Source: Thioalkalivibrio sp. ALJ16 (GTDB lineage Bacteria; Pseudomonadota; Gammaproteobacteria; Ectothiorhodospirales; Ectothiorhodospiraceae). From it: a DNA stretch of 64,000 nucleotides. Position 1 is the first letter of the stretch. Every line of letters begins with the position of its first letter. The position numbers and the translations under genes were made by a program. The stretch covers positions 187,412 to 251,411 of the forward strand of contig NZ_KB898037.1 of the NCBI RefSeq assembly GCF_000377345.1, given 5' to 3'. Positions 1 through 64,000 of this stretch are shown one piece after another. Below the pieces are notes generated by a model. The model saw only the letters and a program-made list of their open reading frames with translations. It searched no databases and was not told where the DNA came from.

Positions 1-1305
1 GCTGGTGTCCGCCGCCAGGGCCGCCTGGCGCAGGCCCTCCAGGGTCTTTTCGCCGATCCCGCGCGGCGGCTGGTTGACCACGCGCAGGAAGGCGGCGTCG
101 TCATCGCCGTTGCCGGCCAGGCGCAGGTAGGCCAGGGCGTCGCGGATCTCCTGGCGCTCGAAGAAGCGCAGGCCTCCGTAGACGCGATAGGGCATGCGCC
201 GGCCGATGAAGGTCTCCTCCAGCACGCGCGACTGGGCGTTGGAGCGATACAGCACCGCGCACTCGCGGTACAGCCCGCCCTGGTCCACGTGGCGGGCGAT
301 GGTCTCGGCGACGAAGCGCGCCTCTTCCTGCTCGTTCAGCGCGGTGTACAGGCGCACCGGGGCGCCCTCCTTGTCCTCGGTCCACAGTTCCTTGCCGAGA
401 CGGCCGGAGTTGTGGCGGATCAGCGCGTTGGCAGCGTTCAGGATGTTGGCGCTGGAGCGGTAGTTCTGCTCCAGGCGCACGACCTGGGTGCCCGGGTAGT
501 CCTGCTGGAAGTGCTGGATGTTCTCGATCTTCGCGCCACGCCAGCCGTAGATGGACTGGTCGTCGTCGCCGACCGCGAACACGGGGCTGTCGCCGGCCAG
601 CAGGCGCAGCCAGGCGTACTGGATGTCGTTGGTGTCCTGGAACTCGTCGACCAGCACATGGCGAAAGCGCGTGCGGTAGTGCTCCAGCAGCGCCTTGTTG
701 TCGCGCAGCAACTCCAGCGAGCGCAGCATTAGTTCGGCGAAATCCACCACCCCGGCACGCTCGCAGGCCTGCTGGTAGGTGGTGTAGATGCGCACCCACT
801 GGCGGGCGACCGGGTCGCCGGTATCCGGCAGGTGTTCCGGGCGCGAGCCCTCGTCCTTGCGCGCATTGATGTACCACTGCGCCTGTTTCGGCGGCCAGCG
901 CGCCTCGTCCAGCTCCAGGCCGCGCAGCACGCGCTTGACCATGCGCAGCTGGTCGTCGGAGTCGAGGATCTGGAAGCCCTGCGGCAGCCGCGCGTCCTGC
1001 CAGTGCTGGCGCAGCAGACGGTGGGCCAGCCCGTGGAAGGTGCCGACCCACAGCCCGGTCGCCGGGTGCCCCAGCAGCGCCTCGATGCGCCCGCGCATCT
1101 CGGCCGCCGCCTTGTTGGTGAAGGTAACCGCCAGCAGGCTGTGCGGGGCCACGCCCTCAACACCGATCAGCCAGGCGATGCGGTGCACCAGCACGCGGGT
1201 CTTCCCGGAGCCGGCACCGGCCAGCACCAGCAACGGCTGCGGCGGGGCGGCCACGGCCTCGCGCTGGGCCGGGTTCAGGGAATCGAGCAGGGGGGAGACA
1301 TCCAT
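1..1305 (-). CDS. uvrD: DNA helicase II UvrD, N-terminal 435 residues (cut by window edge)
   Basis: This is an SF1A 3'-5' DNA helicase for nucleotide-excision and mismatch repair. The N-terminus is almost the textbook UvrD start (MDVSPLLDSLNPAQREAVAA). Walker A AGAGSGKT lies at residues 29-36. It is followed by the TFTNKAAAEM motif, the DEFQDT Walker B box, GDDDQSIYGWRGA and QNYRSS, all in the expected order. The reading frame runs unbroken to the window start, so about 60 percent of a typical 720-residue protein is visible. It is divergent from sucA across about 150 bp in which I see no clear promoter. Rep and PcrA are close paralogues, but the N-terminal sequence favours UvrD. Confidence 0.95.
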   Translation of the reverse strand, partial: MDVSPLLDSLNPAQREAVAAPPQPLLVLAGAGSGKTRVLVHRIAWLIGVEGVAPHSLLAVTFTNKAAAEMRGRIEALLGHPATGLWVGTFHGLAHRLLRQHWQDARLPQGFQILDSDDQLRMVKRVLRGLELDEARWPPKQAQWYINARKDEGSRPEHLPDTGDPVARQWVRIYTTYQQACERAGVVDFAELMLRSLELLRDNKALLEHYRTRFRHVLVDEFQDTNDIQYAWLRLLAGDSPVFAVGDDDQSIYGWRGAKIENIQHFQQDYPGTQVVRLEQNYRSSANILNAANALIRHNSGRLGKELWTEDKEGAPVRLYTALNEQEEARFVAETIARHVDQGGLYRECAVLYRSNAQSRVLEETFIGRRMPYRVYGGLRFFERQEIRDALAYLRLAGNGDDDAAFLRVVNQPPRGIGEKTLEGLRQAALAADTS

Positions 1306-1454
1306 GCGCGAATGGTAGGGAAACCCGGCCGGAATCGCACGTTGTGCACGCGGGGCGTGTGCCTTCCGCCGCGCAAACGCGATACCCTCGGGGGTAGACG
1401 GCCTGCACGGGAACCTCGGGCGCTGACGAGGTCCCAAAGGTAGGCGCATCAGGA

Positions 1455-4280
1455 ATGGGACGACCGCGAATGAACGAGCTGCCATCCCGGCACCGGCTGG
1501 ATACCCCGGTCTCCGGACAGGAGTTGCACCCCGACAACCTTGCGTTTGCCGAGGGTCTGCTGGAGCGCTTCCATGCGGACCCCGATTCCATCCCGCCGGC
1601 CTGGGCCGACTACTTTCGTTCGCTCGAGGGCACGCCGCGCCCGGAACGGCGCCGGCGTTCCACCGACCGCCCGGACCTGGCGCACGAGCAGCTGCAGATC
1701 CGCGTGCTCCAGTTCATCAATGCCTACCGCTATCTCGGTCACTTTGGTGCCCGTCTGGATCCGCTGGAGCGCGAGGCGCCAGAGCCCCCGCGCGAGCTGA
1801 GCCGCGAGCATCATGGCCTGGATCGGGTCGGAGCGGATGTCACCTTTGATCCCGGTTCCCTGTTCATCGAGGGCCGGGTCTCGCTGGATACCATCGAGCG
1901 GGTGCTGCGCGAGACCTACTGCGCCAGTGTAGGTGCCGAGTACATGCACCTGACCGCCACCGACGAAAAGCGCTGGCTGCAGGAGCGTCTGGAATCAGCG
2001 CACGGGCACTTCGGTTTCGACAGTGATACGCGCCTGGCCATCCTCGAACGGCTGACCGCTGCCGAGGGCCTGGAGCGCTACCTGCACCGGCGCTATGTCG
2101 GTCAGAAGCGCTTTTCGCTGGAGGGGGCGGAGAGCCTGATCCCGCTGCTGAATGCGCTGGTCCAGCGCGGCGGCGCCCGGGGGCTGCAGGAGATCGTCGT
2201 CGGCATGGCCCATCGCGGGCGTCTGAACGTGCTGGTCAACCTGTTCGGCAAGTCTCCGCAGGAGCTGGCGGACGAATTCGAGGGCCGGCCGCGCGACGAT
2301 CGCGGCACCGGCGACGTGAAGTACCACATGGGCTTCTCGTCGGATATCGAGACGCCCGGCGGCGCGCTGCATCTGGCGCTTGCCTTCAACCCCTCGCATC
2401 TGGAGATCGTCACGCCGGTGGTCGAGGGCTCGGTGCGCGCGCGCCAGGTCCGCGTCGGCGATCGCAAGGGCAACCGCGTGATGCCGGTGGTGATTCATGG
2501 CGATGCCGCGTTCGCAGGACAGGGCGTGGTCATGGAGACCCTGAACATGTCCCAGACCCGGGGGTTCTCCACCAAGGGCACCGTGCACGTGGTGGTGAAC
2601 AACCAGATCGGGTTCACGACTTCGACCCTGAAAGACGCACGTTCGACCCATTACGCGACCGATGTCGCCAAGATGGTGAATGCGCCCATTCTGCACGTGA
2701 ATGGCGACGATCCCGAGGCGGTGGTATTTGTCACCCAGGTCGCGCTGGACTACCGCATGCGCTTCGGCAAGGACGTGGTGATCGATCTGGTCTGCTATCG
2801 CCGCCAGGGGCACAATGAGGCCGACGAACCGGCCGCCACACAGCCGCGCATGTACCACCGCATCCGCGATTTGCCGACCACCCGCGAACGCTATGCGGAG
2901 CGCCTGATTCAGGACGGCCTGACCCGCGCGGAGGCCCAGGAACAGGCCGTGGACACCTACCGCGAGCGCCTCGACGCCGGCAAGCCGGTGGCCCTGTCGC
3001 TGCTGCGCGAGCGCAACGGCCATACCGGTTCCGCGACCAACTGGGGGCCCTACATCAACCAGACCTGGGACCAGGACGTTGCCACCGGGGCCGCGGTCGA
3101 GCGCCTGGGCCGGACCCTCGAGCAGCTGTCGACGCCCCCGGACGGCTTCCGCCCGCATGACCGGGTGCGCAAGATCCTCGAGGCGCGTCAGGCCATGGCG
3201 CGCGGCGATCAGCCCCTGGACTGGGGCGCGGCCGAGACGCTGGCCTACGGTACGCTGGTCCAGGACGGCTACCGCATTCGCCTGTCGGGACAGGATTCCG
3301 GTCGCGGGACCTTCTTCCACCGCCACGCGGTCCTGCATGACCAGGAGACCGGCGAGGCGCTGGTGCCGCTGCGGCGCCTGGACCCGGACCATCCGCGCTT
3401 CCTGGTAATCGACTCGCTGCTCTCCGAGGAGGGCGTGCTGGCCTTCGAATACGGCTACGCCACCGCCGCCCCGGAGGCCCTGGTGATCTGGGAGGCGCAG
3501 TTCGGCGACTTCGTGAACGGCGCCCAGGTGGTGATCGACCAGTTCATCTCCTCCGGCGAGCAGAAGTGGGGGCGCCTCAGCGGGCTGACGCTGCTGCTGC
3601 CGCACGGCTACGAGGGGCAGGGGCCGGAGCACTCCTCCGCACGTCCGGAGCGCTTCCTGCAGCTGGCGGCGCAGGAGAACATGCAGGTCTGCGTGCCGAC
3701 CACGCCGGCGCAGATGTTCCACCTGCTGCGGCGGCAGATGCTGCGGCCCTATCGCAAGCCGCTGATCGTGATGACACCGAAAAGCCTGCTGCGGCACAAG
3801 GCGGCCGTCTCCGACCTCGACGCGCTGGCCTCCGGTCAGTACCAGACGGTCATCGACGACACCGCGGTCAGCGAGCCGGACAAGGTACGACGCGTGCTGC
3901 TGACCAGCGGCCGCATCTACTACGATCTGGCCGCGGCGCAGGCGGAGGGCGAGCACCTCGACACCGCGATCCTGCGCCTGGAGCAGTGCTACCCGTTCCC
4001 GGAGGCCCGGCTCACCGAGCTGCTGGGCCGCTATCCGCAGGCGGACGAGTTTGTCTGGGTCCAGGACGAGCCGGAGAACCAGGGCTATCTTGCCTTCGTC
4101 GCGCCGCGCATCAATCCGCTTCTGGCCGTGCGCGGTCAGACCCTGCATGCCGTGGCGCGGCCGCCGGCCGCGGCGCCGGCTGTCGGCTACCCCGAGGTGC
4201 ACAAGGCCCAGCAGCGCGATCTGCTGGAGCGCGCGTTTGGTCCGCTGACCTCGCGCGATACCCCGCACCCGACCCTCTGA
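1455..4280 (+). CDS. sucA: 2-oxoglutarate dehydrogenase E1 component
   Basis: This is the thiamine-diphosphate-dependent E1 subunit that decarboxylates 2-oxoglutarate in the TCA cycle and passes the succinyl group to SucB lipoate. The 941-residue length is close to the E. coli protein (about 933). Typical segments are visible: GMAHRGRLNVL, the ThDP/Mg region GDAAFAGQG with NNQIGFTT, and the HNEADEP motif. The first ATG at 1455 gives MGRPRMNELP. A second in-frame ATG at 1470 is also possible, and neither has a strong ribosome site at ideal spacing. sucB follows 42 bp downstream, so the two genes form a sucAB unit. No lpd (E3) gene follows. Confidence 0.96.
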   Translation: MGRPRMNELPSRHRLDTPVSGQELHPDNLAFAEGLLERFHADPDSIPPAWADYFRSLEGTPRPERRRRSTDRPDLAHEQLQIRVLQFINAYRYLGHFGARLDPLEREAPEPPRELSREHHGLDRVGADVTFDPGSLFIEGRVSLDTIERVLRETYCASVGAEYMHLTATDEKRWLQERLESAHGHFGFDSDTRLAILERLTAAEGLERYLHRRYVGQKRFSLEGAESLIPLLNALVQRGGARGLQEIVVGMAHRGRLNVLVNLFGKSPQELADEFEGRPRDDRGTGDVKYHMGFSSDIETPGGALHLALAFNPSHLEIVTPVVEGSVRARQVRVGDRKGNRVMPVVIHGDAAFAGQGVVMETLNMSQTRGFSTKGTVHVVVNNQIGFTTSTLKDARSTHYATDVAKMVNAPILHVNGDDPEAVVFVTQVALDYRMRFGKDVVIDLVCYRRQGHNEADEPAATQPRMYHRIRDLPTTRERYAERLIQDGLTRAEAQEQAVDTYRERLDAGKPVALSLLRERNGHTGSATNWGPYINQTWDQDVATGAAVERLGRTLEQLSTPPDGFRPHDRVRKILEARQAMARGDQPLDWGAAETLAYGTLVQDGYRIRLSGQDSGRGTFFHRHAVLHDQETGEALVPLRRLDPDHPRFLVIDSLLSEEGVLAFEYGYATAAPEALVIWEAQFGDFVNGAQVVIDQFISSGEQKWGRLSGLTLLLPHGYEGQGPEHSSARPERFLQLAAQENMQVCVPTTPAQMFHLLRRQMLRPYRKPLIVMTPKSLLRHKAAVSDLDALASGQYQTVIDDTAVSEPDKVRRVLLTSGRIYYDLAAAQAEGEHLDTAILRLEQCYPFPEARLTELLGRYPQADEFVWVQDEPENQGYLAFVAPRINPLLAVRGQTLHAVARPPAAAPAVGYPEVHKAQQRDLLERAFGPLTSRDTPHPTL

Positions 4281-4322
4281 CCCCGAATCCGCGTAACCCG
4301 CAGAACAGCACAAGGAAGCGAA

Positions 4323-5672
<1,350 letters not shown>

Positions 5673-5680
5673 TCCCGGGT

Positions 5681-5705
5681 CGGCCTCGGGCCGCCCCTCC
5701 TACAG
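5681..5705 (-). repeat. REP-like element, copy 1
   Basis: On the minus strand the sequence begins CTGTAGGAGG and continues into a small GC-rich palindrome (GGCC-TCG-GGCC on plus). The same opening and a GGCCGA ending occur again at 47213-47243. The shape resembles the TGTAGGAG-type REP elements of Pseudomonas and relatives. It sits between the convergent ends of sucB and the PhnD-like gene, where it could act as a weak bidirectional terminator. Confidence 0.45.
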
Positions 5706-5737
5706 CCGCCAAGGCCGAAGGCGGAGCAGGCGCACCG

Positions 5738-6562
5738 TCAGTCGAAGGGGGCGATCAGGCCTCGCACCACGTCGTAGTCACCGTCGCTGACCGGGGCAAA
5801 GCCGTCATAGCTCTCGTCCAGGGCCCGCATGGCCGGTCCCGAGCGCGGGTCGTCCGGGCTGGCCGCCAGCAGGGCCTCGCGGATCCGGTCCCGCAGTTCC
5901 GGGTCCAGTCCATCGCGGGCCGCGATCACGTAGGGTGGCAGGGCGGGCGAGGCATGCAGGATGCGGATGCCGTTGCCCTCCCAGTGGTAGGCCGTGGTGT
6001 CCTTCAGGATGCCGGCGTCGAAGTCGCCGCTGATCACGCCGCGCACGATGTTGTCGTAATGCCCGAGGAAGCGGTAGTCCGCGAGGTCCGCCAGTTCCAC
6101 CCCCGCATCCACCACGGTGGCGCGCTGCAGCAGCGCCGCTTCGTCGCCGAAGGCGAAGCGCTTGCCGGCCAGCTCCTCTGGTCCCTCCAGGGGGCTGTCC
6201 TCGGCGACCACGATCATCAGCCGAAAGCTGTCCTCGCCCTTGGTGATGGTCCGCGCCAGCGGCTCCGCATTGCCGCGCTGGCGCGCGCGGATGTAGGCCA
6301 CCGGGGTCAGGTAGGCGATATCCGAGCGGCCTTCCGCCACCTCGCGGATCGCGTCGGGCATGCTCGACGAGAGGCGCAGGTTGACGTCGCGTTCCAGGGT
6401 GTCTGCCAGGTACTCGGTAAACGGCTCCAGCCGCGTCATCATGCGCGCGGGGATATCCATTGCCACCGAGCCGAACACGAGTTCGCCGTTGTCGGTGGTG
6501 TCCGCCGCGTGGGCGGGCAGGGTCAGCAGCCCCAGCAGGGCCACGGTCATCCAGTGCTTCAT
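5738..6562 (-). CDS. PhnD-like periplasmic substrate-binding protein
   Basis: This is a 274-residue exported protein with a signal peptide (MKHWMTVALLGLLTLPAHA, cleaved near AHA-ADT). The body matches the phosphate/phosphite/phosphonate-binding (PhnD) type of bilobed binding protein: LVFGSVAMDIP near the start, SDIAYLTPVAYIRA, GKRFAFGDEAA, and VISGDFDAGILKD. No ABC permease or ATPase is nearby. Its ATG overlaps the stop of the upstream diguanylate cyclase gene by 4 nt (ATGA), so the two are translationally coupled. A role as a ligand-presenting partner for that sensor is more likely than transport; this is inference. The ligand cannot be told from sequence. Confidence 0.85.
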   Translation of the reverse strand: MKHWMTVALLGLLTLPAHAADTTDNGELVFGSVAMDIPARMMTRLEPFTEYLADTLERDVNLRLSSSMPDAIREVAEGRSDIAYLTPVAYIRARQRGNAEPLARTITKGEDSFRLMIVVAEDSPLEGPEELAGKRFAFGDEAALLQRATVVDAGVELADLADYRFLGHYDNIVRGVISGDFDAGILKDTTAYHWEGNGIRILHASPALPPYVIAARDGLDPELRDRIREALLAASPDDPRSGPAMRALDESYDGFAPVSDGDYDVVRGLIAPFD

Positions 6563-7896
6563 GCATCTTCTCCCTGAAAATTGACCGACAGCGGGTCTTC
6601 ACTGAGCAGCGTGGTGTAGTGGGTCACGCGGTTGCGCCCGCGCCGTTTGCTTGCATACATGGCCTGGTCGGCGGCCCGACAAAGTCCCTTGGACGAGGTC
6701 ACGCCTTCCTCCAGGGAAAGCGTGGACGCGCCGATGCTGACGGTCACCCGCAGGGGTTTCCCGTCCTCGGTGGCCACCTCCATGTGCTCGACCGCCTGGC
6801 GCAGTTTTTCCGAGAACGTGCGTGCGCCCTCGGCATCGCAGCGGCGCAGGAACACCGCGAACTCCTCGCCGCCCATGCGGCAGGTCGTGTCGGTCTCGCG
6901 ACAAAGCGCGCTGACCTCATTCGCGAAGGCCTTCAGGATGCGATCACCGGTGTCGTGGCCCCAGGTGTCGTTGACGGCCTTGAAGTTGTCCAGATCCAGG
7001 ATCAGCAGGCTGGCCGGATCGCCGTGGCGGCGGAACATCGCGATGTCCTGTTCCATCGCTTCGTGAAAGGCGCGGCGATTGCCCAGGCCCGTCAGCGGGT
7101 CGGTCCGTGACAGGGCCTCCAGTTCGGCGTTGGAGTTTTCCAGTTCCTTCTGTTGCTGGATCAGGCGTTCGTAGGCCTCGCGCAGCTCGCGATCCGCAGA
7201 CTCCACCCGCCCGCGCAGCTGTTCGTTGGCGGCGTTCAGCTGTGCGCGCATCTGGTTGAAGCGGGCCGCCAGGTCGCCAATCTCGTCGTTGGAGTGTACG
7301 TCGATATCGCGCACGATCACGCCATTCTGGTCGACGTTCGACTCCAGTGCGCGCGAGACGCGCGTCAGCGGAGCGATGATGATCCAGGACAGGGCGATGA
7401 ACTCGCCGAGCGCAATCATGGCGATTACCGCGATCTCGCGGCGGATCAGGGCCGTCTTCTGCTGTTCCAGCTGGGCCAGGATGGGCTCCATGCTGAGTTC
7501 GATCTCCAGGTAGCCGACCTCGCGGCCGCCCAGCTCGATCGGCCGCTCGAATTGCACGCGTTCCAGTTCGGCCCGGCCCGGGTACTGCGCCTCGGCCATG
7601 GTATTGCCGCGATCGCTGAGCACGCGCGCGTGGACCAGCCCCCCGGAGTCGACGGACTGGTCCAGCAGCAGCTGGATGGTGTGGTAGTCGTAGCCGACCA
7701 CGCTGTAGGAAAGCGAGCGCGCAAGCGAATCCGCAACCTCGCCGCCGCGGCGATCGGTTTCGCTGAGCACGTTCTGCTCGACATCGCGCAGCACAAGGTA
7801 CCCGCTGATCGACAGCGCGGTCAGCAGGACGGTCAGCAGGGCGAGAACTACCTTCTGACGGATGCCGAGTCGGAAAAGGCGGCGCCTGCGGGGCAT
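6559..7896 (-). CDS. Membrane-bound diguanylate cyclase with periplasmic sensor and HAMP
   Basis: This 445-residue protein should make cyclic di-GMP. Order of parts: an N-terminal membrane helix (about residues 12-32), a periplasmic region of about 110 residues, a second helix (VIAMIALGEFIALSWIII), a HAMP segment with NDEIGDLAARFNQM, a coiled coil, and a GGDEF domain. The active-site loop is GGEEF. A canonical inhibitory I-site is present (RETD, five residues before GGEEF), so product feedback is expected. The gene is cotranscribed with the PhnD-like protein downstream. The upstream 240 bp holds the likely promoter, but no strong -35/-10 pair stood out. Confidence 0.93.
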   Translation of the reverse strand: MPRRRRLFRLGIRQKVVLALLTVLLTALSISGYLVLRDVEQNVLSETDRRGGEVADSLARSLSYSVVGYDYHTIQLLLDQSVDSGGLVHARVLSDRGNTMAEAQYPGRAELERVQFERPIELGGREVGYLEIELSMEPILAQLEQQKTALIRREIAVIAMIALGEFIALSWIIIAPLTRVSRALESNVDQNGVIVRDIDVHSNDEIGDLAARFNQMRAQLNAANEQLRGRVESADRELREAYERLIQQQKELENSNAELEALSRTDPLTGLGNRRAFHEAMEQDIAMFRRHGDPASLLILDLDNFKAVNDTWGHDTGDRILKAFANEVSALCRETDTTCRMGGEEFAVFLRRCDAEGARTFSEKLRQAVEHMEVATEDGKPLRVTVSIGASTLSLEEGVTSSKGLCRAADQAMYASKRRGRNRVTHYTTLLSEDPLSVNFQGEDA

Positions 7897-8136
7897 GCAG
7901 TCCTCACGTAGTCAGGGCAGGGCGCCCCAGCGTCCATGCAAGGGAATTCGTGTCAGCCTAAAAAGACGTGCGTTCGCTAACAAACAGCGTTCGGTAATAA
8001 AGCGGCAACATACCCATGAGCGGTCGGATCGGATTGCCAGACGGCCCCAGAGGGCCGGAGGTGCGCCGGCCCAGATGCCCGCGCGCCGCGCCGAACCCCG
8101 GTCGCGTGCCGGCTGTGGGCCGCTCCCTGGAGAGAA

Positions 8137-9822
8137 CTAGGCGTCCGAACGCCTGCGCCGGCGCGGGCCGGGACGCAGGCTAAACAGCAGTATCCCGGCG
8201 CCGGCCAGTGCCAGTGGCCAGGCGGGCCAGGCGAGCCCCAGCCAGGCTGCGGTATCCAGCTGCGTAGCCAGCCCCGCCAGTGCCAGCAGCGCGATCCCGC
8301 CCCAGCCCTCGTTGCGGCGCCGCGCCTGCCGGGCCAGACCTTCTTCCAGCTGCCGGATCTGCTGGCGCAGGGCGGCGTCGCGCTCGGCGCGCTGCTCCTC
8401 CACCGTCAGGGCCTTCTCCAGGTGCATCGGGATCTCGGGCAGGTGCGCGAGCAGGCGCGGCAGGTGCTGCTGCGCATTGCGGATGAAGGCCCGCACGCCC
8501 ATGCGCTCGTGCATCCAGTCCTCGATGAATGGCTTGGCGGTGGTCCACAGGTCCAGCTGTGGATAGAGCTGGCGGCCCAGGCCCTCGATGTTCAGCAGGG
8601 TCTTTTGCAGCAGCACCAGTTGCGGCTGGACCTCCATGTTGAAGCGCCGCGCAGTCTGGAACAGGCGCAGCAGGACCTGGCCGAAGGAGATCTCGTCCAG
8701 CGGGCGCTGGAAGATTGGCTCGCAGACGGTGCGGATGGCCGCCTCAAACTCGTCCACGCGCGTGTCCTTCGGCACCCAACCGGACTCCACGTGCAGCTCG
8801 GCCACGCGGCGGTAATCGCGGTTGAAGAAGGCGTGGAAGTTCTCCGCCAGGTAGCGCTGGTCGGAGTCCAGCAACGAGCCGACGATGCCGAAGTCCACCG
8901 CCAGGTAGGTCGGGTCGTCCGGGTGGGTGGCATCGACGAAGATGTTGCCCGGGTGCATGTCGGCGTGGAAGAAGTTGTGCCGGAACACCTGGGTGAAGAA
9001 GATCTCCACCCCGCGCTCGGCCAGCAGCTTCAGGTCCACATTGCGCTCGCGCAGCGCGGCGATGTCGGCCACCGGGATGCCGCCGATGCGCTCCATCACC
9101 AGCACGCTACGGCGCGTGTAGTCCCAGATGATCTCCGGGATGTACAGCAGGTGGCTTTCCTCGAAGTTGCGGTGGATCGCGGCGGCGTTCGCGCCCTCGC
9201 GGATCAGGTCCAGCTCGTCGGTGACGGTCTTTTCGTATTCGTCCACCACCTCGCGCGGGCGCAGGCGCTTGGCCTCGGACCAGTAGCGATCGGCCAGGTC
9301 CGCGATCAGGTGCATCACCTCGAGATCCGCGCGGATGGTCTTGAGGATGCCGGGGCGCACCACCTTGACCACCACCTCGCGCCCGTCCTGCAGTGTGGCC
9401 GCGTGCACCTGGGCGATGGAGGCCGAGGCGATCGGGGTGTCCTCGAAGCGGGCAAAGGCGATCTCGATCGGGCGCTCCAGCTCGGACTCGATCAGGGCGC
9501 GCGCCTGCTCGAACGGGAACGGGGGTACGCGGTCCTGCAGCCGGGCCAGTTCCACCGCGATGTCGTCCGGCAGCAGGTCACGCCGGGTGGACAGCATCTG
9601 CCCGAACTTGATGAAGATCGGCCCCAGATCCTCCAGCGCGCGGCGGATACGCTCGCCGCGTGTTCCTTCAGTACGGCGAAACCAGTTCCAGGGCGCGAGG
9701 TAGAGCAGGAAGCTGAGCGGGCGCAGCGGCTTCAGGGTGAACAGGATGACGTCCAGGCGATAGCGCACCAGGACCCGCGCAATGGTCCACAGCCGCAGGC
9801 CCCGGTACAGCGCGCGGCGCAT
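8137..9822 (-). CDS. ubiB: Ubiquinone biosynthesis protein UbiB (atypical kinase/ATPase)
   Basis: This is an ADCK/UbiB-family atypical kinase-like ATPase needed for ubiquinone synthesis. The start chosen is the ATG at 9822 ([12 protein letters not shown]), which overlaps the ubiJ stop as TGATG; longer frames extend into ubiJ and are unlikely. Family hallmarks are the KxGQ motif in [17 protein letters not shown], the Ala-rich nucleotide loop SASIAQVH, and the DMHPGNIFV catalytic loop. A hydrophobic C-terminal stretch (about residues 515-550) fits the known membrane anchor. The 561-residue length is normal. It is last in DUF971-ubiE-ubiJ-ubiB. Confidence 0.95.
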
Positions 9823-10442
9823 CAGGCCTGCCGGTCGTCGGGAGCGGAGGACTGTGCCTCCAGATGACGCAGCCGGGCATCCAGGCGGGCAACGCCATCG
9901 CGCAGGTCGGCGACGTCCTCGGCAAAGGCCTCGAAGGCCCCGCCCGCCGGGAGCCACTCGAGTTCGTCGCGCAGATAGTCGGCGGTGTCCTCGGCGGAGC
10001 GTCGGCCCAGGTGGCGCAGGCTGCTGCGAGCCTGATCCAGCAGGTGGCGCAGCGGCCCGGCGGCCCCGGCGCCGGCAAAGCGCTCGAACAGTCCCTCCCA
10101 GTCGACTCCGGAGTCGCGCAGCGCATGCTGCAGATCGGAGAGCACGGTCGCGTCACCGGTGATGGTCAACCCGGAGCGGTCGTCGCGGCCCAGCGCCGCG
10201 GCCAGCGACAGCGGCGAGCCCGCCAGCTGCACATCCATCGGTTCCTCGACACCGCCGATGACCTGCAACCGGTCGGCGGCCCCGACCAGCGAGAAGGCCA
10301 GCCCCGGCGGCTCGATCACGATGGCGATTGCACGCCCGGCCAGGCGTGCGCGGTCCTTCTCCGGCGCGCTCGCCAGGTGCTCGTTCAGCGCGGCCTCAAT
10401 CAGGGCCGTGAATGGACTGGGCAGGGCGAAGGGTTCGGCCAT
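9822..10442 (-). CDS. ubiJ: Ubiquinone biosynthesis accessory factor UbiJ (SCP2 domain)
   Basis: This is a 206-residue SCP2-fold lipid-binding protein thought to hold polyprenyl intermediates for the Ubi complex. The start [19 protein letters not shown] at 10442 lies 7 nt after the ubiE stop, which decides it over an upstream frame start inside ubiE. Recognisable parts are the N-terminal SCP2 core ([52 protein letters not shown]) and a C-terminal helical region with [13 protein letters not shown]. The ubiE-ubiJ-ubiB order is the standard gammaproteobacterial arrangement. Confidence 0.92.
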
Positions 10443-10449
10443 GAAAACG

Positions 10450-11199
10450 TTACAGTTTCGTGCCGCGGTGCAGGGCGACAATGCCGCCGGTCAGGTTGTC
10501 GTACTCGACCCGTTCCAGCCCGGCATCGCGCATCATCCCGGCCAGGGTCTCCTGATCCGGATGCATGCGGATGGATTCGGCCAGGTAGCGGTAGCTGTCG
10601 GCATCGTTGGCGACCAGCTTGCCCATCAGCGGCAGCATCTTGAATGAATAGACATCGTAGATCGGGCGCAGCGGTGCCATCGGCTGCGAGAACTCCAGCA
10701 CCAGCACGCGCCCGCCGGGCTTGATCACCCGGCGCATCTCGGCCAGCGCGCGTTCCTTGCGGGTCACATTGCGCAGGCCGAAGGCGATGGTCACGCGGTC
10801 GAAGTAGTCATCCGGATACGGCAGCTGCTCGGCGTCCGCCTGCACGAAGTCGAGGTTGCCCACATGGCCCTCGTCCAGCATGCGGTCACGCCCGGCCTCC
10901 AGCATCGAGGCATTGATGTCGCAGACCACGATCTGTCCCTTCGGCCCGACGCGCGGGGCAAACGCCCCGGCCAGGTCCCCGGTGCCCCCGGCCAGATCCA
11001 GGATCTTCATGCCCGCGCGCACGCCGGTGCGCTCCAGGGTGTAGCGCTTCCAGACGCGGTGGATACCCATCGACATCAGGTCGTTCATCACGTCGTAGCG
11101 CGAGGCGACCGAGTGGAACACCTCGCCGACCCGCGAGGCTTTCTCGGATTCGGGGACGCTCTGGTAGCCGAAGTGGGTCTTGCCGGGTTCTTCTTTCAT
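10450..11199 (-). CDS. ubiE: Bifunctional ubiquinone/menaquinone C-methyltransferase UbiE
   Basis: This is a SAM-dependent methyltransferase that adds the C-methyl group to the quinone ring. The 249-residue protein starts [13 protein letters not shown], as UbiE proteins do. Motif I is [11 protein letters not shown]. Other signature pieces are [20 protein letters not shown], the [11 protein letters not shown] segment and the C-terminal [12 protein letters not shown]. It lies 13 nt downstream of the DUF971 gene and 7 nt upstream of ubiJ, consistent with a single transcript. Confidence 0.97.
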
Positions 11200-11212
11200 C
11201 GATGTGCCGTTG

Positions 11213-11578
11213 TCAGTGCGTCTTGCGCTCGTGGCCGGCCGCCTTCAGCCGATCCAGGTAATCCTGCCACAGACGCTCCTGGTTGGTGCCGAGCTCGTGC
11301 AGGTAGTCCCAGTCGTAGATGCCGGTGTCGTGCGCGTCGGAGAACACGAGCTTCACCGCATAGTTGCCGACCGGCTCGATCGCGGTGATGTTCACGTCCT
11401 CCTTGCCCACCTGCAGCACCTCCTGGCCCTTGCCGTGCCCGCGCACCTCGGCCGAGGGCGAATACACGCGCAGGAACTCGCAGGGCAGCTCGAAATGCGA
11501 GCCATCGGAGTAGGTCAGCTCCAGGATGCGCGACTTCTGATGCAACTGGATATCGGTGGGTCGGTGCGTACTGCTCAT
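11213..11578 (-). CDS. DUF971 (gamma-butyrobetaine hydroxylase-like N-terminal domain) protein
   Basis: This 121-residue protein consists of a single DUF971 domain: [16 protein letters not shown], then [20 protein letters not shown] and the closing [14 protein letters not shown]. The family is named after the N-terminal domain of gamma-butyrobetaine hydroxylase. Stand-alone versions are common in proteobacteria, often beside hslVU or ubiE, and their role is unclear. Here it is first in the ubiquinone gene cluster. Confidence 0.88.
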
Positions 11579-11749
11579 GCGGCCTCCAGAATCCTCGGTC
11601 GGGGCGGGCCCGGACAGATCTCGCGCGGCCGCGCAAAGCGGCCACCGTCAACAGGCTGCGAGGATACCAGCCCTGCAGATCAGCGTGGCATCTCCCCGCG
11701 CATCGCAGGCCTGAAGGCCCCGGCTGTATGCGCCTGCGTCCGGCCCGGG

Positions 11750-12634
11750 TCAGCCCGCGGCCCAGGTGGCTGCGAACGGGCGGTAGAACGCGGGGTCGGC
11801 GCTGGTGGCGCCCTGCAGGGTGCAGACCGCGGCCGCGAACTGCAGGGCGCGCTGGAGCGTGGTGGGCCAGGGCCAGCCGCGGTGCAGGCCGATGATGGCG
11901 ACACTGGCAAAGGCATCTCCGGCGCCCACCGCGTCGCGAAGGTGGCTGACCACCGGGGCCGGGGCGTGCCAGTGGCCACCGTCGGCGGCATGAATGGCGG
12001 CCCCGTCGGCGCCGTGGGTCACGATCAGTGCGGAGCCGATGGCGGCGCGCTGCAGCAGGGCGCCGGCGCGCTGGTCCGCCGGGAGGTCGGGTGCCAGGAT
12101 GGCGGCCTCGTCGGTGTTCAGCTTGACCACGTCCGCCCCGTGGATCAGCGCCAGCACGTCGTCTGGCGCATACCAGGGCGCGCGCAGGTTCACATCCACA
12201 AAGCGCTGCTGCGCGCGCGCCCGCAGGCGTTCCAGAAGGTCGTGATTGCCCGCGCGCAGCGCGAGCGTGCCGTGGTAGAGGAGCGGGCTGGTCGGCGGGA
12301 GCTGTTCGGCCCACTCGGCGGGGACGGCGTCGTATGCCTGGTCGGGCACGATGCTGTAGGCCGGTTCGCCGTCTTTCAGTGTCACCCGGACCTGACCGGT
12401 CGGGGCACTGGGGTGACGGTAGAGGCCGCGGGTGTCCATGCCGATTCCGGTCATGCGGGCCTGTACGTCCTCGCCCTCGGCATCGCGCCCGATGCCTCCG
12501 ACGAAGCACACGGTCTCGCCCAGCTGGTGCAGGTTCCAGGCGACGTTGAACGGGGCGCCGCCGAGTACGCGGCCGCCATCGGGAAAGACGTCGAACAGGG
12601 CCTCGCCCAGGATCAGATGCGGCGCCGCGCTCAC
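11750..12634 (-). CDS. PfkB-family carbohydrate kinase (fructokinase-like)
   Basis: This 294-residue ribokinase-fold sugar kinase shows the N-terminal GGAPFNVAWNLHQLG segment, VGGIGRDAEGEDV, and the C-terminal signature DAVGAGDAFASV with the catalytic Asp. The overall pattern resembles bacterial fructokinases, but the true substrate is not fixed by sequence. Its start overlaps the stop of the upstream diguanylate cyclase gene by 4 nt, which implies translational coupling. No sugar transporter or glycosidase lies nearby. Confidence 0.88.
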   Translation of the reverse strand: MSAAPHLILGEALFDVFPDGGRVLGGAPFNVAWNLHQLGETVCFVGGIGRDAEGEDVQARMTGIGMDTRGLYRHPSAPTGQVRVTLKDGEPAYSIVPDQAYDAVPAEWAEQLPPTSPLLYHGTLALRAGNHDLLERLRARAQQRFVDVNLRAPWYAPDDVLALIHGADVVKLNTDEAAILAPDLPADQRAGALLQRAAIGSALIVTHGADGAAIHAADGGHWHAPAPVVSHLRDAVGAGDAFASVAIIGLHRGWPWPTTLQRALQFAAAVCTLQGATSADPAFYRPFAATWAAG

Positions 12635-13917
12635 GACCCGGCCCGTTCGATGCGGTCGCGGCCGTGCTTCTTGGCCTGCAGGAGCGCGTGGTCGGCGGCG
12701 TCGAAGATCGCCTCGGGCGTGACGGTGGGGTCGACCCCGACAAGGCCGGCGGAAATGGTCACCTTGAGCCGGGTATTGCCCGCCCGTACCACCAGGCGGT
12801 CCACGGCCTGGCGGATGGTGTCGGCGTGCGCATGAGCCGCGTCCGGTTCGCGATGGATGATCATCACGAACTCCTCGCCGCCGTAGCGTGCGACGAAGTC
12901 AGGCGTCTGTACGCCCTCGGCGAGGATCTCGGCGACCGCGCGCAGGACCTTGTCGCCCGCGGAGTGGCCGTACTGGTCGTTGATCGCCTTGAAGTGGTCG
13001 ATGTCCCAGACCAGGAGGGAAGCGGAGCCGGCTGATATCAGTTCTCCGGGCAGTGCCCGGAGACGCTGCTCGAAAGCATTGCGGTTGGGCAGGCCGGTCA
13101 GGCCGTCGCGGGAGGCCTCGGCGCGGGCCTGTTCCAGACGGTTGCGCAGGGCCTGCACCTGGCCTTCCAGGCTGCGGCCCTTGGAGCGCAGGGCGCGGTT
13201 GCGTTCCTCGGCGACGCGCAGTTCCGTTTCCTGGGCGTCACGAAAGTGGGTGACGCGCTCGATCATGCGGTCGAGACCGCGCGAGACCTCGTCGCGCAGG
13301 GTGGGGAGATCGTTGCCATGCAGCACCCGGTCACGGATGTGCTCGGCGTCCCCGGCGATCCCGGCGTGCAGCTCGGAGACCGACTTGCGGGCACGCTGGC
13401 CGCGTGCGGCGTCTTCCGACAGTGCGGTGTCGACATCCTCCAGCCGGTGCCAGATTTCGCCAACCACTTCGGTCAGCTCCTCGCGTTCGGTCATGGCCTT
13501 CTGGCACTTGTCGTGCAGCACCAGAAACAGGCGGCCGAGGGTGCGTTCGATTTCGGTCTTGTCGCGGCGGTCGCTGGCCCGGTTCAGGGCATCGAGCTCG
13601 GAGTCGAGAAATTCGAAGCCATGCAGGCCACGGCGCACGACCTCGAGGATGCCCTCGGCGAGGTCCTGGCGCTGGTCGCTGGAGCGCACGGCATCGGCGA
13701 GCTGGCCGCTCAGGCGATCCAGCCAGGCGGTATCGCCGGGGTCCGACTCGATGGCGCGGGTGAGGTCGCGCACCGCACCCTCCAGGGCGGGTACTCGGGC
13801 CGACACCACGGCGAGGGCGCGCAGTGCCACACGGCGGATCGCGTCCTGCAGGACCCGTTCTCGGTCCAGCGAGCGCTCGAGCTCGATGATGGTCCTGCGC
13901 AGGTCGCTCTCGGACAT
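12631..13917 (-). CDS. Soluble diguanylate cyclase with long helical N-terminus
   Basis: This 428-residue cytoplasmic protein has no membrane helix. About 250 N-terminal residues are charged and helical with coiled-coil character, including a segment that ends in ERNRALRSKGRSLEGQVQAL. A GGDEF domain follows with the GGEEF active site and DIDHFKAINDQYGH. The residue expected to be Arg in the RxxD inhibitory site is Gln (QTPD before the catalytic loop), so product inhibition may be weak. The ATG at 13917 is preferred over a GTG at 13944 because GGGA precedes it at useful spacing. It is coupled to the downstream PfkB kinase. Confidence 0.9.
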   Translation of the reverse strand: MSESDLRRTIIELERSLDRERVLQDAIRRVALRALAVVSARVPALEGAVRDLTRAIESDPGDTAWLDRLSGQLADAVRSSDQRQDLAEGILEVVRRGLHGFEFLDSELDALNRASDRRDKTEIERTLGRLFLVLHDKCQKAMTEREELTEVVGEIWHRLEDVDTALSEDAARGQRARKSVSELHAGIAGDAEHIRDRVLHGNDLPTLRDEVSRGLDRMIERVTHFRDAQETELRVAEERNRALRSKGRSLEGQVQALRNRLEQARAEASRDGLTGLPNRNAFEQRLRALPGELISAGSASLLVWDIDHFKAINDQYGHSAGDKVLRAVAEILAEGVQTPDFVARYGGEEFVMIIHREPDAAHAHADTIRQAVDRLVVRAGNTRLKVTISAGLVGVDPTVTPEAIFDAADHALLQAKKHGRDRIERAGS

Positions 13918-14003
13918 CGGGTGGATTCCCGGGGTGTGAAACACCTAATTTAAACGTGGATGGGCGCTGGATGCCACCGGGCGGCCGCTGAATCGGTGTT
14001 GCC

Positions 14004-14891
14004 CTAGCCGCCGACGCTTGCTGTGTGCGATTCGTGCAGGGCCTGGCGCTGGGGCAGTTCGATCTCGATGCCGACCGGCAGGTGATCGGACAGGGCCACG
14101 TTATAGACGCGCACGTCACTGACATGCAGGCTCGGGGTAAGCAGGATGTGGTCGAACACCAGGCGCGGGTCCCAGGCGGGGTAGGTCGCGGGACAGGCCA
14201 TCGGTTCCATCAGGCCGGTGCGGGCGACCAGATGACGCAGTTCCTCGCTGTCCTGCTGGCAGTTCAGGTCGCCCATGACCACTGCATGCGGCAGGTCCTG
14301 GATATGCTCCGCGACGTACGCCAGCTGGGATTTGCGGGTGCGCTTGCCCAGGGCCAGGTGCAGCAGGAAAAGCACCAGCTCCTCGCCATCGCCCATCGCA
14401 TAGTGGGCCTCGATCGCACCGCGCCCGGGCAGGGCACCGGGGAGTCGGTGCATCTCGACCCGGTCGGGCTCCAGCCGCGAGAACAGGGCAAGGGAATGCT
14501 TGGCGAACTGCCCGAGGTCGCGGTTGATGCGGTTGTAGGTGTACGGGAACCGGGCGCGCTCGGAGAGATACGACGCGAGGTCGACGAAATTGCTGCGGAT
14601 GCTGCCGCCGTCCAGTTCCTGGACGCCGACGATATCGAATTCGGAGATGAATCGGGCCACGCGGTCGAGGTTATCCATGCGCCCGCCATACGGCAGCACG
14701 TGCTTCCAGCTGTTGGTCACGTAGTGGTGCAGCCGCGAGGAATGGATGCCGACCTGGGCATTGAAGCTGAGCAGCCGCAGGCGCTGGCTGTCCGGTTCGT
14801 GCTGGTGGGCAAGCTGACGCGGGGCGTCGTCCTCGGATCTTGAGGTTGGCGCGGGTGCGCCAGGTTCCCGACGGGTCGCGACTGAATTCAT
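14004..14891 (-). CDS. Endonuclease/exonuclease/phosphatase (EEP) family protein
   Basis: This 295-residue metal-dependent phosphohydrolase has the EEP-fold landmarks in order: LLSFNAQVG, VGVQELDGG (metal-ligand Glu), VVMGDLNCQQ, FDHILLT and the closing SDHLPVGIEIEL with the catalytic His. There is no signal peptide, and the first 30 residues are polar and low-complexity. The substrate could be nucleic acid or a phospholipid/inositol phosphate. It follows acetolactate synthase at a 37-nt gap on the same strand and may belong to the end of the cytochrome c maturation transcript. Confidence 0.9.
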   Translation of the reverse strand: MNSVATRREPGAPAPTSRSEDDAPRQLAHQHEPDSQRLRLLSFNAQVGIHSSRLHHYVTNSWKHVLPYGGRMDNLDRVARFISEFDIVGVQELDGGSIRSNFVDLASYLSERARFPYTYNRINRDLGQFAKHSLALFSRLEPDRVEMHRLPGALPGRGAIEAHYAMGDGEELVLFLLHLALGKRTRKSQLAYVAEHIQDLPHAVVMGDLNCQQDSEELRHLVARTGLMEPMACPATYPAWDPRLVFDHILLTPSLHVSDVRVYNVALSDHLPVGIEIELPQRQALHESHTASVGG

Positions 14892-14928
14892 CGCGGGTGG
14901 TCTCCTGCTGGAGGGAAAGTCCGTGTTC

Positions 14929-16569
14929 CTAGAATGGACAAACCAGCTCGCCCAAACGTTCCGTCAGCTTCAGGTTCTCGCTGTAATCCACCGGGCAGTC
15001 GATCACGGTAACCCCGGGTTGGGCCAGGGCCTCGCGCAGGGCCTGCTCCAGGCTGTCACCGGGTTCGATGCGTACGCCCCGGGCGCCGAAGGATTGCGCC
15101 AGCTGGACGAAATCGGGGTTCCCGAACTCCACGAAGGCCTTGCGCCCGTATTCGCGCACCTGTTTCCACTCGATCAGCCCGTAGGCATTGTCGTTCCAGA
15201 TCAGGACGACAAAGTTCAGCCCCAGGCGGACCGCCGTCTCCAGTTCCTGCACATTCATCAGGAACCCGGCATCGCCGGTCACGGCGACGACCTGGCGTTC
15301 CGGGTGCAGCTTGGTGGCGGCAATCGCGCCAGGCAGGGCAATGCCCATGCTGGCGAAGCCGTTGGAGATCAGGCAGGTGTTGGGCAGCTCGCAGCGGAAC
15401 ATGCGCGCCATCCAGAGCTTGTGGGCACCGACATCGGTAATCATGATCGCGTCGAGATCGGCGGCCGTGCGCAGGTCCCAGATCAGCTTCTGCGGCTTGA
15501 GCGGCACCTGGGTGTCGGCGCGGTGCTCGTTCATGTCGTCGATCAGGCTCTGGCGCAGCGGCCGCAGGATGGTCTCTTCCCGCGGGGTGACCTGTTCGGC
15601 CAGGCGCAGCAGGCAGGTGGTGAGGTCGCCCAGCACCTCGGCGGTCACGTTGTAATGGCCGTCGATCTCGGCCGGCGCCGAGTCGATGTGGATCAGGGTG
15701 CGGTCGCCATCAGGGTGCCAGAAGCTCGGCGGATACTCGACCAGGTCGTAGCCGATGCAGACGATCACATCGGCCTTGTGGAACCCGAAGTTCACGAAAT
15801 CCTGGCTCTGCAGGCCGACCGAGCCCAGTGCCAGCGGATGCCGGAAGGGCAGTACGCCCTTGGCCATGAAGGTATTGGCGACCGGGATGTTCAGCGCATT
15901 GGCGAGGTGGGCGAGGGCCCCGCTGGCGCCGGACCGGATGACACCGTTCCCGGCGAGGATCAGCGGATGGTGGGCCTCGTTCAGCAACCGCGCCGCGGCC
16001 TCCAGCGAGGCATCGGCCGGCACCGCCGCCGCGCCGGTATGCACGGGAAGGGGCGGGTTGGGGCACGGCTGCGAGGCGATGTTCTCCGGCAGCTCGAAGA
16101 AGCTGGCGCCGGGCTTGCCGCCTTCCGCCCACTTGAAGGCCTTGCGCACCACCTCCGGAAGGATCTCGGGCTCGACCACGCTGGAGCTGTACTTGGTGAT
16201 CGGCTGGAACAGGCCCTTCAGGTCGAGGACCTGGTGCGATTCCTTGTGCAGGCGGTGGGTGCTGGCCTGGCCGGCAATCGCCACGAGGGGTGCGTGATCC
16301 ATGTTGGCGTCGGCGACACCGGTGATCAGGTTGGTGGCCCCGGGACCCAGGGTTGCCAGGCACACGCCTGCCTTGCCCGACAGACGCCCATGGACGTCGG
16401 CCATGAAGGCGGCACCCTGTTCGTGGCGGGTGGTGACGAACTCGATGGAGGAGTCGGCGAGGGCATCGAGAACCGCCATGTTCTCCTCGCCGGGGAGGCC
16501 GAAGATGCGGTCCACGCCCTCCTGCTCCAGGCACTCGACCAGGCGCTGGGCGGTGGTCGGGGTGCTCAT
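14929..16569 (-). CDS. alsS: Acetolactate synthase, catabolic AlsS-like
   Basis: This is a 546-residue ThDP enzyme that joins two pyruvates into acetolactate. Visible features are the catalytic Glu region TTRHEQGAAFMADVHGR, GPGATNLITGVADANMDHAP, the central Rossmann-like domain and the ThDP-Mg motif GDAGFLMNVQELETA leading to WNDNAYGLI. The length and the absence of a regulatory ilvH-type subunit beside it favour the stand-alone AlsS type over IlvB. No acetolactate decarboxylase (alsD) is present in the window. It lies 39 nt downstream of dsbA on the same strand, an unexpected place for this enzyme. Confidence 0.87.
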   Translation of the reverse strand: MSTPTTAQRLVECLEQEGVDRIFGLPGEENMAVLDALADSSIEFVTTRHEQGAAFMADVHGRLSGKAGVCLATLGPGATNLITGVADANMDHAPLVAIAGQASTHRLHKESHQVLDLKGLFQPITKYSSSVVEPEILPEVVRKAFKWAEGGKPGASFFELPENIASQPCPNPPLPVHTGAAAVPADASLEAAARLLNEAHHPLILAGNGVIRSGASGALAHLANALNIPVANTFMAKGVLPFRHPLALGSVGLQSQDFVNFGFHKADVIVCIGYDLVEYPPSFWHPDGDRTLIHIDSAPAEIDGHYNVTAEVLGDLTTCLLRLAEQVTPREETILRPLRQSLIDDMNEHRADTQVPLKPQKLIWDLRTAADLDAIMITDVGAHKLWMARMFRCELPNTCLISNGFASMGIALPGAIAATKLHPERQVVAVTGDAGFLMNVQELETAVRLGLNFVVLIWNDNAYGLIEWKQVREYGRKAFVEFGNPDFVQLAQSFGARGVRIEPGDSLEQALREALAQPGVTVIDCPVDYSENLKLTERLGELVCPF

Positions 16570-16608
16570 GCTGAAGATGCCCCGGCGAACCGGGGCATGT
16601 GCTGCGCG

Positions 16609-17241
16609 CTAACCGCGGGCACGTTCGATCAGGAAATCAGCGACTTCCAGCATCTCGTCGTGGCCACCGGCCATGCTGGCGGAGACGATGGCCTCGCCGT
16701 TGATGACCAGCGTGGGTACGCCGCCGACGCCGTAGTCCTGCACGGCCTCGGTGGCAGCGACGATCCGGCGGCGAACCGCGTCGGAGCGCATCGTCTCCCG
16801 GAACTCGTCCGCATCCAGACCGCGCTGGTTGATGAAGCGCAGGATCGCGCTCTCCGAACGCAGCTGGCGGCCCTGGTCGTGGATGGCGTCATAGAACGGC
16901 TGGTGGACTTCATCCAGCACGCCCAGCTTCTCCGCCGCGTAGAACACGCGGGCATGCAGCGCCCAGACGTCGTTCATCGGGGCCGGGAGGTACTCGAACT
17001 GGACGTCATCCGCCAGGCTGGGCTTCCAGGCCTGGACCTTGGGCTCGAAGGAGTAGCAGTGCGGGCAGCCGTACCAGAACACCTCGACCACCTGGATCTT
17101 GCCGTCTTCCAGGCCGGTATCCAGCGCGGGCTGGATGGCGCGATAGTGCTGGCCCTCGCGGAACTCGGCCGCGAGGGCCGTTCCGGTTGCCAGGAGAAGG
17201 CCGGCGCCGCCTACGGCGCCCATGAATTCACGACGCTTCAT
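16609..17241 (-). CDS. dsbA: Thiol:disulfide interchange protein DsbA
   Basis: This is a periplasmic thioredoxin-fold oxidase that introduces disulfides. The 210-residue precursor begins MKRREFMGAVGGAGLLLATG, which has a twin-arginine-like RRxF pattern. The active site CPHC is at residues 59-62 in EVFWYGCPHCYSFEP, and the cis-proline loop is GVGGVPTLVING. The gene starts directly after the ccsA stop (the two codons are adjacent), so it belongs to the cytochrome c maturation unit. There it probably manages the apocytochrome cysteines that must be oxidised and reduced before heme attachment. Confidence 0.94.
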   Translation of the reverse strand: MKRREFMGAVGGAGLLLATGTALAAEFREGQHYRAIQPALDTGLEDGKIQVVEVFWYGCPHCYSFEPKVQAWKPSLADDVQFEYLPAPMNDVWALHARVFYAAEKLGVLDEVHQPFYDAIHDQGRQLRSESAILRFINQRGLDADEFRETMRSDAVRRRIVAATEAVQDYGVGGVPTLVINGEAIVSASMAGGHDEMLEVADFLIERARG

Positions 17242-18414
17242 TTACAGCTCTCCGTAGGAGTGCAGACCGGACAGGAACATGTTCACGCCCAGGAAGGTGA
17301 AGGTGGTGACGAACAGCCCGATGATCGCCCACCAGGCCATGACCGGCCCGCGCCAGCCCTTGGTGAAGCGCATGTGCAGCCAGGCGGCGTAGGTCAGCCA
17401 CAGGATCAGGCTCCAGGTCTCCTTCGGATCCCAGGTCCAGTAGCCGCCCCAGGCCTCGGCGGCCCACATCGCGCCGAGCACGGTGGCGATGGTGAAGAAG
17501 GCAAAGCCGATCGCGATTGCCTTGTACATCACGCTGTCCAGCGCTTCCTTGCTGGGGATGCGCTGGGTAATGGCGGCATCGGGACGGGTGCGTTCAAGGC
17601 GGTGCTTGATCAGGTAGGCCACACCCAGCATGGCGGCGATGGCAAAGCCACCGTAACCGACGAAGTTGGTCGGCACGTGGATCTTCATCCACCAGCTGTT
17701 CAGGGCCGGTACCAGCGGCTCGACGATGTGGGCGTCGCGGGTGAACATGTACCACAGCAGGAAGGTGACCGAGGCCGCGATGACCAGCATCACGAACGCA
17801 CCCATGGTGCGCTGGCCTGTGCGGCTCTCGTAGTACAAGTACATCAGCGTGGTCAGGGCGGCCAGCAGGATGAACACCTCGTACAGGTTGGCGACCGGGA
17901 TATAGCCCCAGGTCGGATCGGTCAGGTAGATCTCGCGCCAGCGCACCAGCAGAGCCATGAAGCCGGCGCCGGCGCCAATCCAGGCGAAGGCGCCGCCGAC
18001 GCGGGTGGGGAAATCGGAGCGGCTGAACAGCCCGGTGACGTACGCGACGGTGGAGAGGTACAGGAACACGCTCATCCACATTACGCCGGCCTGACCCGAA
18101 CCCACGTAATTCAGCCAGAAGTTGGTGCTGCCGCGGGCGAGGTCATCGCCGTACAGCCAGACGCCAAACAGTGCGAGGGCCCCGACGATGATCGAGAAGG
18201 CCTGCCAGGGCCGCCAGAACCAGCCCACCCAGGCGCTGAGAGCGACCGCGAGGATCAACCCGCCGGTGTCGTAGCGGTCCATCATGTGGCCGTATTGCCA
18301 GAAGGCGATCACGCCAACGGCGATCGTCAGGGCGATGTATGCCCAGTCTCGCGGCTGGATGCGCCGGAAGATGCCGGGGCGTTCGAAATCCAGGGCCTCG
18401 TGAGGGACTGACAT
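17242..18414 (-). CDS. ccsA: System II cytochrome c maturation heme-handling protein CcsA
   Basis: This 390-residue multi-helix membrane protein pairs with ResB to export heme and attach it to CxxCH motifs. The tryptophan-rich heme motif is clear: WGGYWTWDPKETWSLILWL. The start at 18414 (MSVPHEALDF) is set by a strong ribosome site, GGAGGAG, and lies 26 nt after the resB stop; a longer frame reaching into resB is rejected. The C-terminus ends with FLGVNMFLSGLHSYGEL, typical for the family. The protein is called CcsB in some nomenclatures. Confidence 0.94.
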   Translation of the reverse strand: MSVPHEALDFERPGIFRRIQPRDWAYIALTIAVGVIAFWQYGHMMDRYDTGGLILAVALSAWVGWFWRPWQAFSIIVGALALFGVWLYGDDLARGSTNFWLNYVGSGQAGVMWMSVFLYLSTVAYVTGLFSRSDFPTRVGGAFAWIGAGAGFMALLVRWREIYLTDPTWGYIPVANLYEVFILLAALTTLMYLYYESRTGQRTMGAFVMLVIAASVTFLLWYMFTRDAHIVEPLVPALNSWWMKIHVPTNFVGYGGFAIAAMLGVAYLIKHRLERTRPDAAITQRIPSKEALDSVMYKAIAIGFAFFTIATVLGAMWAAEAWGGYWTWDPKETWSLILWLTYAAWLHMRFTKGWRGPVMAWWAIIGLFVTTFTFLGVNMFLSGLHSYGEL

Positions 18415-18440
18415 GGGGTGCTCCTCCGACTGCTTAGCTT

Positions 18441-20516
18441 CTAGTCGTTCTTGTTGTTGGACTGATGGGTGCTGCCGCTGTTGTTCGCATCGACCGGCTT
18501 CTGATCGATGATCCACCGCTTAAGATGCGCGAAACGATCCTCGAATTCCACCTGATGACGATTACTGGTGCCCGCCATCACCACGTGGGTGCCCGTGCCG
18601 TCCTCGCGCCGCCGCGCCATGATCCACAGGCGCTGGTAGGACACGTAGAACAGTAGGAAGATTCCGACAATCAGCATCACGCTGCCGGTATAGACCGTGC
18701 TCTGACCGGGCGCGCGGGCAATCTGCAGGCCCGAGGCCTCGCGGTGCTCGAAGTCCTTCAGGTGGAAGAAGAACGGCGACTGGTAGAGGCTGATCGCGTT
18801 GATCGCCGAGATCGTGTCTTCCAGGAAGCGCTGTTCCTCCTCCTGGATCGAGACCACGCCTTCATCTTGCAGGACTTCCATGTACAGGCCTTGCAGCCCC
18901 GCGTGCAGGATACGGATCATCAGGTCACGCATTGCGTCCAGGCGCTCCGGCGGTACCCGGCGTTCGATTTCTTCGTGCACGGCCATGTAGCCGCCACGGG
19001 CAAACAGGCCCATTAGCTCGGCGGTGGTGGTGGCGATGGCCTGGTTCTGTTCGTCCGGGACCGTGTCATCGTCACGCGCGACCTGGCGTGCGATCGCATT
19101 GCGCACGTCTGCGTTATGCAGCATGGCCAGGTAGGTGCGGAAGCGTTCCAGCGAGTCGTCGGCGTCCGCCGGCAGGAACAGGTAGTGGAATTCGTCCGCC
19201 GGGCTTTCGCGCACGCCGCTGAGGAAGTACATCGCGCCTTCCTGCAGGGCCGGGCGCTGATAATTGCGGTAGTACAGCCCGTGCCCGGTACGGTCCATCA
19301 GGCGGAAATCGAAGCTCGGCCCCATGTGCCGGTTCTCGCGTACGCCGTCCTCGTCCAGCAGCTGGATGACGTTCTCCAGGCGGAAATTGATGAACTCGAT
19401 GATGCGGGTGTCGCCATCGGGGGTCGGGACCTCCATCTCCTGGAACACGCGCCCCGGGACCTCGAGTTCACGCAGGGCCTCGGCGCCCAGCGGGATCGCG
19501 TCGATATCCAGCCGGGTGCCGCCGTCGGCAAAGCTGGCCTGATAGATCGCGTAGCCGTTGTAGATCAGCGGGTGGTTGACCGAGATGGTGTGCCGCAGCG
19601 GCTCGTCCCGGTTCGGGTCGTGGATGATCAGGTCGGATTCGTACGAGCTCTCGGCGCCGGTGGAGAAGCGCTCGATGCGGAATTCCTCCAGCTCGATACG
19701 GAACGGCAGCTCCTGAACGAAGTAGCCCTCGCGCATCGGCAGGAACACCACGTTCGCCGACGCGCCTTCGGGGATCTCCACCGAGCCGCGGAAGGACGGG
19801 TTCCACGCCGGCACCCAGGCCGAACGCGGGACCTCGGAGACCGGCACGCTGCGCGTCTCGATCTCGAGGTTTCCGAGCCACTCGTTGATCTTCAGCAGGG
19901 TCGTGCCGTCGGCCAGGGCACCGACACAGATCACCACGATGCCGACATGGGTCAGCAGGTAGCCCATGCGGTTCCAGCGCCCGCGCATGGCGGCGATCAC
20001 CGTGTGTCCATCGTGGGTCTTCTCGCGGGCGCGGAAGCCCTGCGCCTTGAGCACCCGGTGCGCATGCTTCAGGAACTCGTCCTGCGACTGGTCCAACTCC
20101 GCCGTGGCAGAGGAGTTGAACGCGCGCAGCGACTTTTCCTTGACCTGCGTGTTGTAGCGGCGCAGGTCCTTCAGCAGCCCGGGGGTCTGGCGATACACGC
20201 AGAACGAGGTCGAGATCACCAGGAATGCCACCACCAGCAGGAACCAGGTGGCCGAGTAGACCTGATACAGCCCCATGCCGGCGAAGATCTCGTGCCAGAA
20301 CGGGCCGTAATCCATCAGATATTCGATGTAGGGCTCGTTCTGCACCAGCACGGTGCCGATGACCGAGGCAATCGCAAGGGCCACCAGCAGCGTGATCGCA
20401 AGGCTCATCGAGCCCATGAAATCGACGATGATGCGGCTGCGTCGTGGCTGGCGGGCGGCCTTCGGGCGGGATGCGGGGGGCGCGCCGGCGGCTGCGGTCT
20501 GATCGTTATTCGACAT
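18441..20516 (-). CDS. resB: System II cytochrome c maturation protein ResB
   Basis: This is a 691-residue ResB/Ccs1 family membrane protein. An N-terminal pair of helices (SLAITLLVALAIASVIGTVL and ATWFLLVVAFLVISTSF), a third near residue 200, a large periplasmic domain of about 400 residues and a final helix (VMLIVGIFLLFYVSYQRLW) give the expected topology. The start chosen is MSNNDQTAAAG at 20516. ccsA follows closely. Together they replace the Ccm (system I) pathway that many other gammaproteobacteria use. Confidence 0.93.
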   Translation of the reverse strand: MSNNDQTAAAGAPPASRPKAARQPRRSRIIVDFMGSMSLAITLLVALAIASVIGTVLVQNEPYIEYLMDYGPFWHEIFAGMGLYQVYSATWFLLVVAFLVISTSFCVYRQTPGLLKDLRRYNTQVKEKSLRAFNSSATAELDQSQDEFLKHAHRVLKAQGFRAREKTHDGHTVIAAMRGRWNRMGYLLTHVGIVVICVGALADGTTLLKINEWLGNLEIETRSVPVSEVPRSAWVPAWNPSFRGSVEIPEGASANVVFLPMREGYFVQELPFRIELEEFRIERFSTGAESSYESDLIIHDPNRDEPLRHTISVNHPLIYNGYAIYQASFADGGTRLDIDAIPLGAEALRELEVPGRVFQEMEVPTPDGDTRIIEFINFRLENVIQLLDEDGVRENRHMGPSFDFRLMDRTGHGLYYRNYQRPALQEGAMYFLSGVRESPADEFHYLFLPADADDSLERFRTYLAMLHNADVRNAIARQVARDDDTVPDEQNQAIATTTAELMGLFARGGYMAVHEEIERRVPPERLDAMRDLMIRILHAGLQGLYMEVLQDEGVVSIQEEEQRFLEDTISAINAISLYQSPFFFHLKDFEHREASGLQIARAPGQSTVYTGSVMLIVGIFLLFYVSYQRLWIMARRREDGTGTHVVMAGTSNRHQVEFEDRFAHLKRWIIDQKPVDANNSGSTHQSNNKND

Positions 20517-20541
20517 TCTAGAACCTGCTTTAACCCTCGCG

Positions 20542-20571
20542 ACTATGCGAAGCAACCCGTCGGGGGTTCAA
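20542..20571 (-). promoter_or_regulatory. Candidate sigma70 promoter for resB-ccsA-dsbA
   Basis: On the minus strand TTGAAC is followed after 18 bp by CATAGT. Each hexamer matches the consensus at four of six positions. The predicted transcription start is about 20 nt upstream of the resB ATG. The upstream cytochrome c4 gene has its own terminator, so an independent promoter here is expected. Confidence 0.42.
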
Positions 20572-20700
20572 TTTCCAAGACAAACAGCACGGGCGTTTCC
20601 CGGACATCAAATGGACCGGCGGCGAGCCGGGGAGTTCGGCCTTGCCCCACCAAGACGCAGCCGGTCGCGTGTGCATTCCCGGAGCGCATTTTTTCGATCC

Positions 20701-20728
20701 AAAGAAAAGGGGCGGCCATGGCCGCCCC
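20701..20728 (-). terminator. Intrinsic terminator after cytochrome c4
   Basis: On the minus strand an 8-bp perfect GC stem (GGGGCGGC / GCCGCCCC) with a CATG loop is followed by TTTTCTTT. It lies about 50 nt past the cytochrome c4 stop codon and separates that gene from resB. Confidence 0.88.
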
Positions 20729-20779
20729 CATCCCTGGCTATTCGCGCCGCCGATCCTGCGCGGCGTCCTGCAGCCGGAC

Positions 20780-21403
20780 TCAGTCGCTGCTGCGCAGGCC
20801 GGCCATGTACTGCGAAACGGCCTCGATGTCGGCATCGGACATGTTGCGCGCAACATTGCGCATCATGCGGCCGTTGTCGTTGGCGCGATCGCCGCTGCGG
20901 AAGTAGCGCAGCTGGTCGGCGCTGTATTGCGCGTGCTGGCCGGCGACCGCGGGGAACATGGCTTCCGGGTTGCCGTTGCCGTTCGGACCATGGCAGGCGA
21001 TGCAGGCGGCGACGTTCTGCGACGGGATGCCGCCGCGATAGATGCGCTCGCCACGCTCGACGACGTCCTCGTCGGCGGTCTCGCCGGTGATTTCCTGCTC
21101 GGCAAAGTAGGCCGCCAGGTCACGCATGTCCTGCTCGTCCAGGTTGGCGACCTGGCCCAGCATCAGGCTGTTCTCGCGGCGCTCGGACTTGTAGTCCTGC
21201 AGCTGCTTGACGGTGTACTTGGCGTGCTGGCCAGCAAGCTTGGGCCATTCCGGGTTGACGCTGTTGCCGTCGGCCTGGTGGCAGGCCGCGCAGGCCTGAG
21301 ACAGTTCCTGGCCGCGCTGGGGATCGCCCGCCTGGGCCGCCGACAGCGGGAGCAGCAGGGATACGGACAGGGCAGCAAAGAGAGCGGAAAGCTTATTGTT
21401 CAT
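20780..21403 (-). CDS. Diheme cytochrome c4
   Basis: This is a periplasmic two-heme electron carrier that commonly donates to cbb3-type oxidases. The 207-residue precursor has a signal peptide ending SAAQA. Two CxxCH sites are present: CAACH at residues 38-42 and CIACH in the second half. The two halves are homologous domains, each with a P-x-L/V-A-G-Q-H-A segment (KLAGQHAKY, AVAGQHAQY). The start at 21403 follows an AGGAGA ribosome site. The gene is divergent from engB, a common arrangement in gammaproteobacteria, and is read from the promoter at 21492-21520. Confidence 0.95.
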   Translation of the reverse strand: MNNKLSALFAALSVSLLLPLSAAQAGDPQRGQELSQACAACHQADGNSVNPEWPKLAGQHAKYTVKQLQDYKSERRENSLMLGQVANLDEQDMRDLAAYFAEQEITGETADEDVVERGERIYRGGIPSQNVAACIACHGPNGNGNPEAMFPAVAGQHAQYSADQLRYFRSGDRANDNGRMMRNVARNMSDADIEAVSQYMAGLRSSD

Positions 21404-21485
21404 GACGGAGAATCTCCTGCTTGTAAATGCGTGCCGGGTCGCGACCCGTTCCTTGTGCCCCATCGTAGGGCGATCAACATAAGGG

Positions 21486-21520
21486 GCGCAGTTTATAGCA
21501 CAATGCTAAATTGCGCTCAA
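21486..21520 (-). promoter_or_regulatory. Promoter with overlapping imperfect palindrome, cytochrome c4 / engB intergenic region
   Basis: Reading the minus strand, TTGAGC is followed by exactly 17 bp and TATAAA, with TG one base upstream giving an extended -10 (TGCTATAAA). The predicted start leaves a leader of about 80 nt before cytochrome c4. The same DNA (21486-21516) is an imperfect inverted repeat, GCGCAGTTTATAGCA / TGCTAAATTGCGC, which would place a dimeric regulator on top of the promoter. Which regulator is unknown. Confidence 0.65.
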
Positions 21521-21566
21521 AAATATCCCGAGCCCCGTACTCGGCCAAGGATGTCCCCCCCAGCCT

Positions 21567-22175
21567 ATGGAACCCCGTTTTCGCGAGACCGCCTTTATCA
21601 AGGGCGTTGCCCAGGTCGCACAGCTGCCGCTGGACGAAGGCATCGAGATCGCCTTCGCCGGACGCTCTAACGCGGGCAAGTCCAGCGCGCTGAACAGCCT
21701 CTGTGGCCGCAAGGCGCTGGCGCGCGTCGGTCGTACCCCGGGGCGTACCCAGGAGATCAACCTGTTCGCCCTGCCCCCGGCCGAGGACTGGCGCCTGGTG
21801 GACCTCCCCGGCTACGGCTATGCCAAGGTCTCGGCGGGCCAGCGCGAGCACTGGGATCAGCTACTCGGTGATTATCTCCAGGCCCGCCGGTGTCTGCGCG
21901 GGCTGGTGCTGATCATGGACATTCGGCGTCCCCTGACCGAACTCGATCGCCAGCTGCTGGACTGGGTGCCACTGGATCGCTGCCACCTGCACTGCGTGCT
22001 GACCAAGGCCGACAAGCTGTCGCGGCAACAGGCTGATCGTCAGTTGCATGGCGCCCAGCGCGAGCTGGAGGCGATGGGGGTTGAAGCCACGCTGCAGACC
22101 TTCTCCTCGCTGAAAAATCAGGGGGTCGAGGACCTGCGTGGACTGCTCGCGGACTGGCTGAACGCCCCCGCCTGA
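21567..22175 (+). CDS. engB: Ribosome biogenesis GTP-binding protein EngB (YihA/YsxC)
   Basis: This is an essential small GTPase for large-subunit assembly. The 202 residues carry G1 GRSNAGKSS (about 32-40), the RVGRTPGRTQEIN switch I segment, G3 DLPGYGYAKV and G4 TKAD. Its 3' end runs 58 nt into the 3' end of the convergent GGDEF-EAL gene. With polA 4 kb away on the other strand, this preserves the polA-engB neighbourhood known from E. coli and Pseudomonas. Confidence 0.97.
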   Translation: MEPRFRETAFIKGVAQVAQLPLDEGIEIAFAGRSNAGKSSALNSLCGRKALARVGRTPGRTQEINLFALPPAEDWRLVDLPGYGYAKVSAGQREHWDQLLGDYLQARRCLRGLVLIMDIRRPLTELDRQLLDWVPLDRCHLHCVLTKADKLSRQQADRQLHGAQRELEAMGVEATLQTFSSLKNQGVEDLRGLLADWLNAPA

Positions 22176-24535
22176 GGTTGCCCGTCGAGTGGCGCCGGCC
22201 GCGCCAGTCCATAGCCCTGACCGTGCCGGATGCCGATCCCCTCGAGGCGTTCACGAATGCTCGCGTCCTCCACATGCTCGGCGATGGTCTCAAGGCCGAG
22301 GATCTGGGCGACTTCGTGGATGGCGCGCACCATGGCCAGATCGATCGGATCGCGGTTGATGTCGCGGACAAAGTGGCCGTCGATCTTCAGATAATCCACC
22401 GGCAGGTGCTTGAGATAGGCAAACGATGACAGTCCGCTGCCGAAGTCATCCAGCGCAAAGCGACAGCCGGATGTGCGCAGCCGGGTCATCAGCCGGGCCG
22501 TGCGCTCCAGGTGGTGCACCGCTGCGGTTTCCGTGATCTCGAAACACAGGCGGTCGCCCGGAATCCCTGCATTCGCAATGCCCCCCTGCAGGAAGTCCAC
22601 AAAGGCATCGTTGTTGAGCGAAGACCCGGAGAGGTTGATGCCCAGCACCGGCAGGGGCGTGCCGCCGGCCTGCAGGCCCTGCATGTAGGCCAGCGCGCGC
22701 GAGACCACCCAGTGGTCGATCTGCACCATCAGGTCGTAGCGTTCGGCGGCCGGAATGAAGGCTCCCGGTGTCACCAGCCCGCCGTCGGGGTCGCGCAGAC
22801 GCAGCAGGATCTCGAGATAGGTGTCGGAGTCGTCCGTCAGATTGCGCACCGGCTGTGCCCACAGCTCGAAGCGGTCCTGCTCGATGGCCTCCGGGATGCC
22901 GCTGACCCAGTGCAGCTCGCCCGTGCGGTCGCGCAATTCGACGTCTTCTTCGTGGAACACCCGAACCTGATTACGGCCGGCGTCTTTCACCGCGTAACAC
23001 GCGGTGTCGGCCTGCTGCAGGATCACCCGGGTCGATTCACTGGCCGCGCTGACCTCGACCAGGCCGATGCTGGCCGACAGCGAGTACGTTGCCCCCTCCC
23101 ACGCAAAGCGGAAGTCTGCCAGCGCCCGCGCGATCTCTTCGGCCAACAGCTGGCCCGCCTCAATGCCGCGGTCGGCGAGCAGGATGCCGAACTCGTCGCC
23201 GCCCAGGCGGGCCAGGGTGTCGTGCTCTCCGACCCAGCTCTGGAGCAGACGCGCAATCTGGCGCAGGAGCTCGTCGCCAACGGCGTGGCCGCGGGTGTCG
23301 TTGATGACCTTGAACTGGTCCAGGTCGAGGTAGCACAGGGTATGGCGGGTTCCGTGCGCGTGGGCCGCCCGAAGATGATCTTCCAGGCGCTTTTCAAAGG
23401 CCGCCCGGTTGAGCAGTCCGGTCAGGGCATCGTGCGTGGCCTGATAGTCCAGGCGATGCAGGGCCTCCCGCAGCTCGCTGATGTCACGCATGACCAGCAC
23501 GCTCTCCAGGCTGCCGGGCGGGCGGTTCAGGATCGGGGTCAACGAGAGCTGAACCGGTCGCACATGATTGGCGCGCGTGCGCAGCTGCAGCGGCAGATGA
23601 CGCATCGCTTCCGGGTCGCGGGGTGCGTCCGCGGCAAGAAGGGCCGGGTGCGGGGTGCCGCTGGCTTCGTCTTCCAGTCGCAGTGCTGCCGACAGGGGCT
23701 GCCCGGTCAGTTCGATGGGGCGCTGACCCAGCAGCTGGGTGACCACCGGATTGGCATAGTCGATGTTGCCCTCGCGGTCGGTGGTGACAACTGCATCGCC
23801 AATCGACTCCAGGGTGGTCTGAGCGCGTTCCTTCTCGCGCCGGCTCTGCTCGCGTTCGCGCGCGATCACCTCCTGCTGGTGCATCTGGATCAGGGTCATG
23901 CCGAGCCAGTCGGCACATAACTGGAGGAACCGCTGCTCCAGCACACTGGAGTGATCGCGCTGAGGGCCGATTCGATGCAGCACCAGCAGGCCCTGCCGGT
24001 CGTCGGGCAGCGCGAGTCCGATGGCTTCGACCATGCCCGGCCGGTTTTTGCCGCCGGGTAGCAGGTGCTCCCGGCAGATGCCGCCGTCCCGGGTCTGTGC
24101 GGCGCGCGTGAACAGCTTGAGCAGGGTCGAGTCATCCAGTGCCAGCGGCGGCACCTGTGGATGGACCCACAGGCGCCGCGGGGCGGCATCGTCGCCGGGC
24201 TTTTCGTACAGCGCTACGGTGTCTGACCGCAGCTGCTCGGCCATGACCCGGAGCAGGTGGGTAATGGCCTCGCCATGGTCGCTGCGCGCCTGGGTTGCCT
24301 CTACAAAGGTATTTAGCAGGTCGGTCTGCGAACGCAGCAGACGCATGCGCGCAAGCATGAAACCAAACAGTACGCCAACGGTGACCGGGATGATCAGCAG
24401 ACGGGGCTGAATCTGGTCGGCCCCGTACACAAACAGAAACTGGACCAGGGCCAGGGCGGCCACGATGGCCACAGCCATCGCGATGTAGCGTGCGTAAACC
24501 GGCCAGGTATTGCGCAGACGAGGCTGTGCCCGCAT
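22118..24535 (-). CDS. GGDEF-EAL dual-domain cyclic di-GMP signalling protein
   Basis: This 805-residue protein has two N-terminal membrane helices (about residues 17-38 and 45-62), a GAF-like region (about 80-240), a PAS domain (about 250-370), GGDEF (about 370-535) and EAL (about 545-785). GGDEF is intact (LGGDEFGIL) but the RxxD inhibitory site is absent (GEHD). The EAL signature is EIL (LEILLRL), keeping the metal-binding Glu, and DDFGSG, KIDG and AEHVED are present. Both activities are therefore possible. The last 20 residues overlap engB. It is the first coding gene after the small-RNA-like locus on the same strand. Confidence 0.93.
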   Translation of the reverse strand: MRAQPRLRNTWPVYARYIAMAVAIVAALALVQFLFVYGADQIQPRLLIIPVTVGVLFGFMLARMRLLRSQTDLLNTFVEATQARSDHGEAITHLLRVMAEQLRSDTVALYEKPGDDAAPRRLWVHPQVPPLALDDSTLLKLFTRAAQTRDGGICREHLLPGGKNRPGMVEAIGLALPDDRQGLLVLHRIGPQRDHSSVLEQRFLQLCADWLGMTLIQMHQQEVIAREREQSRREKERAQTTLESIGDAVVTTDREGNIDYANPVVTQLLGQRPIELTGQPLSAALRLEDEASGTPHPALLAADAPRDPEAMRHLPLQLRTRANHVRPVQLSLTPILNRPPGSLESVLVMRDISELREALHRLDYQATHDALTGLLNRAAFEKRLEDHLRAAHAHGTRHTLCYLDLDQFKVINDTRGHAVGDELLRQIARLLQSWVGEHDTLARLGGDEFGILLADRGIEAGQLLAEEIARALADFRFAWEGATYSLSASIGLVEVSAASESTRVILQQADTACYAVKDAGRNQVRVFHEEDVELRDRTGELHWVSGIPEAIEQDRFELWAQPVRNLTDDSDTYLEILLRLRDPDGGLVTPGAFIPAAERYDLMVQIDHWVVSRALAYMQGLQAGGTPLPVLGINLSGSSLNNDAFVDFLQGGIANAGIPGDRLCFEITETAAVHHLERTARLMTRLRTSGCRFALDDFGSGLSSFAYLKHLPVDYLKIDGHFVRDINRDPIDLAMVRAIHEVAQILGLETIAEHVEDASIRERLEGIGIRHGQGYGLARPAPLDGQPQAGAFSQSASSPRRSSTP

Positions 24536-24687
24536 ACAGGCCCCCTAGGGTCAGTGCAGTCGGGCGGTACAGCCTACCCGAGCGGATCGGACTCTTTCGA
24601 CTATAGCGCCCCTCGCAGGAGGGCGTCCGGGCGCGCCCGCTGGAGCGGTGCCCATCCGCCTGGTGCCCACCCACCTTTGGAGCGGGC

Positions 24688-24723
24688 AAAAAAATGCCCC
24701 GGCCTTGGGGAGGGACCGGGGCA
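24688..24723 (-). terminator. Intrinsic terminator of the sRNA / SCO1 transcript
   Basis: An 8-bp stem (TGCCCCGG / CCGGGGCA) is followed on the minus strand by an uninterrupted run of seven T, a textbook Rho-independent terminator. It ends transcription coming from SCO1 or from the candidate small RNA before the GGDEF-EAL gene. Confidence 0.9.
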
Positions 24724-24803
24724 AATTTCGGCCTCTACAGGGGGGAGAGAGGCCGGTGCCCGCTCAGGGAGAAAAGCGGGCCGCGCTGGGCTAGAGCGCT
24801 TGT
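24688..24803 (-). ncRNA. Candidate trans-acting small RNA with three C-rich loops, polA-engB locus
   Basis: Seen in sequence, minus strand 5' to 3': a short 5' hairpin (24799-24783); stem-loop A (24781-24758, 7-bp stem, loop TTTCTCCCTG); stem-loop B (24755-24729, 8-bp stem, loop CTCCCCCCTGT); and terminator stem-loop C (24723-24695, 8-bp stem, loop TCCCTCCCCAAGG) followed by seven T. All three main loops show a CUCCC/CCUCCCC motif able to pair with Shine-Dalgarno sequences. The 5' end is a guess: a weak -10 (CATTCT at 24815-24810) gives a start near 24803, about 60 bp from the centre of a CRP-type palindrome. Position between polA and engB matches Spot 42 and ErsA, and from memory sX13 is also next to polA. 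It could instead be only the 3' UTR of SCO1. Confidence 0.6.
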
Positions 24804-24854
24804 CCTGTAAGAATGCCTGTCGCCGTGGAAGTTCCCCCGGGGCGGGGGCCCGGT

Positions 24855-24870
24855 TGTGAAATTTTTCACA
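24855..24870. promoter_or_regulatory. CRP/Vfr-type palindrome TGTGA-N6-TCACA
   Basis: TGTGAAATTTTTCACA matches the CRP consensus TGTGA-N6-TCACA at all ten conserved positions. It starts about 26 nt past the SCO1 stop codon in noncoding DNA and 52 bp upstream of the predicted 5' end of the small RNA. The centre is at about -60, a normal class I CRP position. No crp gene is in the window. Confidence 0.65.
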
Positions 24871-24896
24871 GTACGGGCACGGCGTTGTTTCGGGAC

Positions 24897-25523
24897 CTAT
24901 TCGGCGTGCGCCCTGAGCGCGGCCACGAGGTCCGCGGCCGGGGTGCCGTGCGGGTGGATCTCCAGCAGTTCGCCATCCGGGCCGATCAGATAGGTCGAGG
25001 AGCTGTGGTCGATGACGTAGCCCATCGCCGAGTCGGTCTCGGCGCGCTCGAAGAACACGCCGTAGTCCCGGGCGGCGGCGCGCAGCGCCGCTTCCGGCCC
25101 GGTGGCGGCGTGGATGTTGTCATGAAAGTAGCCCACGTAGTCCGCCAGGTGTTCCGGGGTGTCACGCTCGGGATCGACGCTGATGAAGACCCCGCTGACT
25201 TGCCCCTGCAGGGCCTCCGGCAGCCGGTCCAGCGCCCCGCTGATCCAGCCGAGGCTGGTGGGGCAGGCGTCGGGGCAATAGGTGTAGCCGAAGTACAGCC
25301 ATACGTACTGCCCCGCATAGTCGCCCAGATCGAAATGCTCGGCATGGGTGGCCACCGGCAGCTCGATGGGGCCGCCGCGGACCTCGTCGGCTACGGGCAG
25401 CTGGGCATGGCCGGGTTCGGCCACCGGTGGCTCGCCCGGGTTCAGGGTGACGAATACCAGGAGGGCCCCGGCCGCAAGGACGGCCAGGCCCCAGAACAGG
25501 CTGCTGACGGGGATGCGCTGCAT
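24897..25523 (-). CDS. SCO1/SenC-family copper chaperone for cytochrome oxidase
   Basis: This membrane-anchored thioredoxin-fold protein delivers copper to the CuA or CuB site of heme-copper oxidases. The 208 residues start with one membrane helix (about 8-28). The copper-binding CPDAC motif (Cys83, Cys87) sits in WLYFGYTYCPDACP, and the distal ligand His173 is in VIDHSSSTYLIG. SVDPERDTPEHL is another family hallmark. It is separated by 2 nt from an upstream exported protein of unknown function, so the pair is cotranscribed. A cbb3 oxidase gene lies elsewhere in the window. Confidence 0.93.
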   Translation of the reverse strand: MQRIPVSSLFWGLAVLAAGALLVFVTLNPGEPPVAEPGHAQLPVADEVRGGPIELPVATHAEHFDLGDYAGQYVWLYFGYTYCPDACPTSLGWISGALDRLPEALQGQVSGVFISVDPERDTPEHLADYVGYFHDNIHAATGPEAALRAAARDYGVFFERAETDSAMGYVIDHSSSTYLIGPDGELLEIHPHGTPAADLVAALRAHAE

Positions 25524-25525
25524 GA

Positions 25526-26023
25526 TCAGTGGTCGCGTGCGGTAACGAAGCGGAATTGTGCGAAAGCGGCCTTGGGTTCGCCCGCCGGCATGGCGGTGGC
25601 GGCCCAGGTCATGGATTCGGTGGTGCAGATCGGCAGCGTGGTCGTGCCGCGGTAGCGGCCCGCGCCAGTGTGTTCCAGGCGCGGGCGCTGGTAGCCCATG
25701 TACATCTCGACCCCGGCCAGGTCCAGCTCCAGGGTCTCCGGGCTGCCCAGCGCGGACTGTGCCGCGGCATCCAGCTGCAGATCCAGCGTCAGCTCGCGCA
25801 GCATCGGGATCGGGCGCGGCGCGATCTCCAGCCGCACCTCGCCGCCCTGTGGCAGCGCGGTGCTGCAGGGGCCGGTATTCAGGTCGCAGGCCTCCGGCTG
25901 GACCACCGGCAGGTCGGCGGCATACCCGATGTCCAGGTAGCGTTCGGCCAGCACCCAGGCGGTCGCGAGCAGCAGCAGTGCGACCAGCCAGGCGGCTATA
26001 CGGTTAAAGCGGCGGGCGAACAT
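25526..26023 (-). CDS. Membrane-anchored protein of unknown function paired with SCO1
   Basis: I do not recognise a family. The 165 residues have one N-terminal membrane helix (AAWLVALLLLATAWVL) and a periplasmic domain of about 135 residues. Four cysteines are present in that domain if the frame is read as given: two in EACDLNTGPC, and CTT in TLPICTTESMTW. A Met-rich segment, LAGVEMYMGY, follows the helix-rich middle. The gene begins 7 nt after the polA stop and is 2 nt from SCO1. A role in copper delivery or oxidase assembly is inferred only from the neighbour and the Cys/Met content. Confidence 0.7.
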   Translation of the reverse strand: MFARRFNRIAAWLVALLLLATAWVLAERYLDIGYAADLPVVQPEACDLNTGPCSTALPQGGEVRLEIAPRPIPMLRELTLDLQLDAAAQSALGSPETLELDLAGVEMYMGYQRPRLEHTGAGRYRGTTTLPICTTESMTWAATAMPAGEPKAAFAQFRFVTARDH

Positions 26024-26030
26024 GGGGCCC

Positions 26031-28733
26031 CTAGTGGGCGTCGTCCCAGTTGGCGCCGGTGCCGACGTCCACCACCAGCTCGACGTCCAGATCGGCGGCC
26101 CCGCTCATGGCCTGGCGCACAAGCGTGGTCAGGTCCTCCACCGCCGCGTCGGCCACCTCGAATACCAGTTCGTCGTGCACCTGCATGATCATGCGGGCAT
26201 CGATCTTTACCGCTTCGAGGTCGTTCGCGACCCGCACCATCGCGCGCTTGATGATGTCGGCGGCGGTGCCCTGCATCGGGGCGTTGATGGCGACACGCTC
26301 GGACTGCTGGCGTCGCGCCCCGTTGCGGCTGTTGATCTCCGGCAGGTACAGGCGGCGGCCGAACAGGGTCTCGACATAGCCGTTCTCGCGCCCGGAGGCG
26401 CGCGCGCGTTCCATATAGTCGTGCACGCCGGGATAGCGATTGAAGTAGCGGTCGATGTACTCGCGCGCCTCGCCCTGCTCGATGCCGAGGTTGCGCGCCA
26501 GCCCCCAGGCGGACATGCCATAGATCAGGCCGAAGTTGATCGCCTTGGCCGCGCGACGTTGATCGCCGGAGACCTGCTCCGGCTCCAGCCCGAAGACCTC
26601 GGCGGCGGTCGCGCGGTGGATGTCCTGGCCCTCGGCGAAGGCCTTCAGCAAGCCCGCGTCCTGCGACAGGTGGGCCATGATGCGCAGCTCGATCTGCGAG
26701 TAGTCCGCCGCCAGCAGCTGGTGGCCCTCATCCGCGATGAACGCGCGGCGGATGCGCCGGCCGGCCTCGGTGCGCACCGGGATGTTCTGCAGGTTCGGCT
26801 CCGAGGACGACAGCCGCCCGGTGGCCGCGCCGGCCTGGTGATAGGAGGTGTGCACCCGTCCGGTCTCCGGATGGATGCGCCGGGGCAGGGTCTCGGTGTA
26901 GGTGCTGCGCAACTTGGACAGGCCGCGATGCTCGAGGATCAGGCGTGGCAGGGGGTAGTCGTCCGCCATTTGCTCCAGCACGTCTTCAGCGGTGGAGGGC
27001 TGGCCCTTGGGCGTGCGCCGCAGCACCGGCAGGCCCAGGCGCTCGAACAGGATCTCCTGGATCTGCTTGGGCGAGCCGAGGTTGAACTCGCCGCCGGCCT
27101 CCTCGAACGCCTGTTTCTCGATGCGTTCCATCTCGCTCAGCAATTCCTGGCTCTGCTCGCCGAGCCGATCCGGGTCCACCTTCACGCCGACGCGTTCGAT
27201 ATCCGCCAGCACCGGGACCAGCGGCATCTCGATCTCGCGATAGACGAACGCCGGGCCTTCAGCCTCCTGCAGGCGTGGCTGGAACACCGCATCCAGCTGC
27301 AGGCAGATGTCGGCATCCTCGCCGGCGTAATCGGTGGCGATGCCGATATCCACCTCGGCGAACGGGATCTGCTTGGCACCCTTGCCGGCCACGTCCTCGT
27401 AGTGCGTGGTCTGGTAGTCCAGGTGACGCTCAGCCAGGGAGTCCAGGTCGTGGCGGTTGGCCCCGGCATCCAGACAGAACGACTCTAGCAGGGTGTCGTC
27501 GACGATGCCGCGCAGGCTGATGCCGTGATTGCCCAGCACGTTGCGGTCGTACTTCAGGTGGTGGCCGAGCTTGCCGTGGCGCTCCGACTCCAGCCACGGC
27601 CTCAGGCGCTCGAGCGTCTGCTCGCGCGGCAGCTGCGGGTCGGCATCCGGCCCGGTGTGGGCCAGTGGCAGGTAGTACGCGGTGCCCGGCTCGAAGGCGA
27701 AGGACATGCCGACGATCTCCGCGCGCATGGCGTCCAGGCTGGTGGTCTCGGTATCGAAGGCGACCCGCTCGGCCTGGTCCAGACGCTCCAGCAGCTCGGC
27801 CAGTTCGGCCGCCTCGCGCAGCGTCCGGTAGTTGCCCCTTGCCTGCGACGGACCCGGGTTGCCGCCAGCGGCCTCGTCCTCGCTGCCCTCCAGCTCCGCG
27901 CGCCAGCGGGTGAAGCCGTAGCGGCGCACCATCTCCAGCAGGCGCTCGTGATCCGGCTCGCGGATGTTCAGGTCGTCGGGGCCGACCTCCAGCTCGACAT
28001 CGCGCTTGACCGTGATCAGCTCGCGCGAGGTGGGCAGGCGCTCGGCCGCAGCGCGCAGGTTCTCGCCGATCTTGCCGCCGATGTCGTCGGCCTGTTCCAG
28101 GATGGTGTCGAGGTCGCCGTACTTCGCGATCCACTTGGCCGCGGTCTTGGGGCCGACCTTGTCCACGCCCGGGATGTTGTCGACGCTGTCGCCCATCAGC
28201 GCGAGGTAGTCGACGATCTGCTCCGGGGCGACGCCGAACTTCTCCTGCACGCCCTCGCGATCCAGCGTGATCCCGCTCATGGTGTTGACCAGCGTGATGC
28301 GGTCATTCACCAGCTGCGCGAGGTCCTTGTCGCCGGTGGAGATCACCACATCGTGCCCGGCTGCGGCGGACTGGTCGGCGAGGGTCGCGATCACATCATC
28401 GGCCTCCACCCCCTCGACGCACAACAGCGGCAGGCCCATCGCCCGCACCAGCTCATGCAGCGGCTCGATCTGGGCGGCCAGCTCTTCCGGCATCGGCGGG
28501 CGGGTGGCCTTGTATTCCGGGTAGATGTCGTCGCGGAAGGTCTTGCCCTTGGCATCGAACACTACCGCCATGTGCTCCGGGCCGTAGTCCGCGCGCAGCT
28601 TGCGCAGCATGTTGGCCACGCCAATCATCGCCCCGGTCGGGGCGCCATCCGGCGCGGTCAGCGGCGGCAGGGCATGGAAGGCCCGAAACAGATACGACGA
28701 ACCGTCGACCAGGACGAGGGGGGCTTGCGACAT
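26031..28733 (-). CDS. polA: DNA polymerase I
   Basis: This is a 900-residue family A polymerase for Okazaki-fragment processing and repair. Three parts are visible: the 5'-3' exonuclease (residues 1-300, LVDGSSYLFRAFHALPPL), the 3'-5' exonuclease with its acidic residues intact (VAFDTETTSLDA), and the polymerase domain (AADYSQIELRIMAHLS, GLIYGMSAWGL, MQVHDELVFEV). The proofreading site therefore appears active. The start at 28733 (MSQAPLVLVDG) is set by homology; longer frames add a low-complexity leader. It is divergent from the LOG gene across 131 bp. Confidence 0.97.
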   Translation of the reverse strand: MSQAPLVLVDGSSYLFRAFHALPPLTAPDGAPTGAMIGVANMLRKLRADYGPEHMAVVFDAKGKTFRDDIYPEYKATRPPMPEELAAQIEPLHELVRAMGLPLLCVEGVEADDVIATLADQSAAAGHDVVISTGDKDLAQLVNDRITLVNTMSGITLDREGVQEKFGVAPEQIVDYLALMGDSVDNIPGVDKVGPKTAAKWIAKYGDLDTILEQADDIGGKIGENLRAAAERLPTSRELITVKRDVELEVGPDDLNIREPDHERLLEMVRRYGFTRWRAELEGSEDEAAGGNPGPSQARGNYRTLREAAELAELLERLDQAERVAFDTETTSLDAMRAEIVGMSFAFEPGTAYYLPLAHTGPDADPQLPREQTLERLRPWLESERHGKLGHHLKYDRNVLGNHGISLRGIVDDTLLESFCLDAGANRHDLDSLAERHLDYQTTHYEDVAGKGAKQIPFAEVDIGIATDYAGEDADICLQLDAVFQPRLQEAEGPAFVYREIEMPLVPVLADIERVGVKVDPDRLGEQSQELLSEMERIEKQAFEEAGGEFNLGSPKQIQEILFERLGLPVLRRTPKGQPSTAEDVLEQMADDYPLPRLILEHRGLSKLRSTYTETLPRRIHPETGRVHTSYHQAGAATGRLSSSEPNLQNIPVRTEAGRRIRRAFIADEGHQLLAADYSQIELRIMAHLSQDAGLLKAFAEGQDIHRATAAEVFGLEPEQVSGDQRRAAKAINFGLIYGMSAWGLARNLGIEQGEAREYIDRYFNRYPGVHDYMERARASGRENGYVETLFGRRLYLPEINSRNGARRQQSERVAINAPMQGTAADIIKRAMVRVANDLEAVKIDARMIMQVHDELVFEVADAAVEDLTTLVRQAMSGAADLDVELVVDVGTGANWDDAH

Positions 28734-28864
28734 GGAGGCGGGACCGGGCTGGGGAACGCGCGCCATTCTACAGGGCCGCGGCGCGGTGCGGCCATCGACG
28801 CCCGCCATTTGTACGGACCCGGGGCCACCGTTACGCTACACGCAATCGCCCACAGGAAACCCCG

Positions 28865-29590
28865 ATGAACGACCGCGAACGCGCCGAACACCCCGGACTG
28901 CGCCCGATTGACGACTCCGCCCTGACCCGCGAGAGCTGGAAGATTTTCCAGATCATGGCGGAGTTCGTGGAGGGCTTCGAGCGCCTGGCGCACATCAAGC
29001 CCTCCGTGAGCATCTTCGGCTCCGCCCGCTTTCCGCCGGAGCATCCGTATTACCGGCTGGGCGAGGAGATCGCGCGCCAGCTTTCGGATGCGGGGTTCGC
29101 GGTGGTCAGCGGTGGCGGGCCGGGGATCATGGAGGCCGCCAACAAGGGCGCCTTTGGCGGGCGCTCGCCCAGCATTGGGCTCAACATCCAGCTGCCGCAC
29201 GAGCAGCACGCGAACCCCTACCAGGATATCGGGCTCGGGTTTCGCCACTTCTTCTCGCGCAAGGTGATGTTCGTGAAGTACGCCTCCGCGTACGTGGTGC
29301 TCCCGGGTGGTTTTGGCACGCTCGACGAGCTGGCCGAGATCTTGACCCTGGTGCAGACCGGCAAGACCCGGCGCATCCCGATCGTGCTGGTGGGCAGCGA
29401 CTTCTGGAAGGGCCTGCTGGACTGGTTCCAGGATACGCTGGTGGAGCAGGGCACCATCGACCAGGACGACCTCCAGCTATACTCACTGGTAGATTCGCCG
29501 GAGGCCGTGGTGGACGTCATCTTCGAGTACTACGAGGCCCGCAGCTTCGAGCCGTCGGCAGAAGAAAAGAAACGACTGATGGAGCTGTGA
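28865..29590 (+). CDS. LOG-family protein (TIGR00730), nucleoside 5'-monophosphate phosphoribohydrolase-like
   Basis: This 241-residue Rossmann-fold protein has both LOG signatures: GGGPGIMEAANKGA and PGGFGTLDELAE, which form the phosphate-binding and catalytic sites. Family members cleave cytokinin riboside monophosphates or ordinary nucleoside monophosphates to free base and ribose 5-phosphate. In bacteria without plant contact the second role is more likely. A ribosome site AGGAAA precedes the ATG. Its stop overlaps the start of the DUF2782 gene. Confidence 0.9.
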   Translation: MNDRERAEHPGLRPIDDSALTRESWKIFQIMAEFVEGFERLAHIKPSVSIFGSARFPPEHPYYRLGEEIARQLSDAGFAVVSGGGPGIMEAANKGAFGGRSPSIGLNIQLPHEQHANPYQDIGLGFRHFFSRKVMFVKYASAYVVLPGGFGTLDELAEILTLVQTGKTRRIPIVLVGSDFWKGLLDWFQDTLVEQGTIDQDDLQLYSLVDSPEAVVDVIFEYYEARSFEPSAEEKKRLMEL

Positions 29591-29985
29591 TGATGCCGCT
29601 TTCCCGCCTGCATCTACCGCTGTCGCTGTTCGCGGCGCTGTTGTTGCTGCCCGTCCCGGCGCTGGCCCAGACGGATCGCGACTGGAACGATGCCCCGCCA
29701 CCGCCGGAGCTGGAGGAGGGTGTTGACCCGCCGCCCCCGGTGCTGGACGAGCGGGCCCGCGAGCAGCAGTCCCTGGAGGACGCCGACATCCTGATTATCG
29801 AGCGGGATGGCGAGACACGACGGGAATACCGTATGGACGGCGTCCTGGTGATGGTCGAGGTCACCCCGGCCGTGGGCCCGACCTACTACCTGATCGACAC
29901 GACCGGTGACGGCACCCTGGACGGGCGCCGCAACGAACTGGACCCGAATTTTGTTCCCCCTTCCTGGGTAATTTTCCGATGGTGA
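29590..29985 (+). CDS. DUF2782 family exported protein
   Basis: This 131-residue periplasmic protein has a clear signal peptide (PLSLFAALLLLPVPALA-QTD), a proline/acidic stretch, and the small conserved domain ADILIIERDGETRREYRMDG through PTYYLIDTTGDGTLD to the C-terminal PSWVIFRW. DUF2782 is commonly found next to polA and thrB in gammaproteobacteria. The ATG at 29590 overlaps the LOG stop codon as TGATG; another ATG follows immediately. Function unknown. Confidence 0.87.
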   Translation: MMPLSRLHLPLSLFAALLLLPVPALAQTDRDWNDAPPPPELEEGVDPPPPVLDERAREQQSLEDADILIIERDGETRREYRMDGVLVMVEVTPAVGPTYYLIDTTGDGTLDGRRNELDPNFVPPSWVIFRW

Positions 29986-30833
29986 CAGTCGAATCCGAAC
30001 ATGCCGCTGCGGCCACGGGTCTGGACCTGACGGCCGGCCCCGAGGGCGCCGTTCACGAGGGACTTCCGGTGCAGTGCCTGCGTGTGGTGTCCGCGGTGGC
30101 GCCGGCGCTGGAGCATGCGCTGCAGCAGGCACCGGCGGGCTGCGCGCGCAGCCTCGGGCGTGGTGTGGACCCGGATGCGGATTCCGTGATCCTGGTGCTG
30201 GAGCGTGGGCAGGCCCTGCGGGGGCCGGTGGCCGCCGAAGGCCCCGGCAGCCTGGAGGCGCTGGGCGAGCGGGCTGCCGACTGGCAGGGTCGGCACCCGG
30301 CCAGCCAGCTCCCGGTCAGCGACGGCTATCGCCGGGGCGTGCTCCAGCAGCAGATGCGCGAGCGTGCCGATGCGGTCGCCGAGCAGCTGGATATCGCGGC
30401 GCGTACAGTCCTGGATGCCGAATTACAGCATCAAGGGCTCTACCGCTTCGAGGACCTTCCGCTGGCGGGCAGCTACTGGCGTTCGGTGCGGCTGTATCCC
30501 GAGGGCGCAGGGCTTGCGGATCTCGTCGTCCCGCCCGCGCCGGTGCCGGCCTTCTGGCAGCTCGCGCGCATTGCGCTGGCGGTGGTGGTGGATGCGGATG
30601 GCCAGCCGGATGTGGCGCGCTACCGTGCCTTGCTGGCCGGATACAACGCCCGCCGCCCGCTGAGCGCGATCGAGCGCGGCGCGGCCCCGACCCTGCTGCG
30701 CCTGGCGGCGCTGGACGACTGGCTGTCTGCGCTGGAGAACGGCGCGGACGGGGCCACGGAACGCCAGCGGCTTGCAGCCCTGCAGGCCGAGGCTGCACGA
30801 CTGCAGGGCGTATGGGTTCGGGCTGCGGCCTGA
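29979..30833 (+). CDS. Degenerate homoserine-kinase-like (APH-fold) protein, probably not a kinase
   Basis: This 284-residue protein overlaps DUF2782 by 7 nt, exactly where thrB sits in the polA-DUF2782-thrB order of Pseudomonas. Its C-terminal third (RYRALLAGYNARRPLSAIER and LLRLAALDDWLSALEN) matches the end of ThrB-type homoserine kinases. The catalytic loop (HxDLxxxN) and the metal-binding DF motif are missing: the region corresponding to them reads SYWRSVRLYPEGAGLADLVV. The frame is open and GC-rich like its neighbours, so it is a maintained gene rather than a fresh pseudogene. Assignment rests on family memory and position. Confidence 0.55.
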   Translation: MVTVESEHAAAATGLDLTAGPEGAVHEGLPVQCLRVVSAVAPALEHALQQAPAGCARSLGRGVDPDADSVILVLERGQALRGPVAAEGPGSLEALGERAADWQGRHPASQLPVSDGYRRGVLQQQMRERADAVAEQLDIAARTVLDAELQHQGLYRFEDLPLAGSYWRSVRLYPEGAGLADLVVPPAPVPAFWQLARIALAVVVDADGQPDVARYRALLAGYNARRPLSAIERGAAPTLLRLAALDDWLSALENGADGATERQRLAALQAEAARLQGVWVRAAA

Positions 30834-30903
30834 CGTCAGCGGCGAGCGAGTACACGCATCCACAGTGCCCCGCACCGGAACGTCTCTCCCAGGAGGAAAG
30901 CCC

Positions 30904-31557
30904 ATGATCCGCACCGTTACCTGGCTGGCATGGCCACTGGCCGCGCTTCTTGCCCCGGCCTTCGCGAGCGCCGACGTCTACCGCTGGACCGACGATCAGG
31001 GCAACGTCCATTTTGGCGATCGCCCTCCGGAGGGGCGCACCAGCGAGTCGGTCGATGTGCGCGAGCCGATGCGCGCAGTGCCCCTGGAGGGTGCGCGCGA
31101 GATCCTCGAGCGTCCGGTGCGTCCGCGCGGACAGCCTGCTTCCGAGGCGGCCGGGGCCTATCGAGTGGCGATCGCCAGTCCCGGCGATGGCGATGGCGTG
31201 CGTGCCAACGACGGCAATGTGACCGCGACGCTGGATATGGATCCGGAGCTGGACGCCGAGGCCGGGCATCGCGTGGTCTGGCTGCTGGACGGCGAGATCG
31301 CGGGCGAGGGCGCCTCGGCGAGTGCCACGTTCGAGGGGCTGGATCGCGGCGCGCACACCCTGCAGGCGCGTGTGGTCAACGAGGCCGGTGAGGAGCTGGG
31401 TGTCAGCGACACGATCGAGTTCATCGTGCTGCGCACGGCCATCCCGCGGGAACAGCAACAGCAGCAGCGGCCCCAGCAGTTCCCGCCCGGTGGCGCGCCC
31501 TCGGCGCCGCAAGCCCCGCGCGCGCCGCAGCCGGTTACCCCGTCGGGCCCGAGCTAG
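30904..31557 (+). CDS. DUF4124 domain exported protein
   Basis: This 217-residue periplasmic protein has a signal peptide ending AFASA and then a DUF4124 domain, recognisable by DVYRWTDDQGNVHFGDRPP. A beta-rich Ig/fibronectin-like part follows (about residues 80-180; GEIAGEGASASATFEGLDRG), and then a Gln/Pro tail (EQQQQQRPQQFPPGG). The start at 30904 is set by a strong ribosome site, AGGAGG. DUF4124 proteins are widespread in proteobacterial envelopes with no firm role. Confidence 0.85.
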   Translation: MIRTVTWLAWPLAALLAPAFASADVYRWTDDQGNVHFGDRPPEGRTSESVDVREPMRAVPLEGAREILERPVRPRGQPASEAAGAYRVAIASPGDGDGVRANDGNVTATLDMDPELDAEAGHRVVWLLDGEIAGEGASASATFEGLDRGAHTLQARVVNEAGEELGVSDTIEFIVLRTAIPREQQQQQRPQQFPPGGAPSAPQAPRAPQPVTPSGPS

Positions 31558-31870
31558 AGGACCGGCAGATCCGGGGCAGAGCGCTGCCGGTTCCCGCTCT
31601 ATCTCGTGACCAGGCCCCCGCCATGCGCCTCGTGAGAGCGGAGCAAGGGCCTCGCGCCCCCGCCCGCTCGCGACGATGTCCCAAATCCGCCCAGATCCGA
31701 CAGGCTCCTATGACGCGTTGGTCCGTGCCGCCCGGAGGCAGCGCGGGCACATGACAACGCTGCGGTTCCCCTGAAGAGCGCACGCTGCCCGGTGCCAGAC
31801 CGCAGCGCCTGGCGCGCGATCGGCTCCATCCAGCCGTGTTCTTCCGTGCGCCGGCCGCACCGATATAGTG
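31558..31870. other. Noncoding stretch upstream of ntrBC
   Basis: No gene is supported here. The only feature is a weak hairpin at 31561-31591 (ACCGGCAG / CTGCCGGT) shortly after the DUF4124 stop, without a T tract. The regulatory part of the intergenic region begins near 31878. Confidence 0.5.
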
Positions 31871-31877
31871 CGTTTGT

Positions 31878-31915
31878 TGCCCCAAAATAGTGCTACAATT
31901 GCACCAGTTTGGGGC
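31878..31915 (+). promoter_or_regulatory. Two NtrC-like sites flanking an extended -10 promoter upstream of ntrB
   Basis: TGCCCCAAAATAGTGC (31878-31893) matches the enteric NtrC site TGCACCAAAATGGTGC at 14 of 16 positions. TGCACCAGTTTGGGGC (31900-31915) matches at 12 of 16. Centre-to-centre distance is 22 bp, two helical turns. Between them lies TGCTACAAT, an extended -10 element, with TACAAT at 31894-31899. The layout suggests that phosphorylated NtrC represses its own gene pair, as at the E. coli glnL promoter. No sigma54 -24/-12 pair with correct spacing was found. Confidence 0.65.
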
Positions 31916-32026
31916 TCCTGGCATTGCGGGGGGCGGTCGTTCATGCGGTTTTGTGACGCAGTCCCCCGGCCTCGGCGCCTCGCCCGCCAGCTTTTGCTTG
32001 GCGCGATTCCTGCTTGAGGCCTTGCA

Positions 32027-33124
32027 ATGAACACGCCCCCTGCCAACCCCGGCCCGGCTACCCCGCCGTGGTGGGACGACCTCTCCACGGCTGTGCTGGT
32101 CACGGATGCGGATCTGTGCCTGTTGAGCCTGAATAGTGCCGCCGAAGTCCTGCTGGGTCTGAGCCGCGAGCGCATCCTCGGACACGGGCTGGGGCAGTGG
32201 CTCAAGCTGGACCGCAGCCTGTCCAGTCGGCTGCGTTCGGCGCTCAGTCTGGATCAGCCGATCACCCTGAGGGCGCGGCAGCTGGAGCCTCTGCGGGCGG
32301 ACAGCTTCCTGGCTGACATGATTATCACGCCGCTGCATGGCGACGGAGGACGACCGGGGCAGTTGCTGTTCGAGCTGAATGCGATCGACCGCCACGAGCG
32401 CATCAGCCGCGAGGAACAGTTGCAGAAACAGCAGGCGATCACGCGTGCCGTCACTCGTGGCCTGGCGCACGAGATCAAGAATCCGCTGGGCGGGTTGCGC
32501 GGGGCGGCCCAGCTGCTGGCCAGTGAGCTGGATGATTCGGGTCTGAAGGAATACACCCAGATCATCATCCGCGAGGCCGACCGGCTCCGCAGCCTGGTGG
32601 ATCGCATGCTGGGCCCGAACAACCTGCCGCGCCGCGAGGCCGTCAACCTGCACGAGGTGCTGGAGCATGTGCGCGGCCTGGTCAGTGTGCAGCTGCCGCT
32701 GGGCCTGAAGGTCCGCGGCGATTACGATCCCAGCATCCCGGACGTGTATGCGGATCGCGACATGCTGGTGCAGGCGATCCTGAATCTGGTGCAGAACGCG
32801 GTGCACGCGCTGGAGGACGGGGGCGAGATCGTCCTGAGCTCCCGCATCCTGCGTCAGTACACCATATCCGGCCACCGCCATCGCCTGGTGGCCAAGCTGA
32901 GTGTGCGCGACAACGGCCCGGGGATCCCGGAAGACATCCGCGAGCGGATCTTCTTCCCGATGGTGACCGGGCGCGCGGCAGGCACCGGGCTCGGCCTGCC
33001 CATCGCCCAGAGCCTGATCCAGCTGCACGATGGCTTGATTGAATGCCGCTCCCGGCCCGGCGCGACCTCGTTTGACATCCTGCTTCCGATCGAACCACCG
33101 AAGGCCCGGGAGGGTACGCACTGA
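32027..33124 (+). CDS. ntrB: Nitrogen regulation sensor histidine kinase NtrB (GlnL)
   Basis: This is a 365-residue cytoplasmic kinase/phosphatase that controls NtrC in response to PII. An N-terminal PAS domain (about residues 15-125) precedes the phospho-acceptor H-box RGLAHEIKNPLGGLRGAAQL. The ATP-binding domain has NLVQNAVHALE (N box), DNGPGIPEDI (G1) and GTGLGLPIAQSL (G2). There is no membrane segment, as expected for NtrB. Its stop overlaps the ntrC start by one base (TGATG). Confidence 0.95.
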   Translation: MNTPPANPGPATPPWWDDLSTAVLVTDADLCLLSLNSAAEVLLGLSRERILGHGLGQWLKLDRSLSSRLRSALSLDQPITLRARQLEPLRADSFLADMIITPLHGDGGRPGQLLFELNAIDRHERISREEQLQKQQAITRAVTRGLAHEIKNPLGGLRGAAQLLASELDDSGLKEYTQIIIREADRLRSLVDRMLGPNNLPRREAVNLHEVLEHVRGLVSVQLPLGLKVRGDYDPSIPDVYADRDMLVQAILNLVQNAVHALEDGGEIVLSSRILRQYTISGHRHRLVAKLSVRDNGPGIPEDIRERIFFPMVTGRAAGTGLGLPIAQSLIQLHDGLIECRSRPGATSFDILLPIEPPKAREGTH

Positions 33125-34560
33125 TGGAGCCCACCGTCTGGATTATCGATGACGACGACTCGATTCGCTGGGTGCTGGAGCGTGCCCTGCAGCGTCAGGG
33201 CATCGCGGTGCGCGGCTTCGAGACCGCCAATGCCGCCTGGGCGGCGCTGGATCGGGACCCGGTGCCGGACACCATTGTGGCCGACATCCGCATGCCCGGT
33301 CTGAACGGGCTGGATTTTCTCGCCCGTATGCAGACGCGCCCGGACCCGCCGCCGGTGATTATCATGACCGCGTTCTCGGACCTGGAGAGCGCGGTCGGCG
33401 CGTATCAGACCGGTGCATTCGAGTACCTGCCCAAGCCCTTCGATGTGGATGAGGCGGCGGCCCTGGTGCAGCGCGCCCTCGAGGCGCGCAAGGCCGGTCA
33501 GGACCTTGGTGCTGCCTCGCAGGGCATCGAGGAGACCCCGATCATTGGCGAGGCGCCGGCCATGCAGGAGATGTTCCGTGCGATTGGCCGCCTTTCGCGC
33601 AGCAACATCACCGTACTGATCAACGGCGAGTCCGGTACCGGCAAGGAACTGGTTGCGCGGGCCCTGCACCAGCACAGTCCGCGGGCGGATCAGCCGCTGA
33701 TCGCCCTCAACACCGCGGCCATCCCCAAGGACCTGCTCGAGAGCGAGCTGTTCGGTCACGAACGCGGGGCCTTTACCGGCGCAAACCAGAGCCGCAAGGG
33801 CCGCTTCGAGCAGGCCGATGGTGGCACGCTGTTCCTCGACGAGATCGGCGACATGCCGTTCGACCTGCAGACGCGGCTGCTGCGCGTACTCTCGGACGGC
33901 ACCTTCTATCGTGTGGGTGGCCACACCCCGATCCGTGTGGACGTGCGCATCATTGCTGCCACCCACCAGGACCTGGAAGAGCGCGTGCGCGCCGGCCTGT
34001 TCCGCGAGGACCTGTTCCACCGTTTGAACGTGATCCGCATCCACGTACCGTCTCTGCGCGAGCGCCCGGAGGACATCCCGCTGCTGGTCCACCACTTCAT
34101 GGCCGAGGTGGCGCAGGAGCTGGGGGTGGAGGCCAAGACCATGCGTCCGGAGGTGGTTGCGGAACTGCAGCGTCTGCGCTGGCCGGGCAATGTCCGGCAG
34201 CTGGAGAACACCTGTCGTTGGCTCACGGTGATGGCCTCCGGGCGCGAGGTGCACCTGGATGATCTGCCCGCCGAGCTGCACCAGCCAAGCGAGACCGGTG
34301 CGGAAATGGGTGCCGCCCAGGCTGGCGCCGCGGCCGGCCCGCGCGACTGGACCGCCGAGCTGGCCCAGGTCGCGCGCCAGCACTGGCAGCGTGGGGATCA
34401 GGACCTGCTGGGATCGGTGCTGCCGCAACTGGAGCGCACGGTCATCCGCGAGGCCCTGAACGCGACCGGCGGCCACCGCCAGCAGGCGGCGGCCCTGCTC
34501 GGCTGGGGGCGCAACACCCTCACCCGCAAGATCCAGGAACTCGGCCTCGACGACGACTAG
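33124..34560 (+). CDS. ntrC: Nitrogen regulation response regulator NtrC (GlnG)
   Basis: This is a 478-residue sigma54 activator. The receiver domain carries [15 protein letters not shown] and the phosphorylation Asp in [14 protein letters not shown]. The AAA+ domain has Walker A GESGTGKE, the sigma54-contacting GAFTGA loop, Walker [13 protein letters not shown] and an arginine-finger region near [17 protein letters not shown] Fis-type helix-turn-helix ends the protein ([20 protein letters not shown]). It should activate nitrogen-assimilation promoters and probably regulates its own operon through the sites at 31878-31915. Confidence 0.96.
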
Positions 34561-34570
34561 GACTGACCTG

Positions 34571-34805
34571 CCACAGAGTGCACAGAGGCCACGGAGTAGG
34601 GCCAGGTCAAAAGCGGTTCACAGGAAGAAGGGAAGCTGGGAAGGGTTTTTGGGTAAAGGCCGCTGGCACCGTGCCCCGGGGCCTGCCCGGCGGGTTGATC
34701 AGGCCCGGGTCCACATTCCTGTGTTCTTCCGTCCTTCCCGTCTTCCTGTTAATGCTTTACCGGTTTTGACCTGGCCCTGCTCCGTGGCCTCTGTGCACTC
34801 TGTGG
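34571..34805. repeat. MITE-like inverted-repeat element between ntrC and pyrD
   Basis: Two terminal arms of 42 bp, 34571-34612 and 34764-34805, are reverse complements with one mismatch; they begin CCACAGAGTGCACAGAGG. A second, inner pair of 16 bp (34620-34635 and 34734-34749) is also complementary with one mismatch. The 100-bp centre has no plausible gene. Single-stranded, the whole element would fold into a long cruciform or hairpin. Arms of the CCACAGAG...CACAGAGG type are scattered in many bacterial genomes. It lies between two convergent genes, so it may serve as a bidirectional terminator. Confidence 0.9.
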
Positions 34806-34817
34806 TAAACAGGCCCT

Positions 34818-35810
34818 TCAGGTGGCCGGATCTTGCGGTGCGGGCGGGGCGCAGGCGGAGACGGCGCCGTTGAGTTGCAGGGTGCCGGTCAGGTCACGTA
34901 CGTGGGTGTAGCCGTGGCGGTCCATGTAGTCGCTGATGCCGTGCAGGATCTTGGGCAGGCACAGCGGGTCGTAGAACAGCCCGGTGCCCACGCCGACGGT
35001 GCTGGCGCCGGCGATCAGGAACTCCAGCGCGTCGGTCGCGTTCATCACGCCGCCCTGGCCGATGATCGGCACGTTGTGCGGTGCGGCCACCTGGTAGACC
35101 TGCTGGACCTTCAGCAGCGCAATCGGCTTGATCGCGGGTCCCGAGAGTCCGCCCTGGTTGTTGCCAATCACCGCGCGCCGATTCTCGACGTCCACGGCCA
35201 TGCCCATCAGCGTGTTGATCACCGCGAAAGCGTCGGTGCCGGCCTCGATGCAGCGGCGGGCGTTTTCGGCGATGTCGGTCTGGTTGGGCGAGAGCTTGGT
35301 GATCAGCGGCTTGGAGGTGACCTTGCGACAGGCCTCGACCACCCGCGCGGACATGTCCGGGTCATTGCCGAAGGCGACCCCGCCTTCTTTCACGTTAGGG
35401 CAGGAGATGTTGATCTCGATGGCGTCGATGGGCGAGTCGTCGAAGCGGCGGGTGACCTCGATGTACTCCTCGATGGTGGAGCCGGAGACATTGGCAAAGA
35501 AGCGGGTCTCCTCGAAGTCCAGCTGCGGCAGGGTGTGGTCCACCACGTGGTCCACGCCAGGGTTCTGCAGGCCGATGGCGTTGAGCATGCCGTCCGGGGT
35601 CTCGTAGACCCGGTGCGGCGCGTTGCCCAGACGGGCCTGGCCGGTGGTGCCTTTCAGGCAGATTGCCCCGGCATCGCGATTGGAGAAGCCGGCCACCCGG
35701 GTGTACTCCTCGCCGAAGCCGACGCAGCCGGACAGCAGCACCAGCGGCGTGTTCAAATGCAGCCCGCAGAACTCCAGGGCCAGCCGCGGATCGGTGCGCG
35801 AATCACTCAT
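34818..35810 (-). CDS. pyrD: Dihydroorotate dehydrogenase, class 1B-like catalytic subunit
   Basis: This 330-residue FMN TIM-barrel enzyme is of the class 1 dihydroorotate dehydrogenase type. The active-site base is Cys, in EINISCPNVKEGG, as in class 1 enzymes; class 2 PyrD uses Ser. Other signatures are LKGTTG near the start, NAIGLQNPGVD, PLITKLSPNQTDI and the FMN phosphate loop PIIGQGGV. Class 1B enzymes normally need the PyrK electron-transfer subunit, and none is adjacent. The ATG overlaps, head to head, the ATG of trmL. A related dihydropyrimidine dehydrogenase-like activity cannot be excluded. Confidence 0.83.
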   Translation of the reverse strand: MSDSRTDPRLALEFCGLHLNTPLVLLSGCVGFGEEYTRVAGFSNRDAGAICLKGTTGQARLGNAPHRVYETPDGMLNAIGLQNPGVDHVVDHTLPQLDFEETRFFANVSGSTIEEYIEVTRRFDDSPIDAIEINISCPNVKEGGVAFGNDPDMSARVVEACRKVTSKPLITKLSPNQTDIAENARRCIEAGTDAFAVINTLMGMAVDVENRRAVIGNNQGGLSGPAIKPIALLKVQQVYQVAAPHNVPIIGQGGVMNATDALEFLIAGASTVGVGTGLFYDPLCLPKILHGISDYMDRHGYTHVRDLTGTLQLNGAVSACAPPAPQDPAT

Positions 35811-36273
35811 GCTTCACATCGTCCTCTTTCAACCGGAGATCCCGCCGAACACCGGGAACATCATTCGTCTGGCAGCCAATACCGGCGCTGCGCTGCACCT
35901 GATCCATCCGCTCGGCTTCGAGCTGGACAGCGCGCGGGCGCGCCGCGCCGGGCTCGATTATCACGAGCTGGCTCGGGTGCAAGAGTATGACAGCCTCGAA
36001 CAGTGGCGGGAATCGGTGCGGCCCGACCGGGTCTTCGCCATTACCACGCGCGGCCACGCCCGCTACGATCAGGCAGGGTTCCAGCCCGGTGATGCCCTGT
36101 TGTTTGGGCCCGAGACCCGCGGTCTTCCCGAGTCGGTGCTCGAAGCCCTGCCTCCCGGGCAGCGTTTGCGCCTGCCCATGCAGCCCGGCAGCCGCAGTCT
36201 GAATCTCTCCAACGCAGCGGCCGTGGTCATCTACGAGGCCTGGCGCCAGCTCGATTTCGCCGGCGGGGACTAG
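35809..36273 (+). CDS. trmL: tRNA (cytidine(34)-2'-O)-methyltransferase TrmL
   Basis: This is a SPOUT-fold enzyme that 2'-O-methylates the wobble base of tRNA-Leu. The start MLHIVLFQPEIPPNTGNIIR is the standard TrmL opening, so 35809 is firm. Other motifs are RRAGLDYHE, LLFGPETRGLP and the knot residues MQPGSRSLNLSNAAAVVIYE. The length of 154 residues is normal. The start codon shares two bases with the divergent pyrD start (CATG), so each gene's translation-initiation region lies within the other's coding DNA. Confidence 0.95.
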   Translation: MLHIVLFQPEIPPNTGNIIRLAANTGAALHLIHPLGFELDSARARRAGLDYHELARVQEYDSLEQWRESVRPDRVFAITTRGHARYDQAGFQPGDALLFGPETRGLPESVLEALPPGQRLRLPMQPGSRSLNLSNAAAVVIYEAWRQLDFAGGD

Positions 36274-36384
36274 CTGTTCGCCCCGGCAGGGCCCTGCCAT
36301 TTGTACTACCCTCGGAAGAAAGCCCTCGAGCGGCCCGTCTCCTTCTGACCGATCCTGTCCACGTTGATCTACGCGAGGTACCCG

Positions 36385-37257
36385 ATGGTTTCTGCACTGC
36401 GTCCCCTCCTGTTCCTGGCGGCTGCCAGCCTGTTTGCAGCGCCGCTGGCGGCCGACGAGCCCACCGGTTCCGACAACTGGTGGTGGGATGACGACTGGTG
36501 GGAAGACGGCGTGATGTATGCCGACCTGGAGAACCACGAGGTCACCATCGAACGCATCGAATACGAACGCGACGGCATCGACATCCCGGGGATGGTGGCG
36601 CGGCCGGCCGATGGCGAGGCCTACCCGGCGATCCTCTGGGCCCACGGTCGGCGCGGACTCGACGACCTGGCCGAACTGCATGTGAAGCGCCTGGCCGCCC
36701 GCGGCTTCGTGGTGCTGGCGCCGGACCTGTACACCGGTCGCTTCATGGAGAGCCACCCGCTGGATCATGACTACGAGCTGGAAGGTGATCTGAACAGCGG
36801 ACTGGACGTCCTGCTGGCACGTGACGACATCGTGGGCGACCGCGCCTGCCTGGTCTCCATCACCCGTGGCGGCTACAAGACCCTGAAGGTCGCCGTCACC
36901 TTCGAGCGTCAGGTCGAGGATGTCGCCTGCTGGGCCGGCTACTACCCGCACCTGCAGGACCCGAACCTTGGCGAGCCACATCAGGTGTACCGCTACGCCA
37001 ATGAGGTCAATCAGCTTCAGATCCCGATGATGATCCTGATCGGCGACCAGGAGCAGTACCAGCGCCACCGCACCGCGCGCATGGCCGCCGATGGCCTCGA
37101 AAGTCGGGGCGGAGACGTCACCTGGATCGAGTACCCCGGCGTCGGTCGTGGGTTCGATTTCCGTAACGGCAACAACCGCACCTTTGCCGACGACCTGGCC
37201 TCGCGCGACGCAATGATCCGCGTCACCCGCTTCGCCAACCAGCACCTGCGCGACTGA
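36385..37257 (+). CDS. Exported dienelactone-hydrolase-fold protein lacking the usual catalytic triad
   Basis: This 290-residue secreted protein has a signal peptide (LLFLAAASLFAAPLAA) and then a Trp/Asp-rich stretch, DNWWWDDDWWEDG. The rest follows the dienelactone hydrolase pattern: PAILWAHGRRGLDD, FVVLAPDLYTG, a nucleophile elbow, GDQEQY and YPGVGRGFDF. The elbow reads SITRGG where DLH proteins have GxCxGG, putting Thr at the nucleophile. The catalytic His position in YPGxxH is Arg. Activity is therefore doubtful. The ATG at 36385 is preferred over a TTG at 36364. Confidence 0.75.
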   Translation: MVSALRPLLFLAAASLFAAPLAADEPTGSDNWWWDDDWWEDGVMYADLENHEVTIERIEYERDGIDIPGMVARPADGEAYPAILWAHGRRGLDDLAELHVKRLAARGFVVLAPDLYTGRFMESHPLDHDYELEGDLNSGLDVLLARDDIVGDRACLVSITRGGYKTLKVAVTFERQVEDVACWAGYYPHLQDPNLGEPHQVYRYANEVNQLQIPMMILIGDQEQYQRHRTARMAADGLESRGGDVTWIEYPGVGRGFDFRNGNNRTFADDLASRDAMIRVTRFANQHLRD

Positions 37258-37298
37258 ACCGCTGTTTCCCGCCTGTTAGCCGGCGCGCCGGGGTTGCA

Positions 37299-37328
37299 TT
37301 GACCCCCCGCCGTCGCGGCGGCTAGTCT
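37299..37328 (+). promoter_or_regulatory. Candidate sigma70 promoter for the coiled-coil lipoprotein
   Basis: TTGACC is followed by an 18-bp spacer, GC-rich and itself hairpin-prone, and then TAGTCT. The -35 is good (five of six) and the -10 weak (three of six). It lies 50 nt upstream of the lipoprotein ATG. Confidence 0.35.
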
Positions 37329-37378
37329 GCGCCAAACCCCCGGCAAGGAGGCCGGGGTCTCAACAAAGGATTGTGTCC

Positions 37379-38791
37379 ATGAAGCACGCTCTTTTAGCGG
37401 GTGTCCTGCCCGCCGCCACCCTGCTGTTTGCCGCAGGCTGCAGTTCCTCCTACCCCGACCAGGCCGAATTCGACTTCGGCGAGCTGTCCATGGCCGATCA
37501 GGCCGCGGCGCGCGGGCTTCTCGACGAGGTCGAGGCTGGCTGGTCGCTGACCGTATCCGTCGCGGCTGCCGTGGCGGACCTGGAGCCGGCGGCGGCCCAT
37601 CTCGAGGCGCTCTCCGAACAGCTGGCCGCAGAGTCGGTCTCCGATCTGACCCTGATGGTGGAAGGCGAGGCGGCCGACCAGCTGCGGGCGGCCTATGCCG
37701 CCTTCACCGACAAGCGCCGCGAAGTCCACGAGAACTTCGAGCGCGAGCAGGCCGAGGCGCGCGCGGAACTGGAACAGGCGCGCGAGGAGCTGGCGGCCGA
37801 ACGCAGCGAGCTGGAGGAGAACCTCGCGGCCATCGACGCCTTTGTCGAGGATGAGCGCGAGGCGGTGGAAGCGGTCGAGGCCGAGATCGAGGCCCTGGAA
37901 GCGAAGCAGGCCGAGATTGCCGACTCCGTCCTCGCCGCACTGAACGAGGCCATCATGGAGCACGAGCTGCCGGTGCGCCCGGTGGCGCGGTTCGACGGCT
38001 ATTCGTGGCGCTCCTGGGAGGTGGACGCCAGTCGCTCCTGCCCCAGTGCCGACAGCCCTTTGCAGATCGATGCGCGTGCTACCCACGGGGTATGCGTGAT
38101 GGTGTCCAGCCGCCCGTATCGCGGCGGCGAAGCCGTGAACGCGCAACTGGACCCGATCCTGGCCTCCGGTCTGCTCGACTACTACGAACTGGATGAAACG
38201 ATTGGCGTGACGGGCGGGTTCCGGCGGCGCGCCCCCGAAGGCACCCTGCGGGCCGATCTGGCCGATGCCCGCGAGGTTCTGGACGATCGTCTGATCGTGG
38301 CGGAAAACCGCTTTGGTACCCGGCGCGACCTCGGCCGCGAGGAGACCCTCCTGAACCGCCGCGCCACGTCGCTGGACCGTCAGCAGCAGCAACTGGAAAA
38401 CCAGAGCGTGCGCAGCTTCGAGTATTCGGACGAGCGCTCGGCGCTGCGGTCCGCCGAACAGGCCTACGGTCAGGCGTTGCTGGCGCAGACGGTGGCGGCG
38501 CATGTGCAGCCGGTGGGCGACATGACCGCCGACCACGTATTCCCGCTCGGGTCGCGCGATAGTACCGCCATCCTCGTGATCCAGACCCGCGAGCGCGGCC
38601 TGCGCAGAGGCATGGATACGGTCCTCACGCTGTTCCGGCTGGAGCTCGACGATGCCTATGCCGACTATGACCGCGTGCCGATACACGCCGAGCGCGACAA
38701 CATGGCCTTTGCCCGCTTCCGCGGCGAGGCGACTCGGGACGAGGCAAACCGGCGCGTCTATCTGGCCCTGGCGCGGGAGCTGACCCGTTAG
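37379..38791 (+). CDS. Coiled-coil lipoprotein of unknown function
   Basis: I do not recognise a family. The 470-residue protein begins with a lipoprotein signal (LLFAAGC lipobox, Cys at about residue 21), with Ser after the Cys, so outer-membrane sorting is likely. Residues about 105-195 are almost continuous Glu/Ala/Arg helix (for example REQAEARAELEQAREELAAE) and should form a long coiled coil. The C-terminal 270 residues are mixed alpha/beta and contain DRQQQQLENQSVRSFEYSDE. The ATG at 37379 has an AAGGA ribosome site. Confidence 0.8.
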   Translation: MKHALLAGVLPAATLLFAAGCSSSYPDQAEFDFGELSMADQAAARGLLDEVEAGWSLTVSVAAAVADLEPAAAHLEALSEQLAAESVSDLTLMVEGEAADQLRAAYAAFTDKRREVHENFEREQAEARAELEQAREELAAERSELEENLAAIDAFVEDEREAVEAVEAEIEALEAKQAEIADSVLAALNEAIMEHELPVRPVARFDGYSWRSWEVDASRSCPSADSPLQIDARATHGVCVMVSSRPYRGGEAVNAQLDPILASGLLDYYELDETIGVTGGFRRRAPEGTLRADLADAREVLDDRLIVAENRFGTRRDLGREETLLNRRATSLDRQQQQLENQSVRSFEYSDERSALRSAEQAYGQALLAQTVAAHVQPVGDMTADHVFPLGSRDSTAILVIQTRERGLRRGMDTVLTLFRLELDDAYADYDRVPIHAERDNMAFARFRGEATRDEANRRVYLALARELTR

Positions 38792-38848
38792 GGAAGCGCC
38801 CGGGTTTGGACATGACATGTTTCCAGTAATGACTCAAGGAGGAGTGCA

Positions 38849-39145
38849 ATGACGATCAAGAAAGGACTGGCTGCGGCGGGCGTCGCGTTTGTACTGGCGG
38901 GGTGTTCCGGTGGTGGCCCGTCGACCGCCGACATCGAGGCGGTGATGGCCCAGATGGTCGCGGCCAGTGGCCTCGGCGCCCAGGGCGTCTCGGTCGATAT
39001 CCACAGCAGCGACTGCAGCGAGGTGGACGGGGGCGTCTTTGACTGTCAGGTGGATGCCACGGTATCCGCCGGCGGGTACTCGGAGGATCTCACCGATCGC
39101 CTTCGGCTGGTCGAGGGTTCCAGTGGCTGGGAGCCCGCTTTCTAG
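38849..39145 (+). CDS. Small lipoprotein
   Basis: This 98-residue protein has a lipobox, FVLAGC (Cys at about residue 19), a Gly/Ser spacer, a helix (STADIEAVMAQMVAASGLG) and a small beta region with two cysteines (SSDCSEV and VFDCQVDATVSAGGY) that could form a disulfide. The family is not recognised. A strong ribosome site (AAGGAGGAG) precedes the ATG. It is followed by the terminator at 39176. Confidence 0.75.
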   Translation: MTIKKGLAAAGVAFVLAGCSGGGPSTADIEAVMAQMVAASGLGAQGVSVDIHSSDCSEVDGGVFDCQVDATVSAGGYSEDLTDRLRLVEGSSGWEPAF

Positions 39146-39175
39146 CGGCGCCCGTCAGAAGGTTCGACCCAAAAG

Positions 39176-39211
39176 AAAACCCCGCCGGGGCGTAGTCCGG
39201 CGGGGTTTTTT
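39176..39211 (+). terminator. Intrinsic terminator after the small lipoprotein
   Basis: A 13-bp perfect stem (AAAACCCCGCCGG / CCGGCGGGGTTTT) with an 8-nt loop is followed by further T residues. Because the stem carries A on one side and T on the other, it can work in both directions and may also stop transcription from the convergent porin gene. Confidence 0.92.
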
Positions 39212-39215
39212 GTGC

Positions 39216-39245
39216 ACACCCCGGCAGTCCTGGCTGCCGGGGTGT
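39216..39245 (-). terminator. GC-rich hairpin after the porin gene
   Basis: A 12-bp perfect stem (ACACCCCGGCAG / CTGCCGGGGTGT) with a 6-nt loop lies 13 nt past the porin stop codon. It has no T tract of its own in the minus direction, so it probably acts together with the neighbouring bidirectional terminator or protects the porin mRNA 3' end. Confidence 0.55.
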
Positions 39246-39258
39246 TCGCGCTACGGCG

Positions 39259-40278
39259 TCAGAAGTCGTAGCGCATGCCGATCGAGAAGGCGGATGCGTT
39301 CTCGCCAGCGGTGCCACCCGGGCCGGAGGTGCGGGCGGCACTCCACGGGGTCAGGGCCGAGTTGTCATCGTTGCTGACGGTGGCGATGTTGCCGTAGAAG
39401 CGCAGGTCACTGTCGAGGCGGTATTCCAGGCCCAGGGCGTACATCGTTGCGTCGGCATCGGCCAGGTCGGAGTCGAGGTGGAAGACGTGACCGTTCAGGT
39501 ACATGCTCGGGGTCAGACGGAACTGGCCGCCGAGGCCGTAGATGTCCGCATCGTCGCCATTCGTGGTTTCCGAGTTCTGGTAGAAGGCCCCCATGCGCAA
39601 GGCCGGGGTGATGCGATAGCCGACGGCCAGGCGCCAGGCATCCGGGTTCACGTCGCCGTCCTCCTGCTTCTCGTAGGCCAGTGCGCCCGTCAGGTCGCCC
39701 ATGCTCAGGTTCAGCGAGGTGGAGTAGGCCTTGTTGTCGGCACCGTCCCCGGTCGTCGCACCACTGGTTTCATTGGAATACTGGATGTTCCAGGTCAGGC
39801 CGCCGAAGCTCGGGGTCTGGTAGTGGATGCTGTTGCGGAAGCGCTCGTCGAAACGGCCGGTCTGATCGGCGGAACGCGTCAGATTGCGCATGTCGCCGAC
39901 CTGGTCGCCGAAGAAGTTGGCCGGGCCGCGGGCGCGCTTGAACGGGGTGTCGAATTTGCCGATGCGGAGCATGCCCCAGTCGGAGCCCTTCAGGCCGGCG
40001 AAGGTGTCGCGGGTAGCGAACTCCGTGCCTTCGGTATCGAAATCGATCTGCTGCTCGATCTGGAACACCGCGATCAGCTGCTCGCGGAACTCGCGCTCGC
40101 CGCGAAAGCCGAGGCGGCTGGAATTGCTCGACACATTGAATTCGTTGTAGTCGGCGCCGTCGTCGAGGACATCGGCGGACAGGTGGGCGCGGCCGTACAG
40201 GGTCCAGTCGGCGGTGGCCAGGGCCGGGACAACCAGTCCGGCGGCGATCAGGCTGGTGAGCAGGTGCTTGCGGTTCAT
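39259..40278 (-). CDS. Gram-negative trimeric porin (outer-membrane general porin type)
   Basis: This 339-residue outer-membrane beta-barrel has a signal peptide ending ALATA and a first strand WTLYGRAHLSADV. Alternating amphipathic strands follow throughout. The L3-type constriction segment has GDQVGDMRNLTR, and the final strand SIGMRYDF ends in Phe, the signal for the BAM complex. It fits the neisserial/betaproteobacterial porin class (Porin_4). Many loops are Asp-rich. Specificity cannot be read from sequence. Confidence 0.92.
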   Translation of the reverse strand: MNRKHLLTSLIAAGLVVPALATADWTLYGRAHLSADVLDDGADYNEFNVSSNSSRLGFRGEREFREQLIAVFQIEQQIDFDTEGTEFATRDTFAGLKGSDWGMLRIGKFDTPFKRARGPANFFGDQVGDMRNLTRSADQTGRFDERFRNSIHYQTPSFGGLTWNIQYSNETSGATTGDGADNKAYSTSLNLSMGDLTGALAYEKQEDGDVNPDAWRLAVGYRITPALRMGAFYQNSETTNGDDADIYGLGGQFRLTPSMYLNGHVFHLDSDLADADATMYALGLEYRLDSDLRFYGNIATVSNDDNSALTPWSAARTSGPGGTAGENASAFSIGMRYDF

Positions 40279-40418
40279 GGGTTTCTCCCCTAATTGAAGT
40301 GCGGTGACGCAGTGCGAATTGCGCGAGAGACGGTGACCTCTCGACGGGGCGCAAGCTTGGGGAGCGGGCGTGACGCCGCGGTTAAGGCACGATGAAGATC
40401 GCGTTAAAAGGCCACACT

Positions 40419-40434
40419 GTTGCGCGTGCGCAAC
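40419..40434. promoter_or_regulatory. Palindrome GTTGCGC-GT-GCGCAAC upstream of the exported helical protein
   Basis: A perfect 7+7 bp inverted repeat with a 2-bp centre lies in the porin / helical-protein intergenic region, 94 bp before the ATG of the latter. It has the size and symmetry of a dimeric repressor site. The regulator is unknown. Confidence 0.4.
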
Positions 40435-40528
40435 GGCTATTTGCGGAACCCGTCGGGCGCGTCCGGGGTCACCTTCTTTGTGGGGGCGAGCCCCGGAAAC
40501 CTTTTCTATGCACCCTCAGGGGGGAACG

Positions 40529-41944
40529 ATGAGCCGATTTGCAAAGACGCTGACCGCGCTGGCGGTCCTGGGCCTGACCGGTATGGGGCAGGCGCAAGCC
40601 GTGCCGGCCGGGGTGGCACAGGGGCTGGATGCCGATGGTGAGGTGCTGGTGTACGCCGATGGCATGGCCGCGCGTGATGCCTTCATGGCGCTGGGCGCGC
40701 TGACCGTGAAGGGGCGCCTGATGCGCGCCAGCGAGCTGGGCCACGAAGGCTACCGCCCGGAGCTGAGCGAGGAGCCGATGCAGAAGGTCGGAGAGACCTG
40801 GCTGGGCCTGCTCGACGTGGTCCACGGGCAACTGGTGGAGGACGGCCGCATGCAGGCCTACGTGCACCGCTCGGCGGAAGCCGAACCCTCGGCCTATGCC
40901 GATGCGGCGTACATGTATCACATGCATCACAGTGGTGGCCGCTTCGAGCACTTGGGTCTGTACGACGACCTGACCCACCGGCCGACCGCGGTGATGGCTA
41001 TGCTCGCCAGGCACCTTGTCAACGAGCGTTACAGTGATGGCGCGGTGCATGCCGCCAACGGCTCCGACGCGGACGGCTTTGCCTATGGCCTGGATGCTCT
41101 GCATGGCCCGGCCTATGCCTGGGTGCGGCAGGACAAGCCGGGCGGTGAAGACGATATGGGGCAGCTGGATCGACCGGTACTGGAGGCCTGGCTCGGGCAC
41201 TCGCGCGAGGACCTGGTGGAGGTCGCGCGCGACCTCGCGCAGTCGGCCGATGCGGCCTGGGACGATGACGCCGGCATCTACGTGTTCGACCAGGGCACCG
41301 AGTGGTCGCTGGACCAGATCGGCGCAATGCTGCGCGGGCACAAGGCCCTGTACGAGATGCTCTATCTCTACGGCGACTCGGACGACCAGGCCCGGGCCGA
41401 GACCCTGGCCGATCGGGCGGCCGCCATTGCCGCGGCGGTGGTCGACGGGCATGGCCCCCTGCGCGACTGGGGCCTGCCCGCACGCCTCGAGTTCCGCGAC
41501 GGACAGGCCCATGCCGCCGCCGACTACGTCGACGTGGCCGCGCAGTGGCGCTTCGTGCACCAGCTGACCGGCGGCTTCTCGCCGCTGCGCGAGCGCGAGG
41601 GTACGTCCCGACTGCTCACCGAGCGTGCCCCGGAACTGGAAGGCCGGATCGGCACCGCCATCGACCGGCTGCTGCAGGGGGCGCTCGATTATCAGCTGGC
41701 CAGCGGCACCGTGCCGGCCCGGCTGGACTACGCCGATGGCCGCGTGAGCGACCCGCGCGTGACCACCCGTGCGGTCTCCGCCTTCATGATGGCGGTGGCG
41801 AATGGCTACCGCGCCGGTTCCGCCTTTGACCGCCCCGGGGCCTGGGAGGATGACGACGACCTGGCCGCGCGCAGCCGGGCCCTGTACGACGCCTTCCTCG
41901 ACCACGGGGAACTGCTGACCGGCTCGCTGATCCTGCGCGACTGA
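40529..41944 (+). CDS. Exported alpha-helical protein of unknown function, coupled to a TonB receptor
   Basis: This 471-residue secreted protein has a signal peptide, MSRFAKTLTALAVLGLTGMG with cleavage after AQA. The body is rich in helices, aromatic residues and His (AYMYHMHHSGG, AWVRQDKPGG, DYVDVAAQWRFVHQLTGGF, SDPRVTTRAVSAFMMAVANG), which suggests an alpha/alpha-toroid like those of glycan-processing enzymes. I cannot name a family. The start at 40529 follows AGGGGGG. The TonB receptor begins two bases after its stop, so it probably handles the substrate that the receptor imports. Confidence 0.78.
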   Translation: MSRFAKTLTALAVLGLTGMGQAQAVPAGVAQGLDADGEVLVYADGMAARDAFMALGALTVKGRLMRASELGHEGYRPELSEEPMQKVGETWLGLLDVVHGQLVEDGRMQAYVHRSAEAEPSAYADAAYMYHMHHSGGRFEHLGLYDDLTHRPTAVMAMLARHLVNERYSDGAVHAANGSDADGFAYGLDALHGPAYAWVRQDKPGGEDDMGQLDRPVLEAWLGHSREDLVEVARDLAQSADAAWDDDAGIYVFDQGTEWSLDQIGAMLRGHKALYEMLYLYGDSDDQARAETLADRAAAIAAAVVDGHGPLRDWGLPARLEFRDGQAHAAADYVDVAAQWRFVHQLTGGFSPLREREGTSRLLTERAPELEGRIGTAIDRLLQGALDYQLASGTVPARLDYADGRVSDPRVTTRAVSAFMMAVANGYRAGSAFDRPGAWEDDDDLAARSRALYDAFLDHGELLTGSLILRD

Positions 41945-41946
41945 TC

Positions 41947-44073
41947 GTGATCCACCGGCGGTGGGCGACCGGGCTGCGGATGTGGGCGTGGCCGCTGGCG
42001 GTGGGGCATCGCGCCCCTGCCTTTGCCGTGCCACTGCTGTGGCTGACGGCAGCCCCGGCCCTGGGCGCGGACGATGTGCCCGTGCTGGACCCGGTGGAGA
42101 TCACGGTGACCGCACCCAGGCTGGCCACGCCGCTGGCGGACCTGCCGGCGGCGGTATCGCGCGTGGACGAACGCCAGGCCACCGAGGGGCGCCAGGGCCT
42201 GCAGCTGGACGAGTCGCTGAACCGCGTGCCCGGACTGTTCGCCCAGAACCGCTACAACTTCGCGCAGGACGCGCGCATCTCCATCCGCGGCTTCGGGTCG
42301 CGGGCGCCGTTCGGGGTGCGCGGGCTGCGCATCCTGCAGGACGGCATCCCCGAGACCACCCCCGACGGCCAGTCACAGGTGGACGCCATCGACCTGCTGA
42401 ACCTGCGCGACATCGAGGTGCTGCGCGGGCCCAGCGCCGCGCTGTACGGCAATGCCTCCGGTGGCGTGATCTCGGCGCGCACCCGCGACGGGCGCGACCC
42501 GAGTGGCTTTGGCGGCGGGGTGCTGCTGGGCAGCTATGGCTATCGGCGCGCCGAGGCCATCGCCGAGCAGGATCACGGGATCCATCGTTACTCCCTGACC
42601 GCCCACGACTTCGCGATCGACGGCTATCGCGACCAGTCCACCGCCGAGAAGCGCTATCTGCGCCTGCACACCGCCTCGGAGCTGGAGGCCGGGACGCTGA
42701 ACTTCCACCTGCGCTACCTCGATGCCCCGCGCACCGACGACCCCGGCGGGCTCACGCGCGAGGAGATGCGCCAGAACCGGCGCGCCGCCGCGCCCCTGGC
42801 CACGGCGCTGGACAGCACCCAGGAGGCCGACCAGCTGACCACGGGGCTGCAGTGGGAGCAGCCGCTCGGGCCCGGCGAACTGCGCCTCGGCGGGTTCTGG
42901 ACCCAGCGCGACTACGCACAGCAACTGCCATTCCCCGGCGACTCGCGGGTGGCCTACGAGCGGGACTTCTACGGCCTCAACGCCCTGTACGAACAGGACA
43001 TCGGGCCGACCCGGGTGCTGACCGGGATCGACCTGGAAGAGCAGCGTGACGATCGCACCCGGCGCTGCGCCGATATCCAGGGTCAGGCGAACTGTCCGGG
43101 CGGCACCCCTTCGATCGACGACCTTGCGCTGGACCAGCGCGAGCGGGCGCGATCGCGTGGGGTGTTTGTGCAAACCGACACCGCGCTGGGGTCGGACTGG
43201 AACATGGTGCTCGGCGCGCGCCACGACCGTATCCGCATGTCCATCGATGACCATTTCTCCGAGCAGGTGGGCGAACCGGACCGCTCGGATGCGCGGACCT
43301 TCCGCGAGACCAGCGCGATGGCGGGGCTGATCTGGCACTTCCAGCCGGACTATCGCGCCTACGTCAACGTGGCCACCAACTTCGAGACGCCGACCTTCAC
43401 CGAATTCGCAAACCCCGCTGGCGGGGGTGGATTCAACACCGATCTCGACCCCCAGCGGGCGCGCAGCATCGAGCTCGGGATCCGCCGCGAGACCGGTCGC
43501 CTGGCTTGGGATGCCTCGGTATACGCGACCCGCGTGCGTGACGAGATCGCCCCGTTCGAGGCGCCCAACGTGGACGGGCGCACCTTCTACACCAACGCCG
43601 GGCGCACCGCGCGCAACGGCTTCGAGCTGGCGGTCGACTGGTCCGCAACCGAGCAGTGGACGCTGTCCAGCGCGCTCAGCCTGAACGATTTCCGCTATCG
43701 GGATTTCGTGGACCAGCAGGGCGAGCGGCAGGACGGTAATCGGCTGCCCGGGCTGCCGCGCGAGCAGTTGTTCGTGGAGGCCGACTGGCGCCAGGGGCCT
43801 TACTTTTTCACCGTCGATGCGCTGTACACCGGCGGGCGCTATGTGAACGACGCCAACGACGAACGGGTGGGCGGACAGACCACGCTGAACCTGCGCGCGG
43901 GCCGCCACTGGCAGGACGGCAACGCCCATATCGAGGCCTTCGTGGCCGCGAACAACCTGCTGGACGCGGACCACGTCGACAACATCCGCATCAACGACGG
44001 CAACCGCCGCTACTACGAGCCGGCCCCCGGCCTGACCCTGATGGCCGGCATGCGCATGACCTTCGGGCGCTAG
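41947..44073 (+). CDS. TonB-dependent outer-membrane receptor
   Basis: This receptor of about 700 residues has an N-terminal export signal ending APALGA and a TonB-box-like segment DPVEITVTAP. The plug domain carries ISIRGFGSRAPFGVRGLRI, ILQDGIPETTPDGQSQ and IEVLRGPSAALYGNASGG. A 22-strand-type barrel follows, ending GMRMTFGR. The plug resembles the YncD/PqqU branch more than classic siderophore receptors; this is inference from memory. The frame opens with GTG at 41947, 2 nt after the previous gene; ATG at 41980 is a plausible alternative start. Confidence 0.9.
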   Translation: MIHRRWATGLRMWAWPLAVGHRAPAFAVPLLWLTAAPALGADDVPVLDPVEITVTAPRLATPLADLPAAVSRVDERQATEGRQGLQLDESLNRVPGLFAQNRYNFAQDARISIRGFGSRAPFGVRGLRILQDGIPETTPDGQSQVDAIDLLNLRDIEVLRGPSAALYGNASGGVISARTRDGRDPSGFGGGVLLGSYGYRRAEAIAEQDHGIHRYSLTAHDFAIDGYRDQSTAEKRYLRLHTASELEAGTLNFHLRYLDAPRTDDPGGLTREEMRQNRRAAAPLATALDSTQEADQLTTGLQWEQPLGPGELRLGGFWTQRDYAQQLPFPGDSRVAYERDFYGLNALYEQDIGPTRVLTGIDLEEQRDDRTRRCADIQGQANCPGGTPSIDDLALDQRERARSRGVFVQTDTALGSDWNMVLGARHDRIRMSIDDHFSEQVGEPDRSDARTFRETSAMAGLIWHFQPDYRAYVNVATNFETPTFTEFANPAGGGGFNTDLDPQRARSIELGIRRETGRLAWDASVYATRVRDEIAPFEAPNVDGRTFYTNAGRTARNGFELAVDWSATEQWTLSSALSLNDFRYRDFVDQQGERQDGNRLPGLPREQLFVEADWRQGPYFFTVDALYTGGRYVNDANDERVGGQTTLNLRAGRHWQDGNAHIEAFVAANNLLDADHVDNIRINDGNRRYYEPAPGLTLMAGMRMTFGR

Positions 44074-44143
44074 CGCCTGCTACCCAGCCGGGTCTCGCGT
44101 CTTCACTGGCAGATCTCCGCGAAGCGCATCAAGACAGGCCCGG

Positions 44144-44872
44144 CTAGTCGCGGCGCCCGGGCCCCTCGGGCGGTTCTTTCGGCTCGATCTCGTCGAGCCG
44201 CCCCTGTTCGATCTTGCGCAGGGTCTCGGCGTCGGTGGGGTCGTCGTCCTCCCAGGCGTGCCGGCGGTAGACCGGGAACGGGTCGCGGCGATAGAGGAAC
44301 CAGCCACAGACCGCACCCACGACCGCGCCGAACAGGTGGGCCTCGAACGAGACCCGGGGGCCGCTGGGGAACACGCCCCAGAGCATGCTGCCGTAGAGGA
44401 ACAGGATGATGATGGCCACCGCGATGGACAGCGCATCGCGGCGGCGGATCCCGATGACCACGGCAAAGAACATCAGCCCGTGGGTCAGGCCCGAGGCGCC
44501 GATGTGCGAACCCTCGCGCGCGAACAGCCAGACCCCCAGCCCGCCCATCAGCCAGATCAGCGGGAGGGCGGTGCGGGTGGCGCGTGGAAAGCCGTACAGC
44601 GTGAGCATGCCGAGCACCCACAGGGTCGGCACATTGGCGAGCAGGTGGCCCCAGGAACCGTGAATCAGCGGCGAGGTGATGATGCCCAGCGCCCCGACCG
44701 CGTCGCGCGGGATGATGCCCAGCCGCGACCAGTCCCCGCCGAACAGTTCGTGCAGGGCGTGGATCGCGATCAGGGCGGCGGCCCCCAGCATGGGCCAGAG
44801 CAGCGCTCGCCGTATCCGCTCCTGCTCGGCCCGGGGGTCGGCCGGGGGTGCCGGCCGGCGAAGATTCATCAT
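44144..44872 (-). CDS. Rhomboid-family intramembrane serine protease
   Basis: This 242-residue membrane protein has six predicted helices. The catalytic Ser is in IGASGLTHG (GxSG motif) and the catalytic His in FEAHLFGAVVG. The upstream helix carries HGSWGHLLANVPTLWVLG, which matches the rhomboid HxxxN pattern. The C-terminal 50 residues are cytoplasmic and acidic (HAWEDDDPTDAETL). Substrate unknown. It is convergent with the TonB receptor. Confidence 0.92.
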   Translation of the reverse strand: MMNLRRPAPPADPRAEQERIRRALLWPMLGAAALIAIHALHELFGGDWSRLGIIPRDAVGALGIITSPLIHGSWGHLLANVPTLWVLGMLTLYGFPRATRTALPLIWLMGGLGVWLFAREGSHIGASGLTHGLMFFAVVIGIRRRDALSIAVAIIILFLYGSMLWGVFPSGPRVSFEAHLFGAVVGAVCGWFLYRRDPFPVYRRHAWEDDDPTDAETLRKIEQGRLDEIEPKEPPEGPGRRD

Positions 44873-44926
44873 GCGCCTAGCCTGCCATGCCCCGGCGCGA
44901 GCTCCAATTTCTCCGGAAGTCGGGCG

Positions 44927-46432
44927 TTAGTGCCCGCCCGGCCCCAGGTCGGCGCCCTTGTCGTGCTGCGCGAGCTTGTCATGGAGTTCGCCGCTCTCGC
45001 CGCGCGGGGCCTTCACCTCGACTTCCATGCCGTTGCGACGAAACTTGCCGACGACCTTGTCGATGGCGGCCACCGCCGAGCTGTCCCACAAAGAGGCGCG
45101 GGTCAGGTCGATCTCGATGTGGTGGATGCCCTCGCGGTAGTCGAAGCTGTCGATGAACTTGTCCACGGCTACGAAGAACAGCTGGCCGCGCACGGTGTAG
45201 ATGCGCGTCCGGCCGTCCTCGGACAAGGCACTGGTGACCTCGACCGCCTTGACCATCTTGCGCGCGAAGAAGATCGCGGAGAGCAGCACGCCGGCGAACA
45301 CGCCCAGCGACAGGTCGTGGGTGATCACGGTGGTGCCGACGGTCACGATCAGCACGGTGGCGTCGGTGCGCGGCAGCTTGTGCAGCGTGGTCAGCGAGCC
45401 CCAGTCGAAGGTGGCGATGGAGACCATGATCATCACCGCCACCAGCGCGGCCATCGGGATCATCGAGACCAGGTCGCCCAGGAACACGATGAAGATCAGC
45501 AGGAAGATCCCCGCCGACAGCGTGGACAACCGCCCCAACCCCCCGGACTTGATGTTGATCACCGACTGGCCAATCATCGCGCAGCCCGCCATGCCGCCGA
45601 AGCAGCCGGTGACGACGTTGGCGATGCCCTGGCCCTGGGCCTCGCGGTTCTTGCCCGACGGGGTGTCGGTCAGGTCGTCGAGGATGGAGGCGGTCAGCAG
45701 CGACTCCAGCAGGCCGACGATCGCCAACGCGAATGCGGTCGGGAAGATGATCTGCAGGGTCTCCCAGTTCAGCGGGATGTCCGGGAACAGGAACACCGGC
45801 AGGCCGTCCGGCAGCTCGCCCATGTCGCCGACCTCCAGGGTCGGCAGGCCCATGAAGTAGACCAGGACGCTGAGCGCAACGATCGCGACCAGCGGCGGCG
45901 GCAGCAGCTTCGGGTAGCCCGGGATCATCGGCAGGCCGTAGAGGATGAGCAGGCCGGCGGTGACCAGCGCCCACATGGTGGTGTCGCCGTCCACCAGGTA
46001 GGGCACCTGCGACAGGAAGATCAGGATCGCCAGCGCATTCACGAAGCCGACCAGCACCGTGCGCGGGATGAACATCATGTAGCGCGCGAGCTTGGCCCAG
46101 GCGAACAGGATCTGGATGATCCCGGTCAGGATGGTCGCGGCCAGCAGGTACTGCAGCCCGTGTTCCGCCACCAGCGTCACCATCAGCAGCGCCATGGCCC
46201 CGGTCGCGGCCGAGATCATGCCGGGGCGTCCGCCGGCGAAGGCGATCACCACCGCCATGGTGAACGAGGCGTACAGGCCCACGCTGGGGTCCACCCCGGC
46301 AATGATGGAGAACGCGATCGCCTCGGGGATCAGCGCCAGCGCGACCACGATCCCGGCGATCAGGTCAGCGCGGACGTTGAAGAACCAGACTTTGCGCTGG
46401 CGGGCCAGGAAGTCTTGTAGGGTTTGCTGCAC
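44927..46432 (-). CDS. SulP-family anion transporter with C-terminal STAS domain
   Basis: This 501-residue membrane protein starts at a GTG ([16 protein letters not shown]) preceded by GGGGA. An ATG frame extending another 61 residues has a non-homologous leader and is rejected. The transport domain shows [32 protein letters not shown] and [20 protein letters not shown] short STAS domain is at the C-terminus ([20 protein letters not shown]). SulP members move sulfate or bicarbonate; the BicA-like sodium-bicarbonate role is attractive in a chemolithoautotroph but unproven. It is divergent from uspA. Confidence 0.92.
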
Positions 46433-46698
46433 GTGGGAATCCCCAATACGGATGCGCGCCGCTGTATCGACCGGGGGCCGAACTGACGGTTGAGCGAACA
46501 GGTGCCGGGGGGAACTCGCCCGTGTGACACCCCTGGCGGGCGCGGTTGCAAGCGGTCTGGTGCCAGTACAGACTGAAACCGCCGAAAGGGGGCGAAGTCT
46601 AGCACCTCGCACCACGACGCTGAACCGCGCGCCCCCTGTGGGGTCTCGCCGAGGCCCTTCCCACGACCAGCCCGACCACGACCAGTCCGAGGATCCCC

Positions 46699-47187
46699 AT
46701 GCTGCAGCGCGTCATCATCGCCGTCGACTTCTCGCCTGCCTCCGCCGCGGCCCTGGCCGTCGCGCGGCAGCACTGCCCGGGGGCGAAAAAGCGCCTGCTC
46801 TACGTGATGAAGCCCTCGGACGTGGCGGGGCCCAGCGCGGCCGGCGCCTTCAGTGGCGCCGGCACCTCGCCGCTGAACGCGAAGGACATGCGTCACTCGG
46901 CGGAAGACCGGGTCCGCATACAGCTCGAGGCGTGGGCCGAGGCGGACGACGAGGTCGCCGTGGCTATCGGCAGTGCGCCGGAGGAGATCTCCCGCCATGC
47001 CGAGGAATGGGGCGCGGACATGATCGTGATGGGCACGCGCGGCCGCAGCCAGATCGCCAGCATGCTCTCCGGGTCCGCGACCGAGTGGCTGGTGCGCAAT
47101 GCGCGCCTGCCGGTGCTGGTGGTGCACGACGTCCCGCTATCCGACGCCATGAAGGAGAAACTGCCCCCGGAACAGGCCGTCGACTGA
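46699..47187 (+). CDS. Universal stress protein (UspA family)
   Basis: This 162-residue cytoplasmic protein has the Usp fold start RVIIAVDFSPASAAALAVAR and the ATP-binding signature GTRGRSQIASMLSGSATEWL (G-2x-G-9x-G-S/T), so it should bind ATP. It lies divergent from the SulP transporter across 266 bp; Usp and SulP genes are often neighbours. A REP-like element and an ERIC-like palindrome follow its stop codon. Confidence 0.9.
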   Translation: MLQRVIIAVDFSPASAAALAVARQHCPGAKKRLLYVMKPSDVAGPSAAGAFSGAGTSPLNAKDMRHSAEDRVRIQLEAWAEADDEVAVAIGSAPEEISRHAEEWGADMIVMGTRGRSQIASMLSGSATEWLVRNARLPVLVVHDVPLSDAMKEKLPPEQAVD

Positions 47188-47212
47188 GCCCGACGGTTTC
47201 GAGCCCACGGTT

Positions 47213-47243
47213 CTGTAGGAGGCCAGCCCTCTGGCCGATGGGG
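47213..47243 (+). repeat. REP-like element, copy 2
   Basis: CTGTAGGAGG leads into a hairpin GGCCAG-CCCT-CTGGCC and then GATGGGG. It shares the CTGTAGGAGG...GGCCGA framework with the copy at 5681-5705. It lies between the convergent ends of uspA and moaA. Confidence 0.5.
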
Positions 47244-47305
47244 CGTGTCCGGCGCCGATCGCTCAAGGGGCGGCTGGGCCCCTGCGAATAGACGGGCAGG
47301 GGCTG

Positions 47306-47340
47306 GAGATCGCCACGGCGCTGCGCGCCTCGCGATGACG
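47306..47340. repeat. Interspersed palindromic repeat (GAGATCGCC...CGCGATGACG type)
   Basis: An imperfect hairpin has inner stem GGCGC-TGC-GCGCC and outer stem ATCGC / GCGAT. The sequence resembles the widespread bacterial intergenic repeat usually seen as GATTGCCGC...CGCAATGACG. It lies 30 bp from the moaA stop codon and may help terminate or stabilise convergent transcripts. Confidence 0.55.
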
Positions 47341-47369
47341 GGGCCGGTGGGTGGGCAGTGCGGGAGTCG

Positions 47370-48377
47370 TCAACCGCCGGTCATGGACATGAAGCGCATG
47401 ACCTTTTCCGGGCGCTCGGAGAACTCGTGGCGCTCCGGCTTCAGGTTGATCGCCTTGATCACCAGTTCTTCCAGTTCCGCGTCGCTGCAGCCCTCGCGCA
47501 GGTAGGGGCGCAGGTTCAGGCTGTGCTCGTTGCCCAGGCAGGTGTAGATGGTGCCGTCCACCGACAGGCGCACGCGGTTGCAGGTGTCGCAGAAGTGCTG
47601 GGAGATCGGGGTGATGAAGCCGATGCGCACGTCGGTATCCGGGATCTTCATGTAGCGTGCCGGGCCGCCGCCGGGCATCACGCCGGGGACGAGGTTGTAG
47701 CGCTGCTCCAGACGGGCGCGCACATCCTGCAGGTTCACGTAGTGCCCCTCCTTCGCCACGCGCCCGGTATCGCCCATCGGCATGGTCTCGATGAAGCGCA
47801 GGGTGAAGCCGTGCTCGATGCAGAAGTCGACCATGTCCTCGACCTCCGGCTCGTTGATCCCGCCCATTACCACCATGTTGATCTTGACCGGGTTCAGGCC
47901 GGCGGCCTTGGAGGCCATCAGCCCGTCCAGCACCTTCTCCAGCTTGCCGCCGGTGATCTCCTTGAAGACCTCGGGTTTGAGCGAGTCCAGGCTGACGTTG
48001 ATGCGGGCGACCCCGGCATCCTTCAGCTCCTGGGCGTGGCGCGCCATGCGCGTGGCATTGGTGGACAGCGAGATGTCGTCGATGCCGGGCAGGGCGTTCA
48101 GGCGCGCGGCCAGGTCCGGGAGGTTCTTGCGGACCAGCGGCTCGCCGCCGGTCAGACGCACGCGGCGGGTGCCCAGCCGCCCGAAGGCCCCCATTACGCG
48201 CTCGATCTCGTCGAAGCTGAGCCAGTGCTCCGGTTCCTCGAAATCCCGAAAGCCCTTGGGCATGCAGTAGAAGCAGCGCAGGTCGCAGCGGTCGGTGACC
48301 GAGAGGCGGACGTATTCGATGCGGCGGCCAAAGGCGTCAACGAGGGCGTTTTCATCCGTGGGGGTGGCGTGTTCCAT
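47370..48377 (-). CDS. moaA: GTP 3',8-cyclase MoaA (molybdenum cofactor synthesis)
   Basis: This radical SAM enzyme converts GTP to the first molybdopterin intermediate. The N-terminal cluster motif CxxxCxxC is in SVTDRCDLRCFYCMP, and the C-terminal cluster has CDTCNRVRLSVDG with a third Cys in IYTCLG. The essential double Gly ends the 335-residue protein (MTGG). It is divergent from soeABC, whose large subunit needs the molybdopterin cofactor. Confidence 0.96.
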   Translation of the reverse strand: MEHATPTDENALVDAFGRRIEYVRLSVTDRCDLRCFYCMPKGFRDFEEPEHWLSFDEIERVMGAFGRLGTRRVRLTGGEPLVRKNLPDLAARLNALPGIDDISLSTNATRMARHAQELKDAGVARINVSLDSLKPEVFKEITGGKLEKVLDGLMASKAAGLNPVKINMVVMGGINEPEVEDMVDFCIEHGFTLRFIETMPMGDTGRVAKEGHYVNLQDVRARLEQRYNLVPGVMPGGGPARYMKIPDTDVRIGFITPISQHFCDTCNRVRLSVDGTIYTCLGNEHSLNLRPYLREGCSDAELEELVIKAINLKPERHEFSERPEKVMRFMSMTGG

Positions 48378-48544
48378 GGCGTTCCGGCTCGTGTCTGTGC
48401 GGGGCGATATGTTCAGTCGTACACATCGTAGATCATTGTCGCGGAATTGCCACCCCCGCGAGCCCGCGTGCGTCGATTAACCAGACAATAAATAAAATCT
48501 TTAATAGATTAGGCGGGCTTATAAGCGAATAGAAAAGACTCGTT

Positions 48545-48563
48545 GGCACAAAAGGCGTGTGCC
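48545..48563. promoter_or_regulatory. Inverted repeat GGCACA-N7-TGTGCC upstream of soeA
   Basis: A 6+6 bp perfect inverted repeat lies 49 bp before the soeA ATG, downstream of an AT-rich stretch (48475-48540) unusual for this genome that also holds the 10-bp palindrome GCTTATAAGC. The AT-rich stretch is the likely promoter and the repeat a possible operator. No sigma54 spacing fits. Confidence 0.4.
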
Positions 48564-48611
48564 GTCCACAATACGCGATGCACAACTGAATCGAGATCAC
48601 GAGGTCGCCCC

Positions 48612-51521
48612 ATGAGCGCGTTGCCCGAATTCGAGAACCACGGCAAGCAGGAGATCAAGTACTCCACCTGCTATATGTGTGCCTGCCGCTGTGGCATCAA
48701 GGTTACCGTGGAGGACAACAAGGTCCGCTACATCCAGGGGAACCGGCACCACCCGATCAACAAGGGCGTGCTCTGCGCCAAGGGCAATGCCGGCATCATG
48801 AAGCAGCAGTCCCCGGCGCGCCTGCACCAGCCGATGCGCCGCAAGCCGGGCACCGAGCGCGGTGCCGGCGAGTTCGAGCCGATCTCCTGGGACGAGGCGA
48901 TCGACACCCTGTCCGCGCGTCTGCAGAAGATCCGCGAGACCGACCCGCGCAAGCTGGCGTTTTTCACCGGGCGTGACCAGATGCAGGCCCTGACCGGTCT
49001 GTGGGCGACCCAGTTCGGCACCTACAACTGGGCGGCCCACGGCGGCTTCTGCTCGGTGAACATGGCCGCCGGCGGCCTGTACACCACCGGCTTCGCCTTC
49101 TGGGAGTTCGGCGACCCGGACTGGGACCGCACCAAGTACCACATGCTGTGGGGCGTGGCGGAAGACCATGCCTCCAACCCGATCAAAATCGGGCTGGAAA
49201 AGCTCAAGCGTCGCGGCGGCAAGTTCGTTGCGATCAACCCGGTGCGCACCGGCTACCAGGCGATCGCCGACGAGTGGGTGGGTATCAAGCCCGGTACCGA
49301 CGGTCTGTTCGCGCTGTCGATGCTGCACGTGCTGCTGAAGAACGACCAGTTCGACTGGGACTTCCTGGTGCGCTACACCAACGCCACCCAGCTGGTGGTA
49401 CAGACCCCGGGGCAGAAGGGCGATGGCCTGATCCTGCGTGACGAGGCCGGCAACCCGCTGGTCTGGGAGCTGGAGAAGGAGGCCTTCGTCGACGGCAGCC
49501 AGGTGGACATCAAGCCGGCCCTGTTCGGCGAGTACACCGCGCCGGACGGCCGCCCGGTCAAGACCGTGATGACCCTGCTGGCCGAGCGCTACCTGAGCGA
49601 CGAGTACTCCCCGGAGAACACCGCCGAGATCACGGGCGTGCCGGCCGAGCAGACCGAGCGCCTGGCGCTGGAGATGGCGCACGTTGCGTTCAAGGAAACG
49701 ATCGAACTCGACATCGAGTGGACCGACTCCTGGGGCCGCAAGCACGACAAGGTGTTCGGACGCCCGGTGTCCATGCACGCGATGCGTGGCATCTCCGCGC
49801 ACTCCAACGGATTCCAGACCTGCCGCGCGATCCACTTCCTGCAGATCATGCTGGGTTCGGTGGACTGCCCCGGCGGCCACCTGGCCAAGCCGCCGTATCC
49901 GAAGCACATCCCGCCGGGCATCAAGCCGGCCAAGGAATGCGCGCCAAACACCCCGCTGAAGAGCCCGCCGCTCGGGTTCCCGACTGCGCCGGAAGACCTG
50001 GTGATCGACGACGACGGCAACCCGTTGCGTATCGACAAGGCCTTTTCCTGGGATGCGCCGGTGTCCAACCACGGCCTGATGCACATGGTCGTGACCAATG
50101 CGGTCAAGGGCGACCCCTACCCGATCGACACGCTCATCTTCTTCATGGCGAACATGTCGTGGAACTCCACGATGAACACCACCGAAGTGATGGACATGCT
50201 GCGGGCGAAGGACGACAACGGCGAGTACAAGATCCCGTTCCTGGTGGTCTCGGACGCGTTCAATTCCGAGATGGTCAGCTTTGCCGACCTGGTGCTGCCG
50301 GATACCACCTATCTGGAGCGCTACGACACCATCTCCATGCTGGACCGCCCGATCTCCGAGCCGGCCGCGGCGGCGGATTCCATCCGCCACCCGATCCTCG
50401 AGGCTGATCGCGACGTGCGCCCGTGGCAGGAGGTGATGGTCGAGCTGGCCGGTCGCCTGAAGTTCCCGGCGTTCACCAAGGACGACGGCAGCCGCAAGTT
50501 CGCGGACTACAAGGACTTCATCGTCAACTTCGAGAAGGAGCCGGGCATCGGCTTTCTGTCCGGCTATCGCGGCAAGGATGGCCAGAGCCATCTGCGCGGC
50601 GAGCCGAACCCGAAGCAGTGGGAGGCGTACATCGAGAACCAGGGGTTCTTCATGTACCACCTGGCGCCGAACGAGCAGTTCTACCGCTATGCCAACAAGG
50701 ACTACCTCGAACTGGCCAAGCACGCCGGCTGGGTGGGCAAGACCGATCCGATCACGATCGAGCTCTACTCCGAGACCCAGCAGCGCTTCAAGCTGGCCGG
50801 CCAGGGCCTGTACGACGGCCCGCAGCCGACCAAGCAGGAGCACAAGGATCGCCTGACCCAGTACTTCGATCCGCTGCCGATCTGGCACAAGCCGCTGGAG
50901 CAGACCCGCATTGACGAGGACGAGTACCCGTTCTACGCGGTCAACCAGCGTCCGATGTTCATGTACCACTCCTGGGATTCGCAGAATGCCTGGCTGCGCC
51001 AGATCTGTGCCCAGAACTACCTGTACATGAACCGCGGCAAGGCCGAGTCCATGGGCATCGAGGACCTGTCCTGGGTGTGGGTGGAATCCCACAACGGCAA
51101 GATCCGCGTGCAGGTCAAGCTGATCGAGGGGTGCGAGCCCAGCACCGTCTGGACCTGGAACGCGATCGGCAAGCAGAAGGGTGCCTGGGGCCTGAAGCCG
51201 GAGGCGAACGAGTCGCAGAAGGGCTTCCTGATGAATCATCTGATCAGCGAGCTGCTGCCGAAGAAGGGCGACCCGATCGACAACATCACCAACTCCGACC
51301 CGGTCACCGGGCAGGCGGCTTGGTACGACCTGAAGGTCAAGATCACTCCGGCCGCCCCGGGCGAAGAGGGTTCCTGGCCGCAGTTCGACGAGGTCAAGGC
51401 CACCCCGGGCATGTCGGCATCGCCGGACACCGGGCGCTACGCCGCGCACCAGCCGGTACACCTGAACCGCGATATCCGCGACGTGCTGACCCGCGGTTCG
51501 CTGGACGACGACAAGAACTGA
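48612..51521 (+). CDS. soeA: Sulfite dehydrogenase (quinone), molybdopterin subunit SoeA
   Basis: This 969-residue cytoplasmic molybdoenzyme oxidises sulfite to sulfate. It binds bis-MGD and one 4Fe-4S cluster through the N-terminal CYMCACRCG and GVLCAKGNAG Cys motifs. There is no Tat signal, which separates it from periplasmic relatives such as thiosulfate or polysulfide reductase. Typical cofactor segments include FFTGRDQMQALTG and KFVAINPVRTGYQ. The start at 48612 (MSALPEF) has a GAGG ribosome site. The gene order A-B-C, with a four-cluster ferredoxin and a membrane anchor, matches soeABC of purple and colourless sulfur bacteria. Confidence 0.92.
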   Translation: MSALPEFENHGKQEIKYSTCYMCACRCGIKVTVEDNKVRYIQGNRHHPINKGVLCAKGNAGIMKQQSPARLHQPMRRKPGTERGAGEFEPISWDEAIDTLSARLQKIRETDPRKLAFFTGRDQMQALTGLWATQFGTYNWAAHGGFCSVNMAAGGLYTTGFAFWEFGDPDWDRTKYHMLWGVAEDHASNPIKIGLEKLKRRGGKFVAINPVRTGYQAIADEWVGIKPGTDGLFALSMLHVLLKNDQFDWDFLVRYTNATQLVVQTPGQKGDGLILRDEAGNPLVWELEKEAFVDGSQVDIKPALFGEYTAPDGRPVKTVMTLLAERYLSDEYSPENTAEITGVPAEQTERLALEMAHVAFKETIELDIEWTDSWGRKHDKVFGRPVSMHAMRGISAHSNGFQTCRAIHFLQIMLGSVDCPGGHLAKPPYPKHIPPGIKPAKECAPNTPLKSPPLGFPTAPEDLVIDDDGNPLRIDKAFSWDAPVSNHGLMHMVVTNAVKGDPYPIDTLIFFMANMSWNSTMNTTEVMDMLRAKDDNGEYKIPFLVVSDAFNSEMVSFADLVLPDTTYLERYDTISMLDRPISEPAAAADSIRHPILEADRDVRPWQEVMVELAGRLKFPAFTKDDGSRKFADYKDFIVNFEKEPGIGFLSGYRGKDGQSHLRGEPNPKQWEAYIENQGFFMYHLAPNEQFYRYANKDYLELAKHAGWVGKTDPITIELYSETQQRFKLAGQGLYDGPQPTKQEHKDRLTQYFDPLPIWHKPLEQTRIDEDEYPFYAVNQRPMFMYHSWDSQNAWLRQICAQNYLYMNRGKAESMGIEDLSWVWVESHNGKIRVQVKLIEGCEPSTVWTWNAIGKQKGAWGLKPEANESQKGFLMNHLISELLPKKGDPIDNITNSDPVTGQAAWYDLKVKITPAAPGEEGSWPQFDEVKATPGMSASPDTGRYAAHQPVHLNRDIRDVLTRGSLDDDKN

Positions 51522-51529
51522 TCCGGCCC

Positions 51530-51560
51530 GCCCCGTGCCGGCCGGGAGCCGGCACGGGGC
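51530..51560 (+). other. Intercistronic hairpin between soeA and soeB
   Basis: A perfect 13-bp GC stem (GCCCCGTGCCGGC / GCCGGCACGGGGC) with a CGGGA loop sits in the 72-bp soeA-soeB gap. No T tract follows, so it is probably not a full terminator. It could protect the soeA mRNA 3' end or tune the A:B ratio. Confidence 0.7.
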
Positions 51561-51593
51561 TGCCCGTACGACTGATTTGAGGGAGTACCAACC

Positions 51594-52289
51594 ATGCGAC
51601 TTGGACTCGTAATCGACATGGACACCTGTGTGGGCTGCCACGCCTGCGCGGTGGCCTGCAAGCAGTGGAACACCAGCGGCACCACCGGTCCGCTGAGCGA
51701 CTATCGTCCCTATGGCGAGGACCCGAGCGGCGTGTGGTTCAACCGCATCCGCCATTACGAGGTCGGCGACTATCCGGACAACAAGACCGTCAACATCCCG
51801 ATGTCCTGCATGCACTGCGAGCATGCCGACTGCGTGAACGTCTGCCCCACCGGCGCCTCCTACAAGCGCCCGGAAGACGGCATCGTGCTGGTCGACCAGG
51901 ACAAGTGCATGGGCTGCAACTACTGCGCCTGGGCTTGCCCCTACGGCGCCCGCGAGCTGGATCGCGAGGACGGCGTGATGAAGAAGTGCACCCTGTGCGT
52001 GGACCGCATCTACGACGAGACCCTGCCGCCGGAAGAGCGTCAGCCGGCCTGCGTGATCACCTGCCCGGCCCACGCGCGCTTCTTCGGTGATTTCGACGAC
52101 ACGAGCTCCGAGGTCAGCCGCCTGGTGCGCGAGCGGGGCGGGGTGAAGCAGATGCCCGAGCTTGGCTACAAGCCGGTCAACACCTACCTGCCGCCGCGGG
52201 TCACCCGCCCCATCCCCACCGACGATGTGCGTGCCAATACGCTGATCAGCTCGGTGAAGGACTGGGTCAACAAGATGGTGGCGCGCTAA
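51594..52289 (+). CDS. soeB: Sulfite dehydrogenase iron-sulfur subunit SoeB
   Basis: This 231-residue DmsB/PsrB-type electron-transfer subunit binds four 4Fe-4S clusters. The Cys groups are easy to see: CVGCHACAVACKQW, SCMHCEHADCVNVCP, CMGCNYCAWACPYG and KCTLCVDRI, followed by CVITCPA. It passes electrons from SoeA to the membrane anchor SoeC. It has no signal sequence, so the complex faces the cytoplasm. Confidence 0.93.
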   Translation: MRLGLVIDMDTCVGCHACAVACKQWNTSGTTGPLSDYRPYGEDPSGVWFNRIRHYEVGDYPDNKTVNIPMSCMHCEHADCVNVCPTGASYKRPEDGIVLVDQDKCMGCNYCAWACPYGARELDREDGVMKKCTLCVDRIYDETLPPEERQPACVITCPAHARFFGDFDDTSSEVSRLVRERGGVKQMPELGYKPVNTYLPPRVTRPIPTDDVRANTLISSVKDWVNKMVAR

Positions 52290-52315
52290 GCGCGCCCGAT
52301 CGGGGAGAGAGAACC

Positions 52316-53254
52316 ATGCATCCGGCGTTTTCCGTCATTCTGTTTACCGTCATCTCCGGGGCAGGCTACGGCCTGTTCATCCTGCTGGCGGCCTTCCATC
52401 TCGCGGGCATCGGCCCGGCCATGAGCCATGGCGAGCTGATCGCCCACGGTGTGGCGGCGCTCGGCCTGATCACCGTCGGGCTGATGCTGTCCACCGGGCA
52501 CCTGGCGAACAAGAAGAACGCCTGGCGTTCGTTCATGCGCTTCAAGACCTCGTGGCTGTCGCGCGAGGCGGTGTTTGCCGTCCTGTTCTATCCGTTCGCC
52601 GCGATCTACGGCCTCGGCGTCCTGCTGCAAGGCAGCGAGATTGGCCCGCTGGCCGCCGTGGCGGGCGCCATCGCCGCCGTGCTGGCGCTGGTCACGCTGT
52701 TCTCGACCGGTATGATCTACGGCTGCCTGAAGACCATCCGCCAGTGGAACACGGCCCTGACCCCGGCCAACTACATCCTGCTGGGTGTGGCCACCGGGTC
52801 GGTTGCCTTCGCCGCCATCGCCAGCCTGTTCGGTAACGCCACCCCGATGCACGCGGGCGTGGCCATTGCGCTGCTGCTGATCGCCGGGATCCTGAAGGGG
52901 ATCTACTACTTCTGGATCTCGCGCGTGACCGGCCCCACCATCAACACTGCCACCACCTTCAACCGCGCGACCGTACGGCTGCTGGATACGGGCCATACCG
53001 CCGGTACCTTCCTCACCGACGAGTTCGGCTACGACCCGAGCAAGAATACCACCGACACCCTGAAGATGGGCGTGTTCCTGCTCGCGTTTGGGACTCCGAT
53101 CCTGGTGTTCGCCGCGATCCTGTCCGGCGTGCCGGCCATCGTCGCCTGGCTGGGGCTGGTCGCGGCCCTCACGGGGGTGGTGATGGAGCGCTGGCTGTTC
53201 TTCGCCGAGGCGAAGCACGTCGTGCGCCTGTACCACGGGGCCCAGCACACCTGA
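52316..53254 (+). CDS. soeC: Sulfite dehydrogenase membrane anchor SoeC
   Basis: This 312-residue integral membrane protein of the DmsC/NrfD-like anchor type has about eight helices, beginning AFSVILFTVISGAGYGLFIL. It should bind quinone and pass electrons from SoeB into the pool. It follows soeB by 26 nt with a GGGAGAGA ribosome site and ends the operon before the terminator at 53287. Confidence 0.9.
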   Translation: MHPAFSVILFTVISGAGYGLFILLAAFHLAGIGPAMSHGELIAHGVAALGLITVGLMLSTGHLANKKNAWRSFMRFKTSWLSREAVFAVLFYPFAAIYGLGVLLQGSEIGPLAAVAGAIAAVLALVTLFSTGMIYGCLKTIRQWNTALTPANYILLGVATGSVAFAAIASLFGNATPMHAGVAIALLLIAGILKGIYYFWISRVTGPTINTATTFNRATVRLLDTGHTAGTFLTDEFGYDPSKNTTDTLKMGVFLLAFGTPILVFAAILSGVPAIVAWLGLVAALTGVVMERWLFFAEAKHVVRLYHGAQHT

Positions 53255-53286
53255 GCCCCGGCAGGCCTTTCCGCTATGCCGTGAAG

Positions 53287-53315
53287 AAACGCCCGCATTG
53301 CGCGGGCGTTTTTTT
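53287..53315 (+). terminator. Intrinsic terminator of soeABC
   Basis: A 10-bp perfect stem (AAACGCCCGC / GCGGGCGTTT) with a 5-nt loop is followed by four more T. The T tract overlaps the stop codon of the small convergent gene. With A on the 5' side it may also work for that gene. Confidence 0.92.
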
Positions 53316-53451
53316 AGTGCTTGTGCTCGTCCTGCTCGCGCATGCCGTGCAGGATGAAATAGCCCATGTATCCGAAGAAGGCCACGATCCCCAGCAGGGT
53401 CACAATGGTCAGGATGCCGATGGGGCTCTGGAACATGATCTCGGTCAGCAT
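53314..53451 (-). CDS. 45-residue single-helix membrane protein (DUF3149-like)
   Basis: Reading the minus strand from an ATG at 53451 gives MLTEIMFQSPIGILTIVTLL followed by GIVAFFGYMGYFILHGMREQ and DEHKH. One membrane helix spans about residues 11-34, with a short charged C-terminal tail containing two His. A very strong ribosome site (GGGAGGAG, 6 nt before ATG) supports translation. The size and layout fit the DUF3149 small membrane proteins. It is convergent with soeC and has an FNR-type box 62 bp upstream, so it may be a small respiratory-complex partner; this is inference. Confidence 0.8.
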   Translation of the reverse strand: MLTEIMFQSPIGILTIVTLLGIVAFFGYMGYFILHGMREQDEHKH

Positions 53452-53484
53452 GACAGCTCCTCCCTTGCCTGAGTGTCATCTACA

Positions 53485-53526
53485 AAGCTAGCGCCCTGCC
53501 TCTCCTAAATAGTTGATCTGCGTCAA
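53485..53526 (-). promoter_or_regulatory. FNR-type box and -10 upstream of the small membrane protein
   Basis: TTGAC-GCAG-ATCAA on the minus strand (53526-53513) matches the FNR consensus TTGAT-N4-ATCAA at nine of ten positions. A -10-like TAGCTT lies at 53490-53485, which puts the FNR box centre at about -41.5 from the predicted start (53478). This is the class II activator position. Confidence 0.6.
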
Positions 53527-53730
53527 TTCCGCGAGCGGTCCGCGCCGATTCGCGCTGGTTGCGACCAGGACTGAGGGCTTTGCCGTCTGATCCGCGGCTT
53601 TCGGGGGAACTGCGCGCTGGCTCAGCCCTGCCGGAGTGCGTGGTGCAGCAAGGAGCGCGTCGGTGCGCGCGTCCGCCGTGCTTTGCGGGCCTCGGCTTGA
53701 ACGGAGGTTCGAATCGGGCTCTCAGGCAGC
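53527..53730. other. Noncoding DNA with a tRNA 3'-end-like remnant on the plus strand
   Basis: No gene is supported. At 53704-53715 the plus strand carries GAGGTTCGAATC, identical to the T-arm of the nearby tRNA-Arg, which is on the opposite strand. Diverged sequence then leads to the shared CCATAACGCAG boundary. It reads like a decayed inverted copy of the tRNA 3' end. Confidence 0.45.
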
Positions 53731-53772
53731 CCATAACGCAGAAAGGGGCCACGAGGGCCCCTTTCTGCGTTA

Positions 53773-53775
<3 letters not shown>
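53731..53775. terminator. Perfect 20-bp hairpin at the 3' end of tRNA-Arg
   Basis: Two 20-nt arms (53731-53750 and 53756-53775) are exact reverse complements with a 5-nt loop. The right arm includes the CCA end of the tRNA. It probably stops transcription past the tRNA, although there is no T tract outside the stem in the minus direction. Confidence 0.75.
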
Positions 53776-53849
<74 letters not shown>

Positions 53850-54033
53850 AAGCGCTGCAATGATACGGGCGCGCGCGGCGGCGCGTCCAGCCATATTTGA
53901 CCGCGGCGCTTGGTTTGTGGTCGTGCCCAGCATGATGCCCTATACTCTGCGCCCGATTTGCGTTTGCTGCGCGAGCGCGTTTGGCTAGGCACACCCCATG
54001 GCCATGCAAGGCCAGGATCTCGGAGGGAGAGAA

Positions 54034-54897
54034 GTGGGAAATCAACCGATCAAGATAGACACCGGGAACAAGGTGTTGCTGTTTATCGCGTCCCTGGCCC
54101 TGCTGGCCACGGTCCTTTTCCTGGTGTCGCAGCTGGCCACCTGGCTGGCCGGCATGCAGGTCTCCCAGCCCGATACCGTCAGCGAAGAGCGCATTGCTCA
54201 GCGCATCGCGCCAATCGGCCAGGTCGTGTCGGGCCAGGTGGATGCTGTGGAAGAAGCTGCGGATCTGAGTCCCGGGGACATCTACTCCAACGTGTGCGCG
54301 GCGTGCCATGACAGCGGTGCCTCCGGTGCCCCGATCACGGACGACACCGACGAGTGGAGCAACCGCCTGAATGACAAGGGCCTCGAGGGCCTGTTCGAGA
54401 ACTCCATCAGCGGGATCGGCGCCATGCCGGCCCGCGGTGGCGATTCGAGCCTGACCGACGAGCAGGTGCAGGAAGTTGTTGCTTACATGCTCGACCAGGC
54501 GGGCGTCGACCACGACTACGAAGGTAGCGGCGACAGCAACGGCAACGACGAGGCCGCCGAGGGCGAAGAGCCGGTTGCGACCACCGAGACCGGCGAGGCG
54601 GCTGCCGAAGAGGAGGCCGAGGCCGTGGCTGCGATCGCGGTTGACGAAGGGGATGCGGAGCGCGGTCAGTCCCGCTACAACACTTGCGTAGCCTGCCATG
54701 GTGCCCAGGGGCAGGGCACCCCGGTGTTCCCGGCGCTGGCCGGCCGTGATGCCGAATACATCGCCGACAAGCTGGTGCGCTACCGTGCCGGCGAGACGGT
54801 GGGTGACCAGACGGCCCTGATGGCGCCGAATGCCGCCAATCTGTCGGATCAGGACATCGCCGACCTGGCCGTCTACGTGGCGAGCTTCGAAGACTAG
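54034..54897 (+). CDS. Membrane-anchored diheme cytochrome c (c5-like domains)
   Basis: This 287-residue protein has one N-terminal membrane helix (KVLLFIASLALLATVLFLVS) and two cytochrome domains, each with one CxxCH: CAACH (about residue 88) and CVACH (about 223). A 60-residue Glu/Ala-rich acidic linker separates them. The GTG at 54034 (VGNQPIKID) is preferred because GGAGGGAGAG precedes it at good spacing; an ATG at 53998 is the alternative. The first domain is c5/CytC_5-like (GDIYSNVCAACHDSG, GIGAMPARGG). It could link the bc1 complex to a terminal oxidase. Confidence 0.88.
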   Translation: MGNQPIKIDTGNKVLLFIASLALLATVLFLVSQLATWLAGMQVSQPDTVSEERIAQRIAPIGQVVSGQVDAVEEAADLSPGDIYSNVCAACHDSGASGAPITDDTDEWSNRLNDKGLEGLFENSISGIGAMPARGGDSSLTDEQVQEVVAYMLDQAGVDHDYEGSGDSNGNDEAAEGEEPVATTETGEAAAEEEAEAVAAIAVDEGDAERGQSRYNTCVACHGAQGQGTPVFPALAGRDAEYIADKLVRYRAGETVGDQTALMAPNAANLSDQDIADLAVYVASFED

Positions 54898-54924
54898 GGC
54901 ACCGCTAAACCGGCCGCCCTCCAG

Positions 54925-54957
54925 AACCCCGCCCGGCTCGCCCGGGCGGGGTTTTTT
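54925..54957 (+). terminator. Intrinsic terminator after the diheme cytochrome gene
   Basis: A 12-bp stem (AACCCCGCCCGG / CCGGGCGGGGTT) with a 5-nt loop is followed by four more T. It lies 28 nt past the stop codon and also faces the 3' end of comM. Confidence 0.92.
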
Positions 54958-54981
54958 GTGTGTCCGGCATGCCCCGGTGCG

Positions 54982-56487
54982 TTACTGGGTGCGCCAGTGA
55001 TCCAGAGCGCGATAGCTCAGTGCCTCGGTGAGGTGCGCGGTCGTGATCGTCTGCGCGCCTCCGAGGTCCGCGATGGAGCGCGCCACTCGCAACACGCGGT
55101 GGTAGGACCGGGCCGAGAGCCGGAACCGTTCGGCCGCGCGATCAAGCAACTCGCGGTCGCGTGGGCCCAGTGCCGCGTGCTGTTCCAGGTCCTTGCCCTG
55201 AAGCGCGCGGTTCAGGGCCCCCTGGCGCTCCTTCTGCACGTCACGGGCCCGCGCAACGCGGGCCGCCACGGTGGCCGAGTCCTCCGCGGGCGCTGCATCC
55301 GCGGCGAGGTCCGCCGGCGGGATGCGCGGCACCTCGATGGCCAGGTCGATCCGGTCGAGCAGGGGCGCCGACAGGCGTCTGCGGTGCCGGGCGCGTTGTT
55401 CCGGGGTGCATTCGCAGCGCTCCGCCAGGTTGCAGTCGAACCCCTGGGGGCAGGGGTTCATCGCCCCGACGAGCTGGAAGTGTGCCGGAAATTCTGCCTG
55501 GCGCGCGGCCCGTGAAATGTGGATCACCCCGGTTTCCAGCGGCTCGCGCAGTACATCCAGTACGGAGCGGTCGAATTCCGTGAGTTCGTCGAGAAACAGC
55601 ACACCCTGATGGGCCAGCGAGACCTCGCCCGGTCGAGGCGTGCTGCCACCGCCGACCAGGGCGACGCCCGATGCGGTGTGGTGGGGCGAACGGAACGGCC
55701 GCGCGCGCCAGTCGCCACGCAGATGCTGACAGCCGCGGAGGCTGTGGATGGCGGCTGTCGCCAGGGCCTCGTCCTCGTCCATCGGCGGCAGGATGCCGGG
55801 GATGCGGGCGGCCAGCATGGATTTCCCGCTGCCCGGCGGCCCCACCATCAGCAGGTGGTGACCCCCGGCTGCTGCGATCTCCAGGGCCCGCCGCGCCTGG
55901 TGTTGGCCGCGTACGTCCGCGAGGTCCGGGTGCGTCGGCGGCGCTGGCGCCGGCGGCGTGGCCGCGGACAGGGGCTCCCGTCCGGCCAGGGCGGCACATA
56001 CCGTCGCGAGGTGGGCGGCCACACGGATGCGCGCGCGCCCGGCGAGCGCGGCCTCGGCGCCGTCCTCCGGATTCACTACCAGGCTGCGCTCGGCGTCCGC
56101 CGCCGCGAGCCCGGCGGTCAGGGTTCCGCCCACCGGCCGCAACTGTCCGTCCAGCCCCAGCTCGCCGAGGAATTCGTGCTGCGCCAGTGCGGCGGCGGGG
56201 ATCTGCTGGCTGGCCGCGAGGATGCCCAGTGCGATGCCGAGGTCGAAGCGGCCCCCGTCCTTGGGCAGATCGGCGGGGGCCAGGTTGACCGTGATGCGAC
56301 GGCGCGGAAACTCGAACCCGCTGGTCTGGATCGCGGCGCGCACACGGTCACGACTTTCGCGTACCGCGGCCTCGGGCAGCCCGACGATCTGGAAGGCCGG
56401 CAAGCCGTTGGCGAGGTGGGTCTCGATGGTGACCAGCGGGGCCTGGATGCCATCAATGGCGCGCGCGTAGGCAATGGTGACGGGCAT
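54982..56487 (-). CDS. comM: ComM/YifB-family AAA+ Mg-chelatase-like ATPase
   Basis: This 501-residue protein has an N-terminal ChlI-like domain (PVTIAYARAIDGIQAPLVTI, VNLAPADLPKDGGRFDL), Walker A VGPPGSGKS, Walker B GVLFLDELTEFD and a C-terminal Mg-chelatase domain. A four-Cys zinc-like motif follows NPCPQGFDC (CNLAERCEC). ComM acts as a branch-migration helicase in natural transformation. It is followed on the same strand (upstream) by ubiK. Confidence 0.95.
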   Translation of the reverse strand: MPVTIAYARAIDGIQAPLVTIETHLANGLPAFQIVGLPEAAVRESRDRVRAAIQTSGFEFPRRRITVNLAPADLPKDGGRFDLGIALGILAASQQIPAAALAQHEFLGELGLDGQLRPVGGTLTAGLAAADAERSLVVNPEDGAEAALAGRARIRVAAHLATVCAALAGREPLSAATPPAPAPPTHPDLADVRGQHQARRALEIAAAGGHHLLMVGPPGSGKSMLAARIPGILPPMDEDEALATAAIHSLRGCQHLRGDWRARPFRSPHHTASGVALVGGGSTPRPGEVSLAHQGVLFLDELTEFDRSVLDVLREPLETGVIHISRAARQAEFPAHFQLVGAMNPCPQGFDCNLAERCECTPEQRARHRRRLSAPLLDRIDLAIEVPRIPPADLAADAAPAEDSATVAARVARARDVQKERQGALNRALQGKDLEQHAALGPRDRELLDRAAERFRLSARSYHRVLRVARSIADLGGAQTITTAHLTEALSYRALDHWRTQ

Positions 56488-56544
56488 CCGTGCCCCTCCG
56501 TTCGAGCGCCGGGCGTCCGTGCCTGGCGGGTAATTGCAGTGGTG

Positions 56545-56805
56545 TTAGCGTTCGCCGGTCGCGGCGGCCTGGCCTTCCAGCACGGCAATGCGTGCCTCGA
56601 GTTCGGCGAGACGTTCCCGGGTACGTTCCAGCAGCGCCACCTGGACATCGAAATCCTCACGGGTCACCAGATCCATGCGTTCGAATCCGCTCTGGAGCGA
56701 TGACCGCACCTGGCGCTGGATGTCCTCCTGCATGTGCCGGACCGACTCCGGGAGGCTGTCGCTGATCCGGCGGGCAATGTCGTCGAGGTGTTTGGAATCG
56801 ATCAT
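56545..56805 (-). CDS. ubiK: Ubiquinone biosynthesis accessory factor UbiK (YqiC)
   Basis: This 86-residue membrane-fusogenic coiled-coil protein shows MIDSKHLDDIARRISDSLPE at the start, an amphipathic central helix (FERMDLVTREDFDVQVALLE) and a C-terminal coiled coil (RTRERLAELEARIAVLE) that trimerises in the family. It works with UbiJ in the Ubi complex; ubiJ is in the 9.8-10.4 kb cluster. Confidence 0.94.
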   Translation of the reverse strand: MIDSKHLDDIARRISDSLPESVRHMQEDIQRQVRSSLQSGFERMDLVTREDFDVQVALLERTRERLAELEARIAVLEGQAAATGER

Positions 56806-56851
56806 GCTGCAGTCTCCTGGCGCGTGCGTTGTCCAGTCAGTTTAGCGTGTT

Positions 56852-57637
56852 CTACTGCGAGGCCGAGCGACCGCCATCCACCGGGATGACCTGACCCGTG
56901 ATGTAGGGGGCATCCAGCAGCAGAAAGCGCACGGTGCGGGCGATGTCCTGCGGGCTGCCCTCGCGCTTGAGGGCGGTGCGTTCGACCATGGCCTCGTGCG
57001 TCCCGGCGTTCGCCGGGTCTTCCGGAGACAGGATCGCCCCGGGCGCCACGCCGTTGACCCGTACCCCGGGTCCCAGTTCGCGTGCGTAGGCCTGAGTCAG
57101 CGCCCAGAGTCCGGCCTTGGCTGCGGAATAGACCGGATAGCCCTTCAGCGGCCTGAGGGCGTGGATATCGACAATGTTGACGACTGCGCCGTGCGCCCGC
57201 TGCAGGGCCGGGGCGCAGGCCTGGGTGAGAAACGTCGGGGCCTTCAGGTTGGAGCCCAGCAGATCATCCCAGGCGGCGGCGTCGATTGCGCCGACCGGCG
57301 TGGCGTAGAAGGTGGAGGCATTGTTCACCAGAAAGTCCAGCCGCCCCCAGGCTGCCTCCGCTTCCCGCGCCAGGCGATTGATAGCCTCCGGGTCCAGCAG
57401 GTCCGCCTGGAGTGCGCGCGCGCTGTCGGGGCGCTGGCGTTCGAGTTCGTCCACCAGCGCATCCGCGTCGGCCCGCGAGCCACGGTAGTGGATCAGCACC
57501 CGCAGCCCCGCGGCGTGCAGGTCGCGCGCAATCGCGGCGCCGACGCGCCGCGCCGCACCGGTGAGCAGCGCCACCGGCCCTGCCGTATCGTCGTGGTCCA
57601 CGTTGTCGTTTGCCTGGTCGGGCTGTGCCTGCGCCAC
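56852..57637 (-). CDS. Short-chain dehydrogenase, pteridine reductase / FolM-like
   Basis: This 261-residue SDR enzyme has the N-terminal cofactor motif TGAARRVGAAIA, where the RR and missing central Gly are typical of pteridine reductases that prefer NADPH. The catalytic YSAAK (Tyr-x-x-x-Lys) is in KGYPVYSAAKAGLW. The C-terminus has YITGQVIPVDGGRS. It probably reduces dihydromonapterin or dihydrofolate. It is divergent from the MidA-like methyltransferase across 32 bp. Confidence 0.87.
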   Translation of the reverse strand: MAQAQPDQANDNVDHDDTAGPVALLTGAARRVGAAIARDLHAAGLRVLIHYRGSRADADALVDELERQRPDSARALQADLLDPEAINRLAREAEAAWGRLDFLVNNASTFYATPVGAIDAAAWDDLLGSNLKAPTFLTQACAPALQRAHGAVVNIVDIHALRPLKGYPVYSAAKAGLWALTQAYARELGPGVRVNGVAPGAILSPEDPANAGTHEAMVERTALKREGSPQDIARTVRFLLLDAPYITGQVIPVDGGRSASQ

Positions 57638-57669
57638 CTTTGCCTCCGGGTTGATACCATTGCAGCGCC

Positions 57670-58869
57670 ATGATGCCGCCGAAACCTAGCACAAACGTCC
57701 CCGACGATCCGGTCGCCGCCGCGGTGGCCGAGCGTCTGCATGCCTCCCTTGTACAGAGTGTCGCCGCCGCAGGCGGGTTCCTCCCGTTTGTCGACTACAT
57801 GCAGGCGGCGCTGTATGCCCCGGGCCTCGGCTACTACGTAAATGGCGCGCACAAGCTGGGTCACGGTGGCGATTTCGTCACCGCGCCGGAGCTGAGCCCG
57901 TTGTTCGGCGAGACCCTTGCGACCTGGCTCGCACCGGTGCTGCGCGATGATCTGGGCGGGGGTGCGACGCTGCTGGAATTCGGTGCGGGCAGCGGGCGCC
58001 TGGCCGGCGACGTGATCGCCACGCTGCGCGAACTGCGCGTGCCCTGGCAGCGCTACTGGATTGTCGAGGTCAGCCCGGATCTGCGCGCGCGGCAGCAGGC
58101 GCACCTCGAGGCTACCCTTGCCGCCGACGAGTACGCGCGCGTGGCGTGGCTGGATCACCTGCCGCGGGCGCCGCTGCGCGCTGTGGTCCTGGCCAACGAG
58201 GTGCTCGATGCGCTGCCGGTAGAGCTGTTTCGCTGGCGCGAGGGGCGGGTCTGGCAGGTCGGGGTCGGCGTCGGGGCGGACGGGACGCTGACACTGGCCG
58301 AGCGTCCGGCCCCGCCGACCCTGGCGGAGCCGGTGGCCCGGCTGCAGGATGCCCATGGCCCCTGGCCCGAGGGGTATCTGTCCGAATGGCGCCCGGCCCA
58401 GGCGGCCTGGGTCAAGGGCGTCTCCGATTGCCTCCGTCAGGGTGTGGCCGTGATCGTCGACTACGGGTTCCCGCGTAGCGCCTATTACGCGCCGGAACGC
58501 CGCGAGGGCACCCTGGTGGGCTACTACCGTCAGCAGATGATCCTGGATCCGCTGGCCCGCCCCGGCCTGATGGACCTGACCGCGAGCGTGGACTTTACCG
58601 GCGTGGCCGAGGCCGCGACCGCGGTCGGGCTTGAGGTGCTGGCCTATGCTGGCCAGGGCGAGTTCCTGCTTGGGGCCGGGCTGCCGCAGCGTTTCGAGGC
58701 ACGGGTGGGCAGTGGCGAGGACGCGCGGCAGACGCTGCAGGCGGCGCAGGCCGTGCGCATGCTGACCCTGCCGGGCGAGATGGGGGAGCGCTTCCAGGTG
58801 ATGGCCCTGGGGCGCGGCTGCAGCCATTTGCCGCTGGATGGCATTCCCGACCGCCGGGGGCGTCTGTGA
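57670..58869 (+). CDS. MidA-like class I SAM-dependent methyltransferase (DUF185)
   Basis: This 399-residue protein is related to mitochondrial NDUFAF7/MidA, which dimethylates an arginine of complex I. Landmarks are [49 protein letters not shown] (SAM motif I), [13 protein letters not shown] and [17 protein letters not shown]. Whether the bacterial protein acts on complex I is not established. tsaD follows after 70 bp on the same strand. Confidence 0.88.
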
Positions 58870-58939
58870 GGGCGCTGCATACCCCGCGCCCCGTCGCGGG
58901 ATCCTTCCCCGTAATCGGTTCCGGGGGCATGCTGACGCC

Positions 58940-59962
58940 ATGAAAGTACTGGGTATCGAGACCTCCTGCGACGAGACGGGCGTGGCCCTGATTGATTCCG
59001 AGCAGGGCCTGCTGGCGCATCGCCTGTACAGCCAGACCGATCTGCATGCGATCTACGGCGGCGTGGTGCCGGAGCTGGCCTCGCGTGACCACATCCGCCG
59101 CCTGTTGCCGCTGGTGCGCGCGGTGCTTGATGCCGCCGGTGTGGACGGGCGCGAGCTGGATGCGGTGGCCTACACCGGCGGCCCGGGCCTGCTGGGGGCG
59201 CTGCTGACCGGTGCCTCCGTCGCGCGCGCGCTTGCCTGGGGCTGGGGCGTCCCGGCACTGGCGGTCCATCATCTGGAGGGGCACCTGCTGGCGCCGTTTC
59301 TGGACGACGCAGGGTTGGAGTTTCCCTTTCTGGTGCTGCAGGTCTCCGGTGGGCATACCCAGTTGATCCACGCGCGGGCGCTGGGGGACTACGAACTGGT
59401 CGGCGAGAGTATCGACGATGCCGCGGGCGAGGCCTTCGACAAGACCGCCAAGCTGCTGGGGCTCGGGTATCCGGGCGGGCCCGCGCTGGCCCGTCTGGCC
59501 GAGCAGGGCGAGTCCGGCGTGCTGCGCCTGCCGCGTCCGATGCTGGACCGCCCCGGGCTGGACATGAGTTTTTCCGGTCTCAAGACGGCGGTGCTCACCG
59601 CGCTGAAGAAGCAGGCCTATCGGCCACAGGATGTCGCCCGCGCCTTCGAGGAGGCGGTGACCGATACCCTGGTGGAAAAGACCCGGCGCGGGCTGGAGCA
59701 CACCGGTGCGCCCACGCTGGTGGTGGCCGGAGGCGTCGCGGCCAATGTGACCCTGCGCGCCGGGCTGCAGGCCATGGGCCGGCGCCAGGGGGTCCCGGTC
59801 TACTTCCCGCGCCCGGAGTTCTGTACCGACAACGGCGCGATGATCGCGCTGGCCGGGCTGCGGCGGCTGCAGGCCGGCGCCCCCGTGGACCGCGGGGCGC
59901 CGGTGGTGGCGGCGCGTGCGCGCTGGCCGCTGGCGGAGCTGGATGCGCCCGTGCCGGCCTGA
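58940..59962 (+). CDS. tsaD: tRNA N6-adenosine threonylcarbamoyltransferase TsaD
   Basis: This is an essential enzyme of t6A37 tRNA modification. The start [20 protein letters not shown] is canonical; the upstream frame extension is rejected. Metal-binding HxxxH is in [12 protein letters not shown]. Other motifs are [29 protein letters not shown] and [13 protein letters not shown]. Length 340 is normal. It is convergent with plsY, a common pairing. Confidence 0.97.
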
Positions 59963-60050
59963 GCGTTTCGGCAGGCAGGGGCACACATTTGCACACCTGT
60001 CTGCCGGATAGCCTGTCCGACCCGGGGCGGGCTGTCGGGGTGTGCGACCG

Positions 60051-60695
60051 TCACCTGCGTCTGGCAGGCCCCTGATCGGTGGGGGAGGCGTCTCCGGAAG
60101 GCTTGCTCTTCTGACCGATGCGTGACTCCTCGCCGCGCATCAGACGGCGGATGTTGCCATCGTGGCGAATGAACAGGACCACGCTCATCAGGGCCACGAT
60201 GGCGCTGATCCAGTGATCCATGCCCAGCAGCACCATGTACACCGGGGCCATGCCGGCGGCGACCAGTGCCGCCAGTGACGAGTACCGCCAGATGGCGGCC
60301 ACCAGCAGCCAGGTGAGCAGGACCAGCCCGCCCACCAGCGGGCTGATGGCGAGGATGACCCCGAGGGCGGTGGCCACGCCCTTGCCGCCGCGCAGGCGGT
60401 AGTACACCGGGAAGACATGGCCGAGGAAGGCGGCAAGTCCGATCAGGCCGATGGCCCAGTCGGGAAACAGGTCCAGTTGCAGGGCGATGAACACGGGCAG
60501 CCAGCCCTTGCCGACATCCCCGATCAGCGTGATGATGGCCGCCTTCTTGCCCCCCGAGCGCAGCACGTTGGTGGCGCCGGGATTGCCCGAGCCGGTCGTG
60601 CGCGGGTCCGGCAGGCGCAGCAGCTTGCTGACCAGAATGGCGGTGGAGAGCGATCCCAGCAGATACGCGATGATGATGCCGATTGTAATGCCCAT
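60051..60695 (-). CDS. plsY: Glycerol-3-phosphate acyltransferase PlsY
   Basis: This is a membrane enzyme that acylates glycerol 3-phosphate with acyl-phosphate, the first step of phospholipid synthesis. The 214 residues hold five helices and the three conserved loops: SGNPGATNVLRSGGKK, FPVYYRLRGGKGVAT, and the FIRHDGNIRRLMRGEE segment. The last 30 residues are a polar tail (KPSGDASPTDQGPARRR). It is divergent from bioH across 47 bp. Confidence 0.95.
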   Translation of the reverse strand: MGITIGIIIAYLLGSLSTAILVSKLLRLPDPRTTGSGNPGATNVLRSGGKKAAIITLIGDVGKGWLPVFIALQLDLFPDWAIGLIGLAAFLGHVFPVYYRLRGGKGVATALGVILAISPLVGGLVLLTWLLVAAIWRYSSLAALVAAGMAPVYMVLLGMDHWISAIVALMSVVLFIRHDGNIRRLMRGEESRIGQKSKPSGDASPTDQGPARRR

Positions 60696-60742
60696 GGACG
60701 GTCAGCCTGCCTGCGCGTGTTGGCGAGAGGATTCGGTCGCAC

Positions 60743-61567
60743 ATGATACGCAAGCTGCCGCCGGCCGGTCAGGGTGCTGACGTGACTCGCGCAGGCTCAC
60801 CGGAGCCGGCCCCGACGCTGGTGCTGCTGCATGGCTGGGGGTTCTCCGGCGCCGTGTGGGCGCCACTGCGGGCAGCCCTGCCGCCGTCGGTCCGGGTGCT
60901 CGCTCCGGATCTGCCCGGGCACGGCGCCAGGCGGGGCGGGGCGTGCCTCGCGGACCCGGAAGCGGCGGCCGCGGCGGTGATCGCCGGACTGCCGCAGGGG
61001 GTGGAGTGTCCGGTCTGGGCCGGCTGGTCCCTCGGCGGGCTGGTGGCCCTGGCGGCCGCGCGCCAGTGGGCGGGCCCGCAGGGGCTGATGCTGATCGGTG
61101 CCAGCCCGCGCTTCGTGCAGGCGGACGACTGGCCGGCCGCGCTACCCGTGGCCGAGCTGGACGACTTCCGTCTGGCCCTGGGCGGTGATCGCCGGCGTCT
61201 GGAGCGGCGACTGGCCATGCTCTGCGCGCGTGGCAGCGCCGATGCCGCCACGCTCGCCCGCGATCTGGGCAGCCGGTTGCATACGGCGCCCGCCACGCCG
61301 GAGGGGCTGCGGGCCGGACTGGACCTTTTGGCGACGGCCGATCTGCGCCCCGCCTGGGAGCGGGTGCCGGCCCCGGTGGCGGCCTGGCTGGCGGCCGATG
61401 ACGCGCTGGTGCCGGCGGCGGTCGCGACGCACCTGCGGGCGTTGCGACCCGACAGCTACATCGGCGGCGGGCCGGGTGGCCACGCCGACTGGATCGCCCA
61501 CCCGCAGGCGCTGGCCGACTTTGCCGGTGCATTCCTTAACCAGTGCAGCGCAGGGGAACAGGCATGA
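60743..61567 (+). CDS. bioH: Pimeloyl-ACP methyl ester esterase BioH
   Basis: This 274-residue alpha/beta hydrolase has the oxyanion region LVLLHGWGFSG, nucleophile elbow GWSLGG, catalytic Asp in LAADDALVP and His in GGPGGHADWI. It removes the methyl ester that BioC adds, releasing pimeloyl-ACP for biotin. Its stop overlaps the bioC start by 4 nt (ATGA), which strongly supports the assignment. The first 20 residues are poorly conserved, so a later start is possible. Confidence 0.93.
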   Translation: MIRKLPPAGQGADVTRAGSPEPAPTLVLLHGWGFSGAVWAPLRAALPPSVRVLAPDLPGHGARRGGACLADPEAAAAAVIAGLPQGVECPVWAGWSLGGLVALAAARQWAGPQGLMLIGASPRFVQADDWPAALPVAELDDFRLALGGDRRRLERRLAMLCARGSADAATLARDLGSRLHTAPATPEGLRAGLDLLATADLRPAWERVPAPVAAWLAADDALVPAAVATHLRALRPDSYIGGGPGGHADWIAHPQALADFAGAFLNQCSAGEQA

Positions 61568-62433
61568 GCCGACCCGACAGCTTCGATCTCGACAAGGCGC
61601 GGGTCCGCGAGGCCTTCGCGCGGGCGGCCGCCACCTACGAGGAACACGCCGTCCTCCAGCGCGAGGTGCAGGAGCGCATGCTGGGCCGGCTCGACTGGAT
61701 CCGCCTGCAGCCAGAGCGCATCGTCGATCTTGGCTGCGGCACCGGCGAGGCCCTGGATCACCTGGGCCGGCGCTATCGCGGCGCGCGCCTGGCCGGCGTG
61801 GACTTTGCTCCGGAGATGGTCGCGCGGGCGCGTCGCCGGGGCCGCTGGTTACGCCGCCCGCTGGCAGTCTGTGGCGATCTGGAGGCTTTGCCGCTGGCGG
61901 ACGCCGTGTTCGACCTGGCCGTCTCCAGCTCCGCCCTGCAGTGGTGCAGCGACCTGGACCAGGCCTTTTCCGAGGTCCGTCGCATCCTGCGGCCTGGCGC
62001 CTTGTGGATGTTCACCACCTTCGGCCCGGATACCCTGCGCGAGTTGCGCGCGGCCTTCGCCGCGGTGGACGGTGGCGGTGTGCACGTGAACGCCTTCATC
62101 GACATGCACGACATTGGTGATGCCCTGGTCCGCGCCGGCTTCGCCGACCCGGTGATGGATCAGGAAACCGTGACCCTGACCTATGCGGATCTGACCGGGC
62201 TGATCCGGGATCTGCGCGGCATCGGCGTGCGCAACGCCCTCGTGGGGCGCCCGTCGGGCCTGTTCGGGCCGCGACGCCTGATCGCGGTGGCCGAGGCCTA
62301 CGCTCGCGAATTCGGGCACAACGGGCGCCTGCCGGCGAGCTGGGAGGTGGTGTACGGCCATGCCTGGGTGCCGGACGCGCCGCCGCCGTCGCGGCCGGAG
62401 GGCCGGGTGATCCCGGTGCAGCCGGTTCGTTGA
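61564..62433 (+). CDS. bioC: Malonyl-ACP O-methyltransferase BioC
   Basis: This SAM methyltransferase starts pimeloyl synthesis for biotin. The 289 residues begin with SFDLDKARVREAFARAAATY, followed by SAM motif I (IVDLGCGTGEALDHLG), AVSSSALQWCSDLDQAFSEV and TTFGPDTLRELR, all typical of BioC. Its stop codon lies inside the FNR box at 62430-62443 that precedes ccoN. Confidence 0.95.
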   Translation: MSRPDSFDLDKARVREAFARAAATYEEHAVLQREVQERMLGRLDWIRLQPERIVDLGCGTGEALDHLGRRYRGARLAGVDFAPEMVARARRRGRWLRRPLAVCGDLEALPLADAVFDLAVSSSALQWCSDLDQAFSEVRRILRPGALWMFTTFGPDTLRELRAAFAAVDGGGVHVNAFIDMHDIGDALVRAGFADPVMDQETVTLTYADLTGLIRDLRGIGVRNALVGRPSGLFGPRRLIAVAEAYAREFGHNGRLPASWEVVYGHAWVPDAPPPSRPEGRVIPVQPVR

Positions 62434-62443
62434 TCCAGATCAA
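62430..62443 (+). promoter_or_regulatory. Perfect FNR/ANR box upstream of ccoN
   Basis: TTGATCCAGATCAA matches TTGAT-N4-ATCAA at all ten positions and is embedded in an 18-bp palindrome (CGTTGATC-CA-GATCAACG). It is about 200 bp before the ccoN ATG and overlaps the bioC stop codon. Possible -10 elements are ATGTAT at 62485 (box near -61) or TAAAAG at 62479. FNR control of cbb3 oxidases is well known. Confidence 0.75.
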
Positions 62444-62637
62444 CGATTCCGGCCGTAAAGCCCTCGCTCGGACCCGGGTAAAAGATGTATCCTCCGGCTC
62501 AGGAAAAGTTCCGCCGGCGACGCTCAATATCCGAGTGACACAGGCGGTATTGGTTTTTTGTGGGCCCAGAATGGGGTAGAGTTCACGCCCCCGAACCATC
62601 GGGACATCCGTGTTCCCCGCAGCAAGGTGGAAAAGTC

Positions 62638-64000
62638 ATGTCACAAGCAGCCACTACGGCGGGCGCCGCACCCGCAGCGTCAGTCGCTTCAACCGAGCAG
62701 TACAACTACGCGATCATCAAGCGTTTCGCGATTGCCGCCGTCCTCTGGGGCGTGTTTGGCATGGCCGCGGGGGTCTGGATTGCCTCGCAGCTGGCATTTC
62801 CGTTCCTGAATTTCGACATCGCCCAGATCACCTTTGGCCGCTTCCGGCCGGTGCACACGACGGCGGTGATCTTCGGTTTTGGTGGTAACGCCCTGTTTGC
62901 GACGTCCTATTACGTCGTGCAGCGCACCTGTCAGGCGCGCCTGTTCAGCGACTCTCTGGCCAGCTTCACCTTCTACGGGTGGAACCTGGCACTGATCCTC
63001 GGGGTGCTCAGCTACACCATGGGTATCACCCAGGGCCGCGAGTACGCGGAGTTCAACTGGCAGATCGACATCATCATCCTGGTCGTCTGGGTGGCCTACT
63101 TCGTGGTCTACCTGATGACCCTGCTGCGCCGGACCCAGCCGCACATCTATGTGGCGAACTGGTTCTTCATGGCCTTCATCCTGGCGACCGCCCTGCTGCA
63201 CATCTTCAACAACCTTGAAGTCCCGGTCGGCCTCTTCCACCCGCACTCCTACCCTCTGTTCTCCGGGGTGCAGGATGCGATGCGCCAGTGGTGGTACGGC
63301 CATAACGCGGTGGGCTTCTTCCTGACGGCCGCGTTCCTCGGGATGATGTACTACTTCGTGCCCAAGCAGGCCGGTCGACCGATCTACTCGTACAAGCTGT
63401 CGATCATCCACTTCTGGGCGCTGGTGTTCCTGTACATGTGGGTGGGTGCGCACCACCTGCACTGGACCGCCCTGCCGGACTGGGTCTCCACCCTGGCGGC
63501 GACCTTCTCCATCCTGCTGCTGCTGCCCTCCTGGGGCGGCATGATCAACGGCATCATGACCCTGTCGGGCGCCTGGGATAAGCTGCGTACCGACCCGATC
63601 ATGCTGTTCCTGATCACCGCGCTGGCGTTCTACGGCATGTCGACCTTCGAGGGCCCGATGATGTCCCTGAAGAGCGTAAACGCGCTGTCGCACTACACCG
63701 ACTGGACCGTGGGTCACGTGCACTCCGGTGCCCTCGGCTGGGTGGCGATGATCTCCTTCGGCTCGCTGTATCACCTGATCCCGCGGCTGTGGAACGTGAA
63801 TCTGTACAGCCTGAAGCTGGTGTACGTGCACTTCTTCCTGGCGACCATCGGGATCGTGCTGTACATCACCGCGATGTGGGTGGCCGGTATCGGTCAGGGC
63901 CTGATGCTGCGCGCCTTTGACCAGTACGGGAACCTGGCCTACACCTTCACCGAGTCGGTGGTGTTCCTGCACAAGCCGTACGTGGTACGTGCCATTGGTG
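62638..64000 (+). CDS. ccoN: cbb3-type cytochrome c oxidase subunit I, N-terminal 454 residues (cut by window edge)
   Basis: This is the heme-copper catalytic subunit of the high-affinity cbb3 oxidase. A polar 25-residue leader precedes the first helix. The low-spin heme ligand is in [19 protein letters not shown]. The CuB ligands are in [12 protein letters not shown] and WVGAHHLHW. The heme b3/b ligand pair is in [13 protein letters not shown]. The reading frame is open to the window edge. The ribosome site is GGTGGAAAAG. The subunit is preceded by a perfect FNR box. Confidence 0.95.

Follow-up and report, generated by a model that had tools for sequence, protein, structure and literature searches.

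What is encoded on the minus strand between polA and engB of Thioalkalivibrio sp. ALJ16, at the position known from the small RNAs Spot 42, ErsA and sX13? The window analyzed here is a stretch of 64,000 nt (assembly GCF_000377345.1, contig NZ_KB898037.1, positions 187,412-251,411), and all coordinates refer to it. In a preliminary description made from the letters alone, the feature was read as an sRNA locus in a sulfur-oxidising lineage, a positional analogue of Spot 42 with a CRP-type site, aimed at ribosome-binding sites. The analysis presented below indicates that the feature is very probably a small regulatory RNA; the earlier reading identified the correct kind of element, took too narrow a scope and overlooked the main promoter.

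A four-hairpin RNA gene in the polA-engB interval

The polA gene (26031-28808, minus strand) is followed on the same strand by a gene for a 165-aa protein without a family hit in Pfam or NCBIfam (25526-26023), by SCO1/SenC (24897-25523) and by a GGDEF-EAL gene (22118-24535), with engB (21567-22175) on the plus strand; the 3' ends of the GGDEF-EAL gene and engB overlap tail to tail by 58 nt. The sRNA gene (24688-24802, minus strand, about 115 nt) lies inside the polA-engB interval together with these three genes. The SCO1 stop is located about 94 nt upstream of it and the GGDEF-EAL gene 152 nt downstream, both on the same strand. The 5' end was placed from the -10 box (about 24801-24802) and the 3' end from the U tract.

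The segment 24685-24800 folds at -59.6 kcal/mol (z -5.75), and none of 200 shuffled sequences folded as well. The gene comprises four successive minus-strand hairpins, three of which expose C-rich loops. The 5' hairpin, GCGCT-CTAGCCC-AGCGC (GCGCTCTAGCCCAGCGC; 24783-24799), is followed by hairpin 1 (24758-24781), with the CUCCC-containing loop TTCTCCCTG, by hairpin 2 (24729-24755), with the loop CTCCCCCCTG, and by hairpin 3 (24696-24722; loop CCCTCCCCAAG), which fold, alignment and sequence alike identify as the stem of an intrinsic terminator ending in a U tract of seven T (24688-24694). The three C-rich stem-loops of the preliminary description, the last of them the terminator with its seven T, are all present in the sequence; the fourth, 5'-most hairpin had been overlooked. 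A generic terminator scan called none at the sRNA: the terminator loop has 9 unpaired bases and the limit of the scan is 8. The generic scan of the locus also returned no match to the sigma-70 consensus. A short open reading frame inside the RNA was considered and rejected, there being no ATG or GTG frame; the sole candidate is a frame of 12 codons that begins late, at a TTG.

Conservation and covariation within the genus

A DNA search recovered the sRNA from 21 of 24 congeners and from one genome of another family. A covariance model built from 21 genus sequences (R1), which holds the RNA only and no locus information, found it in 27 of the 30 genus genomes, ALJ16 included, and in 22 of the 23 of good quality. 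The proposal of a conserved sRNA-like locus of about 115 nt at the Spot 42/ErsA/sX13 position is thus borne out. Among 28 sRNA loci, one of which comes from another family, engB was present in 26, and so was at least one of polA, SCO1 and the gene for the 165-aa protein. The last of these was seen in 25.

Compensatory stem changes with loops kept C-rich had been proposed as a check, and both were observed. Within the genus, 8 of the 24 predicted pairs change on both sides; these pairs lie in the 5' hairpin (the outermost and innermost pair), in hairpin 1 and, with 5 of its 7 stem pairs, in hairpin 2. The loop of hairpin 2 is C-rich in 21 of 21 genus rows, and CTCCCTGAGCGGG of hairpin 1 is invariant in the 21 aligned rows. 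The 21-row alignment (A2) omits the locus from another family (L020), a locus cut by a contig end (L023) and an off-target match (L024); for the register of the terminator, L005, L012 and L013 were also removed (A3). The genus covariation score was 0.197, versus at most 0.092 for slid pairings, and was reached in 0 of 500 shuffles (18 rows, 16 of them distinct, with the terminator written in). Two of the five covariation measures fell within the range of the shuffles, namely the number of double-change pairs (102/500) and of further pair types (500/500). The broken pairs of helix 4 in this test arise because the terminator sits one column off in the second group of rows; in the sequences of the rows concerned, the terminator stem is intact.

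R1 additionally produced weak secondary matches (E about 4e-5) in two congeners (L346 and L348 in G298, L347 in G024), two of which are about 550 bases apart. It is possible that these are paralogues.

A sigma-E type promoter and a lineage-limited CRP-type site

Directly upstream of the RNA lies GGAACTT-N16-TCTTA (24808-24835, minus strand; -35 at 24829-24835, -10 at 24808-24812), a promoter sequence of the sigma-E (RpoE/AlgU) type; GAACT(T)-N16/17-TCNNA is the box of such factors. The pattern GGAACT(T)-N16-TCNNA (GGAAC-N18-TCNNA) occurs at a fixed distance upstream of the RNA in 21 of 22 genus loci. The 22nd (L023) carries TGAACTT with equal spacing, and all 5 of the further genus loci have the box, which brings the total to 27 of 27 genus copies. 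L020, which comes from another family, is without it. RpoE is encoded in ALJ16 (309.8 bits, cut-off 236), and rpoE is followed by RseA- and RseB-like genes whose matches are below cut-off. Across the genome, the strict promoter pattern has 4 sites, versus 4 for a reversed control; hence, the pattern by itself proves nothing. Among the other three sites, one directly precedes rpoH, a classical sigma-E target, another is located at the 3' end of a metK-like frame and upstream of an ahcY-like frame (names assigned by eye), and the remaining one has no evident meaning. In addition, GAACTT-N16-TCCAT precedes rpoE.

Farther upstream, the CRP-type palindrome TGTGAAAAATTTCACA (24855-24870, minus strand) is centered about 61.5 nt before the inferred start. 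TGTGA-N6-TCACA, with at most one mismatch, was found in 11 of 21 genus loci, versus 0.12% in shuffles, and its center lies 26-27 nt before the -35 box, that is, near -61.5 of the inferred start. Two of the other loci retain a decayed copy in place (3 mismatches), and eight have none. By eye, the site is present in 3 of six further genus loci, for a total of 14 of 27 copies. A CRP orthologue is encoded (320.8 bits, over cut-off), as is an FNR orthologue. As a family-wide feature, the CRP site was rejected, being present in 6 of 113 class-wide copies (at most 2 mismatches) versus about 2.5 expected. Given its presence in about half of the genus and the lack of class-wide enrichment, the site is a real but lineage-limited addition. 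The preliminary description had therefore located a genuine element, although one restricted to a subclade, and had passed over the main conserved promoter, which is of the sigma-E type.

Relatives across the class and the phylum

In an even sample of 274 genomes of the class, R1 had matches in 98 (ALJ16 included), which belong to 83 of the 221 genera sampled. The class-wide loci are the top match in each of the other 97 genomes. Although the model is blind to the locus, 83 of these 97 are no more than 500 bp away from engB or polA. Within the fetched stretch, engB or polA is present at 84 of the 97 loci, and engB, polA or a neighboring cytochrome c gene at 89. Relatives are also found in many named betaproteobacteria, among the matches listed in a scan of named contigs. 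The RNA is thus not confined to the one sulfur-oxidising lineage in which the preliminary description placed it.

In the class alignment of 114 copies, both-side changes occur at 23 of 24 pairs and 94.8% of the cells are paired, rising to 97.3% in the 5' hairpin. The covariation score was 0.592, versus at most 0.080 for slid versions, in an alignment fitted to the model, which favors the structure. CTCCCT is present in 87 of the 114 copies, compared with 11.9 expected from shuffles, a figure favored by the presence of the motif in the search model; the same holds for the 103 of 114 folded copies with at least two C-rich hairpin loops, such loops being likewise part of the model. Between two and five sRNA copies are found at 12 of the 97 loci. 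The tandem arrays include five copies at L082 (3659-4402) and four at L099 (3649-4404), several of which carry, by eye, a sigma-E-like box of their own.

The promoter box extends beyond the genus. GAACTT (at most one mismatch)-N15-17-TCNNA precedes 76 of the 114 class-wide copies, 51 of them with an exact match, at 65 of the 97 loci, whereas the frequency was 0.8% in random stretches of the same loci and 1.0% in shuffles, and the reverse complement gave 1 of 114; 38 of the 114 copies fail the test at one mismatch. The scan of named contigs, a DNA pattern search that gives no frequencies, yielded at least 121 copies on at least 120 stretches. Among the matches listed, the box, with a spacing of 15-18 allowed, accompanies 54 of the 80 copies that have engB or polA no more than 1.5 kb away and 5 of the 41 located elsewhere, versus 1.2% in shuffles; some slices stop near the sRNA copy, so that neighboring genes can be missed. 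In the 60 of 121 rows that were viewed, many of the copies away from engB and polA belong to Comamonadaceae (Variovorax, Hydrogenophaga, Polaromonas, Ramlibacter). Copies of the Variovorax/Polaromonas type (L200, L214, L219, L228 and similar ones) have neither engB in the slice nor a sigma-E box, and their upstream sequences differ.

The basis of a second model, R2, was the set of 114 copies, with the sX13 loci that exceed the cut-off excluded. In a sample of the phylum, it matched 36 of 398 genomes, namely ALJ16, 32 others of the class and 3 of other classes. Among the 28 phylum-wide R2 loci viewed, engB or polA is within 1.5 kb in 16, and neither is within that distance in 12. Several of these 12 look genuine by eye, and three look false (L366, L374 and L375), L374 being the sole viewed locus from another class.

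Relation to known RNA families

At Rfam's own cut-offs, no family was called at the ALJ16 sRNA. Below the cut-offs, anti-hemB (RF02837) scored 45.8 bits (cut-off 49.5) over its full length (model positions 1-81 of 81, E 9.5e-10), followed by sX13 (RF02232; 28.2 bits, cut-off 50), alpha-r7 (27.9 bits), ErsA (RF01719; 19.0 bits, cut-off 50) and Spot 42 (RF00021; 15.0 bits, cut-off 80). By score, the ALJ16 sRNA is therefore a member of no Rfam family as now drawn, and anti-hemB is the nearest. The locus does occupy the position of its proposed counterparts, but it is more than a positional analogue, since the match to anti-hemB in sequence and structure falls just below the cut-off. Homology to Spot 42, at E 2.2, was rejected; what holds of that comparison is the position and not kinship by sequence.

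Of the class-wide loci, 40 out of 97 were scanned with Rfam; 7 of these 40 exceeded the cut-off of anti-hemB and none that of sX13, ErsA or Spot 42. Across the 274 class genomes at E 0.001, anti-hemB matched 124 (14 over cut-off), sX13 12 (2 over) and ErsA 10 (1 over). All 9 sub-cut-off ErsA matches, and 5 of 10 for sX13, have engB or polA within 1.5 kb. Furthermore, R2 recovers, at E 3e-4, the sX13 locus of G036, which exceeds the sX13 cut-off, and the one over-cut-off ErsA locus carries GAACTT-N17-TCATA. In that ErsA locus (L188), the palindrome AGTGAAAATATTTTCACA is located upstream of the sigma-22-type box, about 63-80 nt before the start of the ErsA model; it resembles the CRP-type site of ALJ16 but has 8, not 6, bases between the half-sites.

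With anti-hemB (ncS04, Burkholderia RNA 7), the ALJ16 RNA shares hairpin 1 (CCCGCTT..CTCCCTGAGCGGG) and the order of three hairpins and terminator, and 79 of the 121 named-contig copies listed, which are largely betaproteobacterial, have engB in the same 8-kb slice. In contrast to anti-hemB, the genus RNA carries one more hairpin, at its 5' end, that the model does not cover. At the top-scoring anti-hemB locus of the sample, inspection by eye showed no sigma-E box, and neither engB nor polA lies within 1.5 kb. Pseudomonas ErsA resembles it in the polA-engB interval, in a sigma-E-type promoter (sigma-22 in the case of ErsA) and in a C-rich terminator loop, and differs in the sequences of the hairpins. 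Similarly, sX13 of Xanthomonadaceae lies near or downstream of polA and has three hairpins with C-rich loops in about 115 nt, whereas inspection by eye of the two sX13 loci above the cut-off revealed no sigma-E box. Spot 42 has in common the position and a CRP-type site, CRP being encoded and its effect putative, and differs in promoter type, with no sequence relation shown. From scores, loci and cross-model matches, the sequence evidence for membership in a single family is good in the case of anti-hemB, fair in those of ErsA and sX13, and absent in that of Spot 42. Relatives of the ALJ16 RNA occupy this position in many proteobacteria, mostly behind a promoter of the sigma-E type, which suggests a wider family that takes in known small RNAs of Pseudomonas, Xanthomonas and Burkholderia.

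Alternative explanations

Because the RNA lies on the SCO1 strand, only about 94 nt past the stop, its hairpins could be merely the 3' end or terminator of the SCO1 transcript, ending or stabilising it, with no independent sRNA. We regard this as very unlikely, given that the promoter-like box keeps a fixed upstream place in all 27 genus copies, that the loop of hairpin 1 is invariant, and that across the class the RNA stays by engB or polA while the SCO1 of ALJ16 has no tblastn match (E 1e-6) in the 97 loci. A Spot 42-like sRNA under CRP control, transcribed by polymerase with sigma-70 and not sigma-E, would account for the position, for the encoded CRP and for the palindrome, which 14 of the 27 genus copies carry at a class-I distance. 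However, the search for a sigma-70 consensus found no match, the Spot_42 model reached only 15.0 bits, and about half of the genus lacks the CRP site, whereas the sigma-E box is in all 27 copies; this alternative is accordingly unlikely.

The GGDEF-EAL gene downstream on the same strand, 152 nt away, raises the further idea of a cis-regulatory leader, either a riboswitch or an attenuator, and one study proposes, for Thioalkalivibrio, a 'ykoW' motif that precedes an EAL gene (PMC11109978). That motif is described there as a three-stem junction overlapping the Shine-Dalgarno sequence, unlike the sRNA. Moreover, among the 28 loci, the GGDEF-EAL gene adjoins the RNA only in ALJ16, and engB takes its place in 26 of the other 27, the last one ending at a contig edge. 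A leader function is thus hardly credible.

Proposed function and implications

In our assessment, the locus probably encodes a trans-acting sRNA of about 115 nt that is driven by sigma-E, targets ribosome-binding sites through C-rich loops and, in a subclade, is probably tuned by CRP; its transcription, stress induction, response to CRP, targets and repressive action are what we infer from the features described above. The sRNA would be transcribed from its own sigma-E promoter under envelope stress, and CRP at about -61.5 would probably tune it in the ALJ16 subclade. The RNA is predicted to form four hairpins, whose C-rich loops, CUCCC, CUCCCCCC and CCCUCCCC, resemble anti-Shine-Dalgarno sequences. 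Such loops could pair with G-rich ribosome-binding sites and repress translation, with or without Hfq, which is encoded in ALJ16 (101.4 bits). By analogy with ErsA and sX13, whose mode of action the ALJ16 sRNA may share, its synthesis would be expected upon envelope stress, with G-rich ribosome-binding sites as the elements that it blocks.

Precedents exist for each part of this proposal. Passages on ErsA describe its expression as strictly sigma-22 dependent (PMC7565897) and place ersA in the polA-engB interval (PMC8575079). According to parts of the sX13 study, that RNA is encoded downstream of polA, represses via C-rich loops and G-rich mRNA motifs, and acts without need for Hfq (PMC3771888). 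For ncS04/anti-hemB of B. cenocepacia, passages of PMC5688073 report a 105-nt, Hfq-bound transcript, tabulated as '-' in all seven conditions, and suggest occlusion of ribosome-binding sites for some sRNAs of that study. In passages of a Thioalkalivibrio transcriptome paper (PMC8092127), no mention of the sRNA locus was found.

On balance, we lean towards the broader view that ErsA, sX13, anti-hemB and the ALJ16 RNA represent branches of a single ancient family of gamma- and betaproteobacteria, linked to polA-engB and driven mainly by sigma-E. This family would act as a general envelope-stress repressor via anti-Shine-Dalgarno loops; it would have multiplied locally in tandem, to as many as five copies, and some lineages would have moved to other promoters or gained CRP control. 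No paper uniting these RNAs was found in the literature searched, a body that leaves out most subscription journals.

Given the precedents in ErsA and sX13, the new points are how far the RNA extends across the class, the signature of its promoter and the links that it provides among Rfam families. Among the 98 genomes matched by R1, 85 have no match over the Rfam cut-off of anti-hemB, sX13 or ErsA; thus, annotation with these models misses most copies. The sRNAs at polA have so far been described lineage by lineage under unrelated names. If locus, structure, loops and promoter box are indeed shared, they would form one testable family, with one prediction for many unstudied lineages. If true, that prediction, envelope-stress induction and repression of G-rich ribosome-binding sites, would apply to 83 of the 221 genera sampled.
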